In this document: piece by piece, positions 1 to 64,000 of the stretch
How the letters are laid out: each line of letters starts with the position of its first letter
Numbering within the stretch: position 1 is the stretch's first letter
NCBI RefSeq assembly: GCF_014522205.1
Contig: NZ_CP046884.1
Location: 372,001 to 436,000, forward strand
DNA: 64,000 bases
Source of the DNA: Corynebacterium poyangense
GTDB lineage: Bacteria; Actinomycetota; Actinomycetes; Mycobacteriales; Mycobacteriaceae
Direction: 5' to 3'
Made by a program: the position numbers and the translations under genes
The notes under the pieces: model-generated
Told to the model about the DNA's origin: nothing
The model's database searches: none
Seen by the model: the letters and a program-made list of their open reading frames with translations, nothing else

Positions 1-720
1 AGATGAAGCGGTTGTGGGATGTAACCCCTGGCTGACTTGCACAAACACCGGGAATCCTGTGATGAGTGCTGCCGATGCGCCGGTAGCTGCCATTGCTGAT
101 AATGTTCGACGCCTTAACGTAGCTGCATTGACATCAGTAAGTGCGCTAAAGATGAGCTTCCGATGGGGACTACCTGCTAACACCACGAGCCAGGCGGCAG
201 CGCCGATAACCGTGATGAGCATGAATGATCCTAAGCCCCACTCACAGAACCATGCGAGGAAAGATAAGACTAAGCGCAAGGTGGCGTCGAGGGCCAATAA
301 ACTGGCGTAGTGATGCCACAGGGCGAGGCCAGACAGCACTCCGGATAAAACCGCCTGGAAGATGTATCCGGCTAAACCTAAAGCCAAGATTGCGGTTCCT
401 ACGTATTGATGGGAATCAACGATAAGTGGCATCCAGATACCCGAGGTGAAAGTGACTCCGAGTACAGCTATCAGCGCTATCCACCCACCTAGTTTCCAGG
501 GTTGTGCATTATTTCCTGGGGAAGACTGATGTTGGGCATTGGATACCCCTCGGGTGGTTTCTTGCATGAGGCCATCGGCGCAACCGCCAAGGGCGAAAAA
601 TAGCCCCCAGTAGGCTTGGAATTGGTCTGCGCCTGAGGCGCCGAGCGCCCAGGCGGCAATTGACATGATGATGAAGCCAGAAAGCGCCGAATAAATGGTG
701 GCGTAGCTGAGCCAACGCAT
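1..720 (-). CDS. Flippase-like polytopic membrane protein (3' part beyond left edge)
   Basis: The reading frame opens with ATG at 720 on the minus strand and stays open for 240 codons to the left edge, so the C-terminal part is missing. The translation starts MRWLSYATIYSALSGFII and shows repeated hydrophobic segments of about 20 residues (for example residues 5-25, 80-100 and 108-130) separated by short loops. This resembles polysaccharide flippase or other MATE/Wzx-type transporters, but no diagnostic motif settles the family. It begins 7 bp after the stop of the M1 peptidase gene and is probably co-transcribed with it. The nearby mycolyltransferase fits an envelope role, which is inference. 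Confidence 0.6.
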   Translation of the reverse strand, partial: MRWLSYATIYSALSGFIIMSIAAWALGASGADQFQAYWGLFFALGGCADGLMQETTRGVSNAQHQSSPGNNAQPWKLGGWIALIAVLGVTFTSGIWMPLIVDSHQYVGTAILALGLAGYIFQAVLSGVLSGLALWHHYASLLALDATLRLVLSFLAWFCEWGLGSFMLITVIGAAAWLVVLAGSPHRKLIFSALTDVNAATLRRRTLSAMAATGASAALITGFPVFVQVSQGLHPTTASS

Positions 721-727
721 AAGAAAA

Positions 728-2143
728 TTAGTCAGCCTTTCCAGGGATGAGCGGAAGCGGGGTCGAGGATTCGGGGAAGGGTGGGAGGGTGGTGGTCCAT
801 AGCCATTCGTGGAATAACTGCGTGAGGGTAGTTTCAGGGATATTGCAGGTTTGGCAGGCGCGCCGAGCTTCTCGGAGTAGATCGTGTGGTTCTACGACGC
901 TGTGGCGCCCAGCTGCTACATAGCGTTGGAGCATGGCGAAAAATTCTTGGTTGCCTAGCAAGACTCGAAGGGCATGAAGACATAGCGCACCGCGTTTGTA
1001 GAGGCGGTCATCGAACATCAACTTTGGGCCGGGGTCACCAATGATGATGTCTTGAGGTTGGGAAGCCAACCGCTGGTAGTGGGTTCGGGCGTTATCTGCT
1101 GCGGGGATGCGGTGGGCATGTTCAGCCCATAGCCACTCCGAGTAGCAGGCAAAACCCTCATTGAGCCAAATGTCATTCCACTGGGCCAAGCCTAAGGAGT
1201 TGCCAAACCATTGGTGGGATAACTCATGGGCAACGAGTCTTTCCCACTTGTTGTGCCCTTGGCAATGGTTAGCGCCAAAAATACTTAAGCCTTGGGCTTC
1301 GAGGGGGATTTCTAACGGGTCTGAGCAAACGACAACGCGGTAGTCCGAGAATGGGTAGGGACCGTATAGCTCAGAGAAAAGATTGAGCATGGCTGTTTGA
1401 TCGCCGAAATCATGGAGGAATTCCTGGCGAAGATGGCGTGGAACCCAACCGAGGACGGGGACTCCTTGAGCTGAGGTGGCGAGGGGAATGGAGATAAATT
1501 CTCCGACTAACACCGTGGCAAGGTAGGTTGCCATCGGATGTTCGGTGCGATATTCCCAGGTGGTTGCGGAAGCTGATTTTTTTGTGCTGTGTAGGACACC
1601 ATTGGAAACTACTTGGAAAGGAGAATCGGCGCGCAAAGAAATCTCGAAGATAGCCTTTTCATCTGGGGTGTCATCACAGGGGAACCAACTTGAAGCTCCG
1701 CAGGGTTGAGCGGCGACCAAAGATCCGCTTTCTAATTCCTCCCAACCAATTTTCCCCCAGGCAGACCGGATGGGACGGGGATTCCCGCCGTAGTGGATGC
1801 GTAAACGGAATTCGCTATCCACGGGGATGGGGTGCTCAAAAGTCATCCATAGCTTGTTAGCTGAATGTTTAAAGCGAGCCGGGCTACTGGAACGGCGTTG
1901 GTTGGGCCCTAGAACTTCTACCCGACGCACCTTTAGCGATGAGGATAAATCCAGGCTCAGCCGGGTTAGTGGCTGGTAATTATCCACTACTAGCTCTGCT
2001 ACTCCGCTGAGGTGATTGGGGATAACTCGATAATGCAGGTCGAGCCGGTAGCGTCGCACATGAAAACCCAGGTTGAAATCCACGCCGGTGTAGGAATCTC
2101 GGGTACCAGGGATGGGAGTGGAGCGAAGCCGTTTGCTAGTCAT
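728..2143 (-). CDS. M1-family zinc metallopeptidase (aminopeptidase N-like, short form)
   Basis: A 471-residue protein with the gluzincin motif HELSHQWFGN at about residues 306-315 and the third zinc ligand in NEGF about 20 residues later (E near 329). The N-terminal beta-rich domain occupies roughly residues 20-220. The usual GxMEN substrate motif is replaced by a stretch around residues 282-290 (EAQGLSIFG) that keeps a glutamate. At this length it lacks the long C-terminal helical domain of classical aminopeptidase N. No signal peptide is visible, so a cytoplasmic peptidase is expected. It lies 122 bp after the mycolyltransferase gene, with a good terminator between them. Confidence 0.85.
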   Translation of the reverse strand: MTSKRLRSTPIPGTRDSYTGVDFNLGFHVRRYRLDLHYRVIPNHLSGVAELVVDNYQPLTRLSLDLSSSLKVRRVEVLGPNQRRSSSPARFKHSANKLWMTFEHPIPVDSEFRLRIHYGGNPRPIRSAWGKIGWEELESGSLVAAQPCGASSWFPCDDTPDEKAIFEISLRADSPFQVVSNGVLHSTKKSASATTWEYRTEHPMATYLATVLVGEFISIPLATSAQGVPVLGWVPRHLRQEFLHDFGDQTAMLNLFSELYGPYPFSDYRVVVCSDPLEIPLEAQGLSIFGANHCQGHNKWERLVAHELSHQWFGNSLGLAQWNDIWLNEGFACYSEWLWAEHAHRIPAADNARTHYQRLASQPQDIIIGDPGPKLMFDDRLYKRGALCLHALRVLLGNQEFFAMLQRYVAAGRHSVVEPHDLLREARRACQTCNIPETTLTQLFHEWLWTTTLPPFPESSTPLPLIPGKAD

Positions 2144-2175
2144 CGGGGCTTAACTTTAGCAAGGAGTGGGACAGC

Positions 2176-2228
2176 AAAAAATCTCCCGCTCTCTGAGGAA
2201 GATTACCTTCAACAATTGAGAGGGGAGA
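2176..2228 (-). terminator. Rho-independent terminator after the mycolyltransferase gene
   Basis: Read on the minus strand, the arms at 2228-2218 and 2193-2182 form a stem of about 11 bp with one bulged base (TCTCCCCTCTC against GAGAGCGGGAGA), followed directly by six T residues at 2181-2176. This is a textbook intrinsic terminator placed about 40 bp after the stop at 2266. It suggests that the M1 peptidase gene has its own promoter or relies on read-through. Confidence 0.7.
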
Positions 2229-2265
2229 CGGGTGTGAAGCTATTCCAGCACCGGGAAGAACTGTT

Positions 2266-3366
2266 TTATGCCAATCCTAAACCACGGGTGAGAACAGGGA
2301 GGAAGTTGCGCAAATCATCGTTCCAATAACCCCAGGAGTGGGTGCCGGTGTTGTTGAATTGGAACTGCGCGGGGATACCGAGGCTATTGAGCTTTGCTTG
2401 GAGGTTATGGGTGCAATTGTTGGTTGCGCCTTCAATAACACCACCAACCCCGATCGTTTCCGCCATAGCAACGCCTTTGAGTGCTTCGGGAACATTGGCT
2501 AGCCGGGGGCTGGAAGGAAGATCCCAGGCGCCAGCGGTACCGGAACCGTTGGATACATAAATCTCATGACCACGTAGTTTTTCTGCGTTCACCAGGGCAT
2601 CGTTATAGACGTTGTATTCACCGCCCATGGGGCCCCACATTTGCTCCGGGGTGGCTTTTCCGCGTTGCAGAGTCTGCTGCAAGTAGAACCACGGCAACGG
2701 GGTGGAGGTTGCTGCACAACCAGAGAAGGATCCGATGGCTCCGTAGAACCCAGGATGGTGCTCAGCCAACAGCAGGGAGGATGTGGCAGACATGGACATG
2801 CCGGCTATCGCGCGGTTGCCATTAGCGTGCAGATAATTTTCCAGTGGTCCTGGAAGTTCTTTGGTGAGGAAAGTCTCCCATTTCTGCGGACCGCCAAGGT
2901 TCTCATTGTCTTCGACCCAGTCGGTGTAATAAGAGAATTTTCCGGCCATGGGAATGACCACGTTAAATCCCTTATCCCGATAAAAACTCAGCACATCGGA
3001 TTGTTGGATCCAGTTAGCGCCGCCTTCGCCGCCGTCGCCTCCATTAAGCAAATAGAGGGTGGGGGCGTTAGGCTTTTCGGCCTTGAGGATAGCTAACGGA
3101 ACCTGCCGGTTCATAGCTGGAGAATAGGCCAGTACTTCCTCAGTGCGAGGGTCGTCATCATTAACGACCTTGCGCCAGAAGGGGGAGTCATCCGTAATCG
3201 GCGCATCATTTTTTGTAATCGTCGACAACGCAGTAGCGCCAGCGACTTGCTGTACGCTGACGGTGGATACAGCGGCGGCAGGTGCCACACCCATGGCACC
3301 AAGCACGGCTGCCGCGGTGACCACAACGGTGGCTGCTGGCGCCGCGAATCGGGAGACAAAGCTCAT
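2266..3366 (-). CDS. Trehalose mycolyltransferase, antigen 85 / Cmt family, secreted
   Basis: A 366-residue esterase-fold protein. I chose the ATG at 3366 because a purine-rich ribosome site (AAAGGAAG) lies just upstream and the product then begins with a clear signal peptide: a basic start, an Ala/Val-rich core and an APAAA cleavage region near residue 32. The nucleophile elbow is GMSMS (Ser near 191), and the catalytic His is in GTHSWGYW near the C-terminus. The substrate loop LLNGGDGGEGG at about 107-117 is typical of corynebacterial mycolyltransferases. It moves mycolic acids from trehalose monocorynomycolate onto arabinogalactan or a second trehalose in the outer envelope. Which cmt paralogue it is cannot be decided here. 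Confidence 0.9.
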   Translation of the reverse strand: MSFVSRFAAPAATVVVTAAAVLGAMGVAPAAAVSTVSVQQVAGATALSTITKNDAPITDDSPFWRKVVNDDDPRTEEVLAYSPAMNRQVPLAILKAEKPNAPTLYLLNGGDGGEGGANWIQQSDVLSFYRDKGFNVVIPMAGKFSYYTDWVEDNENLGGPQKWETFLTKELPGPLENYLHANGNRAIAGMSMSATSSLLLAEHHPGFYGAIGSFSGCAATSTPLPWFYLQQTLQRGKATPEQMWGPMGGEYNVYNDALVNAEKLRGHEIYVSNGSGTAGAWDLPSSPRLANVPEALKGVAMAETIGVGGVIEGATNNCTHNLQAKLNSLGIPAQFQFNNTGTHSWGYWNDDLRNFLPVLTRGLGLA

Positions 3367-3561
3367 GAGGGTACTTCCTTTGATGTGCTGGAGTAGCGTG
3401 ACAAAGTAGCTATGGCGGAAAGCTACCAACTCAGGATAGTCTTATCACGCACGCAGAGCGAGATCTAGGGTCTTAAGAATAATCTTGAGAGTTGTGTGAT
3501 CTTGCTCGATAGCGATAATTCCAATGTTATTTCACTAATTCCCCCAGGAGCGCAACATATT

Positions 3562-3672
3562 ATGAACCCGGTCGAGCAGTTCATTCTCATGATCTCTAAT
3601 CAACTCGGAGCTAGCATCCATAGCGGTTCTACCAGCTTGGCTGAGATTGCCCTCGCCCTGGGCTGGATCTAG
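3562..3672 (+). CDS. Possible small protein of 36 residues upstream of lpd
   Basis: An ATG ORF with AGGAG at 3546-3550, 11 bases upstream. It encodes a 36-residue peptide starting MNPVEQFILMISNQLGASI and ending LALGWI. It has no signal peptide and alternates hydrophobic and polar residues in a way that could form an amphipathic helix. A promoter-like pair lies about 45 bp upstream, and an inverted repeat begins 3 bp after its stop. Corynebacteria are known to encode very short signal-less outer-membrane channel proteins (PorA, PorH), which makes a peptide of this size worth noting. I see no specific similarity to them, and it may be a chance ORF. Confidence 0.3.
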   Translation: MNPVEQFILMISNQLGASIHSGSTSLAEIALALGWI

Positions 3673-3674
3673 TC

Positions 3675-3692
3675 TACCCCTGGATAGGGGTA
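3675..3692. repeat. Perfect inverted repeat TACCCCT-GGAT-AGGGGTA
   Basis: Two 7-bp perfect arms around a 4-base loop, 76 bp upstream of the lpd start and 3 bp after the possible small ORF. It could be an operator or a short hairpin terminator. No T-run follows, which argues against an intrinsic terminator. Confidence 0.5.
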
Positions 3693-3768
3693 CTACGGCG
3701 GGGTGATTCACTACCCTCGTGCAGTCCCTTGGGCGACAGTTCGAGGTGGAATCAGTATCGTTACGGGT

Positions 3769-5178
3769 GTGAGTGAACATTATGATGTCGTAGTCCTTGG
3801 TGCCGGCCCTGGTGGGTACGTTGCCGCAATTCGTGCCGCACAGCTTGGGAAAAAAGTAGCTGTAGTGGAAAAGAAGTACTGGGGTGGGGTGTGCCTCAAC
3901 GTCGGGTGTATCCCCTCTAAGTCGCTACTGAAGAACGCCGAAGTAGCCCATATCTTCAACCATGAGGCAAAAACCTTTGGGATTTCCGGAGAAGTCTCTT
4001 TTGATTGGGGGGCGGCTCATTCGCGCTCCCGGAAAGTGTCTTCGGACATTGTTAAGGGTGTTCATTACCTCATGAAGAAAAACAAGATCACCGAGGTCAA
4101 TGGCCTGGGATCTTTTGAGGATGCTCACACCATCACCATTACCGAGGGTGAAGATAAAGGTAAGACCCTGACCTTTGATGATTGCATTATCGCTACTGGA
4201 TCAGTGGTTCGCTCCCTACCGGGAGTGGAAATCGGTGGGAATGTCGTGTCCTTTGAGGAACAGATCCTTAGTGAAGAGATACCGGAATCCATGGTGATTG
4301 TGGGAGCCGGTGCCATCGGTATGGAATTTGCTTATGTCTTAGCGAATTATGGCGTGAAGCTTACTGTCGTGGAGTTTATGGACCGGGTGTTGCCTAACGA
4401 GGAAGCTGAAACCTCCAAGGCTATTGCCAAGGAATATAAGAAGCTCGGCGTTAAGCTGTTGACCGGGTATAAGACCACCGCCGTTCGAGATAACGGTGAT
4501 TCCGTCGAGGTGGATGTCGAAAGCAAGGACGGGAAGAAGTCTGACACCCTGACTGTTGATCGGGTAATGGTCTCTATCGGTTTTGCGCCGCGAGTAGAGG
4601 GCTATGGCCTGGAAAATACCGGGGTGAAACTGACTGATCGTGGTGCCATTGAGATTGATGAGTTCATGCGCACCAGCGTGGATCATATCTATGCCATTGG
4701 AGATGTCACAGCTAAGCTCCAATTAGCCCACGTTGCTGAAGCCCAAGGTGTTGTGGCTGCGGAAACCATCGCAGGTGCAGAAACCATGGAGCTTGGTGAT
4801 TACATGATGATGCCAAGGGCTACGTTCTGTAATCCTCAGGTGGGCTCCTTTGGTTATACCGAGGAAGCTGCAAAGAAGGCTTTCCCAGACCGAGAAATTG
4901 TTTCGGCGACCTTCCCCTTCTCAGCTAATGGTAAGGCAAAGGGGCTAGCGGAAACCGCTGGTTTTGTCAAGGTGATTGTGGATAAGGAGTTCGGTGAACT
5001 CATTGGCGGACACATGGTGGGGGCTAATGTGTCGGAATTGCTGCCGGAGCTAACCTTGGCTCAGCGTTTTGACCTGACTGCCGAGGAAATTGGCCGCAAT
5101 GTTCATACTCACCCCACCCTGTCTGAGGCTATTAAAGAAGCCGCAGAGGGAACGATGGGGCACATGATTAACCTCTAG
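3769..5178 (+). CDS. lpd: Dihydrolipoyl dehydrogenase (E3)
   Basis: A 469-residue flavoprotein of the disulfide oxidoreductase family. It reoxidises dihydrolipoamide in the pyruvate and 2-oxoglutarate dehydrogenase complexes using FAD and NAD. Visible features are the FAD-binding GAGPGG at 11-16, the redox pair C42/C47 in [13 protein letters not shown], the NAD-binding GAGAIGMEF in the middle, a second FAD motif (YAIGDV), and the C-terminal HTHPTLSE with the catalytic His-Glu. The GTG at 3769 is preferred over the upstream ATG at 3703 because the protein then starts [13 protein letters not shown], matching the family. It sits convergent with ramB, as in C. glutamicum. Confidence 0.95.
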
Positions 5179-5223
5179 AGGAAAGTCCGCCCGACGCCCA
5201 CCTGATCCATCCGGTCTCCTTCA

Positions 5224-6627
5224 TTAATAGGGAGCAATAGTGGAGCGGTGGGCATTAATGCTGAGATGCTCATTGATAGAGGGGAAAGCCCGCTGAGTGC
5301 AATGGCGCCGGGAACACATACGGCATCCAGTTCCAATGGGTGTTGCTGCTTCGGGGTCATGAAGGTTAAGACCACGGCTATAGACCGTACGTTCGGCGTG
5401 GCGAGCTTCACAGCCTAAGCCGATGGCAAAAACTTTGCCGGTAGCCCCGAAATTGGGGCGTTGGTGATGGACTGTTCGGGCAGTCCAGAGGTAATGCCTG
5501 CCGTCGGGCATCTCGACATGTTGGCGATGGATTTTTCCGGGGGTAGTGAAGGCTTCGTAGAGAACCCAGAGGGGGCAGGTTCCGCCGGCATTGCTGAAGT
5601 GAACGCCAGTGGCGGATTGGCGTTTGGACATATTTCCCGCGCGGTCTACCCGCACAAATGTAAAGGGAATGCCGCGTAATTTAGGCCGTTGAAGGGTGGA
5701 AAGTCGGCTTGCGATGGTTTCATAACCGAGGCCAAAAACTTGACTGAGGTAGTCAATGTCATAGCCGTGTTGTTCTGATTTTCGATGGAATTGCTGATAG
5801 GGCATGAGCATTGCGGCGGCACAATAGGAGGCGACTCCTCGTCGGGCTAAGTCGAGAGACGCCTGTGACCGGAAATCTTCTTCTCTCAGAACCGCGTCAA
5901 GTTCTTCTGCAAACTCTAGAAAAGCTAATTCGGTAGCCATTCTGAAAGCTCGTTGACCAAGGGAAAGGTGAGCGTGAAGCTCAAGAATGCGGGTATCGGG
6001 GTGGAAGTGATGAACTAGGCCGTCTTGGTTGCTAATTGTTCGAATGTCGACGCCATGTTGGTTTCGGAGATACTGTTGAATTTCTTGTTCTACCTGGGCA
6101 ATTGGGGCAGAACCACCCCCTAAAAATTGACCGAGATTTTCTGATTGTTGGTCCAGTCCATGAAGGTAATTTTGTCGGGCATAAAAGAAGTCACGGACTT
6201 CTTCATGCGGCATAGCTAAAACCTGGGCGTCGTGATGTCGGGAGTCGGTCGCCAAAGATAATTTGTCTCGGATATTGCAATAGCGCCGGTGCATTTCCAC
6301 CAGAGCGCGCGCTATTTCCGGGTGGTTGTACACCAGATCAGATAGCTCGTGCATATCGACCGGGACTTTATTGATTTCCACATCGCCGACAACGGTTTCT
6401 AGCTCGGCGAGGAGCCGGGAATCATCATCGAGAGAAAAGAAAGTAGCGTCGACGCCGAAGGTTTCGGTGATCTTTAATAGCACCGGCACCGTTAACGGGC
6501 GAACATCGTGTTCAATTTGATTTACGTAGCTCGGGGAAAGGTCGAGGGTGGCGGCCAATTCTGCTTGGCTGAGGTCTCGCTCCCGACGGAGTTGGCGGAG
6601 CCGGGACCCAACAAATGTTTTAGCCAT
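5224..6627 (-). CDS. ramB: RamB-type transcriptional regulator of acetate and central carbon metabolism
   Basis: A 467-residue protein with an N-terminal XRE helix-turn-helix (residues about 5-60, [20 protein letters not shown]), followed by the IrrE/ImmA-like region and a C-terminal Cys-rich domain with the pattern CRMCSRRHC. This architecture and its place between lpd and sdhCAB match RamB, known in C. glutamicum to control acetate, glyoxylate and other carbon-metabolism genes. There is no ribosome-binding site before the ATG at 6627. Instead TACACT lies 7 bases upstream, so the mRNA is probably leaderless. A RamB-like AAGTTTGCA lies 29 bp before the start, suggesting autoregulation. Confidence 0.9.
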
Positions 6628-6634
6628 GCCAAGG

Positions 6635-6640
6635 AGTGTA
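6635..6640 (-). promoter_or_regulatory. -10 element of a leaderless ramB transcript
   Basis: TACACT on the minus strand, followed by seven bases and then the ATG at 6627. The spacing puts the first transcribed base at or next to the start codon, and no Shine-Dalgarno sequence is present. Confidence 0.5.
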
Positions 6641-6655
6641 ATGCCGATTGTGGGG

Positions 6656-6664
6656 AAGTTTGCA
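6656..6664. promoter_or_regulatory. RamB-like binding site upstream of ramB
   Basis: AAGTTTGCA matches the core of the RamB motif as I remember it (AA-C/G-TTTGCA). It lies about 20 bp upstream of the predicted ramB -10 element, where bound protein could repress. The same site is about 340 bp before sdhC. Confidence 0.4.
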
Positions 6665-6765
6665 TCAGACTTAGCAAGACTTCACAAGTGTGATCTGGAG
6701 AGCATTTTGGGTTCCATCGAAAGATTGATCCCGAACGGGGTAGAAAAACCTCATCAAAAGTCTGA

Positions 6766-6781
6766 AGTGAGGAAAGTCACA
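6766..6781. promoter_or_regulatory. GlxR (cAMP-CRP-like) binding site at the sdhCAB promoter
   Basis: AGTGAGGAAAGTCACA matches 9 of the 10 defined bases of the GlxR consensus TGTGA-N6-TCACA. It overlaps the expected -35 region of the -10 at 6796, a position suited to repression. GlxR control of sdhCAB is established in C. glutamicum; that this site is used here is inference. Confidence 0.6.
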
Positions 6782-6795
6782 TATAGTCACCATTT

Positions 6796-6801
6796 TACTA
6801 T
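6796..6801 (+). promoter_or_regulatory. Candidate -10 element of the sdhCAB promoter
   Basis: TACTAT within an AT-rich stretch after the GlxR-like site. The implied transcript has a leader of about 190 bases before sdhC. The -35 region is poor, as is usual in corynebacteria. Confidence 0.4.
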
Positions 6802-6869
6802 CTAACCCTCAAGTTTTTCCTAAGAAGCCAGGAACGGGGCCTAATGAGATTCCTTCTCACCTTCTCTCC

Positions 6870-6888
6870 GAAGGAAAGGCATACCTAA
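6870..6888. promoter_or_regulatory. DtxR-like iron box in the sdhC leader
   Basis: The 19 bases GAAGGAAAGGCATACCTAA match 13 of 19 positions of the DtxR consensus as I recall it (TTAGGTTAGGCTAACCTAA). All the GG/CC half-site positions match. Sdh is rich in iron, so iron-responsive control is plausible. Position downstream of the predicted promoter would suggest a roadblock. A partial match like this could be chance. Confidence 0.35.
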
Positions 6889-6997
6889 AAAATAGGCCTA
6901 CCGGCGAGGATGCCGAAGCGATAGCGCGGCACTGAGAGGTTGCTGAGTAGTTGTTTCCGGGGGTGGGTCCTAAAATTAAAGAGACTATGGAGGTGTC

Positions 6998-7756
6998 ATG
7001 ACTACGAAAAACCCGGATCCCGTGGCCATTGTCCACGGTAAAATTACCGAGGAGCCGCTTCGGGAGCGGCCAAAGTATCCCAGCTGGGCACTGAAGCTCA
7101 CGATGGCCATCACCGGTCTCATTTTTGGGCTCTTCGTCCTCGTCCACATGGTAGGTAACCTCAAGATTTACCTGCCGTTTGGTAGGGATGGACATGCCCC
7201 GATCGATCACTACGGTGAGTGGCTGCGTACCCTTGGTGACCCGTTGCTTCCGCGTGAGGGAGCGCTGTGGATTTTCCGCATCGTTTTGCTTGTCGCTATC
7301 GCGCTTCATATTTATGGGGCATTTGCGCTTACCAAACGAGCACACGAATCCCGCGGTAAATTCCGTCGCACCAACCTTATTGGTGGACTGAACTCATTTA
7401 CCAGCCGCACCATGCTGGTTACTGGCCTCATCTTGTTGGCTTTCATTATTTTCCACATCTTGGACCTCACCGTTGGTGTGGGACCCGCCGCCAGCGCAGA
7501 ATTTGCTCACGGCGCCATCCGGGACAATATGATTCATAGCTTCTCCCGGATCTGGGTGTCAGTCTTTTACATCATTGCGATGGTGATGCTCTTCCTGCAT
7601 CTAACTCACGGTGTTTGGTTAGCTGCAAGTGACTTAGGTATCACTGGCCGTCGCTGGCGTCAGGCGATCCTTGTGATTGCCTATCTCGTTCCAGCCGTGG
7701 TCATGATCGGCAATATTTCCATGCCCTTGGCAATCCTCTTCGGATGGATTAGTTGA
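6998..7756 (+). CDS. sdhC: Succinate dehydrogenase cytochrome b subunit
   Basis: A 252-residue membrane anchor of succinate:menaquinone oxidoreductase. Five hydrophobic helices are visible, beginning near residue 30 (LTMAITGLIFGLFVLVHMVG). Several helix histidines (in LVHMVGN, ALHIYG, FHILDL and FLHLTHG) are candidates for the ligands of the two hemes expected in this diheme type. It passes electrons from the iron-sulfur subunit to menaquinone, which is made by enzymes encoded further right. GGAGG precedes the ATG closely. sdhA follows 24 bp after the stop, so the three genes form one operon. Confidence 0.95.
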   Translation: MTTKNPDPVAIVHGKITEEPLRERPKYPSWALKLTMAITGLIFGLFVLVHMVGNLKIYLPFGRDGHAPIDHYGEWLRTLGDPLLPREGALWIFRIVLLVAIALHIYGAFALTKRAHESRGKFRRTNLIGGLNSFTSRTMLVTGLILLAFIIFHILDLTVGVGPAASAEFAHGAIRDNMIHSFSRIWVSVFYIIAMVMLFLHLTHGVWLAASDLGITGRRWRQAILVIAYLVPAVVMIGNISMPLAILFGWIS

Positions 7757-7780
7757 GAGACCGGTTAAGGAAGAGGAATC

Positions 7781-9793
7781 ATGAGCAATAACACTGATAC
7801 CGCCGCTCGTAAGGAGTTCCGTCAGCCGGGCTCGATTGTTAGCGAAGTTCGTCCGGGAAGCATCCTTGACTCCCACGAGCCCAAAGGTATTCCCATGAAG
7901 GATATGTGGGAGTACCAAAAGGACCACATGAACCTGGTTTCCCCGCTCAACCGCCGGAAGTTCACCATTCTCGTGGTGGGTACCGGCCTTAGTGGTGGCG
8001 CTGCTGCCGCTGCTTTAGGTGAGTTGGGATACAACGTTAAGTCCTTTACCTATCACGACGCCCCGCGCCGTGCTCACTCCATCGCTGCACAGGGTGGTGT
8101 GAACTCCGCTCGCGGTAAGAAGGTTGATAACGACGGAGCTTATCGGCACGTCAAAGACACCGTTAAGGGTGGAGACTATCGCTGCCGTGAATCTGATTGT
8201 TGGCGTCTGGCGTATGAATCGGTTCGCGTCATCGACCACATGAATGCCATCGGAGCACCTTTTGCTCGGGAATATGGCGGCACGTTGGCCACCCGTTCTT
8301 TCGGTGGTGTGCAGGTGTCTCGTACCTACTACACCCGTGGTCAAACAGGACAGCAGCTGCAGCTATCCACGGCTTCTGCTTTGCAACGCCAAATCCACCT
8401 AGGGGCAGTAGAAATCTTCACCCACAATGATTTGGTGGACTTTATTGTCACTGAAAAAGAGGGTGAGAAGCGCTGCGAAGGCATTATTACTCGCAACCTC
8501 ATTACTGGTGAACTCAGTGCTCACACCGGTCATGCGGTGGTGCTAGCGACGGGTGGATACGGCAACGTTTATCACATGTCGACGCTGGCGAAGAACTCCA
8601 ATGCTTCAGCGATGATGCGTGCCTATGAGCATGGTGCCTACTTGGCGTCACCTTCTTTCATTCAGTTCCACCCCACCGGTCTTCCGGTGAACTCCACCTG
8701 GCAGTCGAAGACCATTTTGATGTCTGAGTCGCTGCGTAATGATGGTCGGATCTGGTCCCCGAAGAAGGCAAAGGATGATCGGGATCCCAACTCAATTCCT
8801 GAGGAAGAGCGGGATTATTTCCTTGAGCGTCGTTACCCCGCATTCGGTAACTTGGTTCCGCGTGACGTTGCCTCTCGTGCAATCTCACAGCAAATCAATG
8901 CCGGTCTAGGTGTTGGTCCCATGCATAACTCCGCGTATCTGGACTTCCGGGACGCTATTGAGCGGCTTGGAAAAGAAACAGTACGTGAGCGTTACTCAAA
9001 CCTCTTCCAAATGTATGAAGAGGCTATTGGTGAAGACCCCTACACCACCCCGATGCGGATTGCCCCTACCTGTCACTTCACGATGGGCGGGTTGTGGACC
9101 GACTTCAACGAAATGACCTCCATTAATGGTCTGTTCGCCGCTGGTGAGTGTTCCTGGACCTATCACGGTGCTAACCGTCTAGGTGCGAACTCCCTGCTTT
9201 CTGCTTCCGTTGATGGATGGTTCACCCTACCGTTTACTGTTCCTAATTACCTGGCTCCGCTGCTGGGTACGGAGAAATTGGCGGAGGATTCCCCGGAAGC
9301 CCAGGCGGCTATTGAGAAAGCCCAGGCCAGGGTTGATCGCCTGATGAATATCAAGGGCGATAATCCTCATGGTCCGGAGTACTACCACCGCCAGCTTGGT
9401 GAAATTCTCTACTTCTCTTGCGGTGTGTCCCGTAATAAGAAGGATCTGGCAGACGGTATTGAGAAGATCCGTGCTCTCCGTGATGATTTCTGGGCTAATC
9501 TGCGCATCACCGGCGAACAGCATGAAATGAATCAGGTGCTGGAATATGCCAACCGGGTTGCTGACTACATTGACCTCGGTGAACTGATGTGTATCGACGC
9601 CTTAGACCGTGATGAATCATGCGGTGCTCACTACCGTGATGATCACCTTTCTGAGGACGGCGAAGCCGAGCGTGATGATGAGAACTGGTGCTTCGTTTCT
9701 GCCTGGGAACCGGGCCACGACGGCACCTTCATCCGCCACGCTGAACCCCTGTACTTCGATTCGATCCCGCTGCAGACAAGGAACTACAAGTAA
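7781..9793 (+). CDS. sdhA: Succinate dehydrogenase flavoprotein subunit
   Basis: A 670-residue flavoprotein that oxidises succinate to fumarate at a covalently bound FAD. The FAD-binding region VVGTGLSGGAAAA lies near residue 66-78. HSIAAQGGVNSARG at about residues 103-116 carries the histidine expected to bind FAD covalently. The substrate-site region FIQFHPTG is present. The length and N-terminal extension match the actinobacterial/epsilonproteobacterial-type enzyme rather than the shorter E. coli SdhA. Its TAA overlaps the ATG of sdhB by one base, indicating translational coupling. Confidence 0.96.
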   Translation: MSNNTDTAARKEFRQPGSIVSEVRPGSILDSHEPKGIPMKDMWEYQKDHMNLVSPLNRRKFTILVVGTGLSGGAAAAALGELGYNVKSFTYHDAPRRAHSIAAQGGVNSARGKKVDNDGAYRHVKDTVKGGDYRCRESDCWRLAYESVRVIDHMNAIGAPFAREYGGTLATRSFGGVQVSRTYYTRGQTGQQLQLSTASALQRQIHLGAVEIFTHNDLVDFIVTEKEGEKRCEGIITRNLITGELSAHTGHAVVLATGGYGNVYHMSTLAKNSNASAMMRAYEHGAYLASPSFIQFHPTGLPVNSTWQSKTILMSESLRNDGRIWSPKKAKDDRDPNSIPEEERDYFLERRYPAFGNLVPRDVASRAISQQINAGLGVGPMHNSAYLDFRDAIERLGKETVRERYSNLFQMYEEAIGEDPYTTPMRIAPTCHFTMGGLWTDFNEMTSINGLFAAGECSWTYHGANRLGANSLLSASVDGWFTLPFTVPNYLAPLLGTEKLAEDSPEAQAAIEKAQARVDRLMNIKGDNPHGPEYYHRQLGEILYFSCGVSRNKKDLADGIEKIRALRDDFWANLRITGEQHEMNQVLEYANRVADYIDLGELMCIDALDRDESCGAHYRDDHLSEDGEAERDDENWCFVSAWEPGHDGTFIRHAEPLYFDSIPLQTRNYK

Positions 9794-10542
9794 TGAAACT
9801 GACACTGGAAATCTGGCGTCAGGCTGGACCTACGCAGGAGGGCCGTTTCGAGACCATCGAGGTCCCGGATGCAGTGCCGCAGATGTCCATCCTGGAATTG
9901 CTCGATCACGTCAATAATGGCCTTATTGAGCAAGGTAAAGAACCTTTCGCTTTTGCCTCTGACTGCCGTGAAGGTATTTGCGGTACTTGTGGCTTGACCG
10001 TTAACGGTCGCCCCCACGGTGCGGATAAAAACAAGCCGGCTTGTCAGCAGCGTTTGGTCAGCTACAACGAAGGCGATCACCTGCGCATTGAACCGCTGCG
10101 TTCTAATGCTTATCCGGTGATTAAGGATATGGTGGTTGATCGTTCGGCCCTGGATCGGGTTATGCAGCAAGGTGGCTATGTGTCCATCAATGCTGGTACC
10201 GCACCAGATGCAGATACCCTCCACGTCAACCATGACACCGCTGAGCGAGCTTTGGATCACGCAGCCTGTATTGGTTGTGGCGCTTGCGTTGCCGCTTGCC
10301 CCAATGGTGCAGCACATCTATTTACTGGCGCCAAGCTGGTACACCTCAAGATGTTGCCGCTCGGCAAGGAAGAGCGTGGCAAGCGTGCTCGGAAGATGAT
10401 TGATGAGTTGGAAACAAACTTCGGCCCTTGCTCTCTCTATGGGGAGTGCGCCGACGTATGTCCGGCTGGCATTCCGCTAACCGCTGTTGCCGCTATCAAT
10501 AAGGAACGCGTGCGGGCTGCACTTCGCACCAAGGACGACTGA
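9793..10542 (+). CDS. sdhB: Succinate dehydrogenase iron-sulfur subunit
   Basis: A 249-residue protein with three iron-sulfur motifs in order: the [2Fe-2S] ligands in CREGICGTCGL near residue 57, CIGCGACVAACPNG near residue 158 for the [4Fe-4S] cluster, and CSLYGECADVCPAG near residue 215 contributing to the remaining cluster ligands. It relays electrons from the SdhA flavin to the SdhC hemes. It overlaps the sdhA stop by one base. A short hairpin follows at 10554-10575, which may lower expression of the next gene relative to sdhCAB. Confidence 0.96.
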   Translation: MKLTLEIWRQAGPTQEGRFETIEVPDAVPQMSILELLDHVNNGLIEQGKEPFAFASDCREGICGTCGLTVNGRPHGADKNKPACQQRLVSYNEGDHLRIEPLRSNAYPVIKDMVVDRSALDRVMQQGGYVSINAGTAPDADTLHVNHDTAERALDHAACIGCGACVAACPNGAAHLFTGAKLVHLKMLPLGKEERGKRARKMIDELETNFGPCSLYGECADVCPAGIPLTAVAAINKERVRAALRTKDD

Positions 10543-10553
10543 GGTAACATGAA

Positions 10554-10575
10554 GATCAGCTGTGTCATGCTGATC
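10554..10575 (+). terminator. Short hairpin after sdhB, possible attenuator
   Basis: GATCAGC, eight bases, then GCTGATC form a perfect 7-bp stem followed by AATTCTT. It is too weak for a strong terminator but could attenuate or stabilise the sdhCAB message before the next gene. Confidence 0.4.
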
Positions 10576-10596
10576 AATTCTTAAGAAAGGTGAGTG

Positions 10597-10950
10597 ATGG
10601 TGATGGCATCTACCGCGGCCAACGCCTCTCAAGAATCATTTCCGGCCTATGAGGGCCGTATGCACTACATCGAAGGCTATGTCCCTTCTAGCCTTGCTGC
10701 TCCTCACTCCTCTCTGGAGCGTAGTTCCACGTGGATGGGGATGGGCTTGGTCCTTACTTCCCTCGCCGGGTTCGGCACCTTGGTCTTTGGATTAGCGTCT
10801 CTGCTGTGGAATCCGCTGCAAGCAGGTCTGTTCTTTACCATTCTCGGTGCTGTTATTGCCGTGGTCTGTCTGGTCGGTGGCTTCGGGCTGATCCACTTCG
10901 GACGGCGCAACTATCGCCGCTACGTCGCAGAAACCGGGCGTCACGTCTAG
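10597..10950 (+). CDS. Conserved small membrane protein downstream of sdhCAB
   Basis: A protein of about 117 residues with two transmembrane helices, near residues 45-67 (TSLAGFGTLVFGLASLLW) and 75-100, after a polar N-terminus. Three start codons follow each other (GTG 10594, ATG 10597, ATG 10603). I prefer 10597 for its spacing to AAAGG at 10586-10590. I recall a hypothetical membrane protein gene at this place in C. glutamicum. No catalytic motif is visible and I do not assign a function. Its link to the Sdh complex is positional only. Confidence 0.75.
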   Translation: MVMASTAANASQESFPAYEGRMHYIEGYVPSSLAAPHSSLERSSTWMGMGLVLTSLAGFGTLVFGLASLLWNPLQAGLFFTILGAVIAVVCLVGGFGLIHFGRRNYRRYVAETGRHV

Positions 10951-10999
10951 TTCTTTAGCCATCACTGCCTGAAACTCACCCAGGCACATCTCCATAAGC

Positions 11000-11035
11000 A
11001 ACAGGGCACCCTTTCCGTCAGGAGGGTGCCCTGTT
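11000..11035 (+). terminator. Strong hairpin ending the sdhCAB operon
   Basis: AACAGGGCACCCT and AGGGTGCCCTGTT form a perfect 13-bp stem around a 10-base loop. Only GGTTC follows, so the U-tract is missing, but the stem's strength and its position after the last operon gene support termination. Confidence 0.65.
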
Positions 11036-11039
11036 GGTT

Positions 11040-11045
11040 CATAAT
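11040..11045 (+). promoter_or_regulatory. -10 element of a leaderless DUF445 gene
   Basis: CATAAT followed by seven bases and ATG at 11053. It lies directly after the terminator hairpin, and there is no ribosome-binding site, so the transcript probably begins at the start codon. Confidence 0.45.
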
Positions 11046-11052
11046 GGACATT

Positions 11053-12366
11053 ATGGCCAAGCATGAACTGCGTTCCCCGGAAACACGTCCGTTACCTGGT
11101 CCCTCGCCAGAAGTAGAAGCGGAACGTCGTCGCACTCTCCGCCGACATAAGGCTTTTGTTACTGGACTTCTTATCATTGCCGCCCTCATTTTCTTAAGCT
11201 GCAGTTGGTGGCAGTCGCAGCATGAAGATGCGGCGGCGTGGGTGGGGTATGTTCGAGCCGCGGCTGAAGCCGGCATGGTTGGTGGATTGGCTGATTGGTT
11301 TGCAGTCACCGCGTTGTTTCGTCATCCCATGGGGATACCTATTCCACATACCGCGTTGATTCCGAAGAAAAAAGACCAGTTAGGGGATCAACTATCCGGA
11401 TTTGTGGGTGAGAACTTTCTGAACGCAGAGCTGATTACGGAGAAGGTGGAGCAAGCTCATCTTCCGGAACGAGCAGCGCAGTGGTTACGCCAACCAACGA
11501 ACGTGGACAAGGTATCCGCCCAGGTTGGTAAGTTCACTGCGCGCGTGGTTGCGGCCATTGATCCGCACGAAGCAGAAACCCTGTTGCGCACCATGGTGGT
11601 AGATAAACTCGCCGAACCTGAGTGGGGACCGCCAGCTGGACGAGTCTTAGAACAACTCATTGCGGATGGACGCACTGAGCCGCTGATTGAAGAATTAGCA
11701 CATTGGGCGCATAAGAAGGCTCTCGGTGCTGAAGAACTGATCATTCGGATCATTGATGAGCGCAAACCGGTGTGGGCTCCCCGTTTTGTTAATAATCTCA
11801 TCGGGGAGAAAGTGTACCGGGAACTCATTAAATTCACTGAAGCTGTATCTGCGGACCCCAATCATGAAGCCCGTCATGCGGCGCGACGTTGGCTTAGCCG
11901 CTTGGCTCATGATTTGCAGTATGACCCGGCCATGATTGACCGGGTAGAGCGATGGAAAGGCGATGTTATGGGCTCTCAGGCCCTCGCCGGAGCAGCGGGA
12001 TCACTATGGCGCTCCACCTCAGCAAGCCTAATAGAGCAAGCAGAAGACCCGAACTCCTTATTGCGAACCCGGATCAGCAAACTAGCACGGGAATGGGGGC
12101 AACGGCTAAGCGAAGATAAGCAATTACGGTTGAGCCTAGATGACCGGGTACGAAGCGCGGCGCGTTTCTTGGCAGATAACTATGCTGAGGAGATCACCGC
12201 GATTATCTCCGATACGGTGAGGCGTTGGGATGCTGAAGAGGCCAGTGAAAAAATCGAGCTCATGGTGGGGAAGGACCTCCAGTTTATTCGCCTCAATGGA
12301 ACCATTGTGGGTGCATTAGCTGGCCTGGCCATTTACACTGTTAATCAGTTACTCTTTGGAGCATAA
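11053..12366 (+). CDS. DUF445 family membrane protein
   Basis: A protein of 437 residues with a transmembrane helix near 35-55 (VTGLLIIAALIFLSCSWW) and another at the extreme C-terminus (GTIVGALAGLAIYTVNQLLF), enclosing a long, mainly helical soluble region. The sequence after the first helix, AAEAGMVGGLADWFAVTALF, is the hallmark of DUF445. The function of the family is unknown. I chose the ATG at 11053 because a -10 element lies 7 bases upstream, although in-frame starts exist at 11026 and 11044. It heads a run of four closely spaced genes. Confidence 0.85.
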   Translation: MAKHELRSPETRPLPGPSPEVEAERRRTLRRHKAFVTGLLIIAALIFLSCSWWQSQHEDAAAWVGYVRAAAEAGMVGGLADWFAVTALFRHPMGIPIPHTALIPKKKDQLGDQLSGFVGENFLNAELITEKVEQAHLPERAAQWLRQPTNVDKVSAQVGKFTARVVAAIDPHEAETLLRTMVVDKLAEPEWGPPAGRVLEQLIADGRTEPLIEELAHWAHKKALGAEELIIRIIDERKPVWAPRFVNNLIGEKVYRELIKFTEAVSADPNHEARHAARRWLSRLAHDLQYDPAMIDRVERWKGDVMGSQALAGAAGSLWRSTSASLIEQAEDPNSLLRTRISKLAREWGQRLSEDKQLRLSLDDRVRSAARFLADNYAEEITAIISDTVRRWDAEEASEKIELMVGKDLQFIRLNGTIVGALAGLAIYTVNQLLFGA

Positions 12367-12383
12367 TTTTTAGGGGAGAGACA

Positions 12384-12848
12384 ATGTCAGAGGAAAATAA
12401 GCCGTCGAAGGTATGGTCAGAAGCCGCTCAGCAGCTAAAGAACGTGGTTGGGGAGTTCAAAGATCACTACCAGAAAGAATCCCCCGGACATGCCGAGGAT
12501 TCTGCGTTAGAAAAGCTAAAAAGCGCTGGGAAGGAAGCGCGGAATCGCCTTATTGATGCCAGGAGTGCAGAAGAATTAAAAAGCGCTGTGAAGGATTTTA
12601 TGGAGCACTCCGGTGACGCGGTGAAACAATTGGGGGATACGGTGCAACGCGCAGCTAGAGAAACAAAGGATAGTCCAGCGGTGGACCAGGCGCGGGCGTC
12701 GTTAAGTGATGCTTTTGCTACGTCCAAGAACACGGTTCAAGAAAAGGTTAAAGAGTATCGGGAGCGCCGACACTCTCAAGGCGATAACCCTCCACCCACC
12801 GTGGATGGGGAAGTGATTTCGGATCACACCGTGGAGGACCAAGAATAG
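12384..12848 (+). CDS. Charged helical protein of corynebacterial type, unknown function
   Basis: A 154-residue, highly charged protein with no transmembrane segment or signal. Residues about 10-135 read as a series of amphipathic helices with spaced Ala/Leu/Val positions (for example LEKLKSAGKEARNRLIDARS and LKSAVKDFMEHSGDAVKQL), reminiscent of apolipoprotein-like or LEA-like proteins. I recall such proteins in corynebacterial annotations as a conserved family without known function. GGGGAGAG precedes the ATG, and its stop overlaps the GTG of the next gene. A membrane-surface role beside DUF445 is speculation. Confidence 0.75.
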   Translation: MSEENKPSKVWSEAAQQLKNVVGEFKDHYQKESPGHAEDSALEKLKSAGKEARNRLIDARSAEELKSAVKDFMEHSGDAVKQLGDTVQRAARETKDSPAVDQARASLSDAFATSKNTVQEKVKEYRERRHSQGDNPPPTVDGEVISDHTVEDQE

Positions 12849-13168
12849 TGGGTATCGAGTTCTATAACTATCTCTTTCTAGCCTTGGGTTATGGCCAGCG
12901 TGCCTTCTCAGTACTGTTGGCGATAGCCGGCCTTGTCGGCGCAGCATTAGCGGCGTCCACCCGGGATGATGCCTTCCCCGCCGCGGACCGGATGTCAAAA
13001 TTAGCCTGGGTGGGTATGCTACTGGCTAGCTCTGCGGTGCTTTTCCTCAACTTCACTATTCACCTTCCGCTTTTGACGTGGATTGCCATAGTCATTATCG
13101 GAATTTATTGGTTTGATGTGCGGCCACAGATAAAAAGCCTCATCGACGGCACGTATGGTTACTCATAA
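12848..13168 (+). CDS. DUF2516 family membrane protein
   Basis: A 106-residue protein with three hydrophobic helices (residues about 15-37, 50-70 and 72-92) and the C-terminal WFDVRPQIKSLIDGTYGYS, typical of actinobacterial DUF2516. The function is unknown. The GTG start overlaps the stop of the previous gene in the TAGTG arrangement, indicating translational coupling. It is followed after 2 bp by the DeoC-like gene. Confidence 0.8.
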   Translation: MGIEFYNYLFLALGYGQRAFSVLLAIAGLVGAALAASTRDDAFPAADRMSKLAWVGMLLASSAVLFLNFTIHLPLLTWIAIVIIGIYWFDVRPQIKSLIDGTYGYS

Positions 13169-13170
13169 CC

Positions 13171-13761
13171 ATGTCTCAGTTTCCTACCGCATTCACGCAC
13201 CCTGAGGCTTGCCGAGAGGACCTAAAAAATGTCCTCGACGCCCATCTCAGCGAGCTCATCTCTAGTCCTAGTCCTCAGCTGTGGGTGCCGCCGGATCTTC
13301 TCCCGGTAACAGCTCAAGCTCAGGAATCTGGCCTAGTGCCGGGTAGTTTCGCCGGCTTTCCTCATGGACACCATGACACTCTTGTAAAAGCGGCGGAAGC
13401 TCGGCTGGCTGTGCAACACGGTGCGGGGGCAATCGCAGTGGTCTTACCCCCGGATCTACGCCAAGATCCGAATGCTGCGCTCTCTGAGTTGGTCATGCTC
13501 CGTGAAGCTGTCCCTCAACCCGTGCGGCTTTCTCTTCTTTTAACCGGAACCGGCTCCGGATCCCAGGAATTGTTGCGCATGTCAGCACGAGCAGGCGTAG
13601 ATTCCGTCATTCTTCAGGTGGAACACGCTCAACCCCCGACGCTAGAGCTCAAGGTGCTCCAGGAGACGGCGCTAGGGCTGGAGCTTTTCGCCCCACTTTC
13701 TCAGGCCCTGGAAGTCTCCTCCTGGCCTAATGTGCAGAGGTGCTGGTGGCAATCTGATTAA
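13171..13761 (+). CDS. DeoC-fold protein lacking aldolase catalytic residues
   Basis: A 196-residue protein whose core aligns with deoxyribose-phosphate aldolase. FAGFPHGHHDTLVKAAEA at about residues 60-77 corresponds to the family's VGFPxGxxxTxxKxxEA. GAGAIAVVL at 84-92 corresponds to GADEIDxV, and GVDSVIL at 142-148 to GADFxKT. By my alignment the catalytic Asp is Ala (about 89) and the Schiff-base Lys is Ile (about 147). The second conserved Lys near the C-terminus is also missing. The reading frame is intact. It is therefore probably a non-aldolase DeoC relative. A true deoC is often encoded nearby in corynebacteria, but none is seen here. Confidence 0.6.
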   Translation: MSQFPTAFTHPEACREDLKNVLDAHLSELISSPSPQLWVPPDLLPVTAQAQESGLVPGSFAGFPHGHHDTLVKAAEARLAVQHGAGAIAVVLPPDLRQDPNAALSELVMLREAVPQPVRLSLLLTGTGSGSQELLRMSARAGVDSVILQVEHAQPPTLELKVLQETALGLELFAPLSQALEVSSWPNVQRCWWQSD

Positions 13762-14533
13762 GGTTCACATTGTCCCCGGTAATTAGGAGCTCCAAACCGC
13801 CATCAGTGATTTTGGCGTCTTGAATAGTGAGGTTGCGATCCTTTGATTTCGTCCCCTGGGACAGCACCCGGCTAATGGCTTGGTTGATGTTGTCAGAAAG
13901 ATTAATCCCAAAGAATGAGCTGTTCACAGTCTCTAGATTAAGGTCCCCATTTACTGCACTTGGCCGCAGAGTCAGCGAAGCAGCTCCATCGGTAAATTCA
14001 ATGTTCATGGTGTTGTCCTGGGCGTTAGTTGTTACCGCAGTGACGTGGATAATGGAACGCAGGACTGCCGTTGCGTAGTCTTCTTGGGAGGTTTCCCCGG
14101 CCATATTCTTTTGAAGCACGGCACGGAGATAGTCTCCACTAAGCGTGGTGTTGGTTTCCATGTGTTGGGCCACGGGTTGCTGGCTATCGCTAATATCCAC
14201 GTCGCTCAAAATGACGTGGGCCTCCGGTTGTCCCTTAATATTTGGGGCGTCACCGGGGCTTCCCGGCCAGCTGATATTCAACGTATCCGGGGTGGTCAGG
14301 TCTACGTGGCTGACATTCTTCGTGATCACCGACAACAACAATGGATGCCACCCAAAAGATATTTTCGGATCCGCAGGCTCACTAATTCCAGATTCCTGAG
14401 CCTGCTGGGCAACGGAGTGCTCAAATTGTCGACCAACAATAAACCGAAGTGCTATTTCTGCGGCTAGCAGCAATACCACCAGGATAATAAGGAGGGTCCA
14501 GATTACTTTTCCAACATGAGTTCTTTTAGCCAC
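13727..14533 (-). CDS. LmeA-like (DUF2993) phospholipid-binding envelope protein
   Basis: A 268-residue protein with an N-terminal signal anchor (residues about 9-30, VIWTLLIILVVLLLAAEIAL) followed by FIVGRQFEHSVAQQ, the usual start of DUF2993. The rest is a beta-rich domain. In mycobacteria LmeA binds phosphoinositides and affects lipomannan maturation; that this protein does the same is inferred from family only. Its last 35 bp overlap tail-to-tail with the DeoC-like gene on the opposite strand. Start is GTG. Confidence 0.8.
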   Translation of the reverse strand: MAKRTHVGKVIWTLLIILVVLLLAAEIALRFIVGRQFEHSVAQQAQESGISEPADPKISFGWHPLLLSVITKNVSHVDLTTPDTLNISWPGSPGDAPNIKGQPEAHVILSDVDISDSQQPVAQHMETNTTLSGDYLRAVLQKNMAGETSQEDYATAVLRSIIHVTAVTTNAQDNTMNIEFTDGAASLTLRPSAVNGDLNLETVNSSFFGINLSDNINQAISRVLSQGTKSKDRNLTIQDAKITDGGLELLITGDNVNLNQIATSTSAH

Positions 14534-14560
14534 GGCTCTATCATTCCCTAGCGCTAGGGG

Positions 14561-15430
14561 TCATTGCCAATCATCGTCCCCAGTACTCACCAGATCCCAG
14601 GGCACAGTCACCAGGTTATCGCGAATCGGTCGCCGTTGAGGTTCAATTGCTAAACCCTCTGCCCGTAGCATCTCCACAGTTTTGCGCCACCGTATTCGAG
14701 GCCCATGCGGGGACCACCCGGCGCAGCGTTGCCAAGCAGAATCAAGGCGCTGGAGAACGTGATAGATTTTTTCACCCGGGGTATTTCGGTGAATCAAGGC
14801 TTTAGGTAAACGCTCAGCTAATTGGGAAGGGCAGTCCACATGGTGCGGATCCCAGGCTAATGTCAGGCTTTGAGGGCCGTCTGAGGTAAGAGTCACCCAG
14901 CTGCACCGTCGCCCCAATTCATCACAGGTGCCTTCAATATATCGGCCGCCGGGAGCCAGGCTAGAACACACCATTTTCCAGGTGGCAGGAACTTGAGAAA
15001 CATCATATTGGCGAAGCACATTAAAAGCGCGCACAAGGTGAGGGCGGTAGCCAGCTAGCTCAAATCCGCCAAGTTCAAATCTCACTCCATCTCTGGGCGG
15101 AAGAACTCGTTCGGGGGCTATCTCTAGCCCTACAACGTCAATGTCTGGTCGAATTCTCCGTAGCCACCTAGCCCATTCCACGGTGGTGGTATGGCTAGCT
15201 CCATAGCCCAAGTCAATGGCCAGAGGGTGGTCTGCAGCTAAGAGTGGGCGTCGGATTTGGTCCTGATACACCATCCACCGGTCACAGCGCCTCAAACGGT
15301 TTTCCCCCGTTGTCCCCCGAGTAATCACGCCCACTGCGCCGGGTTGGTGCGCAGTGTCTAGCCGTGCGCGGAGATTGTGGGCGTGATTAGCCATGGATAG
15401 CAGGCTGTTTAGAGGTTGTTGTTGATCCAT
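14561..15430 (-). CDS. Class I SAM-dependent methyltransferase, conserved actinobacterial type
   Basis: A 289-residue protein with a Rossmann-type motif I, LAIDLGYGASHTT near residues 70-82, followed by an acidic VVGLEI at the end of the second strand (about 99-104). These are the expected SAM-binding elements. A later GGRYIEGTCDELGRR and the WDPHH region are conserved-looking but not diagnostic of substrate. The ATG at 15430 overlaps the DUF2505 stop by 22 bp. The downstream ATG at 15394 is an alternative, and neither has a convincing ribosome site. The substrate is unknown. Confidence 0.75.
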   Translation of the reverse strand: MDQQQPLNSLLSMANHAHNLRARLDTAHQPGAVGVITRGTTGENRLRRCDRWMVYQDQIRRPLLAADHPLAIDLGYGASHTTTVEWARWLRRIRPDIDVVGLEIAPERVLPPRDGVRFELGGFELAGYRPHLVRAFNVLRQYDVSQVPATWKMVCSSLAPGGRYIEGTCDELGRRCSWVTLTSDGPQSLTLAWDPHHVDCPSQLAERLPKALIHRNTPGEKIYHVLQRLDSAWQRCAGWSPHGPRIRWRKTVEMLRAEGLAIEPQRRPIRDNLVTVPWDLVSTGDDDWQ

Positions 15431-15912
15431 TCATCGGTGAGAGCACCCTCGTTCTCAAAGAGTTCGCCGAGAGCTTCAGCCACTTTTGGCTCAATGGCTG
15501 GACCCATGAAGGGGATGTTGACGTTGACCTCATTTTCATAGCCCAAGGTGGTAGAGGTGTCATCACCATGTAGTGTGATAGCGCCTTTGAAATCTACTGG
15601 GGTGCCCTTAACGTCGGCGGTGTAGGTGATGTCTGCTTTGCCGTCGTTGAGCGGCTTGACGGTGACCACACGCTTGACCTTGAGTGCCTGAGAGATCATC
15701 GCACGGACAGCTTCCGGCAGAATCTCCAGTGGCAGAACTTCAAAAAGGGTAGCGACGGCACCGCCGTTTTCCTCGGTGAATTCATGAACCTCGCCGGGTT
15801 CGGGGGAGAGGTGGGCCGCATTGTAGGCCCAGTAATCCGCGTTTGTCAGTGCTTGATGCACCTTTTCCACGGGTTGATTAATAGTTACGGTGTTTTCACT
15901 GCGTGTAGTCAT
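15409..15912 (-). CDS. DUF2505 family protein (START/SRPBCC-like fold)
   Basis: A 167-residue soluble protein starting MTTRSENTVTINQPVEKVHQ, with the alternating beta-strand pattern of a lipid-binding START-like domain, as in actinobacterial DUF2505 proteins. VEKVHQALTNADYW is the usual start of this fold. Function is unknown, and a hydrophobic-ligand carrier is a fold-based guess. It is probably co-transcribed with the methyltransferase, whose start it overlaps. Its ATG lies 24 bp from the divergent murB start. Confidence 0.8.
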   Translation of the reverse strand: MTTRSENTVTINQPVEKVHQALTNADYWAYNAAHLSPEPGEVHEFTEENGGAVATLFEVLPLEILPEAVRAMISQALKVKRVVTVKPLNDGKADITYTADVKGTPVDFKGAITLHGDDTSTTLGYENEVNVNIPFMGPAIEPKVAEALGELFENEGALTDEWINNNL

Positions 15913-15936
15913 GTCCCACAGACTACCGTTAGGGGC

Positions 15937-17055
15937 GTGGCTGATTCATCTCTGACCCCTTTACTAGAAGACATTGCAGATATCTCAGTGGATTCTGAGG
16001 TTTCCTTAGCACAGTTAACTACCCTTCATGTGGGTGCTCAACCACGACTCACAGTGCGCTGCACCACTCCCCAAGCGGTGGTGGACACCGTCACCCGTTT
16101 AGATGCTGCTGGGGTTCCTCTTCTCATTCTCGGTGGCGGATCCAATCTACTAGTTGCTGATGACGAACCCCTAGACCTCGTGGTTGTGCGGATAGAGTGC
16201 GCCGAGGTTAGTCTTGATCCCCACAGCGGGGTGCTGCGCGCCCAAGCCGGGGCGGTGTGGGACGACGTCGTGGATACTGCCGTCGCGGCTGGTTTGGGAG
16301 GAATCGAGTGCCTGTCTGGAATTCCCGGTTCTGCAGGTGCCACCCCGGTGCAAAACGTAGGGGCCTATGGGGTAGAAATTGCGGATGTTTTGCTCCGTGT
16401 CGAGCTGCTAGACCGTGCTACGGGTCAGGTGAGCTGGGTTCCGGCTAGTGATCTTGACCTGGCCTACCGCTACTCCAACCTTAAATTCACCTCTCGCGGC
16501 GTTGTTTTAGCCATTGAACTACAACTTACCCCGGAAGGTCTCTCCGCCCCCTTACGCTTCGGTGAGCTGGCCCGTCGTTTAGAGGCCCAAGGCCCGGGAG
16601 AGCGTCGCCCAGTTGCTGCAGTCAGACAGGCCGTCCTAGAGTTACGCCAAGCCAAAGGTATGGTGCTCATCCCCGGCGATCATGACACCTGGTCAGCGGG
16701 TTCATTTTTCACCAACCCGGTTGTTGACCCCCAGCATGCCTCAGACATCCAAGATAAGGTTCGACGCCTGCGTGGCGATGAAGATGCTGAACGCATGCCG
16801 CAATTCCCGGCGGGAGAAAACCAACTAAAGCTTTCTGCTGCTTGGCTGATTGATCGAGCCGGGTTTGCTAAGGGATACCCGGGAGAAGGAGCACCGGCAC
16901 GGTTATCCACCAGGCATACCTTGGCGCTAACCAACCGAGGTTCGGCACACACCGCAGATATTGTGGCTTTAGCTCGAACCATCCGGGATGGGGTGAAAAC
17001 CGAATTTGGGGTGGTATTAGAACCAGAACCGATATGGCTGGGAGTACATATCTAG
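15937..17055 (+). CDS. murB: UDP-N-acetylenolpyruvoylglucosamine reductase
   Basis: About 372 residues. It reduces UDP-GlcNAc-enolpyruvate to UDP-MurNAc with NADPH and FAD in cytoplasmic peptidoglycan precursor synthesis. Visible are TTLHVGAQPRLTV at the N-terminus, the FAD-binding LILGGGSNLLV, SGIPGSAGATPVQNVGAYG with the conserved Tyr, YRYSNLKF with the catalytic Tyr-Ser region, and SAGSFFTNPVV with the active-site Ser. The open frame extends back to 15784 inside the opposite-strand DUF2505 gene. I take the GTG at 15937 as the likely start, although its ribosome site is poor. It ends 10 bp from the convergent fadD. Confidence 0.93.
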   Translation: MADSSLTPLLEDIADISVDSEVSLAQLTTLHVGAQPRLTVRCTTPQAVVDTVTRLDAAGVPLLILGGGSNLLVADDEPLDLVVVRIECAEVSLDPHSGVLRAQAGAVWDDVVDTAVAAGLGGIECLSGIPGSAGATPVQNVGAYGVEIADVLLRVELLDRATGQVSWVPASDLDLAYRYSNLKFTSRGVVLAIELQLTPEGLSAPLRFGELARRLEAQGPGERRPVAAVRQAVLELRQAKGMVLIPGDHDTWSAGSFFTNPVVDPQHASDIQDKVRRLRGDEDAERMPQFPAGENQLKLSAAWLIDRAGFAKGYPGEGAPARLSTRHTLALTNRGSAHTADIVALARTIRDGVKTEFGVVLEPEPIWLGVHI

Positions 17056-17065
17056 GGTCAAAAAA

Positions 17066-18772
17066 CTACTTCTGAAGGATCTCCATGAGCTGCTGGTGGA
17101 CTTCTCGGCGTCGAATTTTCCCCAGCTGGTCGTGAGCTAGTTCCTCAAAATGATAAAACGTGCGCGGTACCTTATACCGGGTGAGTCGTTCACGGGAGAA
17201 TTCTTTCAAACCTTCCGGATCCAGGGCGGCGCCCTCATTTAAGGTGATGCAAGCTACGACGTCCTCAGAACCATCGGGCCGGGGTCGCCCCACCACCGCT
17301 ACTTCACGAACATCTGGATGTGTTGCAATGACTTGTTCCACTTCCGCTGGGTACACGTTAAAACCACCGGTAATAATGACTTCTTTGATACGTGCCACTA
17401 GGCGGATAAAACCATCAGGTTCCATGACACCGACATCTCCGGTCCGATACCACCCATCCACAAAGGATTTTTCTGTCGCCTCCGGATTATTAAGGTATCC
17501 AGAAAAAACCTGGGGTCCTCGGATGAGAATTTCGCCTTCTGTGCCATCGGGCAAGATCTCTGAGGGGTCATCTGGGTTCACGATCTTGACTTCCGTATCT
17601 GGGAAGGGGATACCCACATATCCGGGTCGACGATCAGTGTTCATGGGGTTACCAACAATAATGGGAGAACATTCAGTAAGCCCATAGCCTTCAACCAATA
17701 ATCCATTGGTGGCTTTTTCCCAGCGCCTAACCGTGGCAGTGGGTAGAGTCGACGCCCCGCAGAAAGAGTTTCTGATTCCGCGGATCTGGATATTCTGCTG
17801 TTCTGCTGCATCTAGAATCTTCTCATAAAGGGTGGGGACTCCTGGAACCCAGGTGGGGGTTTCTTTCTTGAGCGCGCTGACAATCAAATCAATGCGCGGG
17901 GTCGGTAGCAGCACTAATTCGCCACCAATACACATGCTTAAGGTACACAGCATGGTCATTCCATAGGCATGGAACAACGGAAGAGCCGCCAAAAGTTTTT
18001 CGCGTTCATCTCCGAGTCCACGCACCCAGGCTTTGCCCTGCAATAAATTAGCGTAGAGGTTGCCGTGGCTCAACTGTGCGCCTTTGGGGTCCCCAGTGGT
18101 TCCCGAGGTGTACAAAATCAGCGCAATGCTGTCTTTACTCACCGTGGGAGCGGGGTCAAGATTATCGCCATCCCCACCAATAGCCGCGGAAAGTAAGACC
18201 TCCCACGGCACTGTATTTGGTGCGGGTTCACTCAGTGCTTCACGAGTCTTTTTGATGCCCGGTAGCGGAAGTTTCAACGCTAACTGTTTCACCCGCGGCA
18301 TCGCGTCAATCATATTGACCGAAACAATCGTTTCCAATGGCGTGGTATCGCGCAAAGAATCCAACATGGTGGCGGACTTATCCCAGGAAATTGCCACTCT
18401 GGCACCATGATCAGCATAGAGTCCGCGCAGCTCGTGGGCAGTATATAAGGGGTTGTGTTCAACTACTGTTCCGCCTAGTCGCAAAATCGCCCAGAAAGCC
18501 ACAATGTGTTGTGGGCAGTTGGGCAGCATAATGGCAACGGGATCGCCCGGGCGGACTCCAAATGCCCGCAACCCGGCAGCGCAGCGTCGAACTTGTTTAT
18601 CTAACTCCGCGTAGGTCATGGGGCGACCGAAGAAACTCAGCGCCGGACGGTTAGGGTGCTTGGCGATGGTTTCCTCATACATGTCCAGCAATGTGGTTTC
18701 GCCATAATCCAAGTGGTGCGGGGTGTGCTCGGCATACAGCTGCAGCCATGCCTTGGTTTCATAGGCGGACAT
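17066..18772 (-). CDS. fadD: Long-chain acyl-CoA synthetase (FadD-like)
   Basis: A 568-residue AMP-forming ligase. The P-loop-like ILYTSGTTGDPKGAQLSH near residue 200, the adenine motif GYGLTECSP, YRTGDVG and the C-terminal Lys region LGKIRRREV are all present, in the order of the ANL superfamily. It would activate fatty acids to acyl-CoA through acyl-AMP. The ATG at 18772 is chosen for a strong GGGAAGGA site just upstream; an in-frame start at 18820 lacks one. It follows the SDR gene on the same strand by 59 bp. Substrate chain length cannot be read from sequence. Confidence 0.88.
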   Translation of the reverse strand: MSAYETKAWLQLYAEHTPHHLDYGETTLLDMYEETIAKHPNRPALSFFGRPMTYAELDKQVRRCAAGLRAFGVRPGDPVAIMLPNCPQHIVAFWAILRLGGTVVEHNPLYTAHELRGLYADHGARVAISWDKSATMLDSLRDTTPLETIVSVNMIDAMPRVKQLALKLPLPGIKKTREALSEPAPNTVPWEVLLSAAIGGDGDNLDPAPTVSKDSIALILYTSGTTGDPKGAQLSHGNLYANLLQGKAWVRGLGDEREKLLAALPLFHAYGMTMLCTLSMCIGGELVLLPTPRIDLIVSALKKETPTWVPGVPTLYEKILDAAEQQNIQIRGIRNSFCGASTLPTATVRRWEKATNGLLVEGYGLTECSPIIVGNPMNTDRRPGYVGIPFPDTEVKIVNPDDPSEILPDGTEGEILIRGPQVFSGYLNNPEATEKSFVDGWYRTGDVGVMEPDGFIRLVARIKEVIITGGFNVYPAEVEQVIATHPDVREVAVVGRPRPDGSEDVVACITLNEGAALDPEGLKEFSRERLTRYKVPRTFYHFEELAHDQLGKIRRREVHQQLMEILQK

Positions 18773-18831
18773 GGGTTCCTTCCCTCGGTTACGCTTACGT
18801 AGGTTATCGGGAGAAAGCATACCATCTTCGC

Positions 18832-19611
18832 TTAGCCGCTCACCTCAATTTGCCCGCCGTCTACCACTAAAGTGTGTCCGGAGATAAAACTGGCGTCATC
18901 GGAAAGTAAAAAGGCCGCGGCTGCTGCAACCTCATGGGGACGAGCCATGCGGCCGAGTGGCACCCGTTGAGAAAATCGTCGTTCAGCTTTGTTAGGGTCC
19001 TCAGGGCATACTCGTCGCATGGCGGCTTCCGTCATGGCTGTGCGTACCCCGCCAGGAGCTAGGGTGTTGACTCGAACCCCGTGGGGTCCGCCTTCGGCAG
19101 CAGCGGCTTTACTAAGCCCCACCACGGCGTGTTTGGTAGCGGTGTAGGCATATTGCCTAGGCCAGCCGCGAAGACCTCCGATGGATGCGGTTGACACAAT
19201 TGACCCGTAGCCGCGCTGGGCCATGCGCGGCAGCATGTGCTTGATCCCAAAAAACACTCCGTTGAGGTTGACGTCTATGACCGAGCGGAAGGTATCAGCG
19301 TTATAGCTCTGTATCTCAGTCAGGGGGCCTTCTATTCCGGCGTTATTAAACAGCCCATCAACGGCGCCTAATTCTTTTTCTGCCGTGTCAATGAATGCCT
19401 TCACCTCCTCTTCTTTGCTGACATCGGCAGCCACGCACAGAACGTCGCTAGCTAGATATTGTGCAGCCTGGTCAAGCGCCTCTTCGTTGAGATCCACCAG
19501 GCACACCCGTGCTCCTTCGGCGAGGAGCCGCTCTGCAGTGGCTAAACCAATGCCGGCTGCTGCGCCAGTGACGATGATATTTTTTCCAGAAAAACGTGCA
19601 GTGCTTGTCAT
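18832..19611 (-). CDS. Short-chain dehydrogenase/reductase
   Basis: A 259-residue classical SDR. The cofactor motif TGAAAGIG at 16-23, the acidic residue DLNEEA at the end of the second strand (suggesting NAD(H)), NNAG near 90, the catalytic Ser in STASIGG and the YTATK (YxxxK) motif are all present, and it ends with the usual [10 protein letters not shown]. It probably oxidises or reduces a hydroxy/keto substrate. Pairing with fadD on the same strand hints at lipid metabolism, which is inference. It is divergent from mshA with 57 bp between start codons. Confidence 0.85.
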
Positions 19612-19655
19612 AGCTCTATCATGGCGCAGTTTCTTCGCAGTGTCATGGAAAACCT

Positions 19656-19661
19656 TAGGAT
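19656..19661 (+). promoter_or_regulatory. -10 element of a probable leaderless mshA transcript
   Basis: TAGGAT followed by seven bases and ATG at 19669. The same purines (TTAGGA) could also serve as a ribosome site, so leaderless initiation is likely but not certain. Confidence 0.4.
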
Positions 19662-19668
19662 AGTGAAC

Positions 19669-20934
19669 ATGCGGCTAGCTATGATTTCTTTGCACACCTC
19701 CCCGCTGCAACAACCCGGTAGTGGGGATGCCGGCGGCATGAATGTCTATGTGTTGTCTACCGCCACCCATCTGGCTCGACGCGGGGTAGAGGTGGACATT
19801 TTCACCAGAGCTACCCGAAAAGGACAAGGTGAAATAGTAGAAGTAGACCCTGGTCTTCGGGTGATCAACATTGTCGCTGGCCCCTATGAAGGGGTAAGTA
19901 AGGAAGCTCTTCCTACCCAGTTAGCGGCATTTGCCGGGGGGATGTTGCAATGGGCACATTGCCACAACGAACGCTATGATCTCATCCACTCCCACTATTG
20001 GCTTTCTGGTCAAGTTGGGTGGCTGATTCGAGATTTATGGCGAGTCCCTCTAGTTCATACTGCGCACACTTTAGCCGCGGTGAAGAATGCTCATCGCAGC
20101 GCTGAGGATTCTCCAGAATCAGAAGCTCGAAGGATTTGCGAACAGCAACTTGTTGATAATGCCGATGTTCTAGTGGTGAATACCGAACAAGAAGAGGCCG
20201 ACCTAATTCACCACTACGACGCGGAAGAATCACGCATCCGGGTGATTCCCCCAGGAGCTGACACCGAGCTATTTACGCCGGGAAGTGATCGAGCTACCGA
20301 ACGCGCACGTCGGGAATTAGGAATTCCACTTCACACCAAAGTCATCGCTTTTGTCGGCCGGCTCCAAACCTTCAAAGGGCCTCAAGTATTGATCAAAGCC
20401 GCCGCAGAGTTATTCCGACGAGACCCCCACCAAGCCCTACGAATTGTGATGTGTGGTGGCCCCTCTGGGCAACACGCCACCCCAGAAGAATATCGACAAC
20501 TTGCCAGTTCCCTGGGAATAGAGCGAAAAGTGCGATTTTTAGATCCCCGTCCGCCAGCTGAGCTCGTCGCACTATATCAAGCTGCCGATATTGTGGCGGT
20601 GCCCAGCTACAACGAGTCCTTTGGGCTAGTAGCTGTGGAGGCCCAAGCCAGTGGAACCCCAGTTGTAGCGGCGAGGGTTGGTGGTTTGCCCTTGGCGGTT
20701 GCCGATGGGGAAACCGGCATTCTCGTTGCCGGCCATGACCCCCATGATTGGGCAGATGCGTTAGCGGAGCTTCTTGACAATGATGAGAAAAGAATCGCCA
20801 TGGGTGAGGCAGCGCAACGATGGGCAAGGAAATTCTCTTGGCAGGCAAGCGCGGAGAAACTCGCGGCACTGTATGACGAGGCACTGGCAATGGATGTCGA
20901 GGATTGTCCGCAACGCCACGCCCGGGGAGATTAG
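19669..20934 (+). CDS. mshA: D-inositol-3-phosphate glycosyltransferase, mycothiol step 1
   Basis: A GT4 glycosyltransferase of 421 residues. MshA joins UDP-GlcNAc to 1L-myo-inositol-1-phosphate in the first step of mycothiol synthesis, the main thiol of actinobacteria. The N-terminus [20 protein letters not shown] with GGMNVYV, the [10 protein letters not shown] segment, [15 protein letters not shown] and the C-terminal [20 protein letters not shown] motif are typical. I use the ATG at 19669, which gives the family's usual N-terminus, instead of the upstream ATG at 19621. gpmA follows with a separate upstream region of 54 bp. Confidence 0.93.
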
Positions 20935-20988
20935 TGGGACATGCCATATCCGCCCGCGCTGTCACCCTAAAAATGGCATGCTAGAAGT

Positions 20989-21735
20989 ATGAGTAACGGA
21001 CAACTGATTCTTCTGCGTCATGGACAAAGTGAATGGAATGCCTCGAACCAATTCACCGGATGGGTGGATGTGGACCTCACTGAGAAAGGCCGTGAGGAGG
21101 CCCGCCGGGGTGGGGAATTAATCAAGGAAGCGGGGATTCGCCCCAATATTTTGTACACGTCCTTGCTGCGTCGCGCCATCAAAACCGCAAATATTGCCTT
21201 GGATGTTGCGGATTTCCACTGGATCCCGGTGATTCGTGATTGGCGGCTTAATGAGCGTCACTACGGAGCTCTACAAGGCCTCAATAAAGCCGAAACCAAA
21301 GATAAGTACGGCGAAGAGCAGTTTATGGAGTGGCGCCGTTCCTACGGCACCCCGCCACCGGAACTCGATGATGACAATGAGTACAGCCAGGTTCATGATC
21401 CGCGCTACGCCAGCCTAGGCAGCGTCCCCAAGACTGAGTGCCTCAAAGATGTAGTAACCCGCCTGATCCCCTATTTCGAGGAAGAGATTCTACCACGCTT
21501 AAAGAACGGGGAAACTGTTTTAGTGGCAGCACATGGTAACTCCCTGCGGGCACTGGTCAAACACCTGGACCAAATCTCTGATGAGGACATTGCCGGGTTG
21601 AATATCCCCACCGGTATTCCGCTGCTCTATGAAATTGATGTGCAGGGTGCTGTTCTTAACCCGGGTGGGCGTTACCTCGATCCCGAAGCTGCCGCTGCCG
21701 GTGCCGCCGCAGTAGCCGCGCAAGGAAATAAGTAG
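20989..21735 (+). CDS. gpmA: 2,3-bisphosphoglycerate-dependent phosphoglycerate mutase
   Basis: A 248-residue enzyme that interconverts 3- and 2-phosphoglycerate in glycolysis. The phosphohistidine motif [10 protein letters not shown] is at about 8-17, and [20 protein letters not shown] and [10 protein letters not shown] with the second catalytic His follow. The C-terminus is rich in Ala. It directly precedes senX3-regX3, the same gene order as gpm1-senX3-regX3 in mycobacteria. CATGCT lies 6 bases before the ATG and could be a leaderless promoter, though it is a weaker match than others in this window. Confidence 0.95.
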
Positions 21736-21745
21736 GACGTAGGGT

Positions 21746-22987
21746 TTGACTCCACTGTTCGCCTTTATCCTGGGGATTTTGCTCACCGCCGTAGCAGCAA
21801 AAGGCTACCGGGTGGTGCGGAAGCGGCTCCAAAGATTCCGCTCCTCAGAAACCTTGGCGCGCAATGAAGTTACCACCGTAAGCCAGGTGCTCCACCTGGC
21901 TATCCAAGGATCACCGACCGGGATTACGGTCATTGATCGCTCCGGCGAAGTGATTCTTTCTAACCCCCATGCTCATGACATGGGGGTAGTTCATGAACGA
22001 AACCTCAACCCAGAGGTGTGGTCCTGCGCGGAGCACGTCTTTGAGGATCAAGAAACCCGATCCATTGATCTTCGGGTTCCCATGCGGCGGCCCGGTTCGC
22101 TAGTCACCGCAGTCAGTGCGGTGATTAAACCACTCACCTTGGTCGATAACCGCTTTGTCATCGTTTATGCGGCCGATGAGTCAGAAAATGTGCGGATGGA
22201 AGCGGCCCGACGAGATTTTGTGGCAAATGTGTCGCATGAGTTGAAAACCCCGGTGGGGGGAATGGCGTTATTGGCAGAAGCCGTCGTTGAAGGCTCGGAT
22301 GACCCTGACCAAGTGGAGTATTTCGGCACCCGCTTGCATAAGGAGGCCCATCGCCTGGCAGACATGATCAACGAGTTAATTGCGCTGTCTAAGCTTCAAG
22401 GTGCTGAAGCTCTACCCGATATGGAACCTGTGCCAGTGAGTGAGATCATTGATGATGCATTTGCGCGGAATCAATTGTCTGCTGAAAACGCTGGGATCAC
22501 CCTCATTAAGGGGCCAGATCAAGGAATCCTCGTGAACGGAGATAAGGCACTCTTAGTCACCGCCTTGGCTAATTTGATTAGTAACGCCATCAACTATTCA
22601 CCCAACGCCATGCCGGTGTCGGTTTCTCAAAAAACCGCCCCTGATGACACAGTTTTGATTCGAGTCACTGACCGGGGGATTGGCATTAGCCCGGAAAACC
22701 AAAAGCGAGTTTTTGAACGTTTCTTCCGGGTGGATAAGGCACGTTCCCGCTCAACCGGTGGAACCGGGCTGGGATTAGCTATTGTCAAGCATGTGGTCGC
22801 TAACCACGGCGGAACTATTTCTTTGTGGTCTCGTGTGGGGACGGGATCAACTTTTACTATTAAGCTTCCGATTTATCACCCTGATACCCCAGCGGAGGCT
22901 GAGGATTCAGTGGAGGACACCCCATCGCCTATCCGGAAGGCGGTGTCAAAGGTGACTCCCCGGCGAAAGGATAGAAATTCATCATGA
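21746..22987 (+). CDS. senX3: SenX3-type sensor histidine kinase (phosphate response)
   Basis: A 413-residue kinase with one clear N-terminal hydrophobic segment (residues about 3-22), a PAS-like region (about 45-145), the HisKA motif FVANVSHELKTPVGG with the phosphoacceptor His164, and an HATPase domain (N box LISNAINYSP, G1 DRGIGI, G2 GGTGLGLAIVKHVVANHGG). This closely follows mycobacterial SenX3, which with RegX3 controls the phosphate-limitation response. The start is TTG at 21746 with GGACG six bases upstream. Its stop overlaps the regX3 ATG in ATGA. A ppx homologue downstream fits phosphate control. Confidence 0.92.
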   Translation: MTPLFAFILGILLTAVAAKGYRVVRKRLQRFRSSETLARNEVTTVSQVLHLAIQGSPTGITVIDRSGEVILSNPHAHDMGVVHERNLNPEVWSCAEHVFEDQETRSIDLRVPMRRPGSLVTAVSAVIKPLTLVDNRFVIVYAADESENVRMEAARRDFVANVSHELKTPVGGMALLAEAVVEGSDDPDQVEYFGTRLHKEAHRLADMINELIALSKLQGAEALPDMEPVPVSEIIDDAFARNQLSAENAGITLIKGPDQGILVNGDKALLVTALANLISNAINYSPNAMPVSVSQKTAPDDTVLIRVTDRGIGISPENQKRVFERFFRVDKARSRSTGGTGLGLAIVKHVVANHGGTISLWSRVGTGSTFTIKLPIYHPDTPAEAEDSVEDTPSPIRKAVSKVTPRRKDRNSS

Positions 22988-23676
22988 CCACCATCTTGAT
23001 TGTTGAAGATGAGGAGTCCTTAGCTGATCCGCTAGCATTCTTGCTACGTAAAGAGGGTTTTGACACCATCATTGCCGGTGACGGTGCGCAGGCTTTAGTG
23101 GAATTTTCACGACATAACGTGGATATTGTTCTGCTGGATTTAATGCTCCCCGGAATGTCCGGGACCGACGTCTGCAAGCGTCTGCGGGAAATCTCTTCGG
23201 TCCCCGTCATCATGGTCACTGCTCGGGACTCGGAAATTGATAAGGTTGTGGGTTTGGAATTAGGGGCGGATGATTACGTCACGAAACCTTATTCTTCCCG
23301 TGAACTTATTGCCCGAATAAGGGCGGTGCTGCGCCGAGGGGCCGATAATGACGCTGCCGATAGTTTTACGGATAATAATGTCTTAAACGCTGGTCCCGTG
23401 AGTATGGACGTGGAGCGCCACATCGTCACGGTGGACGGGCAACCGGTGGCTTTACCCTTGAAGGAATTCAGTCTCCTGGAGTATTTGCTGCTGAATGCTG
23501 GACGAGTCCTTACTCGTGGCCAACTCATAGATCGGGTGTGGGGTGCGGATTATGTTGGCGACACGAAAACTCTTGATGTGCATGTGAAACGTTTGCGGTC
23601 AAAGATCGAACCTAATCCCTCAAAACCGCAATTCTTAGTGACAGTTCGGGGCTTAGGCTACAAGTTTGAAGCCTAA
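22984..23676 (+). CDS. regX3: RegX3-type OmpR-family response regulator
   Basis: A 230-residue response regulator. The receiver domain (about 1-120) has acidic residues D9/E10, the phosphoacceptor D52 in LLDLMLPG, a conserved VTARD and a Lys in TKPYSSRE. A winged-helix DNA-binding domain follows (about 135-228) with VWGADYVGDTKTLDVHVKRL. It matches RegX3 of mycobacteria strongly in sequence and context. The ATGA overlap with senX3 implies coupled translation at equal levels. Its stop is 8 bp from a convergent gene. Confidence 0.93.
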   Translation: MTTILIVEDEESLADPLAFLLRKEGFDTIIAGDGAQALVEFSRHNVDIVLLDLMLPGMSGTDVCKRLREISSVPVIMVTARDSEIDKVVGLELGADDYVTKPYSSRELIARIRAVLRRGADNDAADSFTDNNVLNAGPVSMDVERHIVTVDGQPVALPLKEFSLLEYLLLNAGRVLTRGQLIDRVWGADYVGDTKTLDVHVKRLRSKIEPNPSKPQFLVTVRGLGYKFEA

Positions 23677-23684
23677 GCTGGAGT

Positions 23685-24590
23685 TTATTTCTGGTGCTGA
23701 GGTTGCGGGTGAGCACTAGATGCCGCCGCCGTGGCTGGATGTTGCTGCCGTTGGGGGAAGTGCTCTGCCCGCTGGGCTAAATGAGCGGCGAGGACATCAA
23801 AAGCCGGATCTCCCATCAGGAGGCGTAGTTCAGCTTCTTGGCTTTGCCACACCGGGATGGTGTTGTCGTGGCAGCGCGGATCTGCAGAGCAGTACCAGTC
23901 AAAATCTTCGCCGCCTTCGCCCCAGTGGCGGCGATCATACTCGCTAATGGTCGTGCGGAGAATTTCCGAACCATCGGAGCGTTCTTCCCATTCTTCGTGG
24001 TGCCGTAGCGGCACTTGCCAGCACACCTCAGGTTTCACGATCCGGAGATCTTCTCCCTCAGCTAACGCCCACTGATGAAGTGCGCACCCCGCCCCGGTAG
24101 GCCAGTCGCTGCGATTAGCGAAAATACATGCGCCCTCAATCACGCGAGTTTTTAGAGCCGGTTCAGGGTTTCCCTCGTCGTCATCTAATTCATCCCATTC
24201 CAACCACGGTTCCTCTGGCACACCCTGCTTGGGGGTAGCAAAGGCAAAGTGGCGAAATTGCCAATACTTCGCGGGGAGGCGTCGAACAGCCTCAGACAAT
24301 TGGTCATGGTCTTCTTCATCGGCGAGGAAAGCTCCATGAACGCAGCACCCCACATCCGGGTGGGTTGAGTCAATTCCAGGACAGGTGGGGGAACCAAAAT
24401 GGCAGCGCCAGTGGGATTCCAACCAGGTCAGGTCAATGCTGAAAATGTGTTCTGGATCCGCAGGATCAATAAACTCAAACCATTCTCGGGGGTGGTCCGG
24501 GGGCAGTTCGCGCCCGTGCAGAATAGCTTGGGCGGCAGGGGAGTGGGTTGGAAATCCCAACGGGATTAGTGTTGACGACGGGTGGTTCAC
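23685..24590 (-). CDS. Cysteine-rich conserved protein, possible metal or Fe-S binder
   Basis: A 301-residue soluble protein of unknown function. It has about ten cysteines in conserved-looking settings: [11 protein letters not shown] and [11 protein letters not shown] in the first third, GACIFANR and GAGCALHQ in the middle, then PEVCWQVPL and [11 protein letters not shown]. The CC-x-HG arrangement recalls DUF3109/YkgJ-type cysteine clusters that may hold zinc or iron. The C-terminus is rich in Gln, His, Pro and Ala and looks disordered. It starts with GTG, divergent from ppx with only 33 bp between start codons. The metal-binding role is inference. Confidence 0.7.
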
Positions 24591-24611
24591 ACTTGCACAC
24601 GCTAGACCGTC

Positions 24612-24617
24612 TACCCT
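24612..24617 (+). promoter_or_regulatory. -10 element of a leaderless ppx transcript
   Basis: TACCCT followed by six bases and the GTG start at 24624, with no ribosome-binding site. Confidence 0.45.
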
Positions 24618-24623
24618 GAGAGT

Positions 24624-25574
24624 GTGCGAATAGGTGTATTAGATGTGGGCAGTAATACTGTTCACCTCGTGGCAATTGATGCCCGACCAGGCGGACACCC
24701 CACGCCGATGAGTGATTGGAAAACTTCTCTGCGGCTGGTGGAACTTACTGATGCCCAAGGAGCTATTCATAATAAGGGATTACACAAACTCACCGATGCG
24801 GTGAAGGAAGCTGCTGAGTTGGCTTCTACCTTGGGCTGTGTCGAGATGATTCCCTTTGCGACCTCGGCGGTGCGTTCGGCAACGAACTCTGATGACGTGC
24901 TGCGCCATGTTGCCAAAGAAACCGGTATTCGCCTGGAAGTTCTTAGCGGGGAAGAGGAAGCGCGCCTGACGTTCTTGGCTGTTCGCCGTTGGTATGGCTG
25001 GTCTGCAGGACAAATCACCAATCTTGATATTGGTGGTGGTTCCCTAGAAATCTCCGCCGGAGCCGATGAAGAACCCGATATGGCGTTTTCCTTAGACCTT
25101 GGTGCGGGTCGCTTAACTCACCAGTGGTTTGATACTGATCCGCCGGAACGGAAGAAAATTAAACTTCTTCGCGACTATATTGATGCCGAACTAGCTGAAC
25201 CAGCGAAAAAGCTGCGGACGTTAGGGGAATCTCGCTTGGCGGTGGGGACATCGAAGACGTTTAGGACGTTGGCGCGCCTCACGGGTGCCGCACCTTCTTC
25301 AGCAGGACCGCATGTCACACGGACATTAACTGCGCCGGGATTGCGCCAGCTGATAGCCTTCATTTCACGAATGACTGCCGCTGATCGAGCAGAACTTGAA
25401 GGGATCAGTAGTGACCGGTCCCATCAGATTGTGGCGGGTGCATTAGTAGCTGAGGCTAGTATGCGGGCACTAGGTATAGATAAGCTAGAGATCTGTCCGT
25501 GGGCTTTGCGCGAGGGAGTAATCCTACGGCGGATAGATAAAGGACTGGGACAGGAAGGATCCGACAATGAGTGA
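24624..25574 (+). CDS. ppx: Exopolyphosphatase, Ppx/GppA family
   Basis: A 316-residue member of the ASKHA superfamily. [16 protein letters not shown] at the N-terminus and [11 protein letters not shown] near residue 134 are the two phosphate-binding loops, and the catalytic Glu is likely in SGEEEAR near residue 112-118. It would release phosphate from polyphosphate ends or hydrolyse pppGpp. This is the short actinobacterial form (316 residues) without the long C-terminal HD-like region of E. coli Ppx. Location after senX3-regX3 fits phosphate metabolism. Its end overlaps the next ATG by 8 bp. Confidence 0.9.
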
Positions 25575-26451
25575 TCGACAGCTCACCGTGGCAGAACTCC
25601 TCGCTCGGGCCGGGAAAACCGAGGGAACGAAAGATGCCCCTCGGCGGCGTCGGCGGAGCCTGGAAGAAGGCGGTATTTCGGTTGCCGAGCTCACCGGATC
25701 AATTCCCCGGGTGAAAGAAAAACCTCAGGAAGCGCGCCATAGTAGTAGCCCTATTGACGGCCCTGATGAACAGAAGGCCGAGGGGTCGACGCCCCCGGCA
25801 GTCGCGGAATCGCCGCCACAGTCTCAGGCTGAGGCCACTAAGGAGAAGGAAGCCACCGAGGTACAAGACAGCCGGAAAGCAGAAGCTAGTTCGGAAGTAG
25901 CTGAGGAAAAAGCTCATTCTCCGGTGGAGTCGACGGTTGCAGAAGCCTCTGAAGCGCAGGAACCTGCTGAGAAGGTCAACACAGATACTGTCGTGGATAC
26001 TGCGCAGCCTGACAGCGATGACGTGCCGGCAGAGGAAAAAACCGGGGTTATCCCTACCGTGGCTGAGCCAGTAGCGGAAAAGACCGAGTCAGAACCGGAA
26101 TATGCTTTCTTTGATGAGAACGGTGAGCAGGTTTCTCACCTCCCGGCTCACAAAGACGATGAGGTTGACTCTGTCGACGAGGAGGAAGAAGGCCAAGGTT
26201 CTTGGTTAGCTACCGTGGGTTTGGCCGTGGTGGGCATCGTCCTTGGCATTGTGGTTTTCCTGGGGTTCCAGCGGTTGTGGAATAGCAGCTTGAACCATAT
26301 CTTGGTGGCGGTGATGGCTGTGGCTGTCACCGCGGTCATGGTAGCTATTGTTCATGCGCTAAGAACTGCACGTGATGGGTTGAGTATGGCGCTTGCCGCG
26401 ATAGTGGGGTTGTTGATGACTTTCGGTCCGCTACTTATCACCCTGTTTTAG
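25567..26451 (+). CDS. Membrane protein with a long acidic disordered N-terminus
   Basis: A 294-residue protein. Residues 1-35 contain a conserved-looking segment (LTVAELLARAGK and ISVAELTGSIPRV). About 150 residues of Glu/Ala/Pro/Ser-rich, low-complexity sequence follow, then three or so transmembrane helices (about 212-232, 238-258 and 265-292). M. tuberculosis has a similarly placed membrane protein between ppx and proC. The function is unknown. It overlaps ppx by 8 bp, and a clear terminator follows. Confidence 0.8.
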   Translation: MSDRQLTVAELLARAGKTEGTKDAPRRRRRSLEEGGISVAELTGSIPRVKEKPQEARHSSSPIDGPDEQKAEGSTPPAVAESPPQSQAEATKEKEATEVQDSRKAEASSEVAEEKAHSPVESTVAEASEAQEPAEKVNTDTVVDTAQPDSDDVPAEEKTGVIPTVAEPVAEKTESEPEYAFFDENGEQVSHLPAHKDDEVDSVDEEEEGQGSWLATVGLAVVGIVLGIVVFLGFQRLWNSSLNHILVAVMAVAVTAVMVAIVHALRTARDGLSMALAAIVGLLMTFGPLLITLF

Positions 26452-26472
26452 GCGAAAGCCCCTAAAAAACTT

Positions 26473-26503
26473 AGCCTACCGGGATTGATCCTGGTGGGCT
26501 TTT
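26473..26503 (+). terminator. Rho-independent terminator between the ppx operon and proC
   Basis: AGCCTACCGGG, a 6-base loop, and CCTGGTGGGCT pair as an 11-bp stem with two G-U pairs, followed by TTTTAGTT. A standard intrinsic terminator. Confidence 0.75.
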
Positions 26504-26519
26504 AGTTATGGTGTGTTCT

Positions 26520-27332
26520 ATGAGCACAATTGCAGTTCTTGGATGCGGGAAAATCGGTGAGGCTTTGGTATCGGGGCTCGTGAAGTCCGGGACCGCAGCG
26601 TCGGATGTCATCGCTACTAATCGGAATGCGCAGCGAGGCGCGGAGCTCCATGAGCGCTACGGGGTGAAGGACGAACAAGACAACACCCGGGCCGTAGAAC
26701 GGGCCAAGGTTATTTTTCTCTGCGTCAAACCACCGCAGATCGTGCCGCTTCTCAATGAGATTTCTAGAGCTTTAGATGACAATGATGAAGACAGCATTGT
26801 GGTGTCTATGGCTGCGGGAGTCCCCATCGCTGATATGGAGGAGGCATTACCGGCTGGAACCCCAGTAATTCGGTGTATGCCCAATACCCCCATGCTTCTG
26901 GGGGCTGGAATGAATGCTGTTGTCCGGGGTCGTTATGTCAATGATGACCACCTCGCCACTGTTACTGAGCTGCTCTCCGCAGTAGGGGAAGTCCTTGTGC
27001 TGAAAGAGTCTCAGATTGATGCGGCAGGGGCGTTATCGGGTTCTTCTCCGGCTTATGTGTTTCTTATGGCCGAAGCAATGATTGAAGCCGGGGTGGAACA
27101 AGGATTAGCTCGAGCTGAGGCAGAACAACTCACTATTAGTGCTCTTGCTGGGGCAGGAGCAATGCTCAAGGAGTCTGGAGAAGGTCCGGCGACGTTAAGG
27201 GCAAATGTGTCTTCCCCTGGAGGGACGACGATGGCTGCGCTCCGGGAATTTGAGGAGTCTGGTTTTCGGGGCATGTTCTTCCGAGCTATTGAAGCGTGCA
27301 CTCGCAAAGCAGCTCAGTTATCTAAGAAATAG
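26520..27332 (+). CDS. proC: Pyrroline-5-carboxylate reductase
   Basis: A 270-residue NAD(P)H-dependent enzyme that makes proline from pyrroline-5-carboxylate in the cytoplasm. The Rossmann motif VLGCGKIGEAL at the N-terminus, CVKPPQ, MPNTPMLLGAGM, and the C-terminal SSPGGTTMAALREFEESGFR signature are diagnostic. I chose the ATG at 26520 over the upstream start at 26508 because it gives MSTIAVLGCGKIG. No good ribosome site is visible. It stands alone between a terminator and a GC-rich hairpin. Confidence 0.95.
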   Translation: MSTIAVLGCGKIGEALVSGLVKSGTAASDVIATNRNAQRGAELHERYGVKDEQDNTRAVERAKVIFLCVKPPQIVPLLNEISRALDDNDEDSIVVSMAAGVPIADMEEALPAGTPVIRCMPNTPMLLGAGMNAVVRGRYVNDDHLATVTELLSAVGEVLVLKESQIDAAGALSGSSPAYVFLMAEAMIEAGVEQGLARAEAEQLTISALAGAGAMLKESGEGPATLRANVSSPGGTTMAALREFEESGFRGMFFRAIEACTRKAAQLSKK

Positions 27333-27337
27333 CTGGG

Positions 27338-27355
27338 ACCCCCGATTCTGGGGGG
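27338..27355 (+). terminator. GC-rich hairpin after proC
   Basis: CCCCC, six bases, then GGGGG form a short strong stem 5 bp after the proC stop. No T-run follows, so intrinsic termination is uncertain. Confidence 0.35.
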
Positions 27356-27461
27356 ATGAAAGAAGTGTGAGTGGCGCTTGTGATGCAGGCTAGCTCATGG
27401 GGAAGTAGTTACTCATGGGTAAGTCGCACCAGTCACAGCATTCACGCTAAGCTAGTTCCGG

Positions 27462-27471
27462 CACGTACGTG
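27462..27471. repeat. Palindrome CACGTACGTG upstream of the HTH gene
   Basis: A perfect 10-bp palindrome about 58 bp before the start of the 63-residue HTH gene. It shares the core GTACGT/ACGTAC with the 14-bp palindrome at 27924-27937 upstream of the bS22 gene. Confidence 0.4.
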
Positions 27472-27528
27472 ACACAACTGTAGGAGGGGAAGCCTACAGC
27501 GCGGGCGTCGCTGAAGGGTAAAGATAAT

Positions 27529-27720
27529 ATGCTGAATGAAAATAAAGGTAAATTCGTGACAGTAGCGGAAGTTGCGGAAGCCATGCGCGTATCCAAAATG
27601 ACCGTTTACCGCTTAGTTCATTCTGGAACTTTGCCAGCTGTCCGAGTTGGTCGCTCATTCCGTGTCCCAGAACAAGCCGTCAATGACTATCTTGAGCGCT
27701 CTGTTTATGACGTCGGATAA
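27529..27720 (+). CDS. Small MerR/excisionase-type HTH DNA-binding protein
   Basis: A 63-residue protein that is essentially one winged helix-turn-helix: TVAEVAEAMRVSKMTVYRLV followed by HSGTLPAVRVGRSFRVPEQAVNDYL, the excisionase/BldC-like fold. M. tuberculosis has an equivalent between proC and the bS22 gene, so this is a vertically inherited regulator and not a prophage remnant. Targets are unknown. Palindromes that could be operators lie on both sides. A terminator with a long loop follows its stop. Confidence 0.85.
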   Translation: MLNENKGKFVTVAEVAEAMRVSKMTVYRLVHSGTLPAVRVGRSFRVPEQAVNDYLERSVYDVG

Positions 27721-27750
27721 AGGCCCAGGCATCCAGCTGGTCATACCGCC

Positions 27751-27815
27751 GAGAAAACCCGCACCCACTTCTTCCTTGATCTAATTCAGCAGAAGAAAGG
27801 CTGCGGGTTTTTCTC
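27751..27815 (+). terminator. Terminator after the HTH gene
   Basis: GAGAAAACCCGCA at 27751-27763 pairs with TGCGGGTTTTTCTC at 27802-27815 across a loop of about 38 bases. The T-run lies within the 3' arm, and the symmetric A-run could allow function in both directions. Confidence 0.6.
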
Positions 27816-27832
27816 TTTCCCTCCTTGGGCGC

Positions 27833-27838
27833 TATGCT
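27833..27838 (+). promoter_or_regulatory. Candidate -10 element for the bS22 gene
   Basis: TATGCT 18 bp after the terminator of the HTH gene, about 130 bp before the bS22 start. It implies a leader of about 120 bases that contains the palindrome at 27924-27937. Confidence 0.35.
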
Positions 27839-27923
27839 AAGGGGCATTCGTGTCGTTTGGTGCCCGCCGCCCCCGGAGGTGCGCACTCCGCCTGTGCTCG
27901 GCGGTGGAGAAATCAGCGGCAAG

Positions 27924-27937
27924 TTTGTACGTACAAA
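27924..27937. repeat. Perfect 14-bp palindrome TTTGTACGTACAAA before the bS22 gene
   Basis: Fully symmetric, 30 bp upstream of the bS22 start codon. It could be an operator for a dimeric regulator or a short RNA hairpin near the ribosome site. Confidence 0.5.
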
Positions 27938-27967
27938 AAGAAACAAGGAAGTGAGCGAGGAAACCTT

Positions 27968-28069
27968 ATGGGTTCTGTTATTAAGAAGCGTCGTAAGCGT
28001 ATGTCGAAGAAGAAGCACCGCAAGATGCTGCGTCGCACCCGGGTACAGCGCCGCAAGCTCGGCAAATAA
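27968..28069 (+). CDS. 30S ribosomal protein bS22
   Basis: A 33-residue, extremely basic protein: [20 protein letters not shown] at the start and [10 protein letters not shown] at the end. This is essentially the sequence I recall for mycobacterial bS22, the small actinobacterial subunit protein found in ribosome structures, encoded in the same place after proC and an excisionase-like gene. The AGGAAG-type ribosome site (CAAGGAAGTGAG) lies about 20 bp upstream, which is rather far. A terminator follows at 28092. It is easily missed by gene callers because of its size. Confidence 0.93.
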
Positions 28070-28091
28070 TACGCAGCTTCATAGCGCGCTC

Positions 28092-28135
28092 ACCGCGTCG
28101 TACACCCCACATAGGAGGGGAGACGGCGCGGTTTT
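28092..28135 (+). terminator. Terminator after bS22
   Basis: ACCGCGTCGT and ACGGCGCGGT form a 10-bp stem with one G-U pair, followed by TTT. The loop is about 21 bases. Confidence 0.6.
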
Positions 28136-28143
28136 CCCTACTC

Positions 28144-28149
28144 TATACT
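28144..28149 (+). promoter_or_regulatory. Candidate -10 element for the 58-residue membrane protein
   Basis: TATACT 46 bp before the start at 28196, directly after the bS22 terminator. Confidence 0.4.
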
Positions 28150-28195
28150 CAAATAGGGAGTGGATAATTCAGCTGGGTAGAAAGGTCATCAGTCG

Positions 28196-28372
28196 ATGCA
28201 CTGGACTCGACTTCAAAAGGCGGCTTTAGGCTTTAATCTTTTCCTTGGCCTGATCATCCTCCTGCTTGGCCTAACCCGGCTCATTAGCGTGGACACCACA
28301 GTCACCGGCATTCTCATTGTGGTGTTGTTGAGCATTGTGGGATTGGTTCGCGGTAAATTCTGGGGCCTATAG
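28196..28372 (+). CDS. Small two-helix membrane protein, 58 residues
   Basis: An ATG ORF with AAAGG about 10 bases upstream and a -10-like TATACT at 28144. It encodes 58 residues. The first hydrophobic helix is about residues 10-27 (LGFNLFLGLIILLLGL) and the second about 35-51, and it ends GKFWGL. It stands between the bS22 terminator and the convergent HAD gene. I do not recognise the family. Independent transcription signals and a good ribosome site support it as a real gene. Confidence 0.65.
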   Translation: MHWTRLQKAALGFNLFLGLIILLLGLTRLISVDTTVTGILIVVLLSIVGLVRGKFWGL

Positions 28373-28393
28373 TCACGGCACCCAAGGCTCGGC

Positions 28394-29458
28394 TTATCTG
28401 CGAGCATAGGGCCGGATCAACTGATAAAGCCGCCAGCCACCGACACTGAAACCAGCGGTCATTAAGGCGGGTAAACCCCAGGTCCGAATGGCTTTTCGTA
28501 GACTACGATAATCATGAATTGCCCAACCCTGTTGACGAGCAGTTCGTTTTAGCGCCCGATCTGGATTCACCGCCACGGCAGTTCCCACCATGGTGAGCAT
28601 CGGTAAGTCATTAATGGAATCCGAATAGGCCGTGCACCGAGACAGGTCCAACTTTTGTAAGGCAGCGAGGGCTGCCACTGCGTGACGTTTGCCGGAGCCG
28701 TGCAGAATATCTCCCACCAGGCGGCCGGTGAACACCCCATCTTCTACTTCGGCCACGGTGCCTAGCGCGCCGGTAAAACCAAAGCGGCTAGCTAGGATCT
28801 GGGCTATTTGAACCGGGGTGGCAGAGACCAACCACACTTGGTGTCCTGCAGCTAAATGCGCTTCTGCCAGTTCCCTGGTCCCCGGCCAGGCGCGCCCTTC
28901 CATATGGGTATCGACGATTTCTTCGCAGAGTTCCTCAAGGTCGCTGACTTTACGACCCTTGATAAATTCCAAGGCTTGGAGCCGGCCCTCAGCCATGTCT
29001 TCGGCGTTTTCTTTTCCGGTGAGGCGGAACCGTAGTTGTTTCCACACGATAGGCAGGATGGTGCGGGGACGGAGATAACGTTTTCGGGCTAGGCCGAGTG
29101 CGAAAACGATGAGTGAGGAACCTCTGACTAGGGTGTTATCGACATCGAAGAAGGCGGCTACGTGATTGTCCTGGGGGATGGTGGGATCTGGGTGGTTGAG
29201 GCGGAACCCGCCAGCGGCTTGGATTGAGCCGCTGACCGAATCAACCCCGGAAGAAAACTCATCGAGTTCCAGATCGAAAGTGTCTTTAATGGCTTGAGCA
29301 GCAGCAGCTTCTCCGGCTTGGCGCTGGGTAGATTCCGCCACCGGAGGCAAGGCAATATCCTCAATGAAGCGACGTAAATTGCCGCGACTCAGGCTCCAAT
29401 GGGCCAGGAAATCTTCGGGGGTTCCACGGAACGGGGAACTGTTGTGTGGGAAGCTCAA
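28394..29458 (-). CDS. HAD-IB family hydrolase (SerB-like phosphatase)
   Basis: A 354-residue protein with the HAD nucleophile motif FFDVDNTLVRGS near residue 108-120, the motif II region VWLVSATPVQIA, and the motif III/IV AYSDSINDLPMLTMVG, all in order. Residues 1-100 form an unrelated helical N-terminus, and a hydrophobic segment lies near the C-terminus. M. tuberculosis has a SerB-like protein at the same position before hemA. It may dephosphorylate a small metabolite or a lipid, and the substrate is not evident. It starts with TTG after a good AGGAG site. Confidence 0.85.
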   Translation of the reverse strand: MSFPHNSSPFRGTPEDFLAHWSLSRGNLRRFIEDIALPPVAESTQRQAGEAAAAQAIKDTFDLELDEFSSGVDSVSGSIQAAGGFRLNHPDPTIPQDNHVAAFFDVDNTLVRGSSLIVFALGLARKRYLRPRTILPIVWKQLRFRLTGKENAEDMAEGRLQALEFIKGRKVSDLEELCEEIVDTHMEGRAWPGTRELAEAHLAAGHQVWLVSATPVQIAQILASRFGFTGALGTVAEVEDGVFTGRLVGDILHGSGKRHAVAALAALQKLDLSRCTAYSDSINDLPMLTMVGTAVAVNPDRALKRTARQQGWAIHDYRSLRKAIRTWGLPALMTAGFSVGGWRLYQLIRPYARR

Positions 29459-29605
29459 CCCAGGTACTCCTCAGCAGCTCGCTATGTCCTATGTCGAAGT
29501 AAAGCTGGTGACTTGTCTATCCTAAGCCTTGCAACTCGGCTTCGCCTGATGTGGATAATGTGCTGGGCAAAAGCTTGAAGGCTAATAAGAGTGTGAAGGA
29601 TGGAC

Positions 29606-29893
29606 ATGAAAAGGGTGGATAAGGCGCCGTGCGTCGAACTAATGGTTCGTCCACAATGCGGATCCTGCCACAGGGTCGCGGAGCAAATTAAACCCGTGGT
29701 GGAAGAAGCCGGGGCGAGGTTGAGCATCCTTAATGTTGAGGATGATATTCAGCTCAACATGGAATACGGAGATCGGGTTCCGGTGGTGGTGATCGAGGGG
29801 GAAGAATTCGCTTGCTGGGAAGTAGACAACGATGAGTTAGCCCAGGCTTTGTTGAGCATACATTCTCCGGGCGCTAGCGTAGATAGAACATAA
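29606..29893 (+). CDS. Glutaredoxin-like thiol protein (DUF836 family)
   Basis: A 95-residue thioredoxin-fold protein with the redox motif CGSC at about residues 18-21, following VELMVRPQ, and the cis-Pro segment DRVPVVVIEGEE near residue 58. This type occurs directly upstream of hemA in mycobacteria too. It may reduce a disulfide or mycothiol-linked partner; the substrate is unknown. I chose ATG 29606 (GAAGGA five bases upstream) over ATG 29600, which is adjacent to the same site. A hairpin follows immediately after the stop. Confidence 0.85.
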   Translation: MKRVDKAPCVELMVRPQCGSCHRVAEQIKPVVEEAGARLSILNVEDDIQLNMEYGDRVPVVVIEGEEFACWEVDNDELAQALLSIHSPGASVDRT

Positions 29894-29916
29894 GAATGCC
29901 CCCATAGGGGGTATTC
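29894..29916. repeat. 10-bp inverted repeat between the glutaredoxin gene and hemA
   Basis: GAATGCCCCC-ATA-GGGGGTATTC: ten pairs with one G-U, starting at the base after the stop codon and followed by CTTT. It is either a terminator or an operator of the C-run/G-run type. Confidence 0.5.
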
Positions 29917-29980
29917 CTTTGGATGAAACCGGGCGATAGGGAGGCCCGGTGTTCTCGTGCGCAGAGCAGAGAGGTGCAAT

Positions 29981-31423
29981 GTGAGTGTGCTCGTAGTCGG
30001 GATGTCGCATCGGTGTGCGCCGGTAGCGCTCCTGGAACAGTTGAGCATGGATCAACCACTCAGAGAAGAGGCTGCCGCCATGATGGTGGCGCGCCCTTCA
30101 CTGAGCGAGGCGATGATCATTTCCACGTGTAACCGCTTAGAGGTTTATACGGTCACCGCCAGCTTCCACTTTGGAGTTCAGGAAGTTGTTGAGGTGCTTC
30201 ATGACATCAGTGGGGTAGATGAGGAAACTCTTCGTAGCTACCTTTATGTCCGCTATGCTGATGCCGCAGCGGAACACTTGATGGTGGTGGCTGCCGGGCT
30301 TGACTCCATGGTGATCGGGGAGCAACAAATCATCGGGCAGGTGCGCACTGCTTATCAAGAAGCTTCAGAACTGGGCACCGTCGGGCCGGCTCTTCATTCT
30401 CTTGCTCAAACTGCGCTGCATACCGGAAAACGAATCCATAGTGAAACATCCATTGATGAAGCCGGTGGCTCCATGGTGTCTTTTGCTTTGGAAGAAGCAC
30501 TTTCCCAGATGAATCTTCCAGCCACGGCAGATCTCAACCAACCTTTTCACGGTACTAGTGCCTTAGTTCTGGGTGCTGGAGCCATGGCCTCCTTAGCCGC
30601 CACGCATCTCGGGAAATTAGGGATAAAACGTCTCATCATTGCCAACCGCACCAGGGAACACGCAGAACGCCTAGCTAAGCACGCGCGAGAAGCCGGAGTT
30701 AGCGCAGATGTCGTGGAGTTCGATGACCGTTTTTCCGTTCTCTCCCAAGTCGACATAGCTGTCTCTGCCACCGGAGCAGACCACTTCACCATCACCCAAA
30801 GCTCAATTCCTTCTAACCGCGCCCCCCACCTCATGTTGATTGATCTTTCTCTGCCACGAGATATCGATGATGATGCGGCTCTCTTGTCAGGGGTCCACTT
30901 GGTCAATATTGAACGGCTTCACCAAGCAATTGATAATCGAGATCATGCGCTGACCCCCAGCACTCAAGCAGCCTTCAAGATCGTCAGCGAAGAACTCGAT
31001 AATTTCACCTCCGAACAGCGGGTACGTGATGTGGTCCCCGCTGTGGCGGCACTTCGAAAACACGCCAACGAGGTAGCAAATAATGAGTTGAAACGGCTGA
31101 AAAGCCGAGTCCCTGGGATGCCAGAAGCCGATTTTGAAGAAGCTAGCCGTGCCGTGCGTCGAGTGGTGGATAAACTCCTTCATGAGCCTACGGTGCGGGT
31201 GAAAAAGCTCGCCGCAGAATCCGGAATGGTTTCCTATGAATCCGCACTTCAAGAGCTTTTTGGTTTAGCTCATACCGCCACTGAATCACAGCGCTCTACC
31301 TCTGTGAAACTATCTCAATTGCCCGACGCTCGCGAAATCACCACTACCCCGGCAAGCGCCATCAGCACGGTGGGTGCTAGTTCCTCCGCCATCCATACCT
31401 CTACCATCAGGAAGGACAGCTAA
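29981..31423 (+). CDS. hemA: Glutamyl-tRNA reductase
   Basis: A 480-residue enzyme that reduces glutamyl-tRNA to glutamate-1-semialdehyde, the committed step of C5-pathway heme synthesis. The N-terminus [14 protein letters not shown], the catalytic Cys50 in [22 protein letters not shown], and the NADPH-binding [13 protein letters not shown] are typical. The GTG at 29981 follows a GAGAGG site and matches the family N-terminus; an in-frame start at 29957 is less likely. The C-terminal 60 or so residues (Ser/Thr-rich) look disordered. It is the first gene of the hem block, 5 bp before hemC. Confidence 0.95.
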
Positions 31424-31428
31424 GACCG

Positions 31429-32340
31429 ATGGTTTCACGATCCTCTCTGCGCCTCGGAACCCGCGGAAGCAACCTAGCCCGTACCCAAACGGGGCATGTG
31501 GCCGCTGCGCTGGAAGCAGCTGGTTGTTCGGCCGAACTCACCATCATCACCACCGCTGGCGATGTCAATATGGCCCCGGTAGAAAGAATCGGTGTTGGCG
31601 TTTTCACTCAAGCCCTGCGTGAGGCGCTCCACGACGGGGAATGTGACATCGCGGTGCATTCCTTCAAAGATCTTCCATCAGCCCCCGATCCGCGTTTTCG
31701 GCTTGTCGTTCCGCACCGTGTGGACCCGAGGGAAGCCCTCATCGCTCGAGATGGTTTAACCCTGGAGCAATTGCCGCAGGGGGCGAAAGTAGGAACGAGC
31801 GCGCCTCGGCGGATTTCGCAACTGAAAGCCCTTCGCCCAGATCTTGATATTCGACCACTCCGGGGCAATATCGATACCCGGATGGGCAAAGTCCACAGCG
31901 GTGAACTCGACGCTGTGGTGCTTGCTTTTGCCGGGTTAAGTCGAGTTAACCTGGGCGATCAAGCAACTGAAGTCTTTAGCCCCCACGTGTTTCTTCCAGC
32001 TCCTGCTCAGGGCGCTCTGGCTCTGGAATGCCGGGCAGATGATGACGCCGCCCACTCGGCCTTGCTCCAACTTAGCGACCCGGAGGCAACGGCATGTACC
32101 ACGGCGGAACGCGCATTCTTAGCGCATCTGGAGGCCGGCTGTACTGCGCCGGTGGCGGCCTATGCCACCGCGGATCAGGGGAATATCACCTTATGCGGAG
32201 GGGTTTTTGGGCTCGACGGAACCAAGCGCCTAGTTAGCAGCCGCACCGCACCCTCTCACAGCGCCGAGGACATGGGGCGGGAACTCGCTGCGGAACTCCT
32301 AGCCCAAGGAGCGGGGGAAATTCTAGGAAGTGACCGTTAA
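31429..32340 (+). CDS. hemC: Porphobilinogen deaminase (hydroxymethylbilane synthase)
   Basis: A 303-residue enzyme that polymerises four porphobilinogens. [16 protein letters not shown] at the N-terminus, HSFKDLP with the conserved Asp, [20 protein letters not shown], and the cofactor Cys in [12 protein letters not shown] near residue 242 for the dipyrromethane attachment are all present. Its TAA overlaps the next gene's ATG by one base, showing coupled translation with the small downstream gene. Confidence 0.96.
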
Positions 32341-32708
32341 TGGCTAACCTGCACATTACTGAACACGCTTGCACGGTGGAACTCAATTGGTGGGAGAAGC
32401 TCGCGGCACGTCGTTCCGACCTCACCATCCCGGTCCGGGTAGTGCGAAATGTGGAGCTTCTTCCCGATGTATCCGATGTGGTCGCAGAGTTGCGGAGAAG
32501 CCCCGGAATCAGAGTGTCAGGGCTCACAAGTATTGGAACTTTTTGGGCAGAAGATGGAAGTCGAAAAAAGACTTTTGCGGTCTGTCATGGGCGACGTGGC
32601 GGATTGCTATTAGCGCTGGAAGGCGCCACTTTTGATCAGATAGTTCTGTCCACAGATAGTGCTCGGCACTACTCGGCGCAACTGGCCCAATATATGGTGG
32701 ACAATTAA
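32340..32708 (+). CDS. Small protein of unknown function between hemC and hemD
   Basis: A 122-residue soluble protein with no Cys cluster or membrane segment. It starts [20 protein letters not shown] and has a central block RVSGLTSIGTFWAEDG followed by GLLLALEGATFDQIVLSTD, an alternating strand pattern ending in a helix that suggests a PH-like beta barrel. I recall similar proteins of about this size in actinobacteria but no known function. Its ATG overlaps the hemC stop, so it is translated with the heme enzymes. Whether it acts in heme synthesis is unknown. Confidence 0.75.
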   Translation: MANLHITEHACTVELNWWEKLAARRSDLTIPVRVVRNVELLPDVSDVVAELRRSPGIRVSGLTSIGTFWAEDGSRKKTFAVCHGRRGGLLLALEGATFDQIVLSTDSARHYSAQLAQYMVDN

Positions 32709-32854
32709 CTCTCGGTTTGGTCAGTTCGCTTCTGTGTTTTATGGTGTAATACCACATCCTTTATCCGCCTCGTGCAAGGGGGTCCGCAAACTCTGCGGGC
32801 TCCGGAGTGCTAGCGAGGCGGTTTCCCTTGGACGCGTATTTAGAAAAGATCTTC

Positions 32855-34558
32855 ATGAGCAAGGACCCCCAGGTCGTTAGCGACCACGAGCCCGGATCTC
32901 AACCGGGCAAGGTCATCTTCGTCGGTGCCGGCCCCGGTAATCCCGACATGTTGACTGTGCGTGCCCGCGAAGTTCTGGCGAGCACTGCCCACGCCCTTTG
33001 TGACGCTGATGTACACCCCGCTATCCGGGAAATCGTCGGCTCGGCATTGCCTGTACCCCCGGAAAAGCTTGCGGCTGCTGAACAAGAATATGAACAGCTG
33101 TGTGCGGAGGCGAAGGCCAATGGTGCTCGCCGGAAGCCGCAGCGTCCAGCGCCGCCGACAGCTGCGGAAATCAGTGAAGTGGAGCCCGGCACCAAACCAG
33201 AACAGATCCTCCGGGATTTAGCGTCCTTGGTGGCTGCAGGCGAAGACGTCATTCGATTAGTAACTGGAAACCCTTTGAATCGGGAACCAGCGCTGGCAGA
33301 AATTGCCGCCGCTGGAGATGCAGGTCTCGAATTCCAGGTAGTGCCCGGAATGTCCTTGCCGGGGACCGTACCTTCTTTCGCTGGCATTGCTTTAGGTTCC
33401 ACCTACACCGAAACCAATATCACCGAACCAGGCGTGGATTGGGAGCAGCTTGCTGCCGCCCCACAACCACTAGTGCTAGAAGCAAAAGCAGAGCACTTGA
33501 CTGTTATTGCGGGCAAACTGTCGGGTGCAGGAATGCAGGCTGACACCCCAGTGACAGTGACCGTTAATGGCACTACCCGCTTGCAGCGCACACATGACTG
33601 CACCCTAGGAACTCTCGGGAAGCTCGATGCCGAATTGCCCGGCACTCTCGTGGTGACCTTAGGTAAAGGAGTCGATGATCGCACCAAATACTCTTGGTGG
33701 GAAAACCGGCCCCTGTATGGTTGGCGGGTGTTGGTACCCCGAGCCAAGGAACAAGCCGGCCCCATGAGTACCCGGCTGGCTAGCCATGGGGCAATTCCGC
33801 AGGAAGTTCCGACGATCTCCGTCGAGCCTCCGCGCAATCCCACCCCCATGGAACGTGCTGTGAAAGGCATTGTTGAGGGGCGTTATCAGTGGGTGGTATT
33901 TACCTCTGTCAACGCGGTTCATGCTGTCCGTGACAAAGTTGCGGAATTTGGATTAGACGCCCGTGCTTTTGCCGGAGTGCGCTTAGCCGCAGTTGGTACG
34001 AAAACAGCCGATGCCATCCGGAAACTAGGAATTACCCCAGAACTCCTGCCCTCACGCCACCAGCAAAATGCGCACGGCTTGGTTGAGGTATTCCCGGAAT
34101 ATGTAGAGGACCTAGACCCAGTCGGTCGGGTGCTGTTGCCCCGGGCAGACATTGCCAGTGAGGTTTTAGTCGAGGGAATCCGGGACCTAGGCTGGGAAGT
34201 TGATGATGTCGTGGCCTACCGCACGGTCAGGGCTGCTCCACCCAGTGCTGATATTCGAGACATGATTAAGTCAGGCGGATTTGATGCGGTATGTTTTACC
34301 TCCTCCTCCACGGTCCGCAACCTGGTAGGGATTGCTGGTAAACCCCACCAGCGCACCATCATCGCCTGTATCGGCCCCGCCACTGCCGCCACTGCCCAAG
34401 AAGTAGGTCTTCGGGTAGACGTGGTTCCCGAAGTCGCTGACATTCCTGCCTTAGTGGATGCTTTAGCAGACCATGTGGCAGCTCTCAGAGCCGCCGGGCA
34501 ATTGCCGCCACCCCGGAAGAAGCGGCGAGTAAGGCGTCGAAACAATCCTGAGAAATAG
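32855..34558 (+). CDS. hemD: Uroporphyrinogen-III synthase fused to a degenerate SUMT/CysG-like domain
   Basis: A 567-residue two-domain protein. Residues about 18-220 resemble uroporphyrinogen-III methyltransferase (VIFVGAGPGNPDMLTVRA; VVPGMSLPGTVPSFAGIALG), but the SAM site GGDPFVFGRG is reduced to TGNPLNREPA, so methyltransferase activity is doubtful. Residues about 290-550 are the HemD cyclase (WRVLVPRAKEQAG; VVFTSVNAV; FTSSSTVRN), which closes hydroxymethylbilane to uroporphyrinogen III. The same arrangement occurs in mycobacteria. The start is taken at ATG 32855. The preceding 146 bp hold no recognised gene. The C-terminus is basic (KKRRVRRRN). Confidence 0.9.
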   Translation: MSKDPQVVSDHEPGSQPGKVIFVGAGPGNPDMLTVRAREVLASTAHALCDADVHPAIREIVGSALPVPPEKLAAAEQEYEQLCAEAKANGARRKPQRPAPPTAAEISEVEPGTKPEQILRDLASLVAAGEDVIRLVTGNPLNREPALAEIAAAGDAGLEFQVVPGMSLPGTVPSFAGIALGSTYTETNITEPGVDWEQLAAAPQPLVLEAKAEHLTVIAGKLSGAGMQADTPVTVTVNGTTRLQRTHDCTLGTLGKLDAELPGTLVVTLGKGVDDRTKYSWWENRPLYGWRVLVPRAKEQAGPMSTRLASHGAIPQEVPTISVEPPRNPTPMERAVKGIVEGRYQWVVFTSVNAVHAVRDKVAEFGLDARAFAGVRLAAVGTKTADAIRKLGITPELLPSRHQQNAHGLVEVFPEYVEDLDPVGRVLLPRADIASEVLVEGIRDLGWEVDDVVAYRTVRAAPPSADIRDMIKSGGFDAVCFTSSSTVRNLVGIAGKPHQRTIIACIGPATAATAQEVGLRVDVVPEVADIPALVDALADHVAALRAAGQLPPPRKKRRVRRRNNPEK

Positions 34559-34612
34559 GAGCCTATGATGGTGAGGCGTCGAGATACCTAAACCCCTGAA
34601 AGAAGGATTGTG

Positions 34613-35614
34613 GTGACTTATACCGATCATCTAAGAAGGCGCCCGCGACGGCTCCGCTCTACTCCCGCGATGCGAGAGATGGTGGCGGAATATAGTTTGC
34701 GTCCGGCAGATTTGATTTTGCCGGCGTTTATTGCCACGGGAATTGATGAGCCCCGGGAAATCAGCTCTATGCCGGGGGTGTATCAGCACACCACTGATTC
34801 CTTATTGGCTTTGGCGGAACAGGCATTAGAAGCCGGAGTCAAATGCATTGATCTTTTTGGTGTGCCCTTGGATGCGGACAAAGACGCCGAAGGGTCCCAA
34901 TCCTGGGATCCCAATGGGGTGCTCAACCGGGGACTGGCAGCGTTGAGAAAAGAATTCGGGGATGAATTGATCCTGATGGCGGATACGTGCCTGGATGAAT
35001 TTACCGATCATGGTCATTGCGGAGTGTTGGGGGAAAACCCCTTTGGGCGAAACATCGTCGATAATGACGCCACGTTGCCGCGCTATCAAAAAATGGCGGT
35101 AGCGCAGGCAGAAGCCGGGGCGCATATAGTTTCGCCGTCGGGGATGATGGATGGGCAAATAGCTGCTATTCGGGAAGCCTTGGATGAGGCAGGTTGGCAC
35201 GAGGTAGCCATTATGGCGTACTCGGCAAAATACGCTTCCGCGTTTTTTGGTCCCTTTAGGGACGCAGTAGGTTCTTCCCTTCAAGGCGATCGTCGAACCT
35301 ATCAACAAGATCCAGCGAACTTCCGAGAATCTCTCCTGGAAACCCAGTTAGATATTGACCAGGGGGCGGATTTCGTCATGGTCAAACCCGCCCTGCCGTA
35401 TCTTGATGTCCTTCACGCTGTAGCGCAGATGTCTCCTGTTCCGGTGGCGGCCTATCAGGTTTCCGGGGAATATGCCATGATTGCAGCAGCGGGGCAACAA
35501 GGCTGGGTGGATCGTGATGCCATCATGATGGAATCACTCATGTCTATTAAGCGCGCCGGTGCTAACCAGATCCTCACCTACTTTGCTATCGAAGCAGCTC
35601 AACGTTTAGGTTAA
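34613..35614 (+). CDS. hemB: 5-aminolevulinate dehydratase (porphobilinogen synthase)
   Basis: A protein of about 333 residues that condenses two 5-aminolevulinates. The N-terminal [16 protein letters not shown], the metal-site region [14 protein letters not shown], the catalytic Lys regions [16 protein letters not shown] and [10 protein letters not shown] are present. The metal segment has two of the three zinc cysteines and Asp in the middle position, the actinobacterial pattern as I recall it. Two adjacent GTG codons (34610, 34613) are possible starts; the second is better spaced from AGAAGGA. It continues the hem operon. Confidence 0.95.
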
Positions 35615-35637
35615 ACCGCAAGGAGAGATGACTCATC

Positions 35638-36186
35638 GTGAATCAGGGTAATGAGGCGACGCAGCGCCCAGAAGCAGTACAAGTTTTCACTCGCCTATGG
35701 GGCGCGGTGATATGTGCTGAGGTGCTGCATCAATTAATTAGCCTCATTATGGGTGTGCTGGATAGCAGCCAATTACGAGCCCAGCTTAAAAAGCAGGCCG
35801 CTGATTCCGCCTACACCATCCCTGAGCACATGTTTCCCCTCATCATCGCGCTGAGCCTGGGGATGATGCTGCTGCTGAGCTTACTCATTCTGGGCCTGTT
35901 GGGGTATTCGCTAACTCGAGTCCATTTAGCAACCAAATACGCCGCCATGGCCCACACTTTGCTGAGTTTTTTCGGGTTGTACTTCACCCTCCGAATGGTG
36001 CTGTTGTACTTCGCAAGTCCCCAAAGTTCGGTCCTGTCGGTGGGGTGGTATCTAGTTGATGGCAGCGTCCAAATCATCATTGGGGTCATGGCCGCTCTCA
36101 CTCTCTATTTTGGTCGTAAAGAAGATACCTTGCGGTGGACCGGGGAGTGGCAGGCAATGGAAAATATGCGCAAGGGCGGAAAGTAG
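35638..36186 (+). CDS. Four-helix membrane protein of the heme cluster, unknown function
   Basis: A 182-residue protein with four hydrophobic helices (about residues 20-45, 65-95, 100-125 and 132-158) and polar termini. It starts with GTG after AAGGAGAG. It lies 23 bp after hemB and 8 bp before the P-type-ATPase-like gene. C. glutamicum carries a membrane protein gene in the same place, so the pair with the ATPase-like protein seems conserved. No motif identifies a function. A structural partner of the degenerate ATPase is one possibility from position only. Confidence 0.75.
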   Translation: MNQGNEATQRPEAVQVFTRLWGAVICAEVLHQLISLIMGVLDSSQLRAQLKKQAADSAYTIPEHMFPLIIALSLGMMLLLSLLILGLLGYSLTRVHLATKYAAMAHTLLSFFGLYFTLRMVLLYFASPQSSVLSVGWYLVDGSVQIIIGVMAALTLYFGRKEDTLRWTGEWQAMENMRKGGK

Positions 36187-36194
36187 AAACCGCC

Positions 36195-38774
36195 ATGGCT
36201 GATCCCACAGGTGAGTTACATGCCGCAATTGCTGAAGCTCGGCAGGCTGCCCGCGCTTTAGGTATTAGCGATTTTGATACTCCGACCAGTCTTGATTCTG
36301 GCGAGTTTAACCCCGATGCGGTGCGGAAACATTCTTTTAGCTTTGAGCTAGAAGGGCTGAACGATGCTCCTGGGATCAGTGACATCGAATCAGATCTAGA
36401 GCGTATTCCCGGCGTGAAAGCCAGAATTGTCTTTGCCGAACATCGGGCGTGGATTACTGCCCCGGAATCTGTAGGGCCGGACCAGTTAGCTGAGATCATG
36501 GCAAAACATGGGGTCATGGCGCGGCTTACGGAAGCCTCCTTGCGTCGACGCCTAGACCACCCCCACGGACTTCGTCCCCAACCTTCACGTCGGCCCCGGT
36601 TGCGGACCCTGAGGGCACGACGTCAAGCTGAGGAAACGCGTCGACTGATAGAACGCGAAAAGCGGGCTGGGCGGTTGCGCGCTGAAGCTATCCGACATTT
36701 GCTTCAGGATCCAGAAAGCCGAGATGTTTTATACACCGCTCGAGATTTGGTGACCATACCGCGGTTAGTTTTCTCCACGATCCTTGCTATCCCGGTAATC
36801 ATTTTGCACTACGTCGTGGCTTGGCAATTTCCTGGCTGGCAATGGCTGTGTCTGGCCTTGGCCCTCCCAGTTGTGGTGTGGGGAGCATGGCCATTTCATC
36901 GCGCCATGCTTGGTGGTCTAAGGCGTGGTCTGAGTGCGCTCGACGCCTCAAGCTCGGTGGCAATCATCAGTGCGTGGCTGTGGTCGGCAGCTATGTTATT
37001 GTTCACTCCGGCCGGAGAGATCGGATGGCTCTCAAACCCTAAACTTTTTGCCTTTGACCAGCAGCTACTCATGGAAGGCGAAATCTATCTCGATGTCGCC
37101 TGCGGCATGACAGTGGTGCTACTAGCTGGGCGGCTTGCAACTCGACGCACCCGGCTGAGCCTGATGGATGACTTAGCCCAAGCCAAACCGGATCCGCAGG
37201 AGGAATACACTGTGGTGCACCGGAATCGGGCTACTGGGCGTCAGGAACCAGAAAAGATTCCGCTCCAAGAGGTCAATGTGGGTGATGACCTTATTGTTCC
37301 TGCTGGCCATATCATCCCCGTTGATGGCCGAGTGGTGGGCGGAAGCTCAACCGTACGTGCCGGCCTCATCGAAGGCCGGGGTGTGCCGCGTCGAGTGAAA
37401 GTCAATGATCACGTCTATGCGGGGTCTACGGCAGTAGATGGGGAATTGAAGGTAAGGGTTATCCGTACGGGGCATCTGACTCGTTCCGCCGTCATTCACC
37501 ATTGGGTACGTGGCGCTACCCGACGCCAAAATAGGATGGCCTGGATTTCTACCACCTCAGCGAGTTGGCTTATTCCGGCTAGCTTAATAGTTGCTGTCGC
37601 AGATTTTGCCCTGTGGTACCTGATCAGTGGAAATATCAATGCGGCCTTCACTACCGCCTTGGCTATCTTGGCGTGTGTTGGTCCAGTGTCTTTAGCCCTG
37701 TCAACCTCGCTGGCGCTGAGACACGGTATTGAGGCGGCTGCGCGTCATGGGGTGCTACTTCGAGACGGTAACACCATGCGTCAATTAGCGGAAAGTGACA
37801 TTGTCATTTTCAACCGGGTAGGCACGCTGGTAGAGCAGGAAATGTCAGTAGAAACGGTGACCGCTGACCACGGTGAGAACCCTGACTTAGTGCTGCGCAT
37901 TGCCGGGGCATTGTGCATGGAATCTGATCACCCCTCCTCCAAAGCTATTGTTCATGCTGCACGGCACTCTCGTGACCACGGTGAGGGTGGGGATGATATT
38001 CCGCATTGGATTGAGGTCAACCATGTCTCCATCACTACCGATGGCACGTTCACAGGTATGCTCACTCTTCCCACCGCAGGGGGTGCTAATGATAAACACG
38101 TGGAAGCCTCCTTATGGCGTCCACGGACGATGGCTGATTTAACAGGCCGCTTAGCTGCAGCTGCGGTATCTGGGGGTACTCCCTTTATTGTCCGGTGGAA
38201 AGGTAAGGACCGGGGCGTAATCACCCTCAATGACATTGTGAAAGATGATGCATCCAATGCCATTGAAGATCTCAGTGATCTGGGGGTAGAAACCATGATG
38301 CTATCCCGCGACACTTACCCGGTGGCGCGCCGATTTGCGGATCGGATTGGGGTAGCAAGTGTTCTTGCCGGTATTGAGCCCAGTCGCAAAGCTATGGCTG
38401 TGCGCGCCGTACACGCTCGAGGTAACCGGGTAGCAATGGTAGGGGATTCCTCAGTACGGGAATGTCTTCACGTTGCCGATGTGGGGATCTGCGTGGTCGG
38501 AAAGCAGCCTCTTGCGGACTTAATTCGCTCAAACACCAGAGGTCTCGATGTGGTGGTGCTAAGAACCGATGTGTCAGCAATCCCGCAGACCATGGCATTA
38601 GCGCGACGCACCACTCGGCTTATCGAACAAAATATTTGGTTTGCGTGGTTTTATAACGTGGTTGCTATGGTCGCTGCCATCTCCGGGATTTTGCACCCCA
38701 TGTTGGCCACCGTATTGATGATTAGTTCCTCGTTGTTCATCGAGTGGCGCTCCCGTCGTGCCCGGGTTTATTAG
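36195..38774 (+). CDS. Degenerate P1B-type ATPase-like membrane protein in the heme operon
   Basis: An 859-residue protein with the full layout of a heavy-metal P-type ATPase. An HMA-like domain (about 46-112) lacks CxxC. A basic linker, paired membrane helices, an actuator domain, core helices and phosphorylation/nucleotide domains follow. Every key motif is altered. DKTGT is NRVGT, with Asn540 (codon 37812-37814) replacing the phosphorylated Asp. TGES is IEGR (392-395), CPC is CVGP (494-497), TGD is SRD, and GDGxND is GDSSVRE (750-756). Only the HP pair (579-580) survives. The reading frame is intact. It cannot work as a normal ion pump, and a scaffold, sensor or other role is inferred. ATG 36195 is the likely start. 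Confidence 0.8.
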   Translation: MADPTGELHAAIAEARQAARALGISDFDTPTSLDSGEFNPDAVRKHSFSFELEGLNDAPGISDIESDLERIPGVKARIVFAEHRAWITAPESVGPDQLAEIMAKHGVMARLTEASLRRRLDHPHGLRPQPSRRPRLRTLRARRQAEETRRLIEREKRAGRLRAEAIRHLLQDPESRDVLYTARDLVTIPRLVFSTILAIPVIILHYVVAWQFPGWQWLCLALALPVVVWGAWPFHRAMLGGLRRGLSALDASSSVAIISAWLWSAAMLLFTPAGEIGWLSNPKLFAFDQQLLMEGEIYLDVACGMTVVLLAGRLATRRTRLSLMDDLAQAKPDPQEEYTVVHRNRATGRQEPEKIPLQEVNVGDDLIVPAGHIIPVDGRVVGGSSTVRAGLIEGRGVPRRVKVNDHVYAGSTAVDGELKVRVIRTGHLTRSAVIHHWVRGATRRQNRMAWISTTSASWLIPASLIVAVADFALWYLISGNINAAFTTALAILACVGPVSLALSTSLALRHGIEAAARHGVLLRDGNTMRQLAESDIVIFNRVGTLVEQEMSVETVTADHGENPDLVLRIAGALCMESDHPSSKAIVHAARHSRDHGEGGDDIPHWIEVNHVSITTDGTFTGMLTLPTAGGANDKHVEASLWRPRTMADLTGRLAAAAVSGGTPFIVRWKGKDRGVITLNDIVKDDASNAIEDLSDLGVETMMLSRDTYPVARRFADRIGVASVLAGIEPSRKAMAVRAVHARGNRVAMVGDSSVRECLHVADVGICVVGKQPLADLIRSNTRGLDVVVLRTDVSAIPQTMALARRTTRLIEQNIWFAWFYNVVAMVAAISGILHPMLATVLMISSSLFIEWRSRRARVY

Positions 38775-38794
38775 AGTTCTTTAAGATAGAGGAC

Positions 38795-39868
38795 ATGACT
38801 GCCCGCAGAAGGCTCCAAGATGCCCCTATTATCGATGCTGCTCGTGGCGAAACCCCCAGCCGAATGCCAGTATGGTTTATGCGCCAAGCTGGTCGTTCTC
38901 TTCCCGAATACCGCACAATTAGGGAGGGGATTAGCATGTTGGATTCTTGTTTCCGCCCGGACCTGCTTTCTGAGATCACGCTCCAACCGGTCCGACGTCA
39001 CAACGTCGATGCAGCGATCCTCTTCTCAGATATCGTGGTACCACTCAAAGCTGCAGGAATCGGGGTCGATATTGTGCCCGGCCGTGGCCCGGTCATGGAA
39101 TCTCCGGTACGTACCAAAGAAGATATTGTCTCCCTAGCGCAGCTTGACTCAGAAGTTATTGAAATTAGTGAAGGTATCACCCGCATCCTGCAGGAGCTAC
39201 GCTCAGATCAGGCGCTTATCGGGTTCGCCGGGGCACCTTTTACTCTTGCCAGTTACCTCGTCGAAGGTGGTCCCAGCAAAAACCACGAACGCACCAAGGC
39301 ATTAATGCATGCCGAGCCGGAGTTATGGCATCAGCTGATGGAAAGACTAGTCCCCAGCATCTGCGCTTTTTTGTGGACACAGATTGATGCTGGAGTAGAC
39401 GCGGTACAGCTTTTTGATTCCTGGGCTGGATTCCTGAGTGAACGGGACTACCGAGAATTTGTGCTGCCTTATTCGCGCCAGATTTTTGATGAACTTCGCT
39501 CAAGTAACATCCCCCGTATCCATTTTGGCGTCGGCACAAGCGAAATTTTGGGTGCGATGTCCGAAGCTGGCGCTGAGGTCATGGGCGTTGACTGGCGAGT
39601 CCCCTTAGACCAAGCTGCGCGTCGGATCACTGAGGCTAGCGGGCCGAAAGTACTCCAAGGAAACCTCGACCCAGCCATACTCCAGGCAGGTACGCAAGTA
39701 ATGCGCCAAGAAATAGCCCGAATTTGTGAGGAAGCTCGACGCGCCCAAGCTGAGCACACTGCGTGCGGACACATTTTCAATCTGGGGCATGGAGTTTTAC
39801 CGAATACCGCGCCCGAAGCTATCACCGAAGCGGTAGAGATTATTCATTCCGAAGGAGTCTTTCACTAA
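38795..39868 (+). CDS. hemE: Uroporphyrinogen decarboxylase
   Basis: A 357-residue enzyme that decarboxylates uroporphyrinogen III to coproporphyrinogen III. PVWFMRQAGRSLPEYR near the N-terminus with the substrate-binding Arg, GFAGAPFTLASYLVEGG, FDSWAG and HFGVGT are the family signatures. The start ATG 38795 follows AGAGGA closely and lies 20 bp after the stop of the ATPase-like gene. The stop codon overlaps the hemY ATG in TAATG, so the two are coupled. Confidence 0.96.
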   Translation: MTARRRLQDAPIIDAARGETPSRMPVWFMRQAGRSLPEYRTIREGISMLDSCFRPDLLSEITLQPVRRHNVDAAILFSDIVVPLKAAGIGVDIVPGRGPVMESPVRTKEDIVSLAQLDSEVIEISEGITRILQELRSDQALIGFAGAPFTLASYLVEGGPSKNHERTKALMHAEPELWHQLMERLVPSICAFLWTQIDAGVDAVQLFDSWAGFLSERDYREFVLPYSRQIFDELRSSNIPRIHFGVGTSEILGAMSEAGAEVMGVDWRVPLDQAARRITEASGPKVLQGNLDPAILQAGTQVMRQEIARICEEARRAQAEHTACGHIFNLGHGVLPNTAPEAITEAVEIIHSEGVFH

Positions 39869-41274
39869 TGCGTTACGCCATCATTGGTGCTGGCCTGGCG
39901 GGATTGACTGCAGCCTATGAACTGCGCTGTCAAGACCCCTCAGCCACCATTGACGTTTTTGAAGCAACCGAACGCATTGGTGGCAAGCTCTTGACCGTGC
40001 CCTTTAACTCCGGGCCGGTAGATCTTGGGGCAGAAGCCTTTTTGGCACGCAACACCTCCGCCTACCAGTTTTTTAGCGAAGAGCTTGGGTTAACTACCGT
40101 CACACCTTCTGGATTACCATCCTCGGTCTACAGCCAAGGAACCCTTCAACCCCTACCTCATGCCGGAATGATGGGAATTCCGGCGACATCTGAGCCTATC
40201 CGGGATCTGATCAGCGCCGAAAGTGCACATCGGATTGACCACGAAACTGAGGGCAGCCCAATTATGTGGCGCCGGGGGCAAGACATGTCTGTGGGGCGGT
40301 TAGTCCGCCAGCGCTATGGCGATGACGTGGTTGATCGTTTAGTATCAGCTCTCCTCGGCGGAGTGTATTCCTGCTCAGCAGATGATTTAGGGATCCGTGC
40401 CACGATTCCGCAGCTAGCTGAGATCTTTGACGACATGTGCGACGCAGACGAGCCGATATTTTTATCCACGGCGATATCTCGGCTCTTGGAGCGTCGAGCT
40501 CAAGCGGCAGGAAGCGCCCAACAAGCCGGAACCGGCCAAGGAAGTGTTTTTGCTGCTTTCCCCGGTGGCTACGCCGACGTCTATGAAACCTTGGCGGAAA
40601 AAAGCCGAGCAGCGATCTATGTGGATGCGTTCCTCACCGGGCTACGCAGAAGCGAAGGAAAATATCAACTCATCGGGGCCGGCGAAGGAAGTTATGATCG
40701 AGTGGTCATCGCTACCCCGGCTCCTACTGCAGCGTTATTATTAGGCAGCATTGCTCCTGAGGCAGCCCACCTGATCAACACCATCAAATTAGCTGGGTCC
40801 GTCGTAGTGGGAATGAAATTTGATAGTGATAGAGGCTTACCCCACAATTCCGGAATACTCGTGGCGGCAGATCAACCAGGAATCCGCGCCAAAGCCTTTA
40901 CCTTATCTTCTCGAAAATGGCCTCACTTAGCGAAACGCGGCGGTGCGGTGGTTCGAGCCAGCTTTGGCCGTTATCGGGATGAAGCCCTTGTTCGGGCAGA
41001 AGAAGATAACTTGGTGGACTATGCCTTAGATGATTTAGCGCAAATTACCGGCTTTGATGGGAGAAAAGCTGGACTTTCAGAAATCTATGTTCAGCGCTGG
41101 TTCGGTGGTATCCCGGTATTTGATGAACATATTCTGGCCACTGTTGCTGGGGTTAAAACAGCTCTTCAGGAAGTAGAAAACCTGGAAGTAACTGGGGCGT
41201 GGATGGCCGGAGTAGGAGTTCCAGCTGTGGTAGCTGACGCCCGGGCCGCAGCGGTGCGCTTGGCGCAAGGCTAA
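39868..41274 (+). CDS. hemY: Coproporphyrinogen/protoporphyrinogen oxidase (HemY type)
   Basis: A 468-residue FAD oxidase. It has the N-terminal dinucleotide fold IIGAGLAGLTAAYEL, the FAD motif ERIGGKLLT, and the end motif GVGVPAVVADARAAA. Actinobacterial HemY enzymes are known to oxidise coproporphyrinogen III to coproporphyrin III in the coproporphyrin-dependent route, so CgoX is the more likely activity. No hemH or hemQ is present in this window. It starts inside the hemE stop codon and ends at a hairpin before a convergent gene. Confidence 0.92.
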   Translation: MRYAIIGAGLAGLTAAYELRCQDPSATIDVFEATERIGGKLLTVPFNSGPVDLGAEAFLARNTSAYQFFSEELGLTTVTPSGLPSSVYSQGTLQPLPHAGMMGIPATSEPIRDLISAESAHRIDHETEGSPIMWRRGQDMSVGRLVRQRYGDDVVDRLVSALLGGVYSCSADDLGIRATIPQLAEIFDDMCDADEPIFLSTAISRLLERRAQAAGSAQQAGTGQGSVFAAFPGGYADVYETLAEKSRAAIYVDAFLTGLRRSEGKYQLIGAGEGSYDRVVIATPAPTAALLLGSIAPEAAHLINTIKLAGSVVVGMKFDSDRGLPHNSGILVAADQPGIRAKAFTLSSRKWPHLAKRGGAVVRASFGRYRDEALVRAEEDNLVDYALDDLAQITGFDGRKAGLSEIYVQRWFGGIPVFDEHILATVAGVKTALQEVENLEVTGAWMAGVGVPAVVADARAAAVRLAQG

Positions 41275-41301
41275 AACCCGGAGCGTATTAAGCGCCGGGT
41301 T
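41275..41301. terminator. Hairpin between hemY and a convergent oxidoreductase gene
   Basis: AACCCGG and CCGGGTT form a perfect 7-bp stem around 13 bases, one base after the hemY stop. It could end transcription from both sides. T-runs are short. Confidence 0.5.
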
Positions 41302-41325
41302 GATGTGGAGATTCTAGTGCGGTGG

Positions 41326-42162
41326 TTAGCCTCGCCGGTGACAGATCATGGCAGAAAAATCATCTTCGCCGCGGCCTGCCTTTTGTTGCTCAGATAAAGA
41401 GCGGAGGGCGGCTTCTAAAGCGGGAAGTTCATGCTTGGAGCTTTGCACCATCAAGCGGGCGTCTTTGGCAATGGCATTGGTACTGAAATCCCCGCCTTCG
41501 GTGGAGCGCTCCCCGAGGACAAAGGGAGCTTTCATGATGCTGATAAAAGCTAAACCAGTTGAATCCAACATGGTTAAGATCTCAGAGTCTGTGAGATGAA
41601 AACTGCTGCCTAAGTCCAAAGCTTCGCGCAAACCCTCGGCACTAATGGCTAAGGCCAGATTCGCTAAGAGCTTAGCGGCCGCGGCCTTAGCTGCAGAATC
41701 TACTCCCTTGAGTCGTTGAGGATCAGCCCACGGGGATACGATCTCCAGCACTTGGTTGCGTCGAGCCGGATCGGAGGTGCCTACGTAGACCCCAAGCATT
41801 CCTTTGCGGGCTGGGCCTAAGGTTCCAACTACTGGGGCGTGAACATAGGAATCTACTGCAGCAGCAAATTCTTCAGCATCAGCGGGAGAAACGGTGGTCG
41901 TGTCGACCCAGGTGACTCCGGCGGGAATGAGCTGGGGAGAAATAATGACGTCACGGACTGTATCGGGGCCAAAAAGTGAAGAGATGATGATAGTAGCTTC
42001 GGCGACGGCGGCTTGGGGAGAGTCCGCTGCTTGAGCCCCTAGATCGGTGAGCGTGCGGGTGCGTGACGGGGTGCGGTTCCACACGGTGACTTCATGGTTG
42101 GGAAGAAGGTGCCGGGCGAGCTCAGTTCCCATCCGGCCGGTTCCAAGAAAAGCGATTTTCAT
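41326..42162 (-). CDS. NAD(P)-dependent beta-hydroxyacid dehydrogenase-like oxidoreductase
   Basis: A 278-residue protein with the Rossmann motif AFLGTGRMG at the N-terminus, VWNRTPSRT after the second strand (suggesting NADP), and a C-terminal helical domain with a Lys/Asn helix (AAAAKLLANLALAISAEGL), as in 3-hydroxyisobutyrate dehydrogenases and imine reductases. The substrate is unknown. ATG 42162 gives the family N-terminus; an in-frame start lies at 42192. It interrupts the otherwise collinear hem block between hemY and hemL and is divergent from hemL. Confidence 0.82.
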   Translation of the reverse strand: MKIAFLGTGRMGTELARHLLPNHEVTVWNRTPSRTRTLTDLGAQAADSPQAAVAEATIIISSLFGPDTVRDVIISPQLIPAGVTWVDTTTVSPADAEEFAAAVDSYVHAPVVGTLGPARKGMLGVYVGTSDPARRNQVLEIVSPWADPQRLKGVDSAAKAAAAKLLANLALAISAEGLREALDLGSSFHLTDSEILTMLDSTGLAFISIMKAPFVLGERSTEGGDFSTNAIAKDARLMVQSSKHELPALEAALRSLSEQQKAGRGEDDFSAMICHRRG

Positions 42163-42222
42163 GGACCCTACTGTGCCACAACTCCGAGACATCCGGGATG
42201 AGGTGAGCAGAAGTTGATCATT

Positions 42223-42228
42223 TACAAT
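42223..42228 (+). promoter_or_regulatory. -10 element of a leaderless hemL transcript
   Basis: TACAAT followed by six bases and ATG at 42235. There is no ribosome-binding site at this ATG, so the mRNA should start at the A of the start codon. A TTG at 42214 with a GGTGAG site is the alternative, longer start. Confidence 0.55.
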
Positions 42229-42234
42229 GGCTCC

Positions 42235-43563
42235 ATGACTTCAGGCGACCTCACATCCGCGCATACTGGCCGTTCCACCGAATATTTTCATCACGCCCGC
42301 TCTGTGATTCCTGGGGGTGTTAATTCTCCGGTTCGAGCTTTTGGTTCGGTAGGGGGCCAAACCCGATTCATCCACTCTGCCTCTGGCTCTACCCTCACTG
42401 ATGTTGATGGCAATGACTACGTGGATTTGGTGTGTTCGTGGGGGCCAATGATTCACGGCAACGCCCACCCGGACATTGTGGCAGCCGTCCGTGAGGCAGC
42501 TGGCAAAGGTTTGTCCTTTGGTGCCCCTACCTGGGGTGAAGTGGAACTTGCCCGCGCCATCATCGAACGCACTGCGGTAGAGCAGGTACGTCTAGTCAAT
42601 TCCGGAACAGAAGCCACCATGTCGGCGGTGCGTCTAGCTCGCGGATACACCGGCAGATCCAAAATCCTGAAATTTGATGGCTGTTACCACGGACATGTGG
42701 ATGCGCTTCTTGCTAGTGCTGGATCTGGGGTGGCAACTTTCGCATTACCGGATTCTCCAGGAGTCACCGGAGCTTCCGCCGCAGACACCATCGTTGTTCC
42801 TTACAATGACCTTGATGCAGTTCGTCAAGCATTCCAGGAACACCCTGGTGAGATTGCCGCGATTATCGCCGAAGCAGCGGCTGGAAACATGGGGACAGTA
42901 AAACCACAGGATGGTTTTAACCAGGAACTCAAAAATATTGCCCACGCTGATGGTGCACTGCTCATTCTGGATGAAGTCATGACCGGCTTCCGCACTTCCT
43001 ACTCTGGTTGGTACGGGGTTGATGGGGTAGCAGCGGACCTAGTGACTTTCGGCAAAGTGGTCAGTGGAGGGCTACCTGCCGCAGCTTTTGGTGGTCGAGC
43101 TGAGATTATGGCTTACCTTGCGCCTGAAGGTCCGGTTTATCAAGCCGGGACCCTTTCCGGAAACCCAGTGGCCGTGGCGGCCGGTTTAACGTCGCTGACC
43201 TTGGCTGACCAGGATCTCTACCCACGCCTACACAAGAATGCGGACACTATTTCTACCCTCATCTCCGAGGCCCTGACTGAGGCCGGTGTGGCCCATCATA
43301 TTCAGCGCGCCGCCACGATGTTCTCGGTGCGATTCGCTGAGGGAGAAGGCCACAATTTCGCAGCTATGAAAGCAGCCGATACCTTCCGCTACCCGGCTTT
43401 CTTCCACGCTCTCCTTGACCATGGAGTCTTCGCTCCGCCCAGCGTTTTTGAAACCTGGTTTGTCAGCAGCGCCTTGACTGATAGCGATTTTGACCGTATT
43501 GCCTCGGCTTTGGTTCCTGCGGCACAAGCAGCCGCAGCCGCCACTCCGGCTTTCTCGAAATAG
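42235..43563 (+). CDS. hemL: Glutamate-1-semialdehyde 2,1-aminomutase
   Basis: A 442-residue PLP enzyme that converts glutamate-1-semialdehyde to 5-aminolevulinate, the product step after Hem[34 protein letters not shown], the PLP Asp region [13 protein letters not shown] and the Schiff-base Lys in [17 protein letters not shown] are all present. It begins a second transcription unit with its own promoter at 42223. gpmB-like and cytochrome c biogenesis genes follow in the same direction with small gaps. Confidence 0.95.
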
Positions 43564-43587
43564 CATTGAAGGAGCGCCTTTTTCACC

Positions 43588-44196
43588 ATGAGTACCACCA
43601 TCGTTCATCTGATTCGTCACGGTGAAGTGTTTAATCCGGACCGGATTCTCTACGGCCGGTTACCGGATTATTACCTGTCTTCTCGAGGAATCAGCCAAGC
43701 TCATCAGACGGCTGCTTCCCTCCGCGGACACGACATCACCTATGTGGTGTCGTCCCCGCTGGAGCGCGCCCGAGAAACAGCTGCTCCCATCTCAGAATTC
43801 AGTGGCGTAGAGGTGGTGGTTGATGAGGGAGTCATTGAGGCCGGTAATCGTTTTGAAGGATTGCGGGTAAAAAGCTGGCGGTCGCAACTTTTCCATCCCC
43901 GATATTGGCCCTTGCTCACTAACCCTACTCGGCCTAGCTGGGGGGAAGCCTATAGTGCTATTGAGTCTCGGATGATGGATGCGGTAGAACGGGCAAGAAT
44001 AGCTGCTGAAGGTCATGAAGCAGTGATTGTGAGTCATCAGCTTCCTATTGTGTGTGTGCAACGTAGCGTGCAGGGTAAATCCTTAGCGCATAACCCGGCA
44101 GCTCGCCGGTGTGAATTGGCCTCGGTCACCTCACTGGTTTTCCGAGATGCCAAGATCATAGACATGATCTATACCGAGCCATCCCAGAGGATTTAG
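43588..44196 (+). CDS. Histidine phosphatase family protein (phosphoglycerate mutase-like)
   Basis: A 202-residue protein with HLIRHGEVFNPDRI (phosphohistidine motif) at 8-21, SSPLERARETA and VIVSHQLPI with the second His. This is the branch of broad-specificity phosphatases, not the glycolytic mutase, which is gpmA at 20989. Similar genes occur between hemL and the thioredoxin-like gene in other corynebacteria and mycobacteria. GAAGGAG lies about 13 bases upstream of the ATG. The substrate is unknown. The next gene starts 3 bp after the stop. Confidence 0.85.
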   Translation: MSTTIVHLIRHGEVFNPDRILYGRLPDYYLSSRGISQAHQTAASLRGHDITYVVSSPLERARETAAPISEFSGVEVVVDEGVIEAGNRFEGLRVKSWRSQLFHPRYWPLLTNPTRPSWGEAYSAIESRMMDAVERARIAAEGHEAVIVSHQLPIVCVQRSVQGKSLAHNPAARRCELASVTSLVFRDAKIIDMIYTEPSQRI

Positions 44197-44199
44197 CCC

Positions 44200-44811
44200 A
44201 TGTCACAGATTTTTCGAAAACTAGTGGGTGTGGCCGTAGTAGGCGCTCTGGCGTTATCCCTGGGCTCCTGCTCAGATAAGAACACCGCTGGGCATGATGC
44301 GGTAGCTATTGGTGGGCAATTCCAATTCCATAGCCCAGGCGGGAAAACAGAGATTTTCTATTCCGAAGATGAGCGGGAACCGGTGGGGAATGTCAGCGGC
44401 GATGATTTAGTGAACCCAGGGAAGACCATCAATTTGGATGACTATGCCGGCAAAGTGGTGGTGTTGAATGCGTGGGGGCAGTGGTGTGCTCCCTGCCGGG
44501 CGGAGGTTGATGATTTAGAGAACGTTCAAACAGAGCTCGAAAAATCTGGGCAAGGCACCGTGCTCGGTATCAATGTTCGGGATCATAACCGGCAAATCGC
44601 TCAGGACTTCATCAAAGACAATGACGTCAACTACCCCAGCATTTATGATCCTCCTTTCCTCGCCGCAGCTTCATTAGGCGGGATCCCTGCCTCAGTCATC
44701 CCCACGACCATTGTCTTAGATAAACAACACCGGCCTGCTGCCGTGTTTTTGCGAAGCATTACTGACAAAGAAATCCTTGATGTCGTGCGCCCCCTCCTGG
44801 AGGAATCCTAA
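44200..44811 (+). CDS. TlpA/ResA-like thiol-disulfide lipoprotein for cytochrome c maturation
   Basis: A 203-residue exported protein. The signal (about 1-23) ends in a lipobox SLGSC with Cys at about 24, so it should be lipid-anchored outside the membrane. The thioredoxin-fold domain has the redox motif WCAPCR near residue 96 and the cis-Pro region near 167-170 (VIPTTIV). Such proteins keep apocytochrome c cysteines reduced for heme attachment. It receives electrons from the CcdA-like protein encoded next, whose ATG follows its stop directly. Confidence 0.9.
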   Translation: MSQIFRKLVGVAVVGALALSLGSCSDKNTAGHDAVAIGGQFQFHSPGGKTEIFYSEDEREPVGNVSGDDLVNPGKTINLDDYAGKVVVLNAWGQWCAPCRAEVDDLENVQTELEKSGQGTVLGINVRDHNRQIAQDFIKDNDVNYPSIYDPPFLAAASLGGIPASVIPTTIVLDKQHRPAAVFLRSITDKEILDVVRPLLEES

Positions 44812-45597
44812 ATGGGGGAGATCCTCGCCAATACCGTCGCTTCCGGGCCTTTCCTCTTGGGGTTTTTAGCTGCAGCCCTGGCGGGCCTAGTGTCATTTGC
44901 TAGCCCCTGCGTTATTCCCTTAGTCCCAGGTTATATGTCTTATCTGGTGGGTATTGTTGGCGGCGAAATGGACTATTCGGGAAGCTATGGTCCTCAGGTA
45001 GCCCGACGCCGACTGTGGGCGGTGGTTGCGGCGGCACTGCTTTTTGTCCTCGGTTTCACCGTGATCTTCGTCCTTGCCACGGCCACCATTTTCGGCCTCA
45101 TGAGTGTCCTCAGTCTGAATGCCGCCTGGTTGATGCGGGTAGGAGGCCTGATCACCATCGTGATGGGGTTGATTTTTATCGGCTGGTTCCCCGGGCTACA
45201 AAAAGATACCAGGTTTAGTCCTCGGCGCTGGACCACCTGGTTTGGTGCTCCTCTTTTAGGGGCAGTTTTTGCTCTCGGCTGGACTCCCTGTCTGGGTCCG
45301 ACACTAGCTGCCATCATCTCCGTTGCTGTGGGAACGGAAGGGATGACCGCGGTGCGCGGAGTATTCCTGATTATCGGATACTGCCTAGGATTAGGTATTC
45401 CTTTCCTGCTTATCGCCGTCGGTGGTGGCACCGCTATGCGTGGATGGGATTGGTTACGTCGTCACTCTTATGTTTTCCGAATTATTGGCGGCGTGGCCAT
45501 GATTATCGTGGGAGTATTACTCCTCAGTGGGGTATGGGAGTATTTTATTAGCTGGGTACGGCAATGGACCCTGAATTACGGCGCTACGCTGATTTAG
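44812..45597 (+). CDS. ccdA: Cytochrome c biogenesis membrane protein CcdA
   Basis: A 261-residue protein with six hydrophobic helices. FASPCVIPLVPGY near residue 29-41 and GWTPCLGPTL near residue 159-168 hold the two membrane cysteines that pass reducing power across the membrane. It starts at the base after the preceding stop. It supplies reductant to the TlpA-like lipoprotein in System II cytochrome c maturation. A gap of 69 bp without a gene precedes resB. Confidence 0.93.
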   Translation: MGEILANTVASGPFLLGFLAAALAGLVSFASPCVIPLVPGYMSYLVGIVGGEMDYSGSYGPQVARRRLWAVVAAALLFVLGFTVIFVLATATIFGLMSVLSLNAAWLMRVGGLITIVMGLIFIGWFPGLQKDTRFSPRRWTTWFGAPLLGAVFALGWTPCLGPTLAAIISVAVGTEGMTAVRGVFLIIGYCLGLGIPFLLIAVGGGTAMRGWDWLRRHSYVFRIIGGVAMIIVGVLLLSGVWEYFISWVRQWTLNYGATLI

Positions 45598-45666
45598 ACA
45601 TCAAGAACACTAGTCGCCACGCTGCCGGCCTAGGGAAATTCCACAGACGTTGAGGAGATTCACGGT

Positions 45667-47298
45667 ATGCAACTCATCACCATATGGCTAAAACGTGCCT
45701 GGAATTGGTTGACGAGTATGCGTACGGCGCTGGCATTACTCTTTGTCGCTGCTGTAGGGGCAATCCCCGGGGCATTATTGCCACAGCGAAACCTTAATGA
45801 GCAACGGGTCGAAGAATATATTGCCAATAACGGGACCATCGCTGAGATCTATGACAAGCTCCGGTTCTTTGATGTCTTTTCCTCTCCATGGTTTAACGCC
45901 ATTGGAATTCTATTGGTGATTTCCCTCGTCGGCTGCATCATTCCCCGCAGTTGGGTGCACTATAAAGCGCTCAGAACTCCGCCTGTTCGCGCCCCGAAGC
46001 GCCTAGAACGGATGCCGCATTTTCAAGAGGGCGTGGTGGAAAAAAGCGAAGAAGACATCAGCGCTTTTATTAGACGTCGGCTCAAGCGGTGGCATCTCGC
46101 GGAGTATCAGCCCTCAGAAGATCGTGCCGGGAAACACTCCTTTAGTGCCGAAAACGGTTATATTCGGGAGTTTTTTAATCTGGTGTTTCACCTGGCTCTG
46201 GTAGCTATTTTGCTGACCGCCAGCGCTGGAAAACTCCTGACCTATGAGGGGCAAGTCATTGTCATTGCCGACGAAGACGGGGAAGGATCCACCTTTTGTA
46301 ATACTTCTACCGCAAATTATGATTCTTTCCGCGGCGGGGCGTTATTCGACGGTACGGGGTTGGCACCATTTTGCGTCGCAGTCCATGACTTTACTGCGGA
46401 CTATCTTCCTAATGGCCAGGCAGAAATGTTTAGCTCTAATATTTCTTATGCTTCGGGGGATCAGATTTACCAAGACCCCAGTACCTGGGCCACTCATTTG
46501 TTGCGGGTGAATCATCCCTTGCGGATTGCTGGGGATCGGGTTTATCTCCAAGGGCATGGTTTTGCTCCGACGTTTACTATTACCTGGCCAAATGGTGAAA
46601 AACGTACCCAAACTACTCAATTTAGGCCGGATGATCCGACGTTCTTCCTGTCTAGTGGAGCGGTGCGCTTTGATCCTCCGGCGGGGATGTATCCCAATTT
46701 AGCGGAGCGTCGGAAAAATCAAATTGCTATCCAGGGGTTATTTGCTCCGACAGCGCAGTGGGGTGGAGAAAAGGGGCAACTGCTTAGTTCGGCTTTTCCG
46801 CAGATGAAAGATCCCGCCGTAGCAATCGATATCTATCGCGGTGATAATGGCTTAGATACCGGGCGTGGCCAGGAGCTTTTTAGTCTCGATCAGAGTCTCA
46901 TTCACACCGGACAGCTCCAGCGCATTGATCGCGTTAATCTCACCGCTGGGCAGGAAGTCACCCTCGATGACGGTACCGTGGTGCGCTTTGATGGGGCCAA
47001 AGAATATGCCAATATCCAGGTCAGCCATGATCCCACTCAGGTGTGGGTGTTGATCTCGACGGTGGTTGGTTTAGCGGCGCTAGTAGGATCCCTCCTGGTG
47101 AAGCGGCGACGGATCTGGGTGCGCTGTGAGCCCCTTGCGGAAGGCAAGGTCCAGGTGCAAGTCGCCGGGTTGGCGAGAACTGACAGCGCCGGCTGGGGCG
47201 AAGAATTCGATGATTTCGCCCGCGAGCTGCTGGAGTTGCCGGAGGAAACCTATGATGATGAGATTTCTTTGGCAGATGCTCATACTCGTGGGGGATAG
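45667..47298 (+). CDS. resB: System II cytochrome c biogenesis protein ResB
   Basis: A 543-residue membrane protein. Helices near residues 18-38 (TALALLFVAAVGAIPGALLP), 75-95, and 170-190 precede a large outside domain, with a final helix near 460-480. The N-terminus LTSMRTALALLF and the PQRNLNEQRVEEY motif are typical of ResB/Ccs1. With CcsA it forms the complex that moves heme outward and attaches it to apocytochrome c, probably the bc1 complex's cytochrome c1. The following 164 bp hold no recognisable gene. Confidence 0.93.
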   Translation: MQLITIWLKRAWNWLTSMRTALALLFVAAVGAIPGALLPQRNLNEQRVEEYIANNGTIAEIYDKLRFFDVFSSPWFNAIGILLVISLVGCIIPRSWVHYKALRTPPVRAPKRLERMPHFQEGVVEKSEEDISAFIRRRLKRWHLAEYQPSEDRAGKHSFSAENGYIREFFNLVFHLALVAILLTASAGKLLTYEGQVIVIADEDGEGSTFCNTSTANYDSFRGGALFDGTGLAPFCVAVHDFTADYLPNGQAEMFSSNISYASGDQIYQDPSTWATHLLRVNHPLRIAGDRVYLQGHGFAPTFTITWPNGEKRTQTTQFRPDDPTFFLSSGAVRFDPPAGMYPNLAERRKNQIAIQGLFAPTAQWGGEKGQLLSSAFPQMKDPAVAIDIYRGDNGLDTGRGQELFSLDQSLIHTGQLQRIDRVNLTAGQEVTLDDGTVVRFDGAKEYANIQVSHDPTQVWVLISTVVGLAALVGSLLVKRRRIWVRCEPLAEGKVQVQVAGLARTDSAGWGEEFDDFARELLELPEETYDDEISLADAHTRGG

Positions 47299-47462
47299 CG
47301 CGGGGTGTAGCATCGAGCCCCAACAGAGGGGAGTCAATCAAAAGATGGAAAGTTTGCTTTGTTTCCTCCTTAAAGAGGGAGTAATCTTGCCACATGCGTG
47401 CCCCTCTTCTGCCGAGGAGCCCCATTTCCATCTGAGTCTCCTGATGAAGGTGAGTCCCCGCT

Positions 47463-48494
47463 ATGCCCGTGAACCAATCCTTGTCAACGGCGTCTGATTT
47501 CTCTTTTGTTTCCACCTTTGTGGTGTACCTCGTAGCGCTGATAATCTCGTTGTTTTATTATGGCCGGATTCGCGGGATCATTGATGCCCGACGGGAAAAT
47601 GGTCAACCCCAGCAAGTTCGTGAAGCTTTGCTGGTCACCGCGGGAGGCAGCGGCAGCGATACCACTTCTTCTCGCATTGATGAGGCAAAAGAGAGTTTCC
47701 ATGATGCTCCAGATCTAGCAGCCCAAGAGGCGCGGGCGGAAAAACTCGGCGGAGCGCTTCAGAACCTAGTGTGGTTAGGAATTATCCTCCACATCGTTGC
47801 GGTGGTTCTTCGCGGCCTGTCTGTTTCCCGGTTCCCCTTCGGCAACCTCTATGAATACGTCTTAGTTATCACCGCATTTGCGATGCTAGGTGCGGCAGCT
47901 ATTTTGGTGCAGCGGCAAGAATGGCGAGTGATCTGGTCGTGGCTTCTCACCCCGATCTTGGGCTTGCTTTTCTTCGGCGGAACTAAACTCTATGCGGACG
48001 CGGGTCCGGTCGTCCCCGCCTTAAAATCTTTTTGGTATCCCATCCACGTTTCCACAGTATCTATCGGCGCTTCCATCGGAATCTTCTCCGGTCTTGCGTC
48101 GCTCCTATATCTGCTGAGGATCTGGCAGCCCTACGGCAAAGAGCACGGCTTTATGGGTGGTATCGCCAAACCATTGCCCAGCGCTAAAACTCTCGACTTC
48201 CTGGCTTACCGCACCGCAATTTTCGCTCTCCCCCTTTTTGGGCTAGGCATTATCCTCGGCGCAATCTGGGCGGAACAGGCTTGGGGCCGCTATTGGGGTT
48301 GGGATCCTAAAGAAACCGTCGCTCTCATCACCTGGATCCTCTACGCCGCTTATCTCCACGCCCGCGCTTTAGTTGGCTGGCGTAAATACTGGGTGGCGTG
48401 GATCAACGTACTAGCCCTTGGTTTTATGATCTTTAACCTCTTTTTCATCAACATGGTGGTTTCCGGGCTTCATTCCTACGCCGGACTGAACTAA
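47463..48494 (+). CDS. ccsA: System II heme lyase component CcsA (CcsB/ResC)
   Basis: A 343-residue membrane protein with about eight helices. The tryptophan-rich heme-handling motif WGRYWGWDPKE near residue 277-287 is diagnostic, with flanking conserved histidines (IILHIVAVVLRG; YPIHVS; YLHAR; LHSY). It forms the heme channel and lyase with ResB. AAGGTGAG lies before the ATG. It is the last gene of the cytochrome c group, and a hairpin follows its stop. The naming (CcsA, CcsB, ResC) varies between organisms. Confidence 0.94.
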   Translation: MPVNQSLSTASDFSFVSTFVVYLVALIISLFYYGRIRGIIDARRENGQPQQVREALLVTAGGSGSDTTSSRIDEAKESFHDAPDLAAQEARAEKLGGALQNLVWLGIILHIVAVVLRGLSVSRFPFGNLYEYVLVITAFAMLGAAAILVQRQEWRVIWSWLLTPILGLLFFGGTKLYADAGPVVPALKSFWYPIHVSTVSIGASIGIFSGLASLLYLLRIWQPYGKEHGFMGGIAKPLPSAKTLDFLAYRTAIFALPLFGLGIILGAIWAEQAWGRYWGWDPKETVALITWILYAAYLHARALVGWRKYWVAWINVLALGFMIFNLFFINMVVSGLHSYAGLN

Positions 48495-48497
48495 CCC

Positions 48498-48522
48498 CAC
48501 CAGCGATGCATTGAGGCTGGTG
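48498..48522 (+). terminator. Hairpin after ccsA
   Basis: CACCAGC and GCTGGTG make a perfect 7-bp stem around 11 bases, 4 bp after the ccsA stop. No T-run follows. Confidence 0.45.
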
Positions 48523-48585
48523 TGCTCGGGTCTCCTGCGGCAGTCCGTTACTTGAGGTAGCGTAGCCGCAAGGAGGCCTTAACCT

Positions 48586-49668
48586 ATGTCCCAGGAATCA
48601 GCGCTATATCAGCCCTTCAAACTCGGAAATCTAGAATTAGCCAATCGGGTAGTCATGGCTCCGCTGACGCGGCTTCGGGCGGATCCCGATGGCACCCCCA
48701 ATAGCCTCATGGCTCAATATTATCGGCAGCGCGCCGGGTGCGGGCTGATTATCAGCGAAGGAACCTGGCCGGTTCAAGAAGGTCGAACCTGGTCCACTCA
48801 ACCCGGTATTGCAACAGAACAGCACATAGCGGGATGGCGGGCCGTTAGCGATGCCGTTCATGCTGAAGGCGGCAAAATCTTCATGCAGATTATGCACGGA
48901 GGTCGGATTTCTCACCCCCAGCTAAGCGGAAGTGGGCGCATTGTGGCCCCTAGCGCCTATGCCGCCCCAGGGATGATCCGATTACCCGATGGTTCCAAGG
49001 CTAGCTATCCCGTTCCACAAGCGCTGACTAGCTCAGAAATTCCAGAGATCATCAGCCAGTTTGCCCTGGGCGCGCGCAATGCTATGGAGGCTGGAATGGA
49101 CGGCGTGCAGATTCACGGGGCCAATGGCTACCTAGTGCACCAGTTTTTTAGCCCCAGCACCAATGAGCGCAGTGATGTTTATGGCGGCAGTCCAGAGAAT
49201 CGGGCTCGGTTTGGCGTCGAGCTCGTCAGGGCAGTGGCTCATGCCATTGGGGCGGAACACACCGCTATCCGGCTCTCTCCGGAACACAATATGCAGGGCG
49301 CCTTGGAAGAGGATCCTGAGTTAACCGCCCAGACATATACGTACTTCGCTGCGGAGATTTCCGACCTCCCGCTCAGTCATATTGAGGTGCTTCACCATGA
49401 TCCGGACTCGGATTTAGTGCAAAATATCCGACGTGAATCCGGCGCCCCACTGATAGTGAATACTGGTTTCAATAACCCGAGTACCAGGGAAAGCGCGGAA
49501 AATTTGGTGTCTACCCAGGTCTGTGATGCGGTTTCGGTGGGGAGATATGTGATAGCCAATCCGGATTTGGTTCAGCGATGGCAAAATAAAAGGACTATAA
49601 CTGAACCTGACACTTCCACTTTTTACATCGGTGGACCACGAGGATATATCGATTATCCCCGGATCTAA
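48586..49668 (+). CDS. Old yellow enzyme family FMN ene-reductase
   Basis: A 360-residue TIM-barrel flavoprotein. ANRVVMAPLTRLRA at the N-terminus, the substrate-binding pair in GVQIHGANGYLVHQFFSP, and NERSDVYGGSPENR are the family hallmarks. It reduces activated C=C bonds of enals, enones or nitro compounds with NAD(P)H. A strong AAGGAGG lies upstream. A small XRE-type regulator gene follows after 14 bp with its own good ribosome site. The natural substrate is unknown, and a role in electrophile stress is possible. Confidence 0.92.
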   Translation: MSQESALYQPFKLGNLELANRVVMAPLTRLRADPDGTPNSLMAQYYRQRAGCGLIISEGTWPVQEGRTWSTQPGIATEQHIAGWRAVSDAVHAEGGKIFMQIMHGGRISHPQLSGSGRIVAPSAYAAPGMIRLPDGSKASYPVPQALTSSEIPEIISQFALGARNAMEAGMDGVQIHGANGYLVHQFFSPSTNERSDVYGGSPENRARFGVELVRAVAHAIGAEHTAIRLSPEHNMQGALEEDPELTAQTYTYFAAEISDLPLSHIEVLHHDPDSDLVQNIRRESGAPLIVNTGFNNPSTRESAENLVSTQVCDAVSVGRYVIANPDLVQRWQNKRTITEPDTSTFYIGGPRGYIDYPRI

Positions 49669-49682
49669 AAGGAGAGTGAATC

Positions 49683-49928
49683 ATGTCTGGCCCTCGCCGG
49701 AAATTAGGCAAGCCCGCTGGCAATATCCCAGAGCTTTTGGCTCTGGGAGAGCAAATAGCGGAGTGTCGTCGAAGCCAGGGGCGGTTACAAAATGATGTCG
49801 CCGCAGATGCTGGAGTTTCTCGTTCCACCTTGCACACCATTGAGCACGGGGGATCGGGTGTACGTTGGGAAAAAATAGCAGCAGTTTGCAAAGCGTTGGG
49901 GCTCACTCTGAGACTAGAGGAGAATTAG
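49683..49928 (+). CDS. Small XRE-family HTH regulator
   Basis: An 81-residue protein that is mostly an HTH domain. LQNDVAADAGVSRSTLHTIE is the helix-turn-helix (about 37-56), followed by WEKIAAVCKALGLTLRL, which resembles the HipB/XRE-type helper domain. It is co-directional with the OYE gene and may regulate it. No toxin partner lies adjacent, so a toxin-antitoxin pair is not supported. The stop overlaps the opposite-strand gene by 4 bp. Confidence 0.82.
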   Translation: MSGPRRKLGKPAGNIPELLALGEQIAECRRSQGRLQNDVAADAGVSRSTLHTIEHGGSGVRWEKIAAVCKALGLTLRLEEN

Positions 49929-50194
49929 TGCTCGTCCTCTGTCTTACCTGGTCTCTCTGAATCAGGCGGAGGAGGTGATTGTTCCGCCTCCTGTTGCTTC
50001 CGATGTTCCTCAGCTCGACGTCGCTTGAACTGCTCTTTTTCCAGTTTCCACAGAAACTCCGGATCATCATCCGGACCTTTGATGCGGTGTACCGGGGGAG
50101 TGGCAGCAGTGCGCTTCCAGGTCCCAGGGCCAAATGCTTTCCATAACAACACCGCAGCGACGATGATGAGTAATAGAATCAATAACCTTCCCAC
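49925..50194 (-). CDS. Small single-helix membrane protein, 89 residues
   Basis: One N-terminal transmembrane helix (residues about 3-20, RLLILLLIIVAAVLLWKAF), then a charged soluble tail of about 65 residues rich in Glu, Lys, Pro and Gln. Starts with GTG after a strong AAGGAGGA. The ribosome site and clean orientation support it as a real gene. No family is recognised. It overlaps the XRE gene tail by 4 bp and is divergent from the DUF4229 gene. Confidence 0.65.
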   Translation of the reverse strand: MGRLLILLLIIVAAVLLWKAFGPGTWKRTAATPPVHRIKGPDDDPEFLWKLEKEQFKRRRAEEHRKQQEAEQSPPPPDSERPGKTEDEH

Positions 50195-50245
50195 AAAAAT
50201 CCTCCTTCTGGATACCTAGAGTACTCATCACTCCTAGTCGTGGGT

Positions 50246-50251
50246 TAGGCT
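50246..50251 (+). promoter_or_regulatory. -10 element of a leaderless DUF4229 gene
   Basis: TAGGCT followed by seven bases and the GTG at 50259. No ribosome-binding site. Confidence 0.4.
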
Positions 50252-50258
50252 CAGTCCC

Positions 50259-50573
50259 GTGACTACACAACAACCCCCGGCTGATCCAGATCCGCAGTTA
50301 CGTCGCAAAGCCACCCGCGCCATTGTGCTTTATGGTTTGGCTCGACTTCTGCTCTTTATTGTGCTCACCGCCATTATTCAAGTGGTGGCCTACCTCATTA
50401 GCGCACCATTGCCTTTGGTGATGTCTGCCTTGCTAGCTTTGATTGTGGCTTTCCCCCTGTCTATGTTGCTCTTTCCGAGGATGCGGATGGATGCTACGGC
50501 CACTCTTGCTCAGTGGAAGCAACAAAGAAAAGACCAAAAAGAATGGGTGCGACGCGAACTTTCGCAGCGGTAG
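50259..50573 (+). CDS. DUF4229 family membrane protein
   Basis: A 104-residue protein with two helices (about 22-45 and 48-68) and a basic C-terminal tail (QWKQQRKDQKEWVRRELSQR). The pattern of two helices followed by a charged helix fits actinobacterial DUF4229, which in several actinobacteria lies near menaquinone genes. Function is unknown. It ends 5 bp from the convergent AEC transporter. Confidence 0.75.
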   Translation: MTTQQPPADPDPQLRRKATRAIVLYGLARLLLFIVLTAIIQVVAYLISAPLPLVMSALLALIVAFPLSMLLFPRMRMDATATLAQWKQQRKDQKEWVRRELSQR

Positions 50574-50578
50574 GGCGT

Positions 50579-51511
50579 CTAGGGGCCATAGAGCCAGGCG
50601 ATGAGAAGCATGACTGGCAGCGCTAAGAAAGTAGTTAAAAAGACCGTGTCTCGCGCTACGATTATTCCTTTTTGATAGGTAGCGGCATAGTTATACACAT
50701 TTTGAGCAGTAGGTAGTGCGGCTAATACCACGGCAGCATAGAACTCTATGCCGGTTAGTCCGACGGCCCAGGCGAGGATGCCGGCGATGGTTGGCATGAT
50801 GAGAAGTTTCACGACGGTGGCGCAGAAGATTGCTGGGCGATATTCGGCGTGATCGAGGACCGTGGAATTGACGAGGGAAGCGCCAAAGCTGATGAGAATC
50901 AGCGGGATGGAGGCACCGCCGAGGATTTCGCAGGGGCGTAGGATGACTTCAGGCAGTTGCCAATGCATCAGGCAGAACAACACGCCGAGGAGAGAGGCCA
51001 GGACGATGGGGGTGAGGATGGCGGATTTTATGGAGCTGAGGACTGTTCGGAAAGAACCATGAGCGGAACCGGCGAGGGTGAGGGCCGCTAACATGAGTGG
51101 GGTGAAAAATATCAGTTGGATGACCAAGATGGGGGCGACATAGGCGCCGGTTCCGATAACGAAGATGCTGACTGGTAGGCCGATGTTATTGGAGTTGACG
51201 TAGCTGGCGGCTCCTGCGCCCATTGCGGTGGTGGCTAGATCGGTAGGGAAGAAGAGTCGAGAAAGCACCCAGAACAGTCCTCCGCTGAGGAAGGTGGCGA
51301 GGAAACTGACTCCGATAACCGGGGAGAACAACTCTTCTGGGTTGGATTGGGAGACAACAGAGAAGAGCAGTGCCGGGGTGGCGGCATAAAAGGCAACCCG
51401 ATTAAGCATTAATCGAGCGTCGCCGGGGCCAATGATGTTTTTTCTAGCTAGTAGATAACCGGAGAAAATCACTGCCCCAATAATCGCAAAACCAGTGAGA
51501 ACTCCTGACAT
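50579..51511 (-). CDS. AEC-family (auxin efflux carrier) transporter
   Basis: A 310-residue protein of about ten helices in two repeats. The N-terminal FAIIGAVIFSGYLLARKNII and the segment NRVAFYAATPALLF are typical of AEC transporters, as is the repeated break with conserved Asn/Pro (AYVNSNNIGLPVSIF; ALPTAQNVYNYA). Members move organic acids such as malate or malonate in bacteria, and the substrate here is unknown. It starts 6 bp after the menA stop on the same strand and is probably in the same transcript. Confidence 0.85.
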   Translation of the reverse strand: MSGVLTGFAIIGAVIFSGYLLARKNIIGPGDARLMLNRVAFYAATPALLFSVVSQSNPEELFSPVIGVSFLATFLSGGLFWVLSRLFFPTDLATTAMGAGAASYVNSNNIGLPVSIFVIGTGAYVAPILVIQLIFFTPLMLAALTLAGSAHGSFRTVLSSIKSAILTPIVLASLLGVLFCLMHWQLPEVILRPCEILGGASIPLILISFGASLVNSTVLDHAEYRPAIFCATVVKLLIMPTIAGILAWAVGLTGIEFYAAVVLAALPTAQNVYNYAATYQKGIIVARDTVFLTTFLALPVMLLIAWLYGP

Positions 51512-51517
51512 AGAAGG

Positions 51518-52402
51518 TTAGTTTAACATGCCTAAATATAACCCAAGAGAATTAGCTAAAGACCATATCAGCATGGCTCTTCCGACGGTTCCAATAAGGG
51601 GAATGAGATCTTTCCCTGTTTTTCCGTGGCGCACCGGTGCTAAGGCTTGAATTGCGAAGGGTAAATAAACTACTCCCAATAAAGTCCACCACGTCGTAGA
51701 AACGCAAAGAAATACGGACATGAGGAGCGGCAGAAATACCAAGATAGCTAGGACTTTTCTGGTGCGTTGATCTCCTAGAATAACAGCAAGCGTAGTTTTC
51801 CCAGATTGAGAATCAGTGGGAATATCTCGCAAATTATTAGCTAAGTTAACGGCTGAAGAAATGCTTCCCACACCGATTGCTAAAAATAATCCAGCTAATG
51901 ACACTTGGTGTGCCTGAGTAAATTGAGTTCCTAATACAGCAACTAATCCAAAGAAGAGGAAAACAGCTACTTCTCCTAATCCGTGATAACCATAGGGATG
52001 TTTACCTCCGGTATAAAACCATGCCCCGAAAATACAAGCTGCCCCAAGGAGGATAAGCCAGGGTGAGCTCACCAAGCTCAGTGTGATGCCGGCTGCAGCG
52101 GCTACGAGGAAGCACCCAAAGGCTGCTCGTTTCACTGTCGCGGGAGGAACTGCCCCACACGCAGTGAGTCTTAGTGGTCCGGAACGGTCGGTATCGGTGC
52201 CTCGGATCCCATCAGAGTAGTCATTGGCGAAGTTAACTCCTGCCACTAGAGCCCAGGCCACAATGAGCGCCAAGATGGCGCGCCACCAAGAAAATCCTCC
52301 TGTCCACCCAGCGGCTGCGCTTCCGGCAATAACAGGGGCGAAGGCATTGAGCCAGGTGCGAGGCCTAGCTCCGGCTAACCAGTGGGAAAAAGTCATGGAC
52401 AC
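51518..52402 (-). CDS. menA: 1,4-dihydroxy-2-naphthoate polyprenyltransferase
   Basis: A 294-residue UbiA-family membrane enzyme that adds the isoprenoid chain to dihydroxynaphthoate. GVNFANDYSDGIRGTDTDR near residue 60-75 is the first Asp-rich motif (N/DxxxD), and NNLRDIPTDSQSGKTTLAV is the second. About eight helices are seen. GTG at 52402 has AAGGAG seven bases upstream and is the better start; an ATG lies two codons later. The polyprenyl chain probably comes from the synthase at 63137. Confidence 0.94.
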   Translation of the reverse strand: MSMTFSHWLAGARPRTWLNAFAPVIAGSAAAGWTGGFSWWRAILALIVAWALVAGVNFANDYSDGIRGTDTDRSGPLRLTACGAVPPATVKRAAFGCFLVAAAAGITLSLVSSPWLILLGAACIFGAWFYTGGKHPYGYHGLGEVAVFLFFGLVAVLGTQFTQAHQVSLAGLFLAIGVGSISSAVNLANNLRDIPTDSQSGKTTLAVILGDQRTRKVLAILVFLPLLMSVFLCVSTTWWTLLGVVYLPFAIQALAPVRHGKTGKDLIPLIGTVGRAMLIWSLANSLGLYLGMLN

Positions 52403-52424
52403 TATTGTGCTCCTTGGTTGAGGT

Positions 52425-53576
52425 TTAGCAAAAGAAACCTGCTACTGCTTGTCGATCAATTTTCCCTGGTCCAGTCAATGGGAGCTGAGTGACTCTTCGT
52501 AGCTCCTTGGGAATTTGCCAGCGAGGAAGTTCACAGAGGTGTTCGTAGACTTCATCGGGGGTGGCTTCACCTTGGTAAGCGCCGACGATTCTTTGTCCTA
52601 AACGAGGATCCGGAACTCCTACTATGCATGCGGCAGACACCTTAGGGTGTTCCAGAATCTGTCTTTCTACTACCTCGGGGTGCAGTTTTAATCCCCCAGA
52701 ATCAATGACGGCATCTAAGCGACCGTGAACGTGAAGAGTACCGGAAGAATCAATGACTCCTCCGTCGGACGTGGCAAACCAGCCAGGCTGGGCAAAAGCT
52801 TCGTGATGGGGGTGATTTCGGTAGCCGTGGGCAACCATCGGTCCACCCAAGAAAATTCTGCCTGCCTCTACTTTTAATCGTGCGCCAGGAAGGGGATGCC
52901 CGTCATAGACGCAGCCACCCGAGGTTTCCGAGGAACCATAGGTGCTGATGAGGTTAATCCCGAGATTGTGAGCGCTGCGACGCACGTCGGTCCTTAACTC
53001 TGCTCCTCCAATAAGGATGTGATCAAAAAGCCGGAGTGCTTCAATCCCGGAAAGACTATCGAGAGCTTTGAGTAACTGCATCGGGGTCAAGGCGGTGTAG
53101 CGCCGTTCCCCGGGGGTGGAGTCACACAGTTCTTGGGCGCTGCGCAGAAACTCTGGAATATCGAACCCTTGAGAAAGATCGAGGCAGAGCGGCTGAACGC
53201 CGGCAATGAGACTGCGAATCAGGACTTGAATCCCGGCGATGTGATGGGCAGGCATGGCTAAAAGCCAATTGCCTTCTCCACCGAGGACTCGGTGGGTAGC
53301 GTCGGCGGACGATACAAGATTGCTGGGGCTTAGCAAAGCGCCTTTGGGAGTGCCCGTAGAACCGGAGGTGGCTACGACTAGAGCAATATCGGAGTCAATC
53401 TGCTTACCTACGCGTTGGCTATTCCGGAGTAACATGGCCCGGCTGCGGTCATGATGCTCGTGGCCGCCGGGTAATGGCAAGAGTGTGCGTTGCCCGGCGA
53501 TGGCCTGCTCTAAATCATCAAGGACAGCTTCTGGACAGTGGGGATTGATATATAAAGGTTCGAGCAGACGAGTCAC
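52425..53576 (-). CDS. menE: o-Succinylbenzoate-CoA ligase
   Basis: A 383-residue AMP-forming ligase, shorter than FadD types, as usual for actinobacterial MenE. Motif ALVVATSGSTGTPKGALLSP is at about 65-84. The later motifs are STYGSSETSGG and the TSDGG and GRLDAVIDSGG segments, and the C-terminal Lys is in GPGKIDRQAV. It activates o-succinylbenzoate for MenB. It lies 32 bp after menB and 22 bp before menA on the same strand, so menB-menE-menA is probably one operon. Confidence 0.93.
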   Translation of the reverse strand: MTRLLEPLYINPHCPEAVLDDLEQAIAGQRTLLPLPGGHEHHDRSRAMLLRNSQRVGKQIDSDIALVVATSGSTGTPKGALLSPSNLVSSADATHRVLGGEGNWLLAMPAHHIAGIQVLIRSLIAGVQPLCLDLSQGFDIPEFLRSAQELCDSTPGERRYTALTPMQLLKALDSLSGIEALRLFDHILIGGAELRTDVRRSAHNLGINLISTYGSSETSGGCVYDGHPLPGARLKVEAGRIFLGGPMVAHGYRNHPHHEAFAQPGWFATSDGGVIDSSGTLHVHGRLDAVIDSGGLKLHPEVVERQILEHPKVSAACIVGVPDPRLGQRIVGAYQGEATPDEVYEHLCELPRWQIPKELRRVTQLPLTGPGKIDRQAVAGFFC

Positions 53577-53608
53577 GGGCTTTATCCTAAGACACCGCTG
53601 AATCTGAT

Positions 53609-54565
53609 CTAGTAATAGAAGGGGAATTCCTCCCAGCGGGGTTCTCGCTTTTCTAAGAAAGAATCGCGGCCCTCTAAGGCTTCATCGGTCATATAAGCCA
53701 AGCGAGTAGCTTCCCCGGCAAAGACTTGTTGCCCCATCAACCCATCATCAACCAGGTTAAACGCGAATTTCAACATTCTTTGAGCGGTAGGGGATTTGCC
53801 GTTGATTTCGCGAGCTACTGCTATTGCCTCGTCTTCTAAGTCAGCATGGTCGGCCACAATATTGACGGCTCCCATCCGATGCATCGTCTCGGCATCATAG
53901 CTACGGCCAAGAAAGAAAATTTCGCGAGCAAATTTCTGCCCTACCATTTTGGCTAAATAAGCAGAACCATAACCGGCATCGAAAGATCCCACATCCGCAT
54001 CGGTTTGTTTGAACCGGGCCTCTTGGCGCGACGCAATAGTCAAATCGCAAACCACGTGGAGGGAATGGCCTCCACCGGCAGCCCACCCATTAACCACGGC
54101 AATCACCACCTTGGGCATGGTTCTGATCAGGCGTTGGACTTCGAGGATATGAAGCCGTCCCCCTTCGGCTTTAGTCCGAGCTTCATCTACTCCCTCGGCC
54201 CCAGCAACTGCGTCATCATGCTGGTGACTCCGAGCGTACTGATACCCAGAGCGTCCTCGAATTCGTTGATCACCACCAGAACAAAACGCCCAGCCACCAT
54301 CTTTTTCACTAGGGCCATTCCCGGTCAACAAGATGACCCCCACGTCAGGGGAACGTCGGGCATAATCAAGGGCCCGATACAACTCATCGACAGTGTGCGG
54401 GCGGAAAGCATTACGGACCTCCGGCCGGTCAAAGGCGATCCGCATAATCCCATGAGCGCGGCCGTCGCCGCGATGGCGATGGAACGTGATGTCTGTGAGA
54501 TCCTCAAAACCAGGAACGGGAGTCCATAACTCCGGATTAAACGGTTGGCTAGTGCTATGCGTCAT
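53609..54565 (-). CDS. menB: 1,4-dihydroxy-2-naphthoyl-CoA synthase
   Basis: A 318-residue crotonase-fold enzyme that cyclises o-succinylbenzoyl-CoA. FCSGGDQRIRG with the oxyanion region, VVNGWAAGGGHSLHVVCDL, and the SFDAGYGSAYLAK active-site segment are diagnostic, as is the C-terminal REPRWEEFPFYY. I chose ATG 54565 because TAGACT lies seven bases upstream and the longer frame to 54634 would run into the menC coding region on the other strand. The start codons of menB and menC are only 24 bp apart. Confidence 0.95.
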   Translation of the reverse strand: MTHSTSQPFNPELWTPVPGFEDLTDITFHRHRGDGRAHGIMRIAFDRPEVRNAFRPHTVDELYRALDYARRSPDVGVILLTGNGPSEKDGGWAFCSGGDQRIRGRSGYQYARSHQHDDAVAGAEGVDEARTKAEGGRLHILEVQRLIRTMPKVVIAVVNGWAAGGGHSLHVVCDLTIASRQEARFKQTDADVGSFDAGYGSAYLAKMVGQKFAREIFFLGRSYDAETMHRMGAVNIVADHADLEDEAIAVAREINGKSPTAQRMLKFAFNLVDDGLMGQQVFAGEATRLAYMTDEALEGRDSFLEKREPRWEEFPFYY

Positions 54566-54572
54566 GAAGGCC

Positions 54573-54578
54573 AGTCTA
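54573..54578 (-). promoter_or_regulatory. -10 element of a leaderless menB transcript
   Basis: TAGACT on the minus strand, seven bases before the menB ATG. Its -35 region must lie inside the menC coding sequence, since only 24 bp separate the divergent start codons. Confidence 0.45.
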
Positions 54579-54589
54579 CGGTGGAAAGC

Positions 54590-55615
54590 ATGACTGATCT
54601 GCCTCGGCTCGATGAGATAATTGACCGGCTCCATGTGGTGGCCTTACCGCTGCGGGTCCAATTCCGCGGAATCAAGGTACGGGAGGCCGCACTCATTGAG
54701 GGACCCTGCGGGTGGGGAGAATTTGCTCCCTTTGCGGAATACCAGCCCCCAGAAACCTCCGCCTGGTTAGCCAGCGCGCTAGAGTCTGCTTTTTGTGAAT
54801 TGCCTGCCCCTCAACGGCAGTGGGTTGAGGTCAACGCCACTATTCCCGCGGTAGCCCCGGAGCTGGTTCCCGATCTAGTGGCACGATATCCGGGGTGCCG
54901 CACTTTTAAAGTGAAAGTAGCAGAGCACGGGCAAACTTTAGCTGATGATTGTGCCCGGGTAGCAGAGGTACGACGGGAAGTTCCCGGGGCAATCATCAGG
55001 GTCGATGCCAACCGAGGTTGGAGTGTCGCAGAAGCAGTGGCTGCCGCTGAAAACCTTGGAGAATTGGATTACCTGGAACAACCTTGTTATTCGGTTTCGG
55101 AGTTAGTCCAGTTACGAGAAGAGCTACGTTCCCGTGGGATTTCCACTCGAGTAGCCGCTGATGAATCTATTAGGCGTAGTGATGATCCTTATGGGATAGC
55201 CCAGTCGAAAGCTGCTGACGTGGCGGTGCTTAAAGTTCCACCTCTGGGTGGGGTGCGACGGATGCTCCACATTGCGCAACACCTCCACGCTCATCAGATG
55301 CACGTCACGGTGGCGAGTGCACTGGATACGGGGGTGGGACTCTATCCGGGACTACTAGCCGCAGCTAACCAGCCGGTTCTTCAGGAAGGGCGGTATCCAG
55401 CTGCTGGTTTAGCTACTCAGGAGCTTTTCTTGGAAGACATTGTCCCACCGTTGGAATTGTCCGACGGCTACGTGCCGGTGATTCGCCAAACCCCGGAGCC
55501 AGAACGTTTAGCCGAGTTTCGCGGAACACCAACTCAGCGAGAGCATTGGATTCAGCGAATAAGCGCTGCTTATGCTCGGCTTAATGAGATGTCATCAATT
55601 CCGCGAGATCTTTGA
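54590..55615 (+). CDS. menC: o-Succinylbenzoate synthase
   Basis: A 341-residue enolase-superfamily dehydratase. The first catalytic Lys is in FKVKVAEHG near residue 105-110. The metal ligands are IRVDANRGW (Asp), DYLEQP (Glu) and AADESI (Asp), and the second Lys is in AVLKVPPLGG. It makes o-succinylbenzoate for MenE. ATG 54590 gives a normal length; an in-frame start at 54545 lies inside menB. It is divergent from menB and overlaps the convergent gene downstream by 35 bp. Confidence 0.92.
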   Translation: MTDLPRLDEIIDRLHVVALPLRVQFRGIKVREAALIEGPCGWGEFAPFAEYQPPETSAWLASALESAFCELPAPQRQWVEVNATIPAVAPELVPDLVARYPGCRTFKVKVAEHGQTLADDCARVAEVRREVPGAIIRVDANRGWSVAEAVAAAENLGELDYLEQPCYSVSELVQLREELRSRGISTRVAADESIRRSDDPYGIAQSKAADVAVLKVPPLGGVRRMLHIAQHLHAHQMHVTVASALDTGVGLYPGLLAAANQPVLQEGRYPAAGLATQELFLEDIVPPLELSDGYVPVIRQTPEPERLAEFRGTPTQREHWIQRISAAYARLNEMSSIPRDL

Positions 55616-57023
55616 ACGTAGGTCGGCCTCGACGTGACCAGGTCCGCACCGAATCCGAGGATAAAGTCAAAAGAGCAATGAGATTAACTCCAGTGATAAG
55701 TAAATGAATAGTGATTTCCCCCGGGTTTGGCATGGTCCCGTCGAGGAGCTTGATGAAAAGAAGCGCGCTTAGTGCGAACATCAGAAGTACCCGAGGTGCT
55801 TGATAACCCACATAAGTCAGCACCGTCAACAGTGCGAGCACCGCAATGCCAGCAGCTATCCCCCAAAGGACCGGGGTAATAAATTGTGGTGGGACAATAA
55901 AATCTGCTGTCCCGGTAACCGCAACAGGAGTGGGATGCCCAGCAACAATAGCTCGGATTAGGGCAAAGGTTTGGGCGGCAAGAGAACAGATCAACATTCC
56001 CAACGCTACTTTTATCGCCTGAGGCCGTTCTACTGTGGCTCCAGAAACAAGGGTATCGGCGGGATCAGCTGCATCGGGATCAGGCTGGGCATGAGGGCCA
56101 TCGGTGATGTGGTATCCGCGAGACGCCCGAACCACCTGATAGGGAGTAACGGCGTCATTAGCCGGTGGGGCTTCGATTTCGTTCAAACACAGCACTGGTA
56201 AATCACCGTCGGTGTGAATAAGATCTCCGCCACCGTTGCGGTGGTGATAGCCGGTAGAAAAATCTTCAATCACATCTACCGGAAGGTCCGGGTGCGTTTC
56301 AGTGAGCGAGGCCACTATGTGGTCTCGCTCGACGTCGATATTTGCGTCAATGCGATGAGTTACTTGGAAGGTAAAGAAACTTAGTCCCACCGAGGTGTCA
56401 AAGGTGCCGGCGGCTAGCCACCCTACTCGGCGTCCGCCGGGCAGCAACCAGTCATCCGGGCACCGCCAAAACCGGACATGGTGGCGTTGAGCTGGGTTAC
56501 CTTCAACCTCTTGTTGATAAGCTAAGTCTTGTTTCCGGCCGAAGAGAAAAAGCGGGCTGACCGGGGCCGTAGGGTAGGAGCGGCGGAACACACTGGCGAT
56601 GACTATTTTCCATGAGGTGTGGAAGGTGACATCTTCAGCCAAGGTCCAACCGGCGGCGCTCATAGCGGCGTGAATCTGCGCTGCTGTTCCTTCTGCAGCC
56701 AGATTGACTGGATCACCAAGCATTCCTTCTGAGGTTCGGGAACGGCCGAAGAAATAATCAGGGACGTAAATTGTGGTGAATATACGGTGTAGCCGCGGCA
56801 AGGTGAGGTAAGCGGTGACAATCCAGAAAGGGACTAACAGGAGCAGCATCCAGCCCCAGGTAAAAGAAGATGTGAGCAATAAAACAGTAAACCAGAGAGA
56901 AGCTATCCCACCGAGAACAAAGAACAGTGTATCTGTTTTTGCGCCCGGCAAAGTAGGGCGAATCTGCTGGTCAAATACCCTCTCTGTGCCACGATCTCCG
57001 GGTTTATGTCCCACCTCGCTCAT
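55581..57023 (-). CDS. Membrane protein with LssY-C-like domain, corynebacterial
   Basis: A 480-residue protein. Two helices lie near residues 33-75, and a soluble central domain spans about 105-260 with the run VFRRSYPTAPVSPLFLFGRK and HVRFWRCPDDWLLPG, typical of the LssY C-terminal domain. A further set of four helices occupies about 345-465. LssY_C domains accompany phosphatase and DedA-type membrane proteins, but function is unknown. The ATG at 57023 has TAACAT seven bases upstream (leaderless); an in-frame start at 57044 exists. It is interleaved with the men genes on the opposite strand. Confidence 0.72.
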   Translation of the reverse strand: MSEVGHKPGDRGTERVFDQQIRPTLPGAKTDTLFFVLGGIASLWFTVLLLTSSFTWGWMLLLLVPFWIVTAYLTLPRLHRIFTTIYVPDYFFGRSRTSEGMLGDPVNLAAEGTAAQIHAAMSAAGWTLAEDVTFHTSWKIVIASVFRRSYPTAPVSPLFLFGRKQDLAYQQEVEGNPAQRHHVRFWRCPDDWLLPGGRRVGWLAAGTFDTSVGLSFFTFQVTHRIDANIDVERDHIVASLTETHPDLPVDVIEDFSTGYHHRNGGGDLIHTDGDLPVLCLNEIEAPPANDAVTPYQVVRASRGYHITDGPHAQPDPDAADPADTLVSGATVERPQAIKVALGMLICSLAAQTFALIRAIVAGHPTPVAVTGTADFIVPPQFITPVLWGIAAGIAVLALLTVLTYVGYQAPRVLLMFALSALLFIKLLDGTMPNPGEITIHLLITGVNLIALLTLSSDSVRTWSRRGRPTFKDLAELMTSH

Positions 57024-57030
57024 AACCCGT

Positions 57031-57036
57031 ATGTTA
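57031..57036 (-). promoter_or_regulatory. -10 element of a leaderless LssY_C-type gene
   Basis: TAACAT on the minus strand, seven bases before the ATG at 57023. No ribosome site. Confidence 0.4.
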
Positions 57037-57118
57037 TCGTGCATCCCTGATCTGTGGTGGGAAACAGGGGCTCGTCTGGGGTGTTTTATCCTAGAGCCTT
57101 AATGGCAGAAAGGAATAG

Positions 57119-57715
57119 ATGAGAATGAATCCGCGCGACGACGATGAAACCCAGTACATTCCGCGAGATCCGGGGTATAACTCTCGGGAACCGTATCGGG
57201 ATGAGGATTTTGGTGATAATGCTACGCGTTATGACGGTGCTGTTCCTCAGGAAAAACCGCGTCCGCAGCAGCATTTTCCCAGTGCGCAGGAGCAATATCC
57301 AACCGAATATGATGGTGGATACGACCAAAACTATGGCAATTATGATCAGCAATATCAGCGCTATGCGCAAGAAACTCCACCGCAACCAGAAGCTAGAACT
57401 CAGCAATCCTCCGGCGGGATGAGCATGGGTGCTGTTGTCGCTATGGTTCTAGGCGGCATCGTTATTGCTGGCATTATCTTCTTCCTCTTAGGTCGAGGAA
57501 CAGCCTCTGTGTCTACCCCAGAGCCGGTTACGCACACCCAGGTAAGTACGACAGTGCAGACCACGACTGTCACGGAAAAACCTACTGAACTTCCGAGTTT
57601 TGAGCTGCCGAGTATTGATATGCCTACTCCCCCTCAGAATCTGGATAGTGAGGGGTTCCGGAATTGGCTCAATAATCTGCTCAATGGAAAAACAACGGGT
57701 CAACCTGCTCAATAA
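57119..57715 (+). CDS. Single-helix membrane protein with Tyr/Gln-rich cytoplasmic and Thr-rich outer parts
   Basis: A 198-residue protein. Residues 1-98 are low-complexity, rich in Asp, Tyr, Gln and Pro (for example DGGYDQNYGNYDQQYQRY). One helix at about 103-125 (VVAMVLGGIVIAGIIFFLLG) follows, then a Thr/Val/Pro-rich outer segment and a short helical end (SEGFRNWLNNLL). Family unknown. AAAGGAA precedes ATG 57119, and ATG 57125 is also possible. It lies 15 bp before menD, so it is probably co-transcribed with it. The layout suggests an envelope or septum-linked protein, but this is only a guess. Confidence 0.65.
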   Translation: MRMNPRDDDETQYIPRDPGYNSREPYRDEDFGDNATRYDGAVPQEKPRPQQHFPSAQEQYPTEYDGGYDQNYGNYDQQYQRYAQETPPQPEARTQQSSGGMSMGAVVAMVLGGIVIAGIIFFLLGRGTASVSTPEPVTHTQVSTTVQTTTVTEKPTELPSFELPSIDMPTPPQNLDSEGFRNWLNNLLNGKTTGQPAQ

Positions 57716-57730
57716 GAATGAAATACGCTT

Positions 57731-59380
57731 ATGTCTTTGTCCCAACCTCCGGCTTTTGAGCTGGCCCACCATGTCATTCGACGCTGTCTAGACGCCGAGG
57801 TTCGGGACGTGGTGCTATGCCCAGGATCTCGGAACTCTCCCTTATCTTTTGCCCTGACCCAGTACCCGGAGCTACGCCTCCACGTTCGAGTTGATGAACG
57901 TTCTGCCAGTTTCTTGGCATTAGGGCTCAGCCGAGTTACTCGCCGACCGGTTCCGGTAGTGATGACCTCTGGAACAGCTGTGGCCGAGTGCTTAGCCGCG
58001 GTCGTAGAAGCAGCTCATTCGCATCAGCGCCTCGTGGTGTTGAGCGCGGATCGCCCTTCTCGCCTGGTCGGGACAGGCGCTAGCCAAACCATCACCCAGT
58101 TGGGTCTCTTTAGCAGTGTCATTCCTTCCCACCAGATTGAAACGGCACAGGATACTCACCGCATTCCAGACATTATCCAGGCTGCCGGCGCCGGGCCCAC
58201 TCATCTCAATATTGCTTTTGATACCCCGCTGTTACCCACTGAATTAGCTCCGAGGGAAGACACTCAGCCTCGTTTGGCACCTACTCCGTTGCCACCTCAG
58301 GTGTGGGATCACGGTGAGGTGTGCATTGATCTGAGACGTCGCCCCCTGGTGATTAGCGGTGATGAAGCCTGGGAAATTGAAGAATTAGCTGACTTGCCGA
58401 CGTTAGCGGAGCCGACTGCCCCAGCACCTTTTCACCCCGTGCATCCGGCCGCCGCGGGGCTGCTTCGTAAAGGCAGTATTAGCCAGGGAGAATACCAGGT
58501 TGATACGCGTCCTGAACAGGTGATTGTGGTAGGCCATCCGACCCTGCACCGAGACGTTCTAGCCTTAATCTCCGACTCTGACATTGATGTGATTTGTCTG
58601 TCTCAAACAGCGCAGTTTACGGATCTGGGGCGACAGGCTAGTGCCTATGGGACCAGGGTTCGCACAGTGGGGGCGGTAGATAAGCAATGGCAGAAAATCT
58701 GTCATGCGGCCAGCGATCTAGCTGCTGACACCATCCGCCAATTGCTGGCTGAGCCAGAATACGGTTTTCATGGCGTCCATGTTGCTGCTGCGATCTCCGA
58801 TGGACTGGGCGTAGGGGATACGCTGTTTGTTGGAGCTTCTAATCCCGTTCGAGACCTCTCCCTAGTGGGGCTTCCTTTTGGTGGGGTCCCAACCTATTCC
58901 CCCCGGGGCGCAGCAGGGATTGATGGATCTATTTCTCAAGCAGTCGGGATTGCGCTAGCAACCCAGGCTTTGGCACCCACAGACCTCCGGGCACCACGGA
59001 CTATCGCCTATCTTGGGGACTTGACCTTCCTGCATGACATCAACGGTTTAGCAATAGGTCCGACGGAACCTCACCCGGAAAATCTCACTCTCGTGGTGGC
59101 TAATGATGGAGGCGGAGGTATTTTCGAAAGTTTGGAATCAGGCGCTCCTGGTTTAAGAGAGCATTTTGAACGGGTTGTTGCTACTCCAACTCAGGTTGAT
59201 ATCGCTGCGCTGTGTCAGGGGTATCAGGTTCACTACCGTCGGGTAGAAAATCTTGAGGAACTTCTCCAGGCTTTAGCCGATAGCGTGGATTATTCCCCAG
59301 GAATGGAGGTCATTGAGGTCATGACCAGTCGAGCTGGGCGTCGAGCATTTCATGAGGCGATCCGACAGAAGTTGGGTTAA
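57731..59380 (+). CDS. menD: 2-Succinyl-5-enolpyruvyl-6-hydroxy-3-cyclohexene-1-carboxylate synthase
   Basis: A 549-residue ThDP enzyme that joins 2-oxoglutarate and isochorismate, the first committed menaquinone step. VVLCPGSRNSPLSFAL and the ThDP Glu in RVDERSASFLALGLSR are near the N-terminus. The C-terminal ThDP and Mg-binding motif is YLGDLTFLHDINGL through ANDGGGGIFE. No menF (isochorismate synthase) is seen nearby. Two small genes and mgtA follow in the same direction, with short gaps. Confidence 0.95.
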   Translation: MSLSQPPAFELAHHVIRRCLDAEVRDVVLCPGSRNSPLSFALTQYPELRLHVRVDERSASFLALGLSRVTRRPVPVVMTSGTAVAECLAAVVEAAHSHQRLVVLSADRPSRLVGTGASQTITQLGLFSSVIPSHQIETAQDTHRIPDIIQAAGAGPTHLNIAFDTPLLPTELAPREDTQPRLAPTPLPPQVWDHGEVCIDLRRRPLVISGDEAWEIEELADLPTLAEPTAPAPFHPVHPAAAGLLRKGSISQGEYQVDTRPEQVIVVGHPTLHRDVLALISDSDIDVICLSQTAQFTDLGRQASAYGTRVRTVGAVDKQWQKICHAASDLAADTIRQLLAEPEYGFHGVHVAAAISDGLGVGDTLFVGASNPVRDLSLVGLPFGGVPTYSPRGAAGIDGSISQAVGIALATQALAPTDLRAPRTIAYLGDLTFLHDINGLAIGPTEPHPENLTLVVANDGGGGIFESLESGAPGLREHFERVVATPTQVDIAALCQGYQVHYRRVENLEELLQALADSVDYSPGMEVIEVMTSRAGRRAFHEAIRQKLG

Positions 59381-59385
59381 AAATT

Positions 59386-59856
59386 ATGCCGAAAGTGGTT
59401 CATATTCCCCGTGCGAGGGTGAGGCGTCGTCTCCATCAAGTGATTTTGGTGTTGTTCTGCGCCGGGATATTGGGATGCACTGCCTTGGTGGGGGCTGCCT
59501 GGCTGAATGACCGACGCATCAACCAGGATCGTGGCCGGGCCCTAGCGGAGGTCACTGCCGTATCGCTGACCAGAACCACCGTGGAATTTCAGGATGAGCA
59601 GGGCGTTTTCTATTCCCCGCCCACAGGTTTGCTCTACCCCACCGACCTTGGGGTAGGACAGCGAGTGTGGGTTAACTATCAGCGTTCTCATCCAGAGTTA
59701 GTCAAGGTAGAAGGCCGACAATGGACTCTGTCGATTATCCCGGCTACCAGCTCTGCACTGGTGATTACGGCTATCGCTGCACTGCTGTGGTGGGTTTCTG
59801 ATCGCTTGACTCGCCCGCCAGAAGAGACAGCTGTGAACAGTTCGGATCAAACTTAA
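59386..59856 (+). CDS. DUF3592-like small membrane protein
   Basis: A 156-residue protein with a helix near residues 17-38 and another near 110-135, enclosing an outside beta-rich segment (VEFQDEQGVFYSPPTGLLYP; VGQRVWVNYQ). This is typical of DUF3592 proteins. Function unknown. M. tuberculosis has a membrane protein in the same position between menD and the mannosyltransferase gene. It starts 5 bp after the menD stop. Confidence 0.75.
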   Translation: MPKVVHIPRARVRRRLHQVILVLFCAGILGCTALVGAAWLNDRRINQDRGRALAEVTAVSLTRTTVEFQDEQGVFYSPPTGLLYPTDLGVGQRVWVNYQRSHPELVKVEGRQWTLSIIPATSSALVITAIAALLWWVSDRLTRPPEETAVNSSDQT

Positions 59857-59925
59857 TCAGAACGTAGTTTTCCGGCTACCCCATCGTTGGATCACCGTCA
59901 TGAAAGAAGGGAAAAGTCAGAGATT

Positions 59926-61077
59926 GTGAGAGTAGCGATCATTGCTGAATCTTTTCTCCCTAACGTCAACGGGGTAAGTAACTCGGTACTCCGGGTCTTA
60001 GAACATCTTGCTGAGTGCGGGCATGAAGCCATGGTCATTGCTCCGGGAGCTCGCGGCCACGCAGAGGAAATCCCCAATTACGTGGGTTTCAATATTCGTC
60101 GAGTACCCACCATCCGGGTGCCTCTCATCGATTCTCTTCCAGTGGGGGTGCCCACGGTCGCGGTACGGCAGGGATTAAAAACATTTCAACCCGATATTGT
60201 CCACCTCGCTTCTCCCTTTGTTCTGGGTGCAGCTGGGGCCTTTGCCGCCAAGCAGCTAAAAATCCCGAGTGTCGCTGTCTACCAAACAGATATCGCCGGG
60301 TTTTCTCGACGCTATCGGCTCTCAGCGCTAGCCACGGCAAGTTGGGACTGGATCAGGGCCGTGCACAACCGCTGTCAACTGACCTTGGCGCCTAGCAGCG
60401 TCGCTATTGGCGAGTTAGAAGACCATGGAGTCGAAGGGGTTCGACGCTGGGGTCGTGGGGTGGATTCGCAACGGTTTCACCCACGCTTTCGGGATCCTGT
60501 TCTACGCCGCCATTGGAATCCCACCGGCAAAAAAATCATTCTGGGCTATGTGGGGCGGCTGGCAGCAGAAAAGGGGGTGCACCGACTAGCAAAAGCGGCT
60601 CAAGATCCAAGGATCCAAGTCATCATTGTGGGTGACGGTCCGGAGCGCGTCGCGTTAACTGAACTAATGCCGGGCGCACTATTCACCGGAGCGCTCACCG
60701 GGCAACAACTAGCTCGGGCATACGCCAGTTTTGATCTTTTTGCTCACCCAGGTGAGTTTGAAACCTTCTGCCAAACAATCCAGGAGGCTCAAGCGAGCGG
60801 AGTTCCTACCATTGGGCCACACGCTGGGGGCCCGATTGACCTTATCTCTGAGGGGATTAATGGTTCTTTGTTGCCGGTCGCTGATTTCCATAGCCAGCTT
60901 CCCGCCACGGTGCATAGACTCATGAGCCCAGGGCTCTATCCCCGGCTACAAGCCCAGGCTCGGGCAGGGGTAGCAGAGCGAACATGGCAAGCGTTGGGGG
61001 ATCAACTTCTTTCCTACTATGAGGATGCCGTAGAGCTAGCTAAGATCGGTGACTATGGCCAAGGCAGATTTAAATAA
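59926..61077 (+). CDS. mgtA: GDP-mannose-dependent alpha-mannosyltransferase (MgtA type)
   Basis: A 383-residue GT4 enzyme. [20 protein letters not shown] at the N-terminus, [28 protein letters not shown], and [19 protein letters not shown] are the expected motifs. The homologue at this position in C. glutamicum is MgtA, which mannosylates a glucuronic-acid-type glycolipid in the lipomannan-like pathway, and in M. tuberculosis the equivalent gene was first called pimB. Start is taken at GTG 59926 with a purine-rich stretch upstream. The end overlaps menG by 23 bp. Confidence 0.9.
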
Positions 61078-61747
61078 AAATCCACTCGACGTTGCCAAGA
61101 TGTTTGATGATGTGGGAGAAAAATATGACCGCACCAATACCATTCAGTCGTTTGGTCAGGATCGACGGTGGCGGCGTCGGACCCGCGAGGCGCTGAACCT
61201 GAAGCCTGGAGAAAAGATTCTGGACTTGGCAGCTGGAACTGCTGTATCGACCGTGGAAATGGCTTGTTCCGGGGCGTGGTGCGTCGCTTGTGACTTTTCT
61301 GCCGGCATGTTAGCTGCGGGAGCTCATCGCGATGTCCCCAAGGTGGTAGGCGATGGGATGTGCCTACCCTTTGCAGATAACACCTTTGATGCCGCCACAA
61401 TTTCCTATGGCTTGCGAAATATTCATGATTTTCGGGCTGGTTTAGAAGAGATGGCGCGGGTCACAAAACCCGGCGGCAGGCTGTGCGTTGCGGAATTTTC
61501 CACTCCCGTCTTACCAGTTTTTCGTACCGTGTACAAAGAGTACTTAATGCGACTTTTGCCACGGATTGCCAATGTGATTTCCTCCAACCCGGATGCCTAT
61601 GAATACCTGGCGGAATCCATCCGACATTGGCCAGGCCAGGAAGAACTTGCTGCAGAAATCAATGCCCACGGGTGGCAAAACTGCACCTACACCAACCTCA
61701 CCTTTGGGATCGTGGCCTTGCACTGCGCCACCAAACCAGAGAACTAG
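61055..61747 (+). CDS. menG: Demethylmenaquinone methyltransferase
   Basis: A 230-residue SAM-dependent methyltransferase of the UbiE/MenG family, making menaquinone from demethylmenaquinone. [13 protein letters not shown] near residue 16-28, the SAM motif [16 protein letters not shown], and the signature [19 protein letters not shown] are all present. ATG 61055 (MAKADLNKN) is preferred over ATG 61049. It overlaps the end of mgtA by 23 bp and ends 3 bp into the convergent menJ gene. Confidence 0.94.
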
Positions 61748-63024
61748 ATTTGCTCCCCCCACAGGGGGGTTATGCTCCGGCCTAGTTGGCGTCGAATATA
61801 ACGCCAGCTCGTTGCGCTATGGCCAGTGGCCCGCCAGATGCGTGCCACCAGGTCTTGATCTTCCTCACTGATCAGGTTGCCCATAAGCCGTGCTGCCACA
61901 GGCATAAGACGTGGACCTATTGGCTCTTTGAGCGCTAAGGAGCCAGCGATGGGGAGGAATCGGGGGAGGGTAAGAGCTCGGGCAATAGTTCGGCCCAAAA
62001 GGAAAGCAGTACCAAACTCTGCTCTGAGAATCTCTGGCCACTGGCGTCGAAAATCGGGGTTCTTCTGGCTCGCCATCATCATGACAGCTAGCTGTGCACT
62101 CTCCATCCCATAGTCAATGCCCTCACCATTCAAAGGGTTAACCAAGGCGGCAGCATCTCCCACGAGCGCCCAGTTCTTGCCGGCGACCCCAGAGATGGAC
62201 CCACCCATCGGTAGCAGTGCAGAAGTGACCTGTTCCGGGGCACCTAATTGCCACTCTTCACGCTGCTGAGCGGCATAGAATTCCAGTAGCTTTTTGGTAT
62301 TAATCTTGGCTGGACGGGCGGAGGTACTCAAAGCCCCGCACCCCAGATTCACCTTTCCTTGCTCCCCTCCTAGAGGGAAAATCCAACCATACCCGGGTTG
62401 TATTTTCCCATCCTCGGAACGCAATTCCGCGTGAGAATGAATCCACGGTTCTTCAGCTCGTGGGGTGGTGCAATAGGATCGTGCCGCAATCCCATACACC
62501 TCTTGCTGTTGCCATTCTCGCCCCAATTCTTTTCCTACCGGTGAGCGCACCCCATCGCAGACCAGGGCAAACTTGGGTTTTATTAGTTTTTCTCCCACCT
62601 GAATATGCTCAAGGCGGCCGTGGTCGACGCGCGCCTGACGGGCTTTCGCACCTCCCCAAAAAGTCACCCCGCAACGGATGGCTTCCTGCACTAAGGCGTG
62701 GTCAAATTGCTGGCGCGGGACCGCTGAGCCTTCCTTGCCGAAAATACTATCCGGCCAGGGAGCATAGATGTCGGAACCAAAACCATGGAGGACAAGCCCG
62801 TCAGTACGGAAAGGGGGTAGTACTCGCTCAGCGATATTAAGATCGCGAAGCTGTTTTAGGGCTCGGGGGGTCAACCCATCTCCGCAGGTTTTATCGCGCG
62901 GAAAGGGTGCTGAATCGCATAACAGCACCTCATAGCCCTGTTGGGCGGCGTGAAGGGCTGCAGTGGCACCAGCGGGACCGGCACCGATCACAAGGACTTC
63001 TACCTGTTGAATATCGTCAGTCAC
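61744..63024 (-). CDS. menJ: Menaquinone beta-isoprenyl reductase (geranylgeranyl reductase family)
   Basis: A 426-residue FAD oxidoreductase. [17 protein letters not shown] at 9-25, the motif [19 protein letters not shown], and [23 protein letters not shown] in the second half are the family hallmarks. In M. tuberculosis the homologue at this locus, MenJ, saturates one isoprene unit of menaquinone, which explains dihydrogenated menaquinones in these bacteria. The start is GTG at 63024. The last codons overlap the menG stop by 4 bp, and a GC-rich hairpin lies in this overlap. Confidence 0.9.
61755..61769. terminator. GC-rich hairpin between menG and menJ, possibly bidirectional
   Basis: CCCCCC-ACA-GGGGGG forms a perfect 6-bp stem, starting 7 bp after the menG stop and inside the last codons of menJ. 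It may end both transcripts. No T-run follows, so efficiency is uncertain. Confidence 0.4.
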
Positions 63025-63136
63025 TACGCCAAAAACTCCTTGTTGAGGGGCACGGTGTGTATGATGCAGCCCGGTGGACTACGGTTAAACACGATATTTA
63101 CGGTACCGCACAAGCTCTGTAAGGATTCTCGAGACG

Positions 63137-64000
63137 ATGAACACTGGCCCCGTCCCACATCGCCATCAGCAGGCTGACCCTGCCGATGAACTAGGCGCCA
63201 TGTCGGTGAACAGCGTGGACCTGGGTGACCCGCAGTTGAATCAGGCGATTCAGGAGGGTATGCAACGGGTAGAGCACATCTTGCGGGAAGAACTATCCCG
63301 CGGTGAGGACTTCTTGGTGGAGAAGGTGCTGCACCTGGTGGAAGCCGGGGGGAAACGCTTCCGGCCCATGTTTGCGCTGTTAGCCGCCCAATATGGCCCC
63401 CATTCTGATACCGATGCGGTGGCTGAAGCTGCCGCTGTGGTGGAGGTAGTTCATTTAGCTACTCTCTACCACGATGATGTGATGGATGAGGCAGAGCGAC
63501 GCCGTGGTGTGGCTTCGGCTAATAGTCGATGGAATAACTCCGTCGCTATTTTGGCCGGGGATATTCTTCTTGCTCATGCCTCCGGACTTATGGCACGGCT
63601 CGGGACCGAAACCGTGGCTCACTTTTCCGAAACTTTTGCCATGTTGGTGACTGGGCAGATGCGTGAGACTATCGGTGCTCAAGGCGGAGATCCGGTGGAG
63701 CACTACCTTAAGGTGATTCGGGAAAAAACTGGGGTGCTGATTGCCTCAGCGGGGTATTTAGGGGCGCTACATGCCGGGGCTGATTCCCATACCATCGCTG
63801 CCTTGCAGCGCTTTGGTTCAGCTATTGGGATGGTGTTCCAAATAGTTGATGACATCATTGACATCTTCTCTGATCCTAAGGAATCTGGGAAAACACCAGG
63901 TACGGATCTTAAAGAAGGGGTCTATACCTTGCCGGTTCTTTATGCTCTTCGAGAGGAGAGCGAGGAAGGGGACCGGTTGCGGGAATTGCTTGTGGGGCCG
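63137..64000 (+). CDS. Polyprenyl diphosphate synthase (3' end beyond right edge)
   Basis: The frame is open for 288 codons from ATG 63137 to the right edge. The all-trans prenyltransferase Asp-rich motifs are visible as YHDDVMDEAERRRG near residue 113-126 and QIVDDIIDIFSDP near residue 235-247, with the GGKRFRPM substrate-binding segment. AAGGA lies about 12 bases upstream. Its place after menG/menJ matches the ispB/grcC gene that makes the menaquinone side-chain precursor. The missing end is short, since family members are about 330-350 residues. Chain length cannot be read from this. Confidence 0.92.
   Translation, partial: MNTGPVPHRHQQADPADELGAMSVNSVDLGDPQLNQAIQEGMQRVEHILREELSRGEDFLVEKVLHLVEAGGKRFRPMFALLAAQYGPHSDTDAVAEAAAVVEVVHLATLYHDDVMDEAERRRGVASANSRWNNSVAILAGDILLAHASGLMARLGTETVAHFSETFAMLVTGQMRETIGAQGGDPVEHYLKVIREKTGVLIASAGYLGALHAGADSHTIAALQRFGSAIGMVFQIVDDIIDIFSDPKESGKTPGTDLKEGVYTLPVLYALREESEEGDRLRELLVGP

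Follow-up and report, generated by a model that had tools for sequence, protein, structure and literature searches.

A selectively maintained P1B-type ATPase relative lacking the phosphorylated aspartate in the heme gene cluster of Corynebacterium

P-type ATPases are defined by a phosphorylated aspartate, and we know of no natural, selectively maintained family among them that lacks it. The motif names and residue roles used below are those we take to hold for CopA, the copper efflux ATPase of type P1B-1, whose structure (3rfu) is the best solved relative of the protein described here (174.7 bits, best stretch residues 193-841). Replacement of the aspartate with asparagine gives an engineered inactive mutant, as in ATP13A1 D530N and ATP13A2 D508N (PMC5837089). 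Among the membrane proteins of heme operons, HemX regulates the level of glutamyl-tRNA reductase in Bacillus and Staphylococcus (PMC10991733). Closest in genomic position are the Cu-type ATPases encoded downstream of hemB in some mycobacteria, of which our literature search found no treatment. The same search found no description of the corynebacterial protein; in it hemE was partly read as heme, and presumed C. glutamicum locus tags of the cg0514 type matched human CpG probe names.

We analysed a 64,000-nucleotide stretch of the Corynebacterium poyangense genome (NZ_CP046884.1, positions 372,001 to 436,000), referred to as the window. A preliminary description had read one of its genes as an intact but catalytically dead P-type ATPase, probably kept by selection for a non-pumping role. 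The motif losses, the lack of DKTGT at all 77 loci of the family and the low dN/dS ratios bear this out, and the finding proves more general than first seen, extending over most of the genus as sampled. The coordinates are collected in Table 1.

Table 1. Location of the ATPase-related gene, its neighbors and its altered motifs in the window.
Feature	Position	Strand	Basis or remark
Pseudo-P1B-type ATPase gene, 859 aa	36195..38774	+	ORF, profile matches, motif alignment, dN/dS
hemB, porphobilinogen synthase	34610..35614	+	Curated NCBIfam cut-off passed
Four-helix membrane protein gene	35638..36186	+	Ends 8 nt upstream of the ATPase start; a neighbor, not an obligate partner
hemE, uroporphyrinogen decarboxylase	38795..39868	+	ATG 20 nt past the ATPase stop; NCBIfam cut-off passed
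Degenerate HMA-like domain, residues 40-118, no CxxC	36312..36548	+	Aligns full length with HMA domains of active relatives
C303, family-specific Cys in a predicted membrane segment	37101..37103	+	120/121 proteins; Ala in 81% of 72 active relatives
Former TGE(S) loop, residues 393-395, hypervariable	37371..37379	+	Alignment
Former CPC metal site, residues 496-498, reads GPV; cysteines gone, Pro497 invariant	37680..37688	+	Alignment
Former phosphorylation site, DKTGT to NRVGT; N540 and R541 invariant	37812..37826	+	Alignment
Former TGD, now SRD (704-706); R705 and D706 invariant	38304..38312	+	Alignment
K732, P-domain lysine, invariant	38388..38390	+	Alignment
Former GDGxND, now GD-SSV (750-754); Asn and second Asp gone	38442..38456	+	Alignment

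The gene is a single uninterrupted frame with no stops or frameshifts, and the gene order in the window is hemA-hemC-orf-hemD-hemB-4TM-ATPase-hemE-hemY, with the four-helix gene given as 4TM. The products of hemA, hemC, hemB, hemE, hemY and hemL pass the curated NCBIfam cut-offs; hemD encodes a two-domain protein whose NCBIfam matches fall below them. Downstream lie a thioredoxin-like gene, matching the ResA/TlpA models of NCBIfam below cut-off, and two further genes that we read as ccsA/resB-type and that have no NCBIfam matches. Because the intergenic spacing is short, the ATPase gene and hemE are likely co-transcribed. A consensus scan of positions 34500-40000 found no plus-strand promoter-like site, and terminator-like sites there numbered 7 versus 5.8 in shuffles, one of those on the plus strand (38746-38762) falling at the extreme end of the ATPase gene. 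A hemE or hemL start could be projected at 68 of the 77 loci, at -63 to +531 nt relative to the stop codon of the ATPase gene, with a median of 4.5; the projection found no such start at the remaining 9. The location between hemB and hemE given in the preliminary description holds for the window, but another branch of the genus has it between hemB and hemL.

Judged from its sequence, the protein belongs by descent to the P-type ATPase superfamily, and within it to the P1B type. It passes the cut-offs of Pfam E1-E2_ATPase (106.6 bits versus 28.1), Pfam Hydrolase (HAD; 49.3 versus 26.4) and TIGR01494 (120.2 versus 62.3). It has the same domain order as CopA (HMA-like, membrane, A, P, N, membrane), and shares with it the Pro of CPC, the YN pair, the P-domain Lys and the N-domain SxH. 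Unlike CopA, it has lost the phosphorylated Asp, TGE, the CPC cysteines, the Asn and second Asp of GDGxND, the N-domain Glu and GxG and the CxxC of the HMA domain, and its family carries new invariant residues. The marks of an active P1B-type ATPase are thus missing: the Asp of DKTGT, TGE(S), CPC/SPC and GDGxND are absent, and the score against NCBIfam ATPase-IB_hvy (TIGR01525; 279.5 bits) lies below the cut-off of 346.25. Those of a pseudoenzyme are found, namely retained domains (the fold being judged from sequence alone), lost catalytic residues and purifying selection.

The motifs were located by alignment to active P1B ATPases and 3rfu, and were followed through 121 proteins, made up of the window protein and the top 120 of the 772 matches listed; proteins of C. 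callunae and C. deserti are among those listed. The phosphorylated Asp has become Asn540, as the preliminary description had read it: N540 and R541 are present in 121/121 proteins and DKTGT in 0/121. A pattern search for the Asn missed two of the 121 and matched elsewhere in a third, and all three have it once aligned. Most of the other losses that had been described stand as well. The TGES loop is unrecognisable, with TGE at its place in 0/121 proteins and a TGE string elsewhere in 33/121; TGD aligns with SRD; and GDGxND occurs in 0/121 proteins, the Asp of GDG being retained in 55/61 aligned members. The HMA-like domain reads LNDAPG in place of the GMTCASC of active relatives, a CxxC within the first 150 residues occurs in 0/121 proteins, and no Pfam HMA match was found in the window protein (at E<=1) or in 10 other family members. 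At the M4 metal site the loss holds (a CPC/SPC-type site in 0/121 proteins), but the earlier reading of CVGP was one residue off and the place reads G-P-V. The N-domain Glu and Gly-x-Gly are lost and H579 is the only one retained of the four nucleotide positions checked, which argues against ordinary ATP binding. Residues aligned to what is presumably the metal-entry site are also lost (206 Met, 453 Asp); the absence of these and of the CPC ligands argues against copper as the present ligand. One family member (L151, genome G048) has a His-rich insert at the former TGES loop of the A-domain, possibly a metal-binding addition.

The family is spread through most of the genus. Of 91 Corynebacterium genomes, the window's own counted, 72 carry at the heme locus an orthologue 42-100% identical to the window protein, and the remaining 19 contain only ordinary ATPase relatives. 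With five further loci, from four named species and one metagenome-assembled genome, the set comprises 77 loci, or about 76 distinct ones as L003 is apparently the same record as L125. At all 77, the phosphorylated Asp and the Lys after it are replaced with Asn and Arg; the search that gave the five further loci also yielded 75 others, which have DKTGT in 75/75 and CPC in 74/75. Among the 72 gene-bearing genomes, 69 show it as one long match. The exceptions are a truncated copy in G078, a 77% complete genome, a match in two pieces in G048 and a partial match in G017, the latter two within an open frame. The preliminary description had named DKTGT-bearing homologues at the locus and frameshifts in relatives as signs of decay or error; the former were absent from the genus sample (0/77 loci, 0/121 proteins), and the only irregular matches were the three just given. 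By match length alone, six further Corynebacterium genomes outside the 91 have the gene and one (G204) does not. Searches beyond the genus gave no member of the dead family. In 140 genomes of other genera the highest score was 302 bits, compared to at least 444 for the matched members, and in 60 genomes of other families it was 290 bits. Public names among the 121 proteins include copper-exporting P-type ATPase, heavy metal translocating P-type ATPase and HAD family hydrolase. As these names are often those of copper or heavy-metal P-type ATPases, the annotation misleads.

The gene is under purifying selection, as had been proposed. Its dN/dS ratio is 0.03-0.18 in 22 close pairs, far below 1 and close to the values for hemB (0.02-0.19 in 18 of those pairs) and hemE (0.05-0.35 in 11 pairs); the four-helix protein is looser (0.12-0.62 in 13 pairs). 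The frames were read from stop to stop, which may inflate these values, those of short genes most. When 18 pairs were pooled, every ATPase domain gave 0.05-0.17, the lowest values being those of M3/M4 (0.054), the N-domain and the second half of the P-domain. From sequence, the catalytically dead and selected state of the family is nearly certain, and we infer that the protein very probably does a different, non-pumping job.

Conservation at the former catalytic positions, a comparison the preliminary description had suggested, provided insights into what is being kept. In an alignment of 61 of the 121 proteins, picked for spread (mean column identity 44%), the phosphorylation pocket shows no variation at 5 of its 10 positions (hypergeometric P 0.0008, with 76 of all 859 positions invariant), and 0 of 8 positions are invariant in the set of TGE, the CPC cysteines and the N-domain E/G/G; both sets were named after conservation had been seen, so the P value is a guide only. 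The five pocket residues N540, R541, R705, D706 and K732 are invariant in 121/121 proteins. N540, R541 and R705 are found at those places in 0/72 active relatives, and D706 and K732 are residues of the active pumps. Pro497 and H579 are invariant in the 61 members, as are P233-A237 (PFHRA) and R244. Between 76 family rows and 72 active rows, 38 positions are at least 95% conserved in the former and at most 10% in the latter, including C303, N540, R541, R705 and Y708; 4 of the 38 fall where the majority of active rows are gapped, and the comparison leaves out the truncated L150 from the family and L033, L076 and L079 from the active set. Fixation of such family-specific positions would not be expected from a constraint on the fold only. 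The most informative observation is this selectivity of the loss. The TGES loop, both CPC cysteines, the GxG of the N-domain and the CxxC have disappeared and drift, and the pocket is rebuilt and fixed.

The position of the gene points to its ancestry. At 19 of the 75 active loci the ATPase also lies downstream of hemB, and all but a few of these are labelled mycobacteria or Mycobacteriaceae (e.g. L008, L017, L018 and L021). These 19 ATPases are on the same strand as hemB, mostly behind predicted small membrane proteins, and are 29-33% identical to the window protein. The family sample adds at least four more such loci (L218-L221; genomes G159, G197, G208, G225), with the ATPase 2.6-2.9 kb from hemB. 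Unlike the window family, 22 of these 23 active heme-locus ATPases retain DKTGT, TGE, CPC and GDGxND; in the other (L079), which ends at a contig end, CPC and GDGxND are absent. hemL follows within the fetched stretch in 10/23. An ATPase after hemB was found in 0/20 stretches from other families of the order, two of which end early at contig ends. In the tree, a long branch with a support of 100 sets the 37 dead rows apart from the others. A tree constrained to join the dead clade to the heme-locus ATPases is not rejected (p-AU 0.36), and this grouping is that of the best tree when two long rows are left out, with a support of only 63. Two other placements of the clade are also not rejected at 0.05, one beside the Cu ATPase of the same genome (p-AU 0.31) and one beside the CopA-like ATPases of corynebacteria (p-AU 0.059). 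Descent from an active heme-locus Cu-type pump is likely from position and compatible with the tree, and copper was probably what that ancestor pumped.

The 19 Corynebacterium genomes without the gene have no ATPase after hemB. Their hemE or hemL remains, and 18 of the 19 keep the four-helix gene, with a gap of a few hundred to about 1450 bases between it and hemE or hemL. A HemB tree covering 70 genomes (21 of the 91 loci contain too little hemB) requires about 6 changes of presence, at least 2 of them by well-supported branches, and most absences fall in one clade of 13. As the heme genes persist in its absence, the ATPase gene is dispensable, and a role in regulation or under particular conditions is more plausible than a core one in heme synthesis. 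The four-helix protein had been suggested as a complex partner. Its survival in 18 of 19 ATPase-less genomes speaks against this, and an obligate pairing was rejected. The four-helix protein evolves fast: a search restricted to sequences with shared short words gave 2 matches at E<=0.001, the protein itself included. A match to it nevertheless keeps its place after hemB across much of the genus. Presence of the ATPase gene shows no association with heme uptake by the HtaA family: among 70 of the 91 genomes, all 19 included, HtaA is present in 8/19 without the ATPase and 26/51 with it, and the window's own genome has no HtaA match.

We propose, with a probability of roughly 0.45, that the protein is a pseudoenzyme derived from a Cu+-class P1B ATPase and acts as a ligand-binding membrane regulator or docking protein for heme supply. 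We base this on the pocket, which is retained and remodelled, on the loss of energy coupling and on the location of the gene. A P1B-type (Cu+-class) ATPase in the heme cluster would have lost phosphorylation, dephosphorylation and metal transport in the Corynebacterium ancestor or before, and would have been kept as a non-pumping membrane protein. Its old phosphorylation pocket would have become a fixed basic pocket (N540, R541, R705, D706, K732), which may bind an anionic ligand such as a nucleotide, phosphate or a porphyrin precursor without hydrolysis. Ligand binding would set the arrangement of the domains, which a partner may read. Since the gene sits among heme genes, its product would most likely control or dock heme supply. 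This would make the protein a functional analogue of HemX, which is likewise a non-enzymatic membrane protein coded in heme operons (hemAXCDBL). HemX itself is CcsA-like and is not known to be related to the window protein. A family without the phosphorylated Asp that spans most of a genus and sits among genes of a defined pathway is a candidate regulator of corynebacterial heme synthesis, and makes other uses of the P-type fold testable in non-pathogens that can be cultured. In C. glutamicum, copper excess raises hemL and the neighboring thioredoxin and ccsA genes (PMC3140484), which ties copper to the cluster. A bolder version of our proposal is that an ATP-driven metal pump has turned into a ligand-gated membrane receptor, with the pocket reporting a heme-pathway or energy metabolite and controlling heme supply. 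We regard this version as doubtful; if true, it would give the P-type ATPase fold a type of function that is new to it.

It is quite possible, though somewhat less likely, that the protein is instead a purely structural membrane scaffold or assembly factor, serving the heme enzymes or the downstream cytochrome-assembly-like genes. There would be no ligand switch, and the pocket would be a network that locks the fold. The location among heme genes, with the thioredoxin-like and ccsA/resB-type genes further downstream, is consistent with this, as are the copper response of those genes in C. glutamicum, the low dN/dS of M3/M4, which places the membrane segments among the most constrained, and the invariant PFHRA and R244. 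However, specific catalytic swaps (Gly to R705, Lys to R541) are fixed genus-wide, and the N- and P-domains are constrained as much as the membrane part.

A regulatory subunit that pairs with the active Cu-ATPase paralogue of the same cell and tunes it is improbable. Such a paralogue is encoded in the same genome, with DKTGT, CPC, GDGIND and CxxC (the pattern TGE[SAP] is unmatched in it), but the gene is unlinked to it and sits with the heme genes, and the residues aligned to the metal-entry site are lost. Slightly more improbable still is continued transport, either passive or by a cycle independent of aspartyl phosphate: the membrane segments, Y820, N821 and P497 are retained, but the phosphorylated Asp, the TGE loop, the Asn and second Asp of GDGxND, the CPC cysteines and the metal-entry residues are gone. 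Recent decay or a local sequence error is ruled out for practical purposes, as Asn is found in 77/77 loci and 121/121 proteins with dN/dS of 0.03-0.18 in 22 pairs, and no point supports it, the sole truncated copy being that of the incomplete genome G078.

Two other features of the cluster were noted. A 122-residue frame at 32340-32708 lies between hemC and hemD, with a match at the same place in L143 alone among the loci searched. An opposite-strand gene (41326-42192, minus strand) splits the heme cluster between hemY and hemL. Its product, read by eye, resembles an NAD-dependent beta-hydroxyacid dehydrogenase, and the gene is found on the same strand and at the same place in several other genomes.
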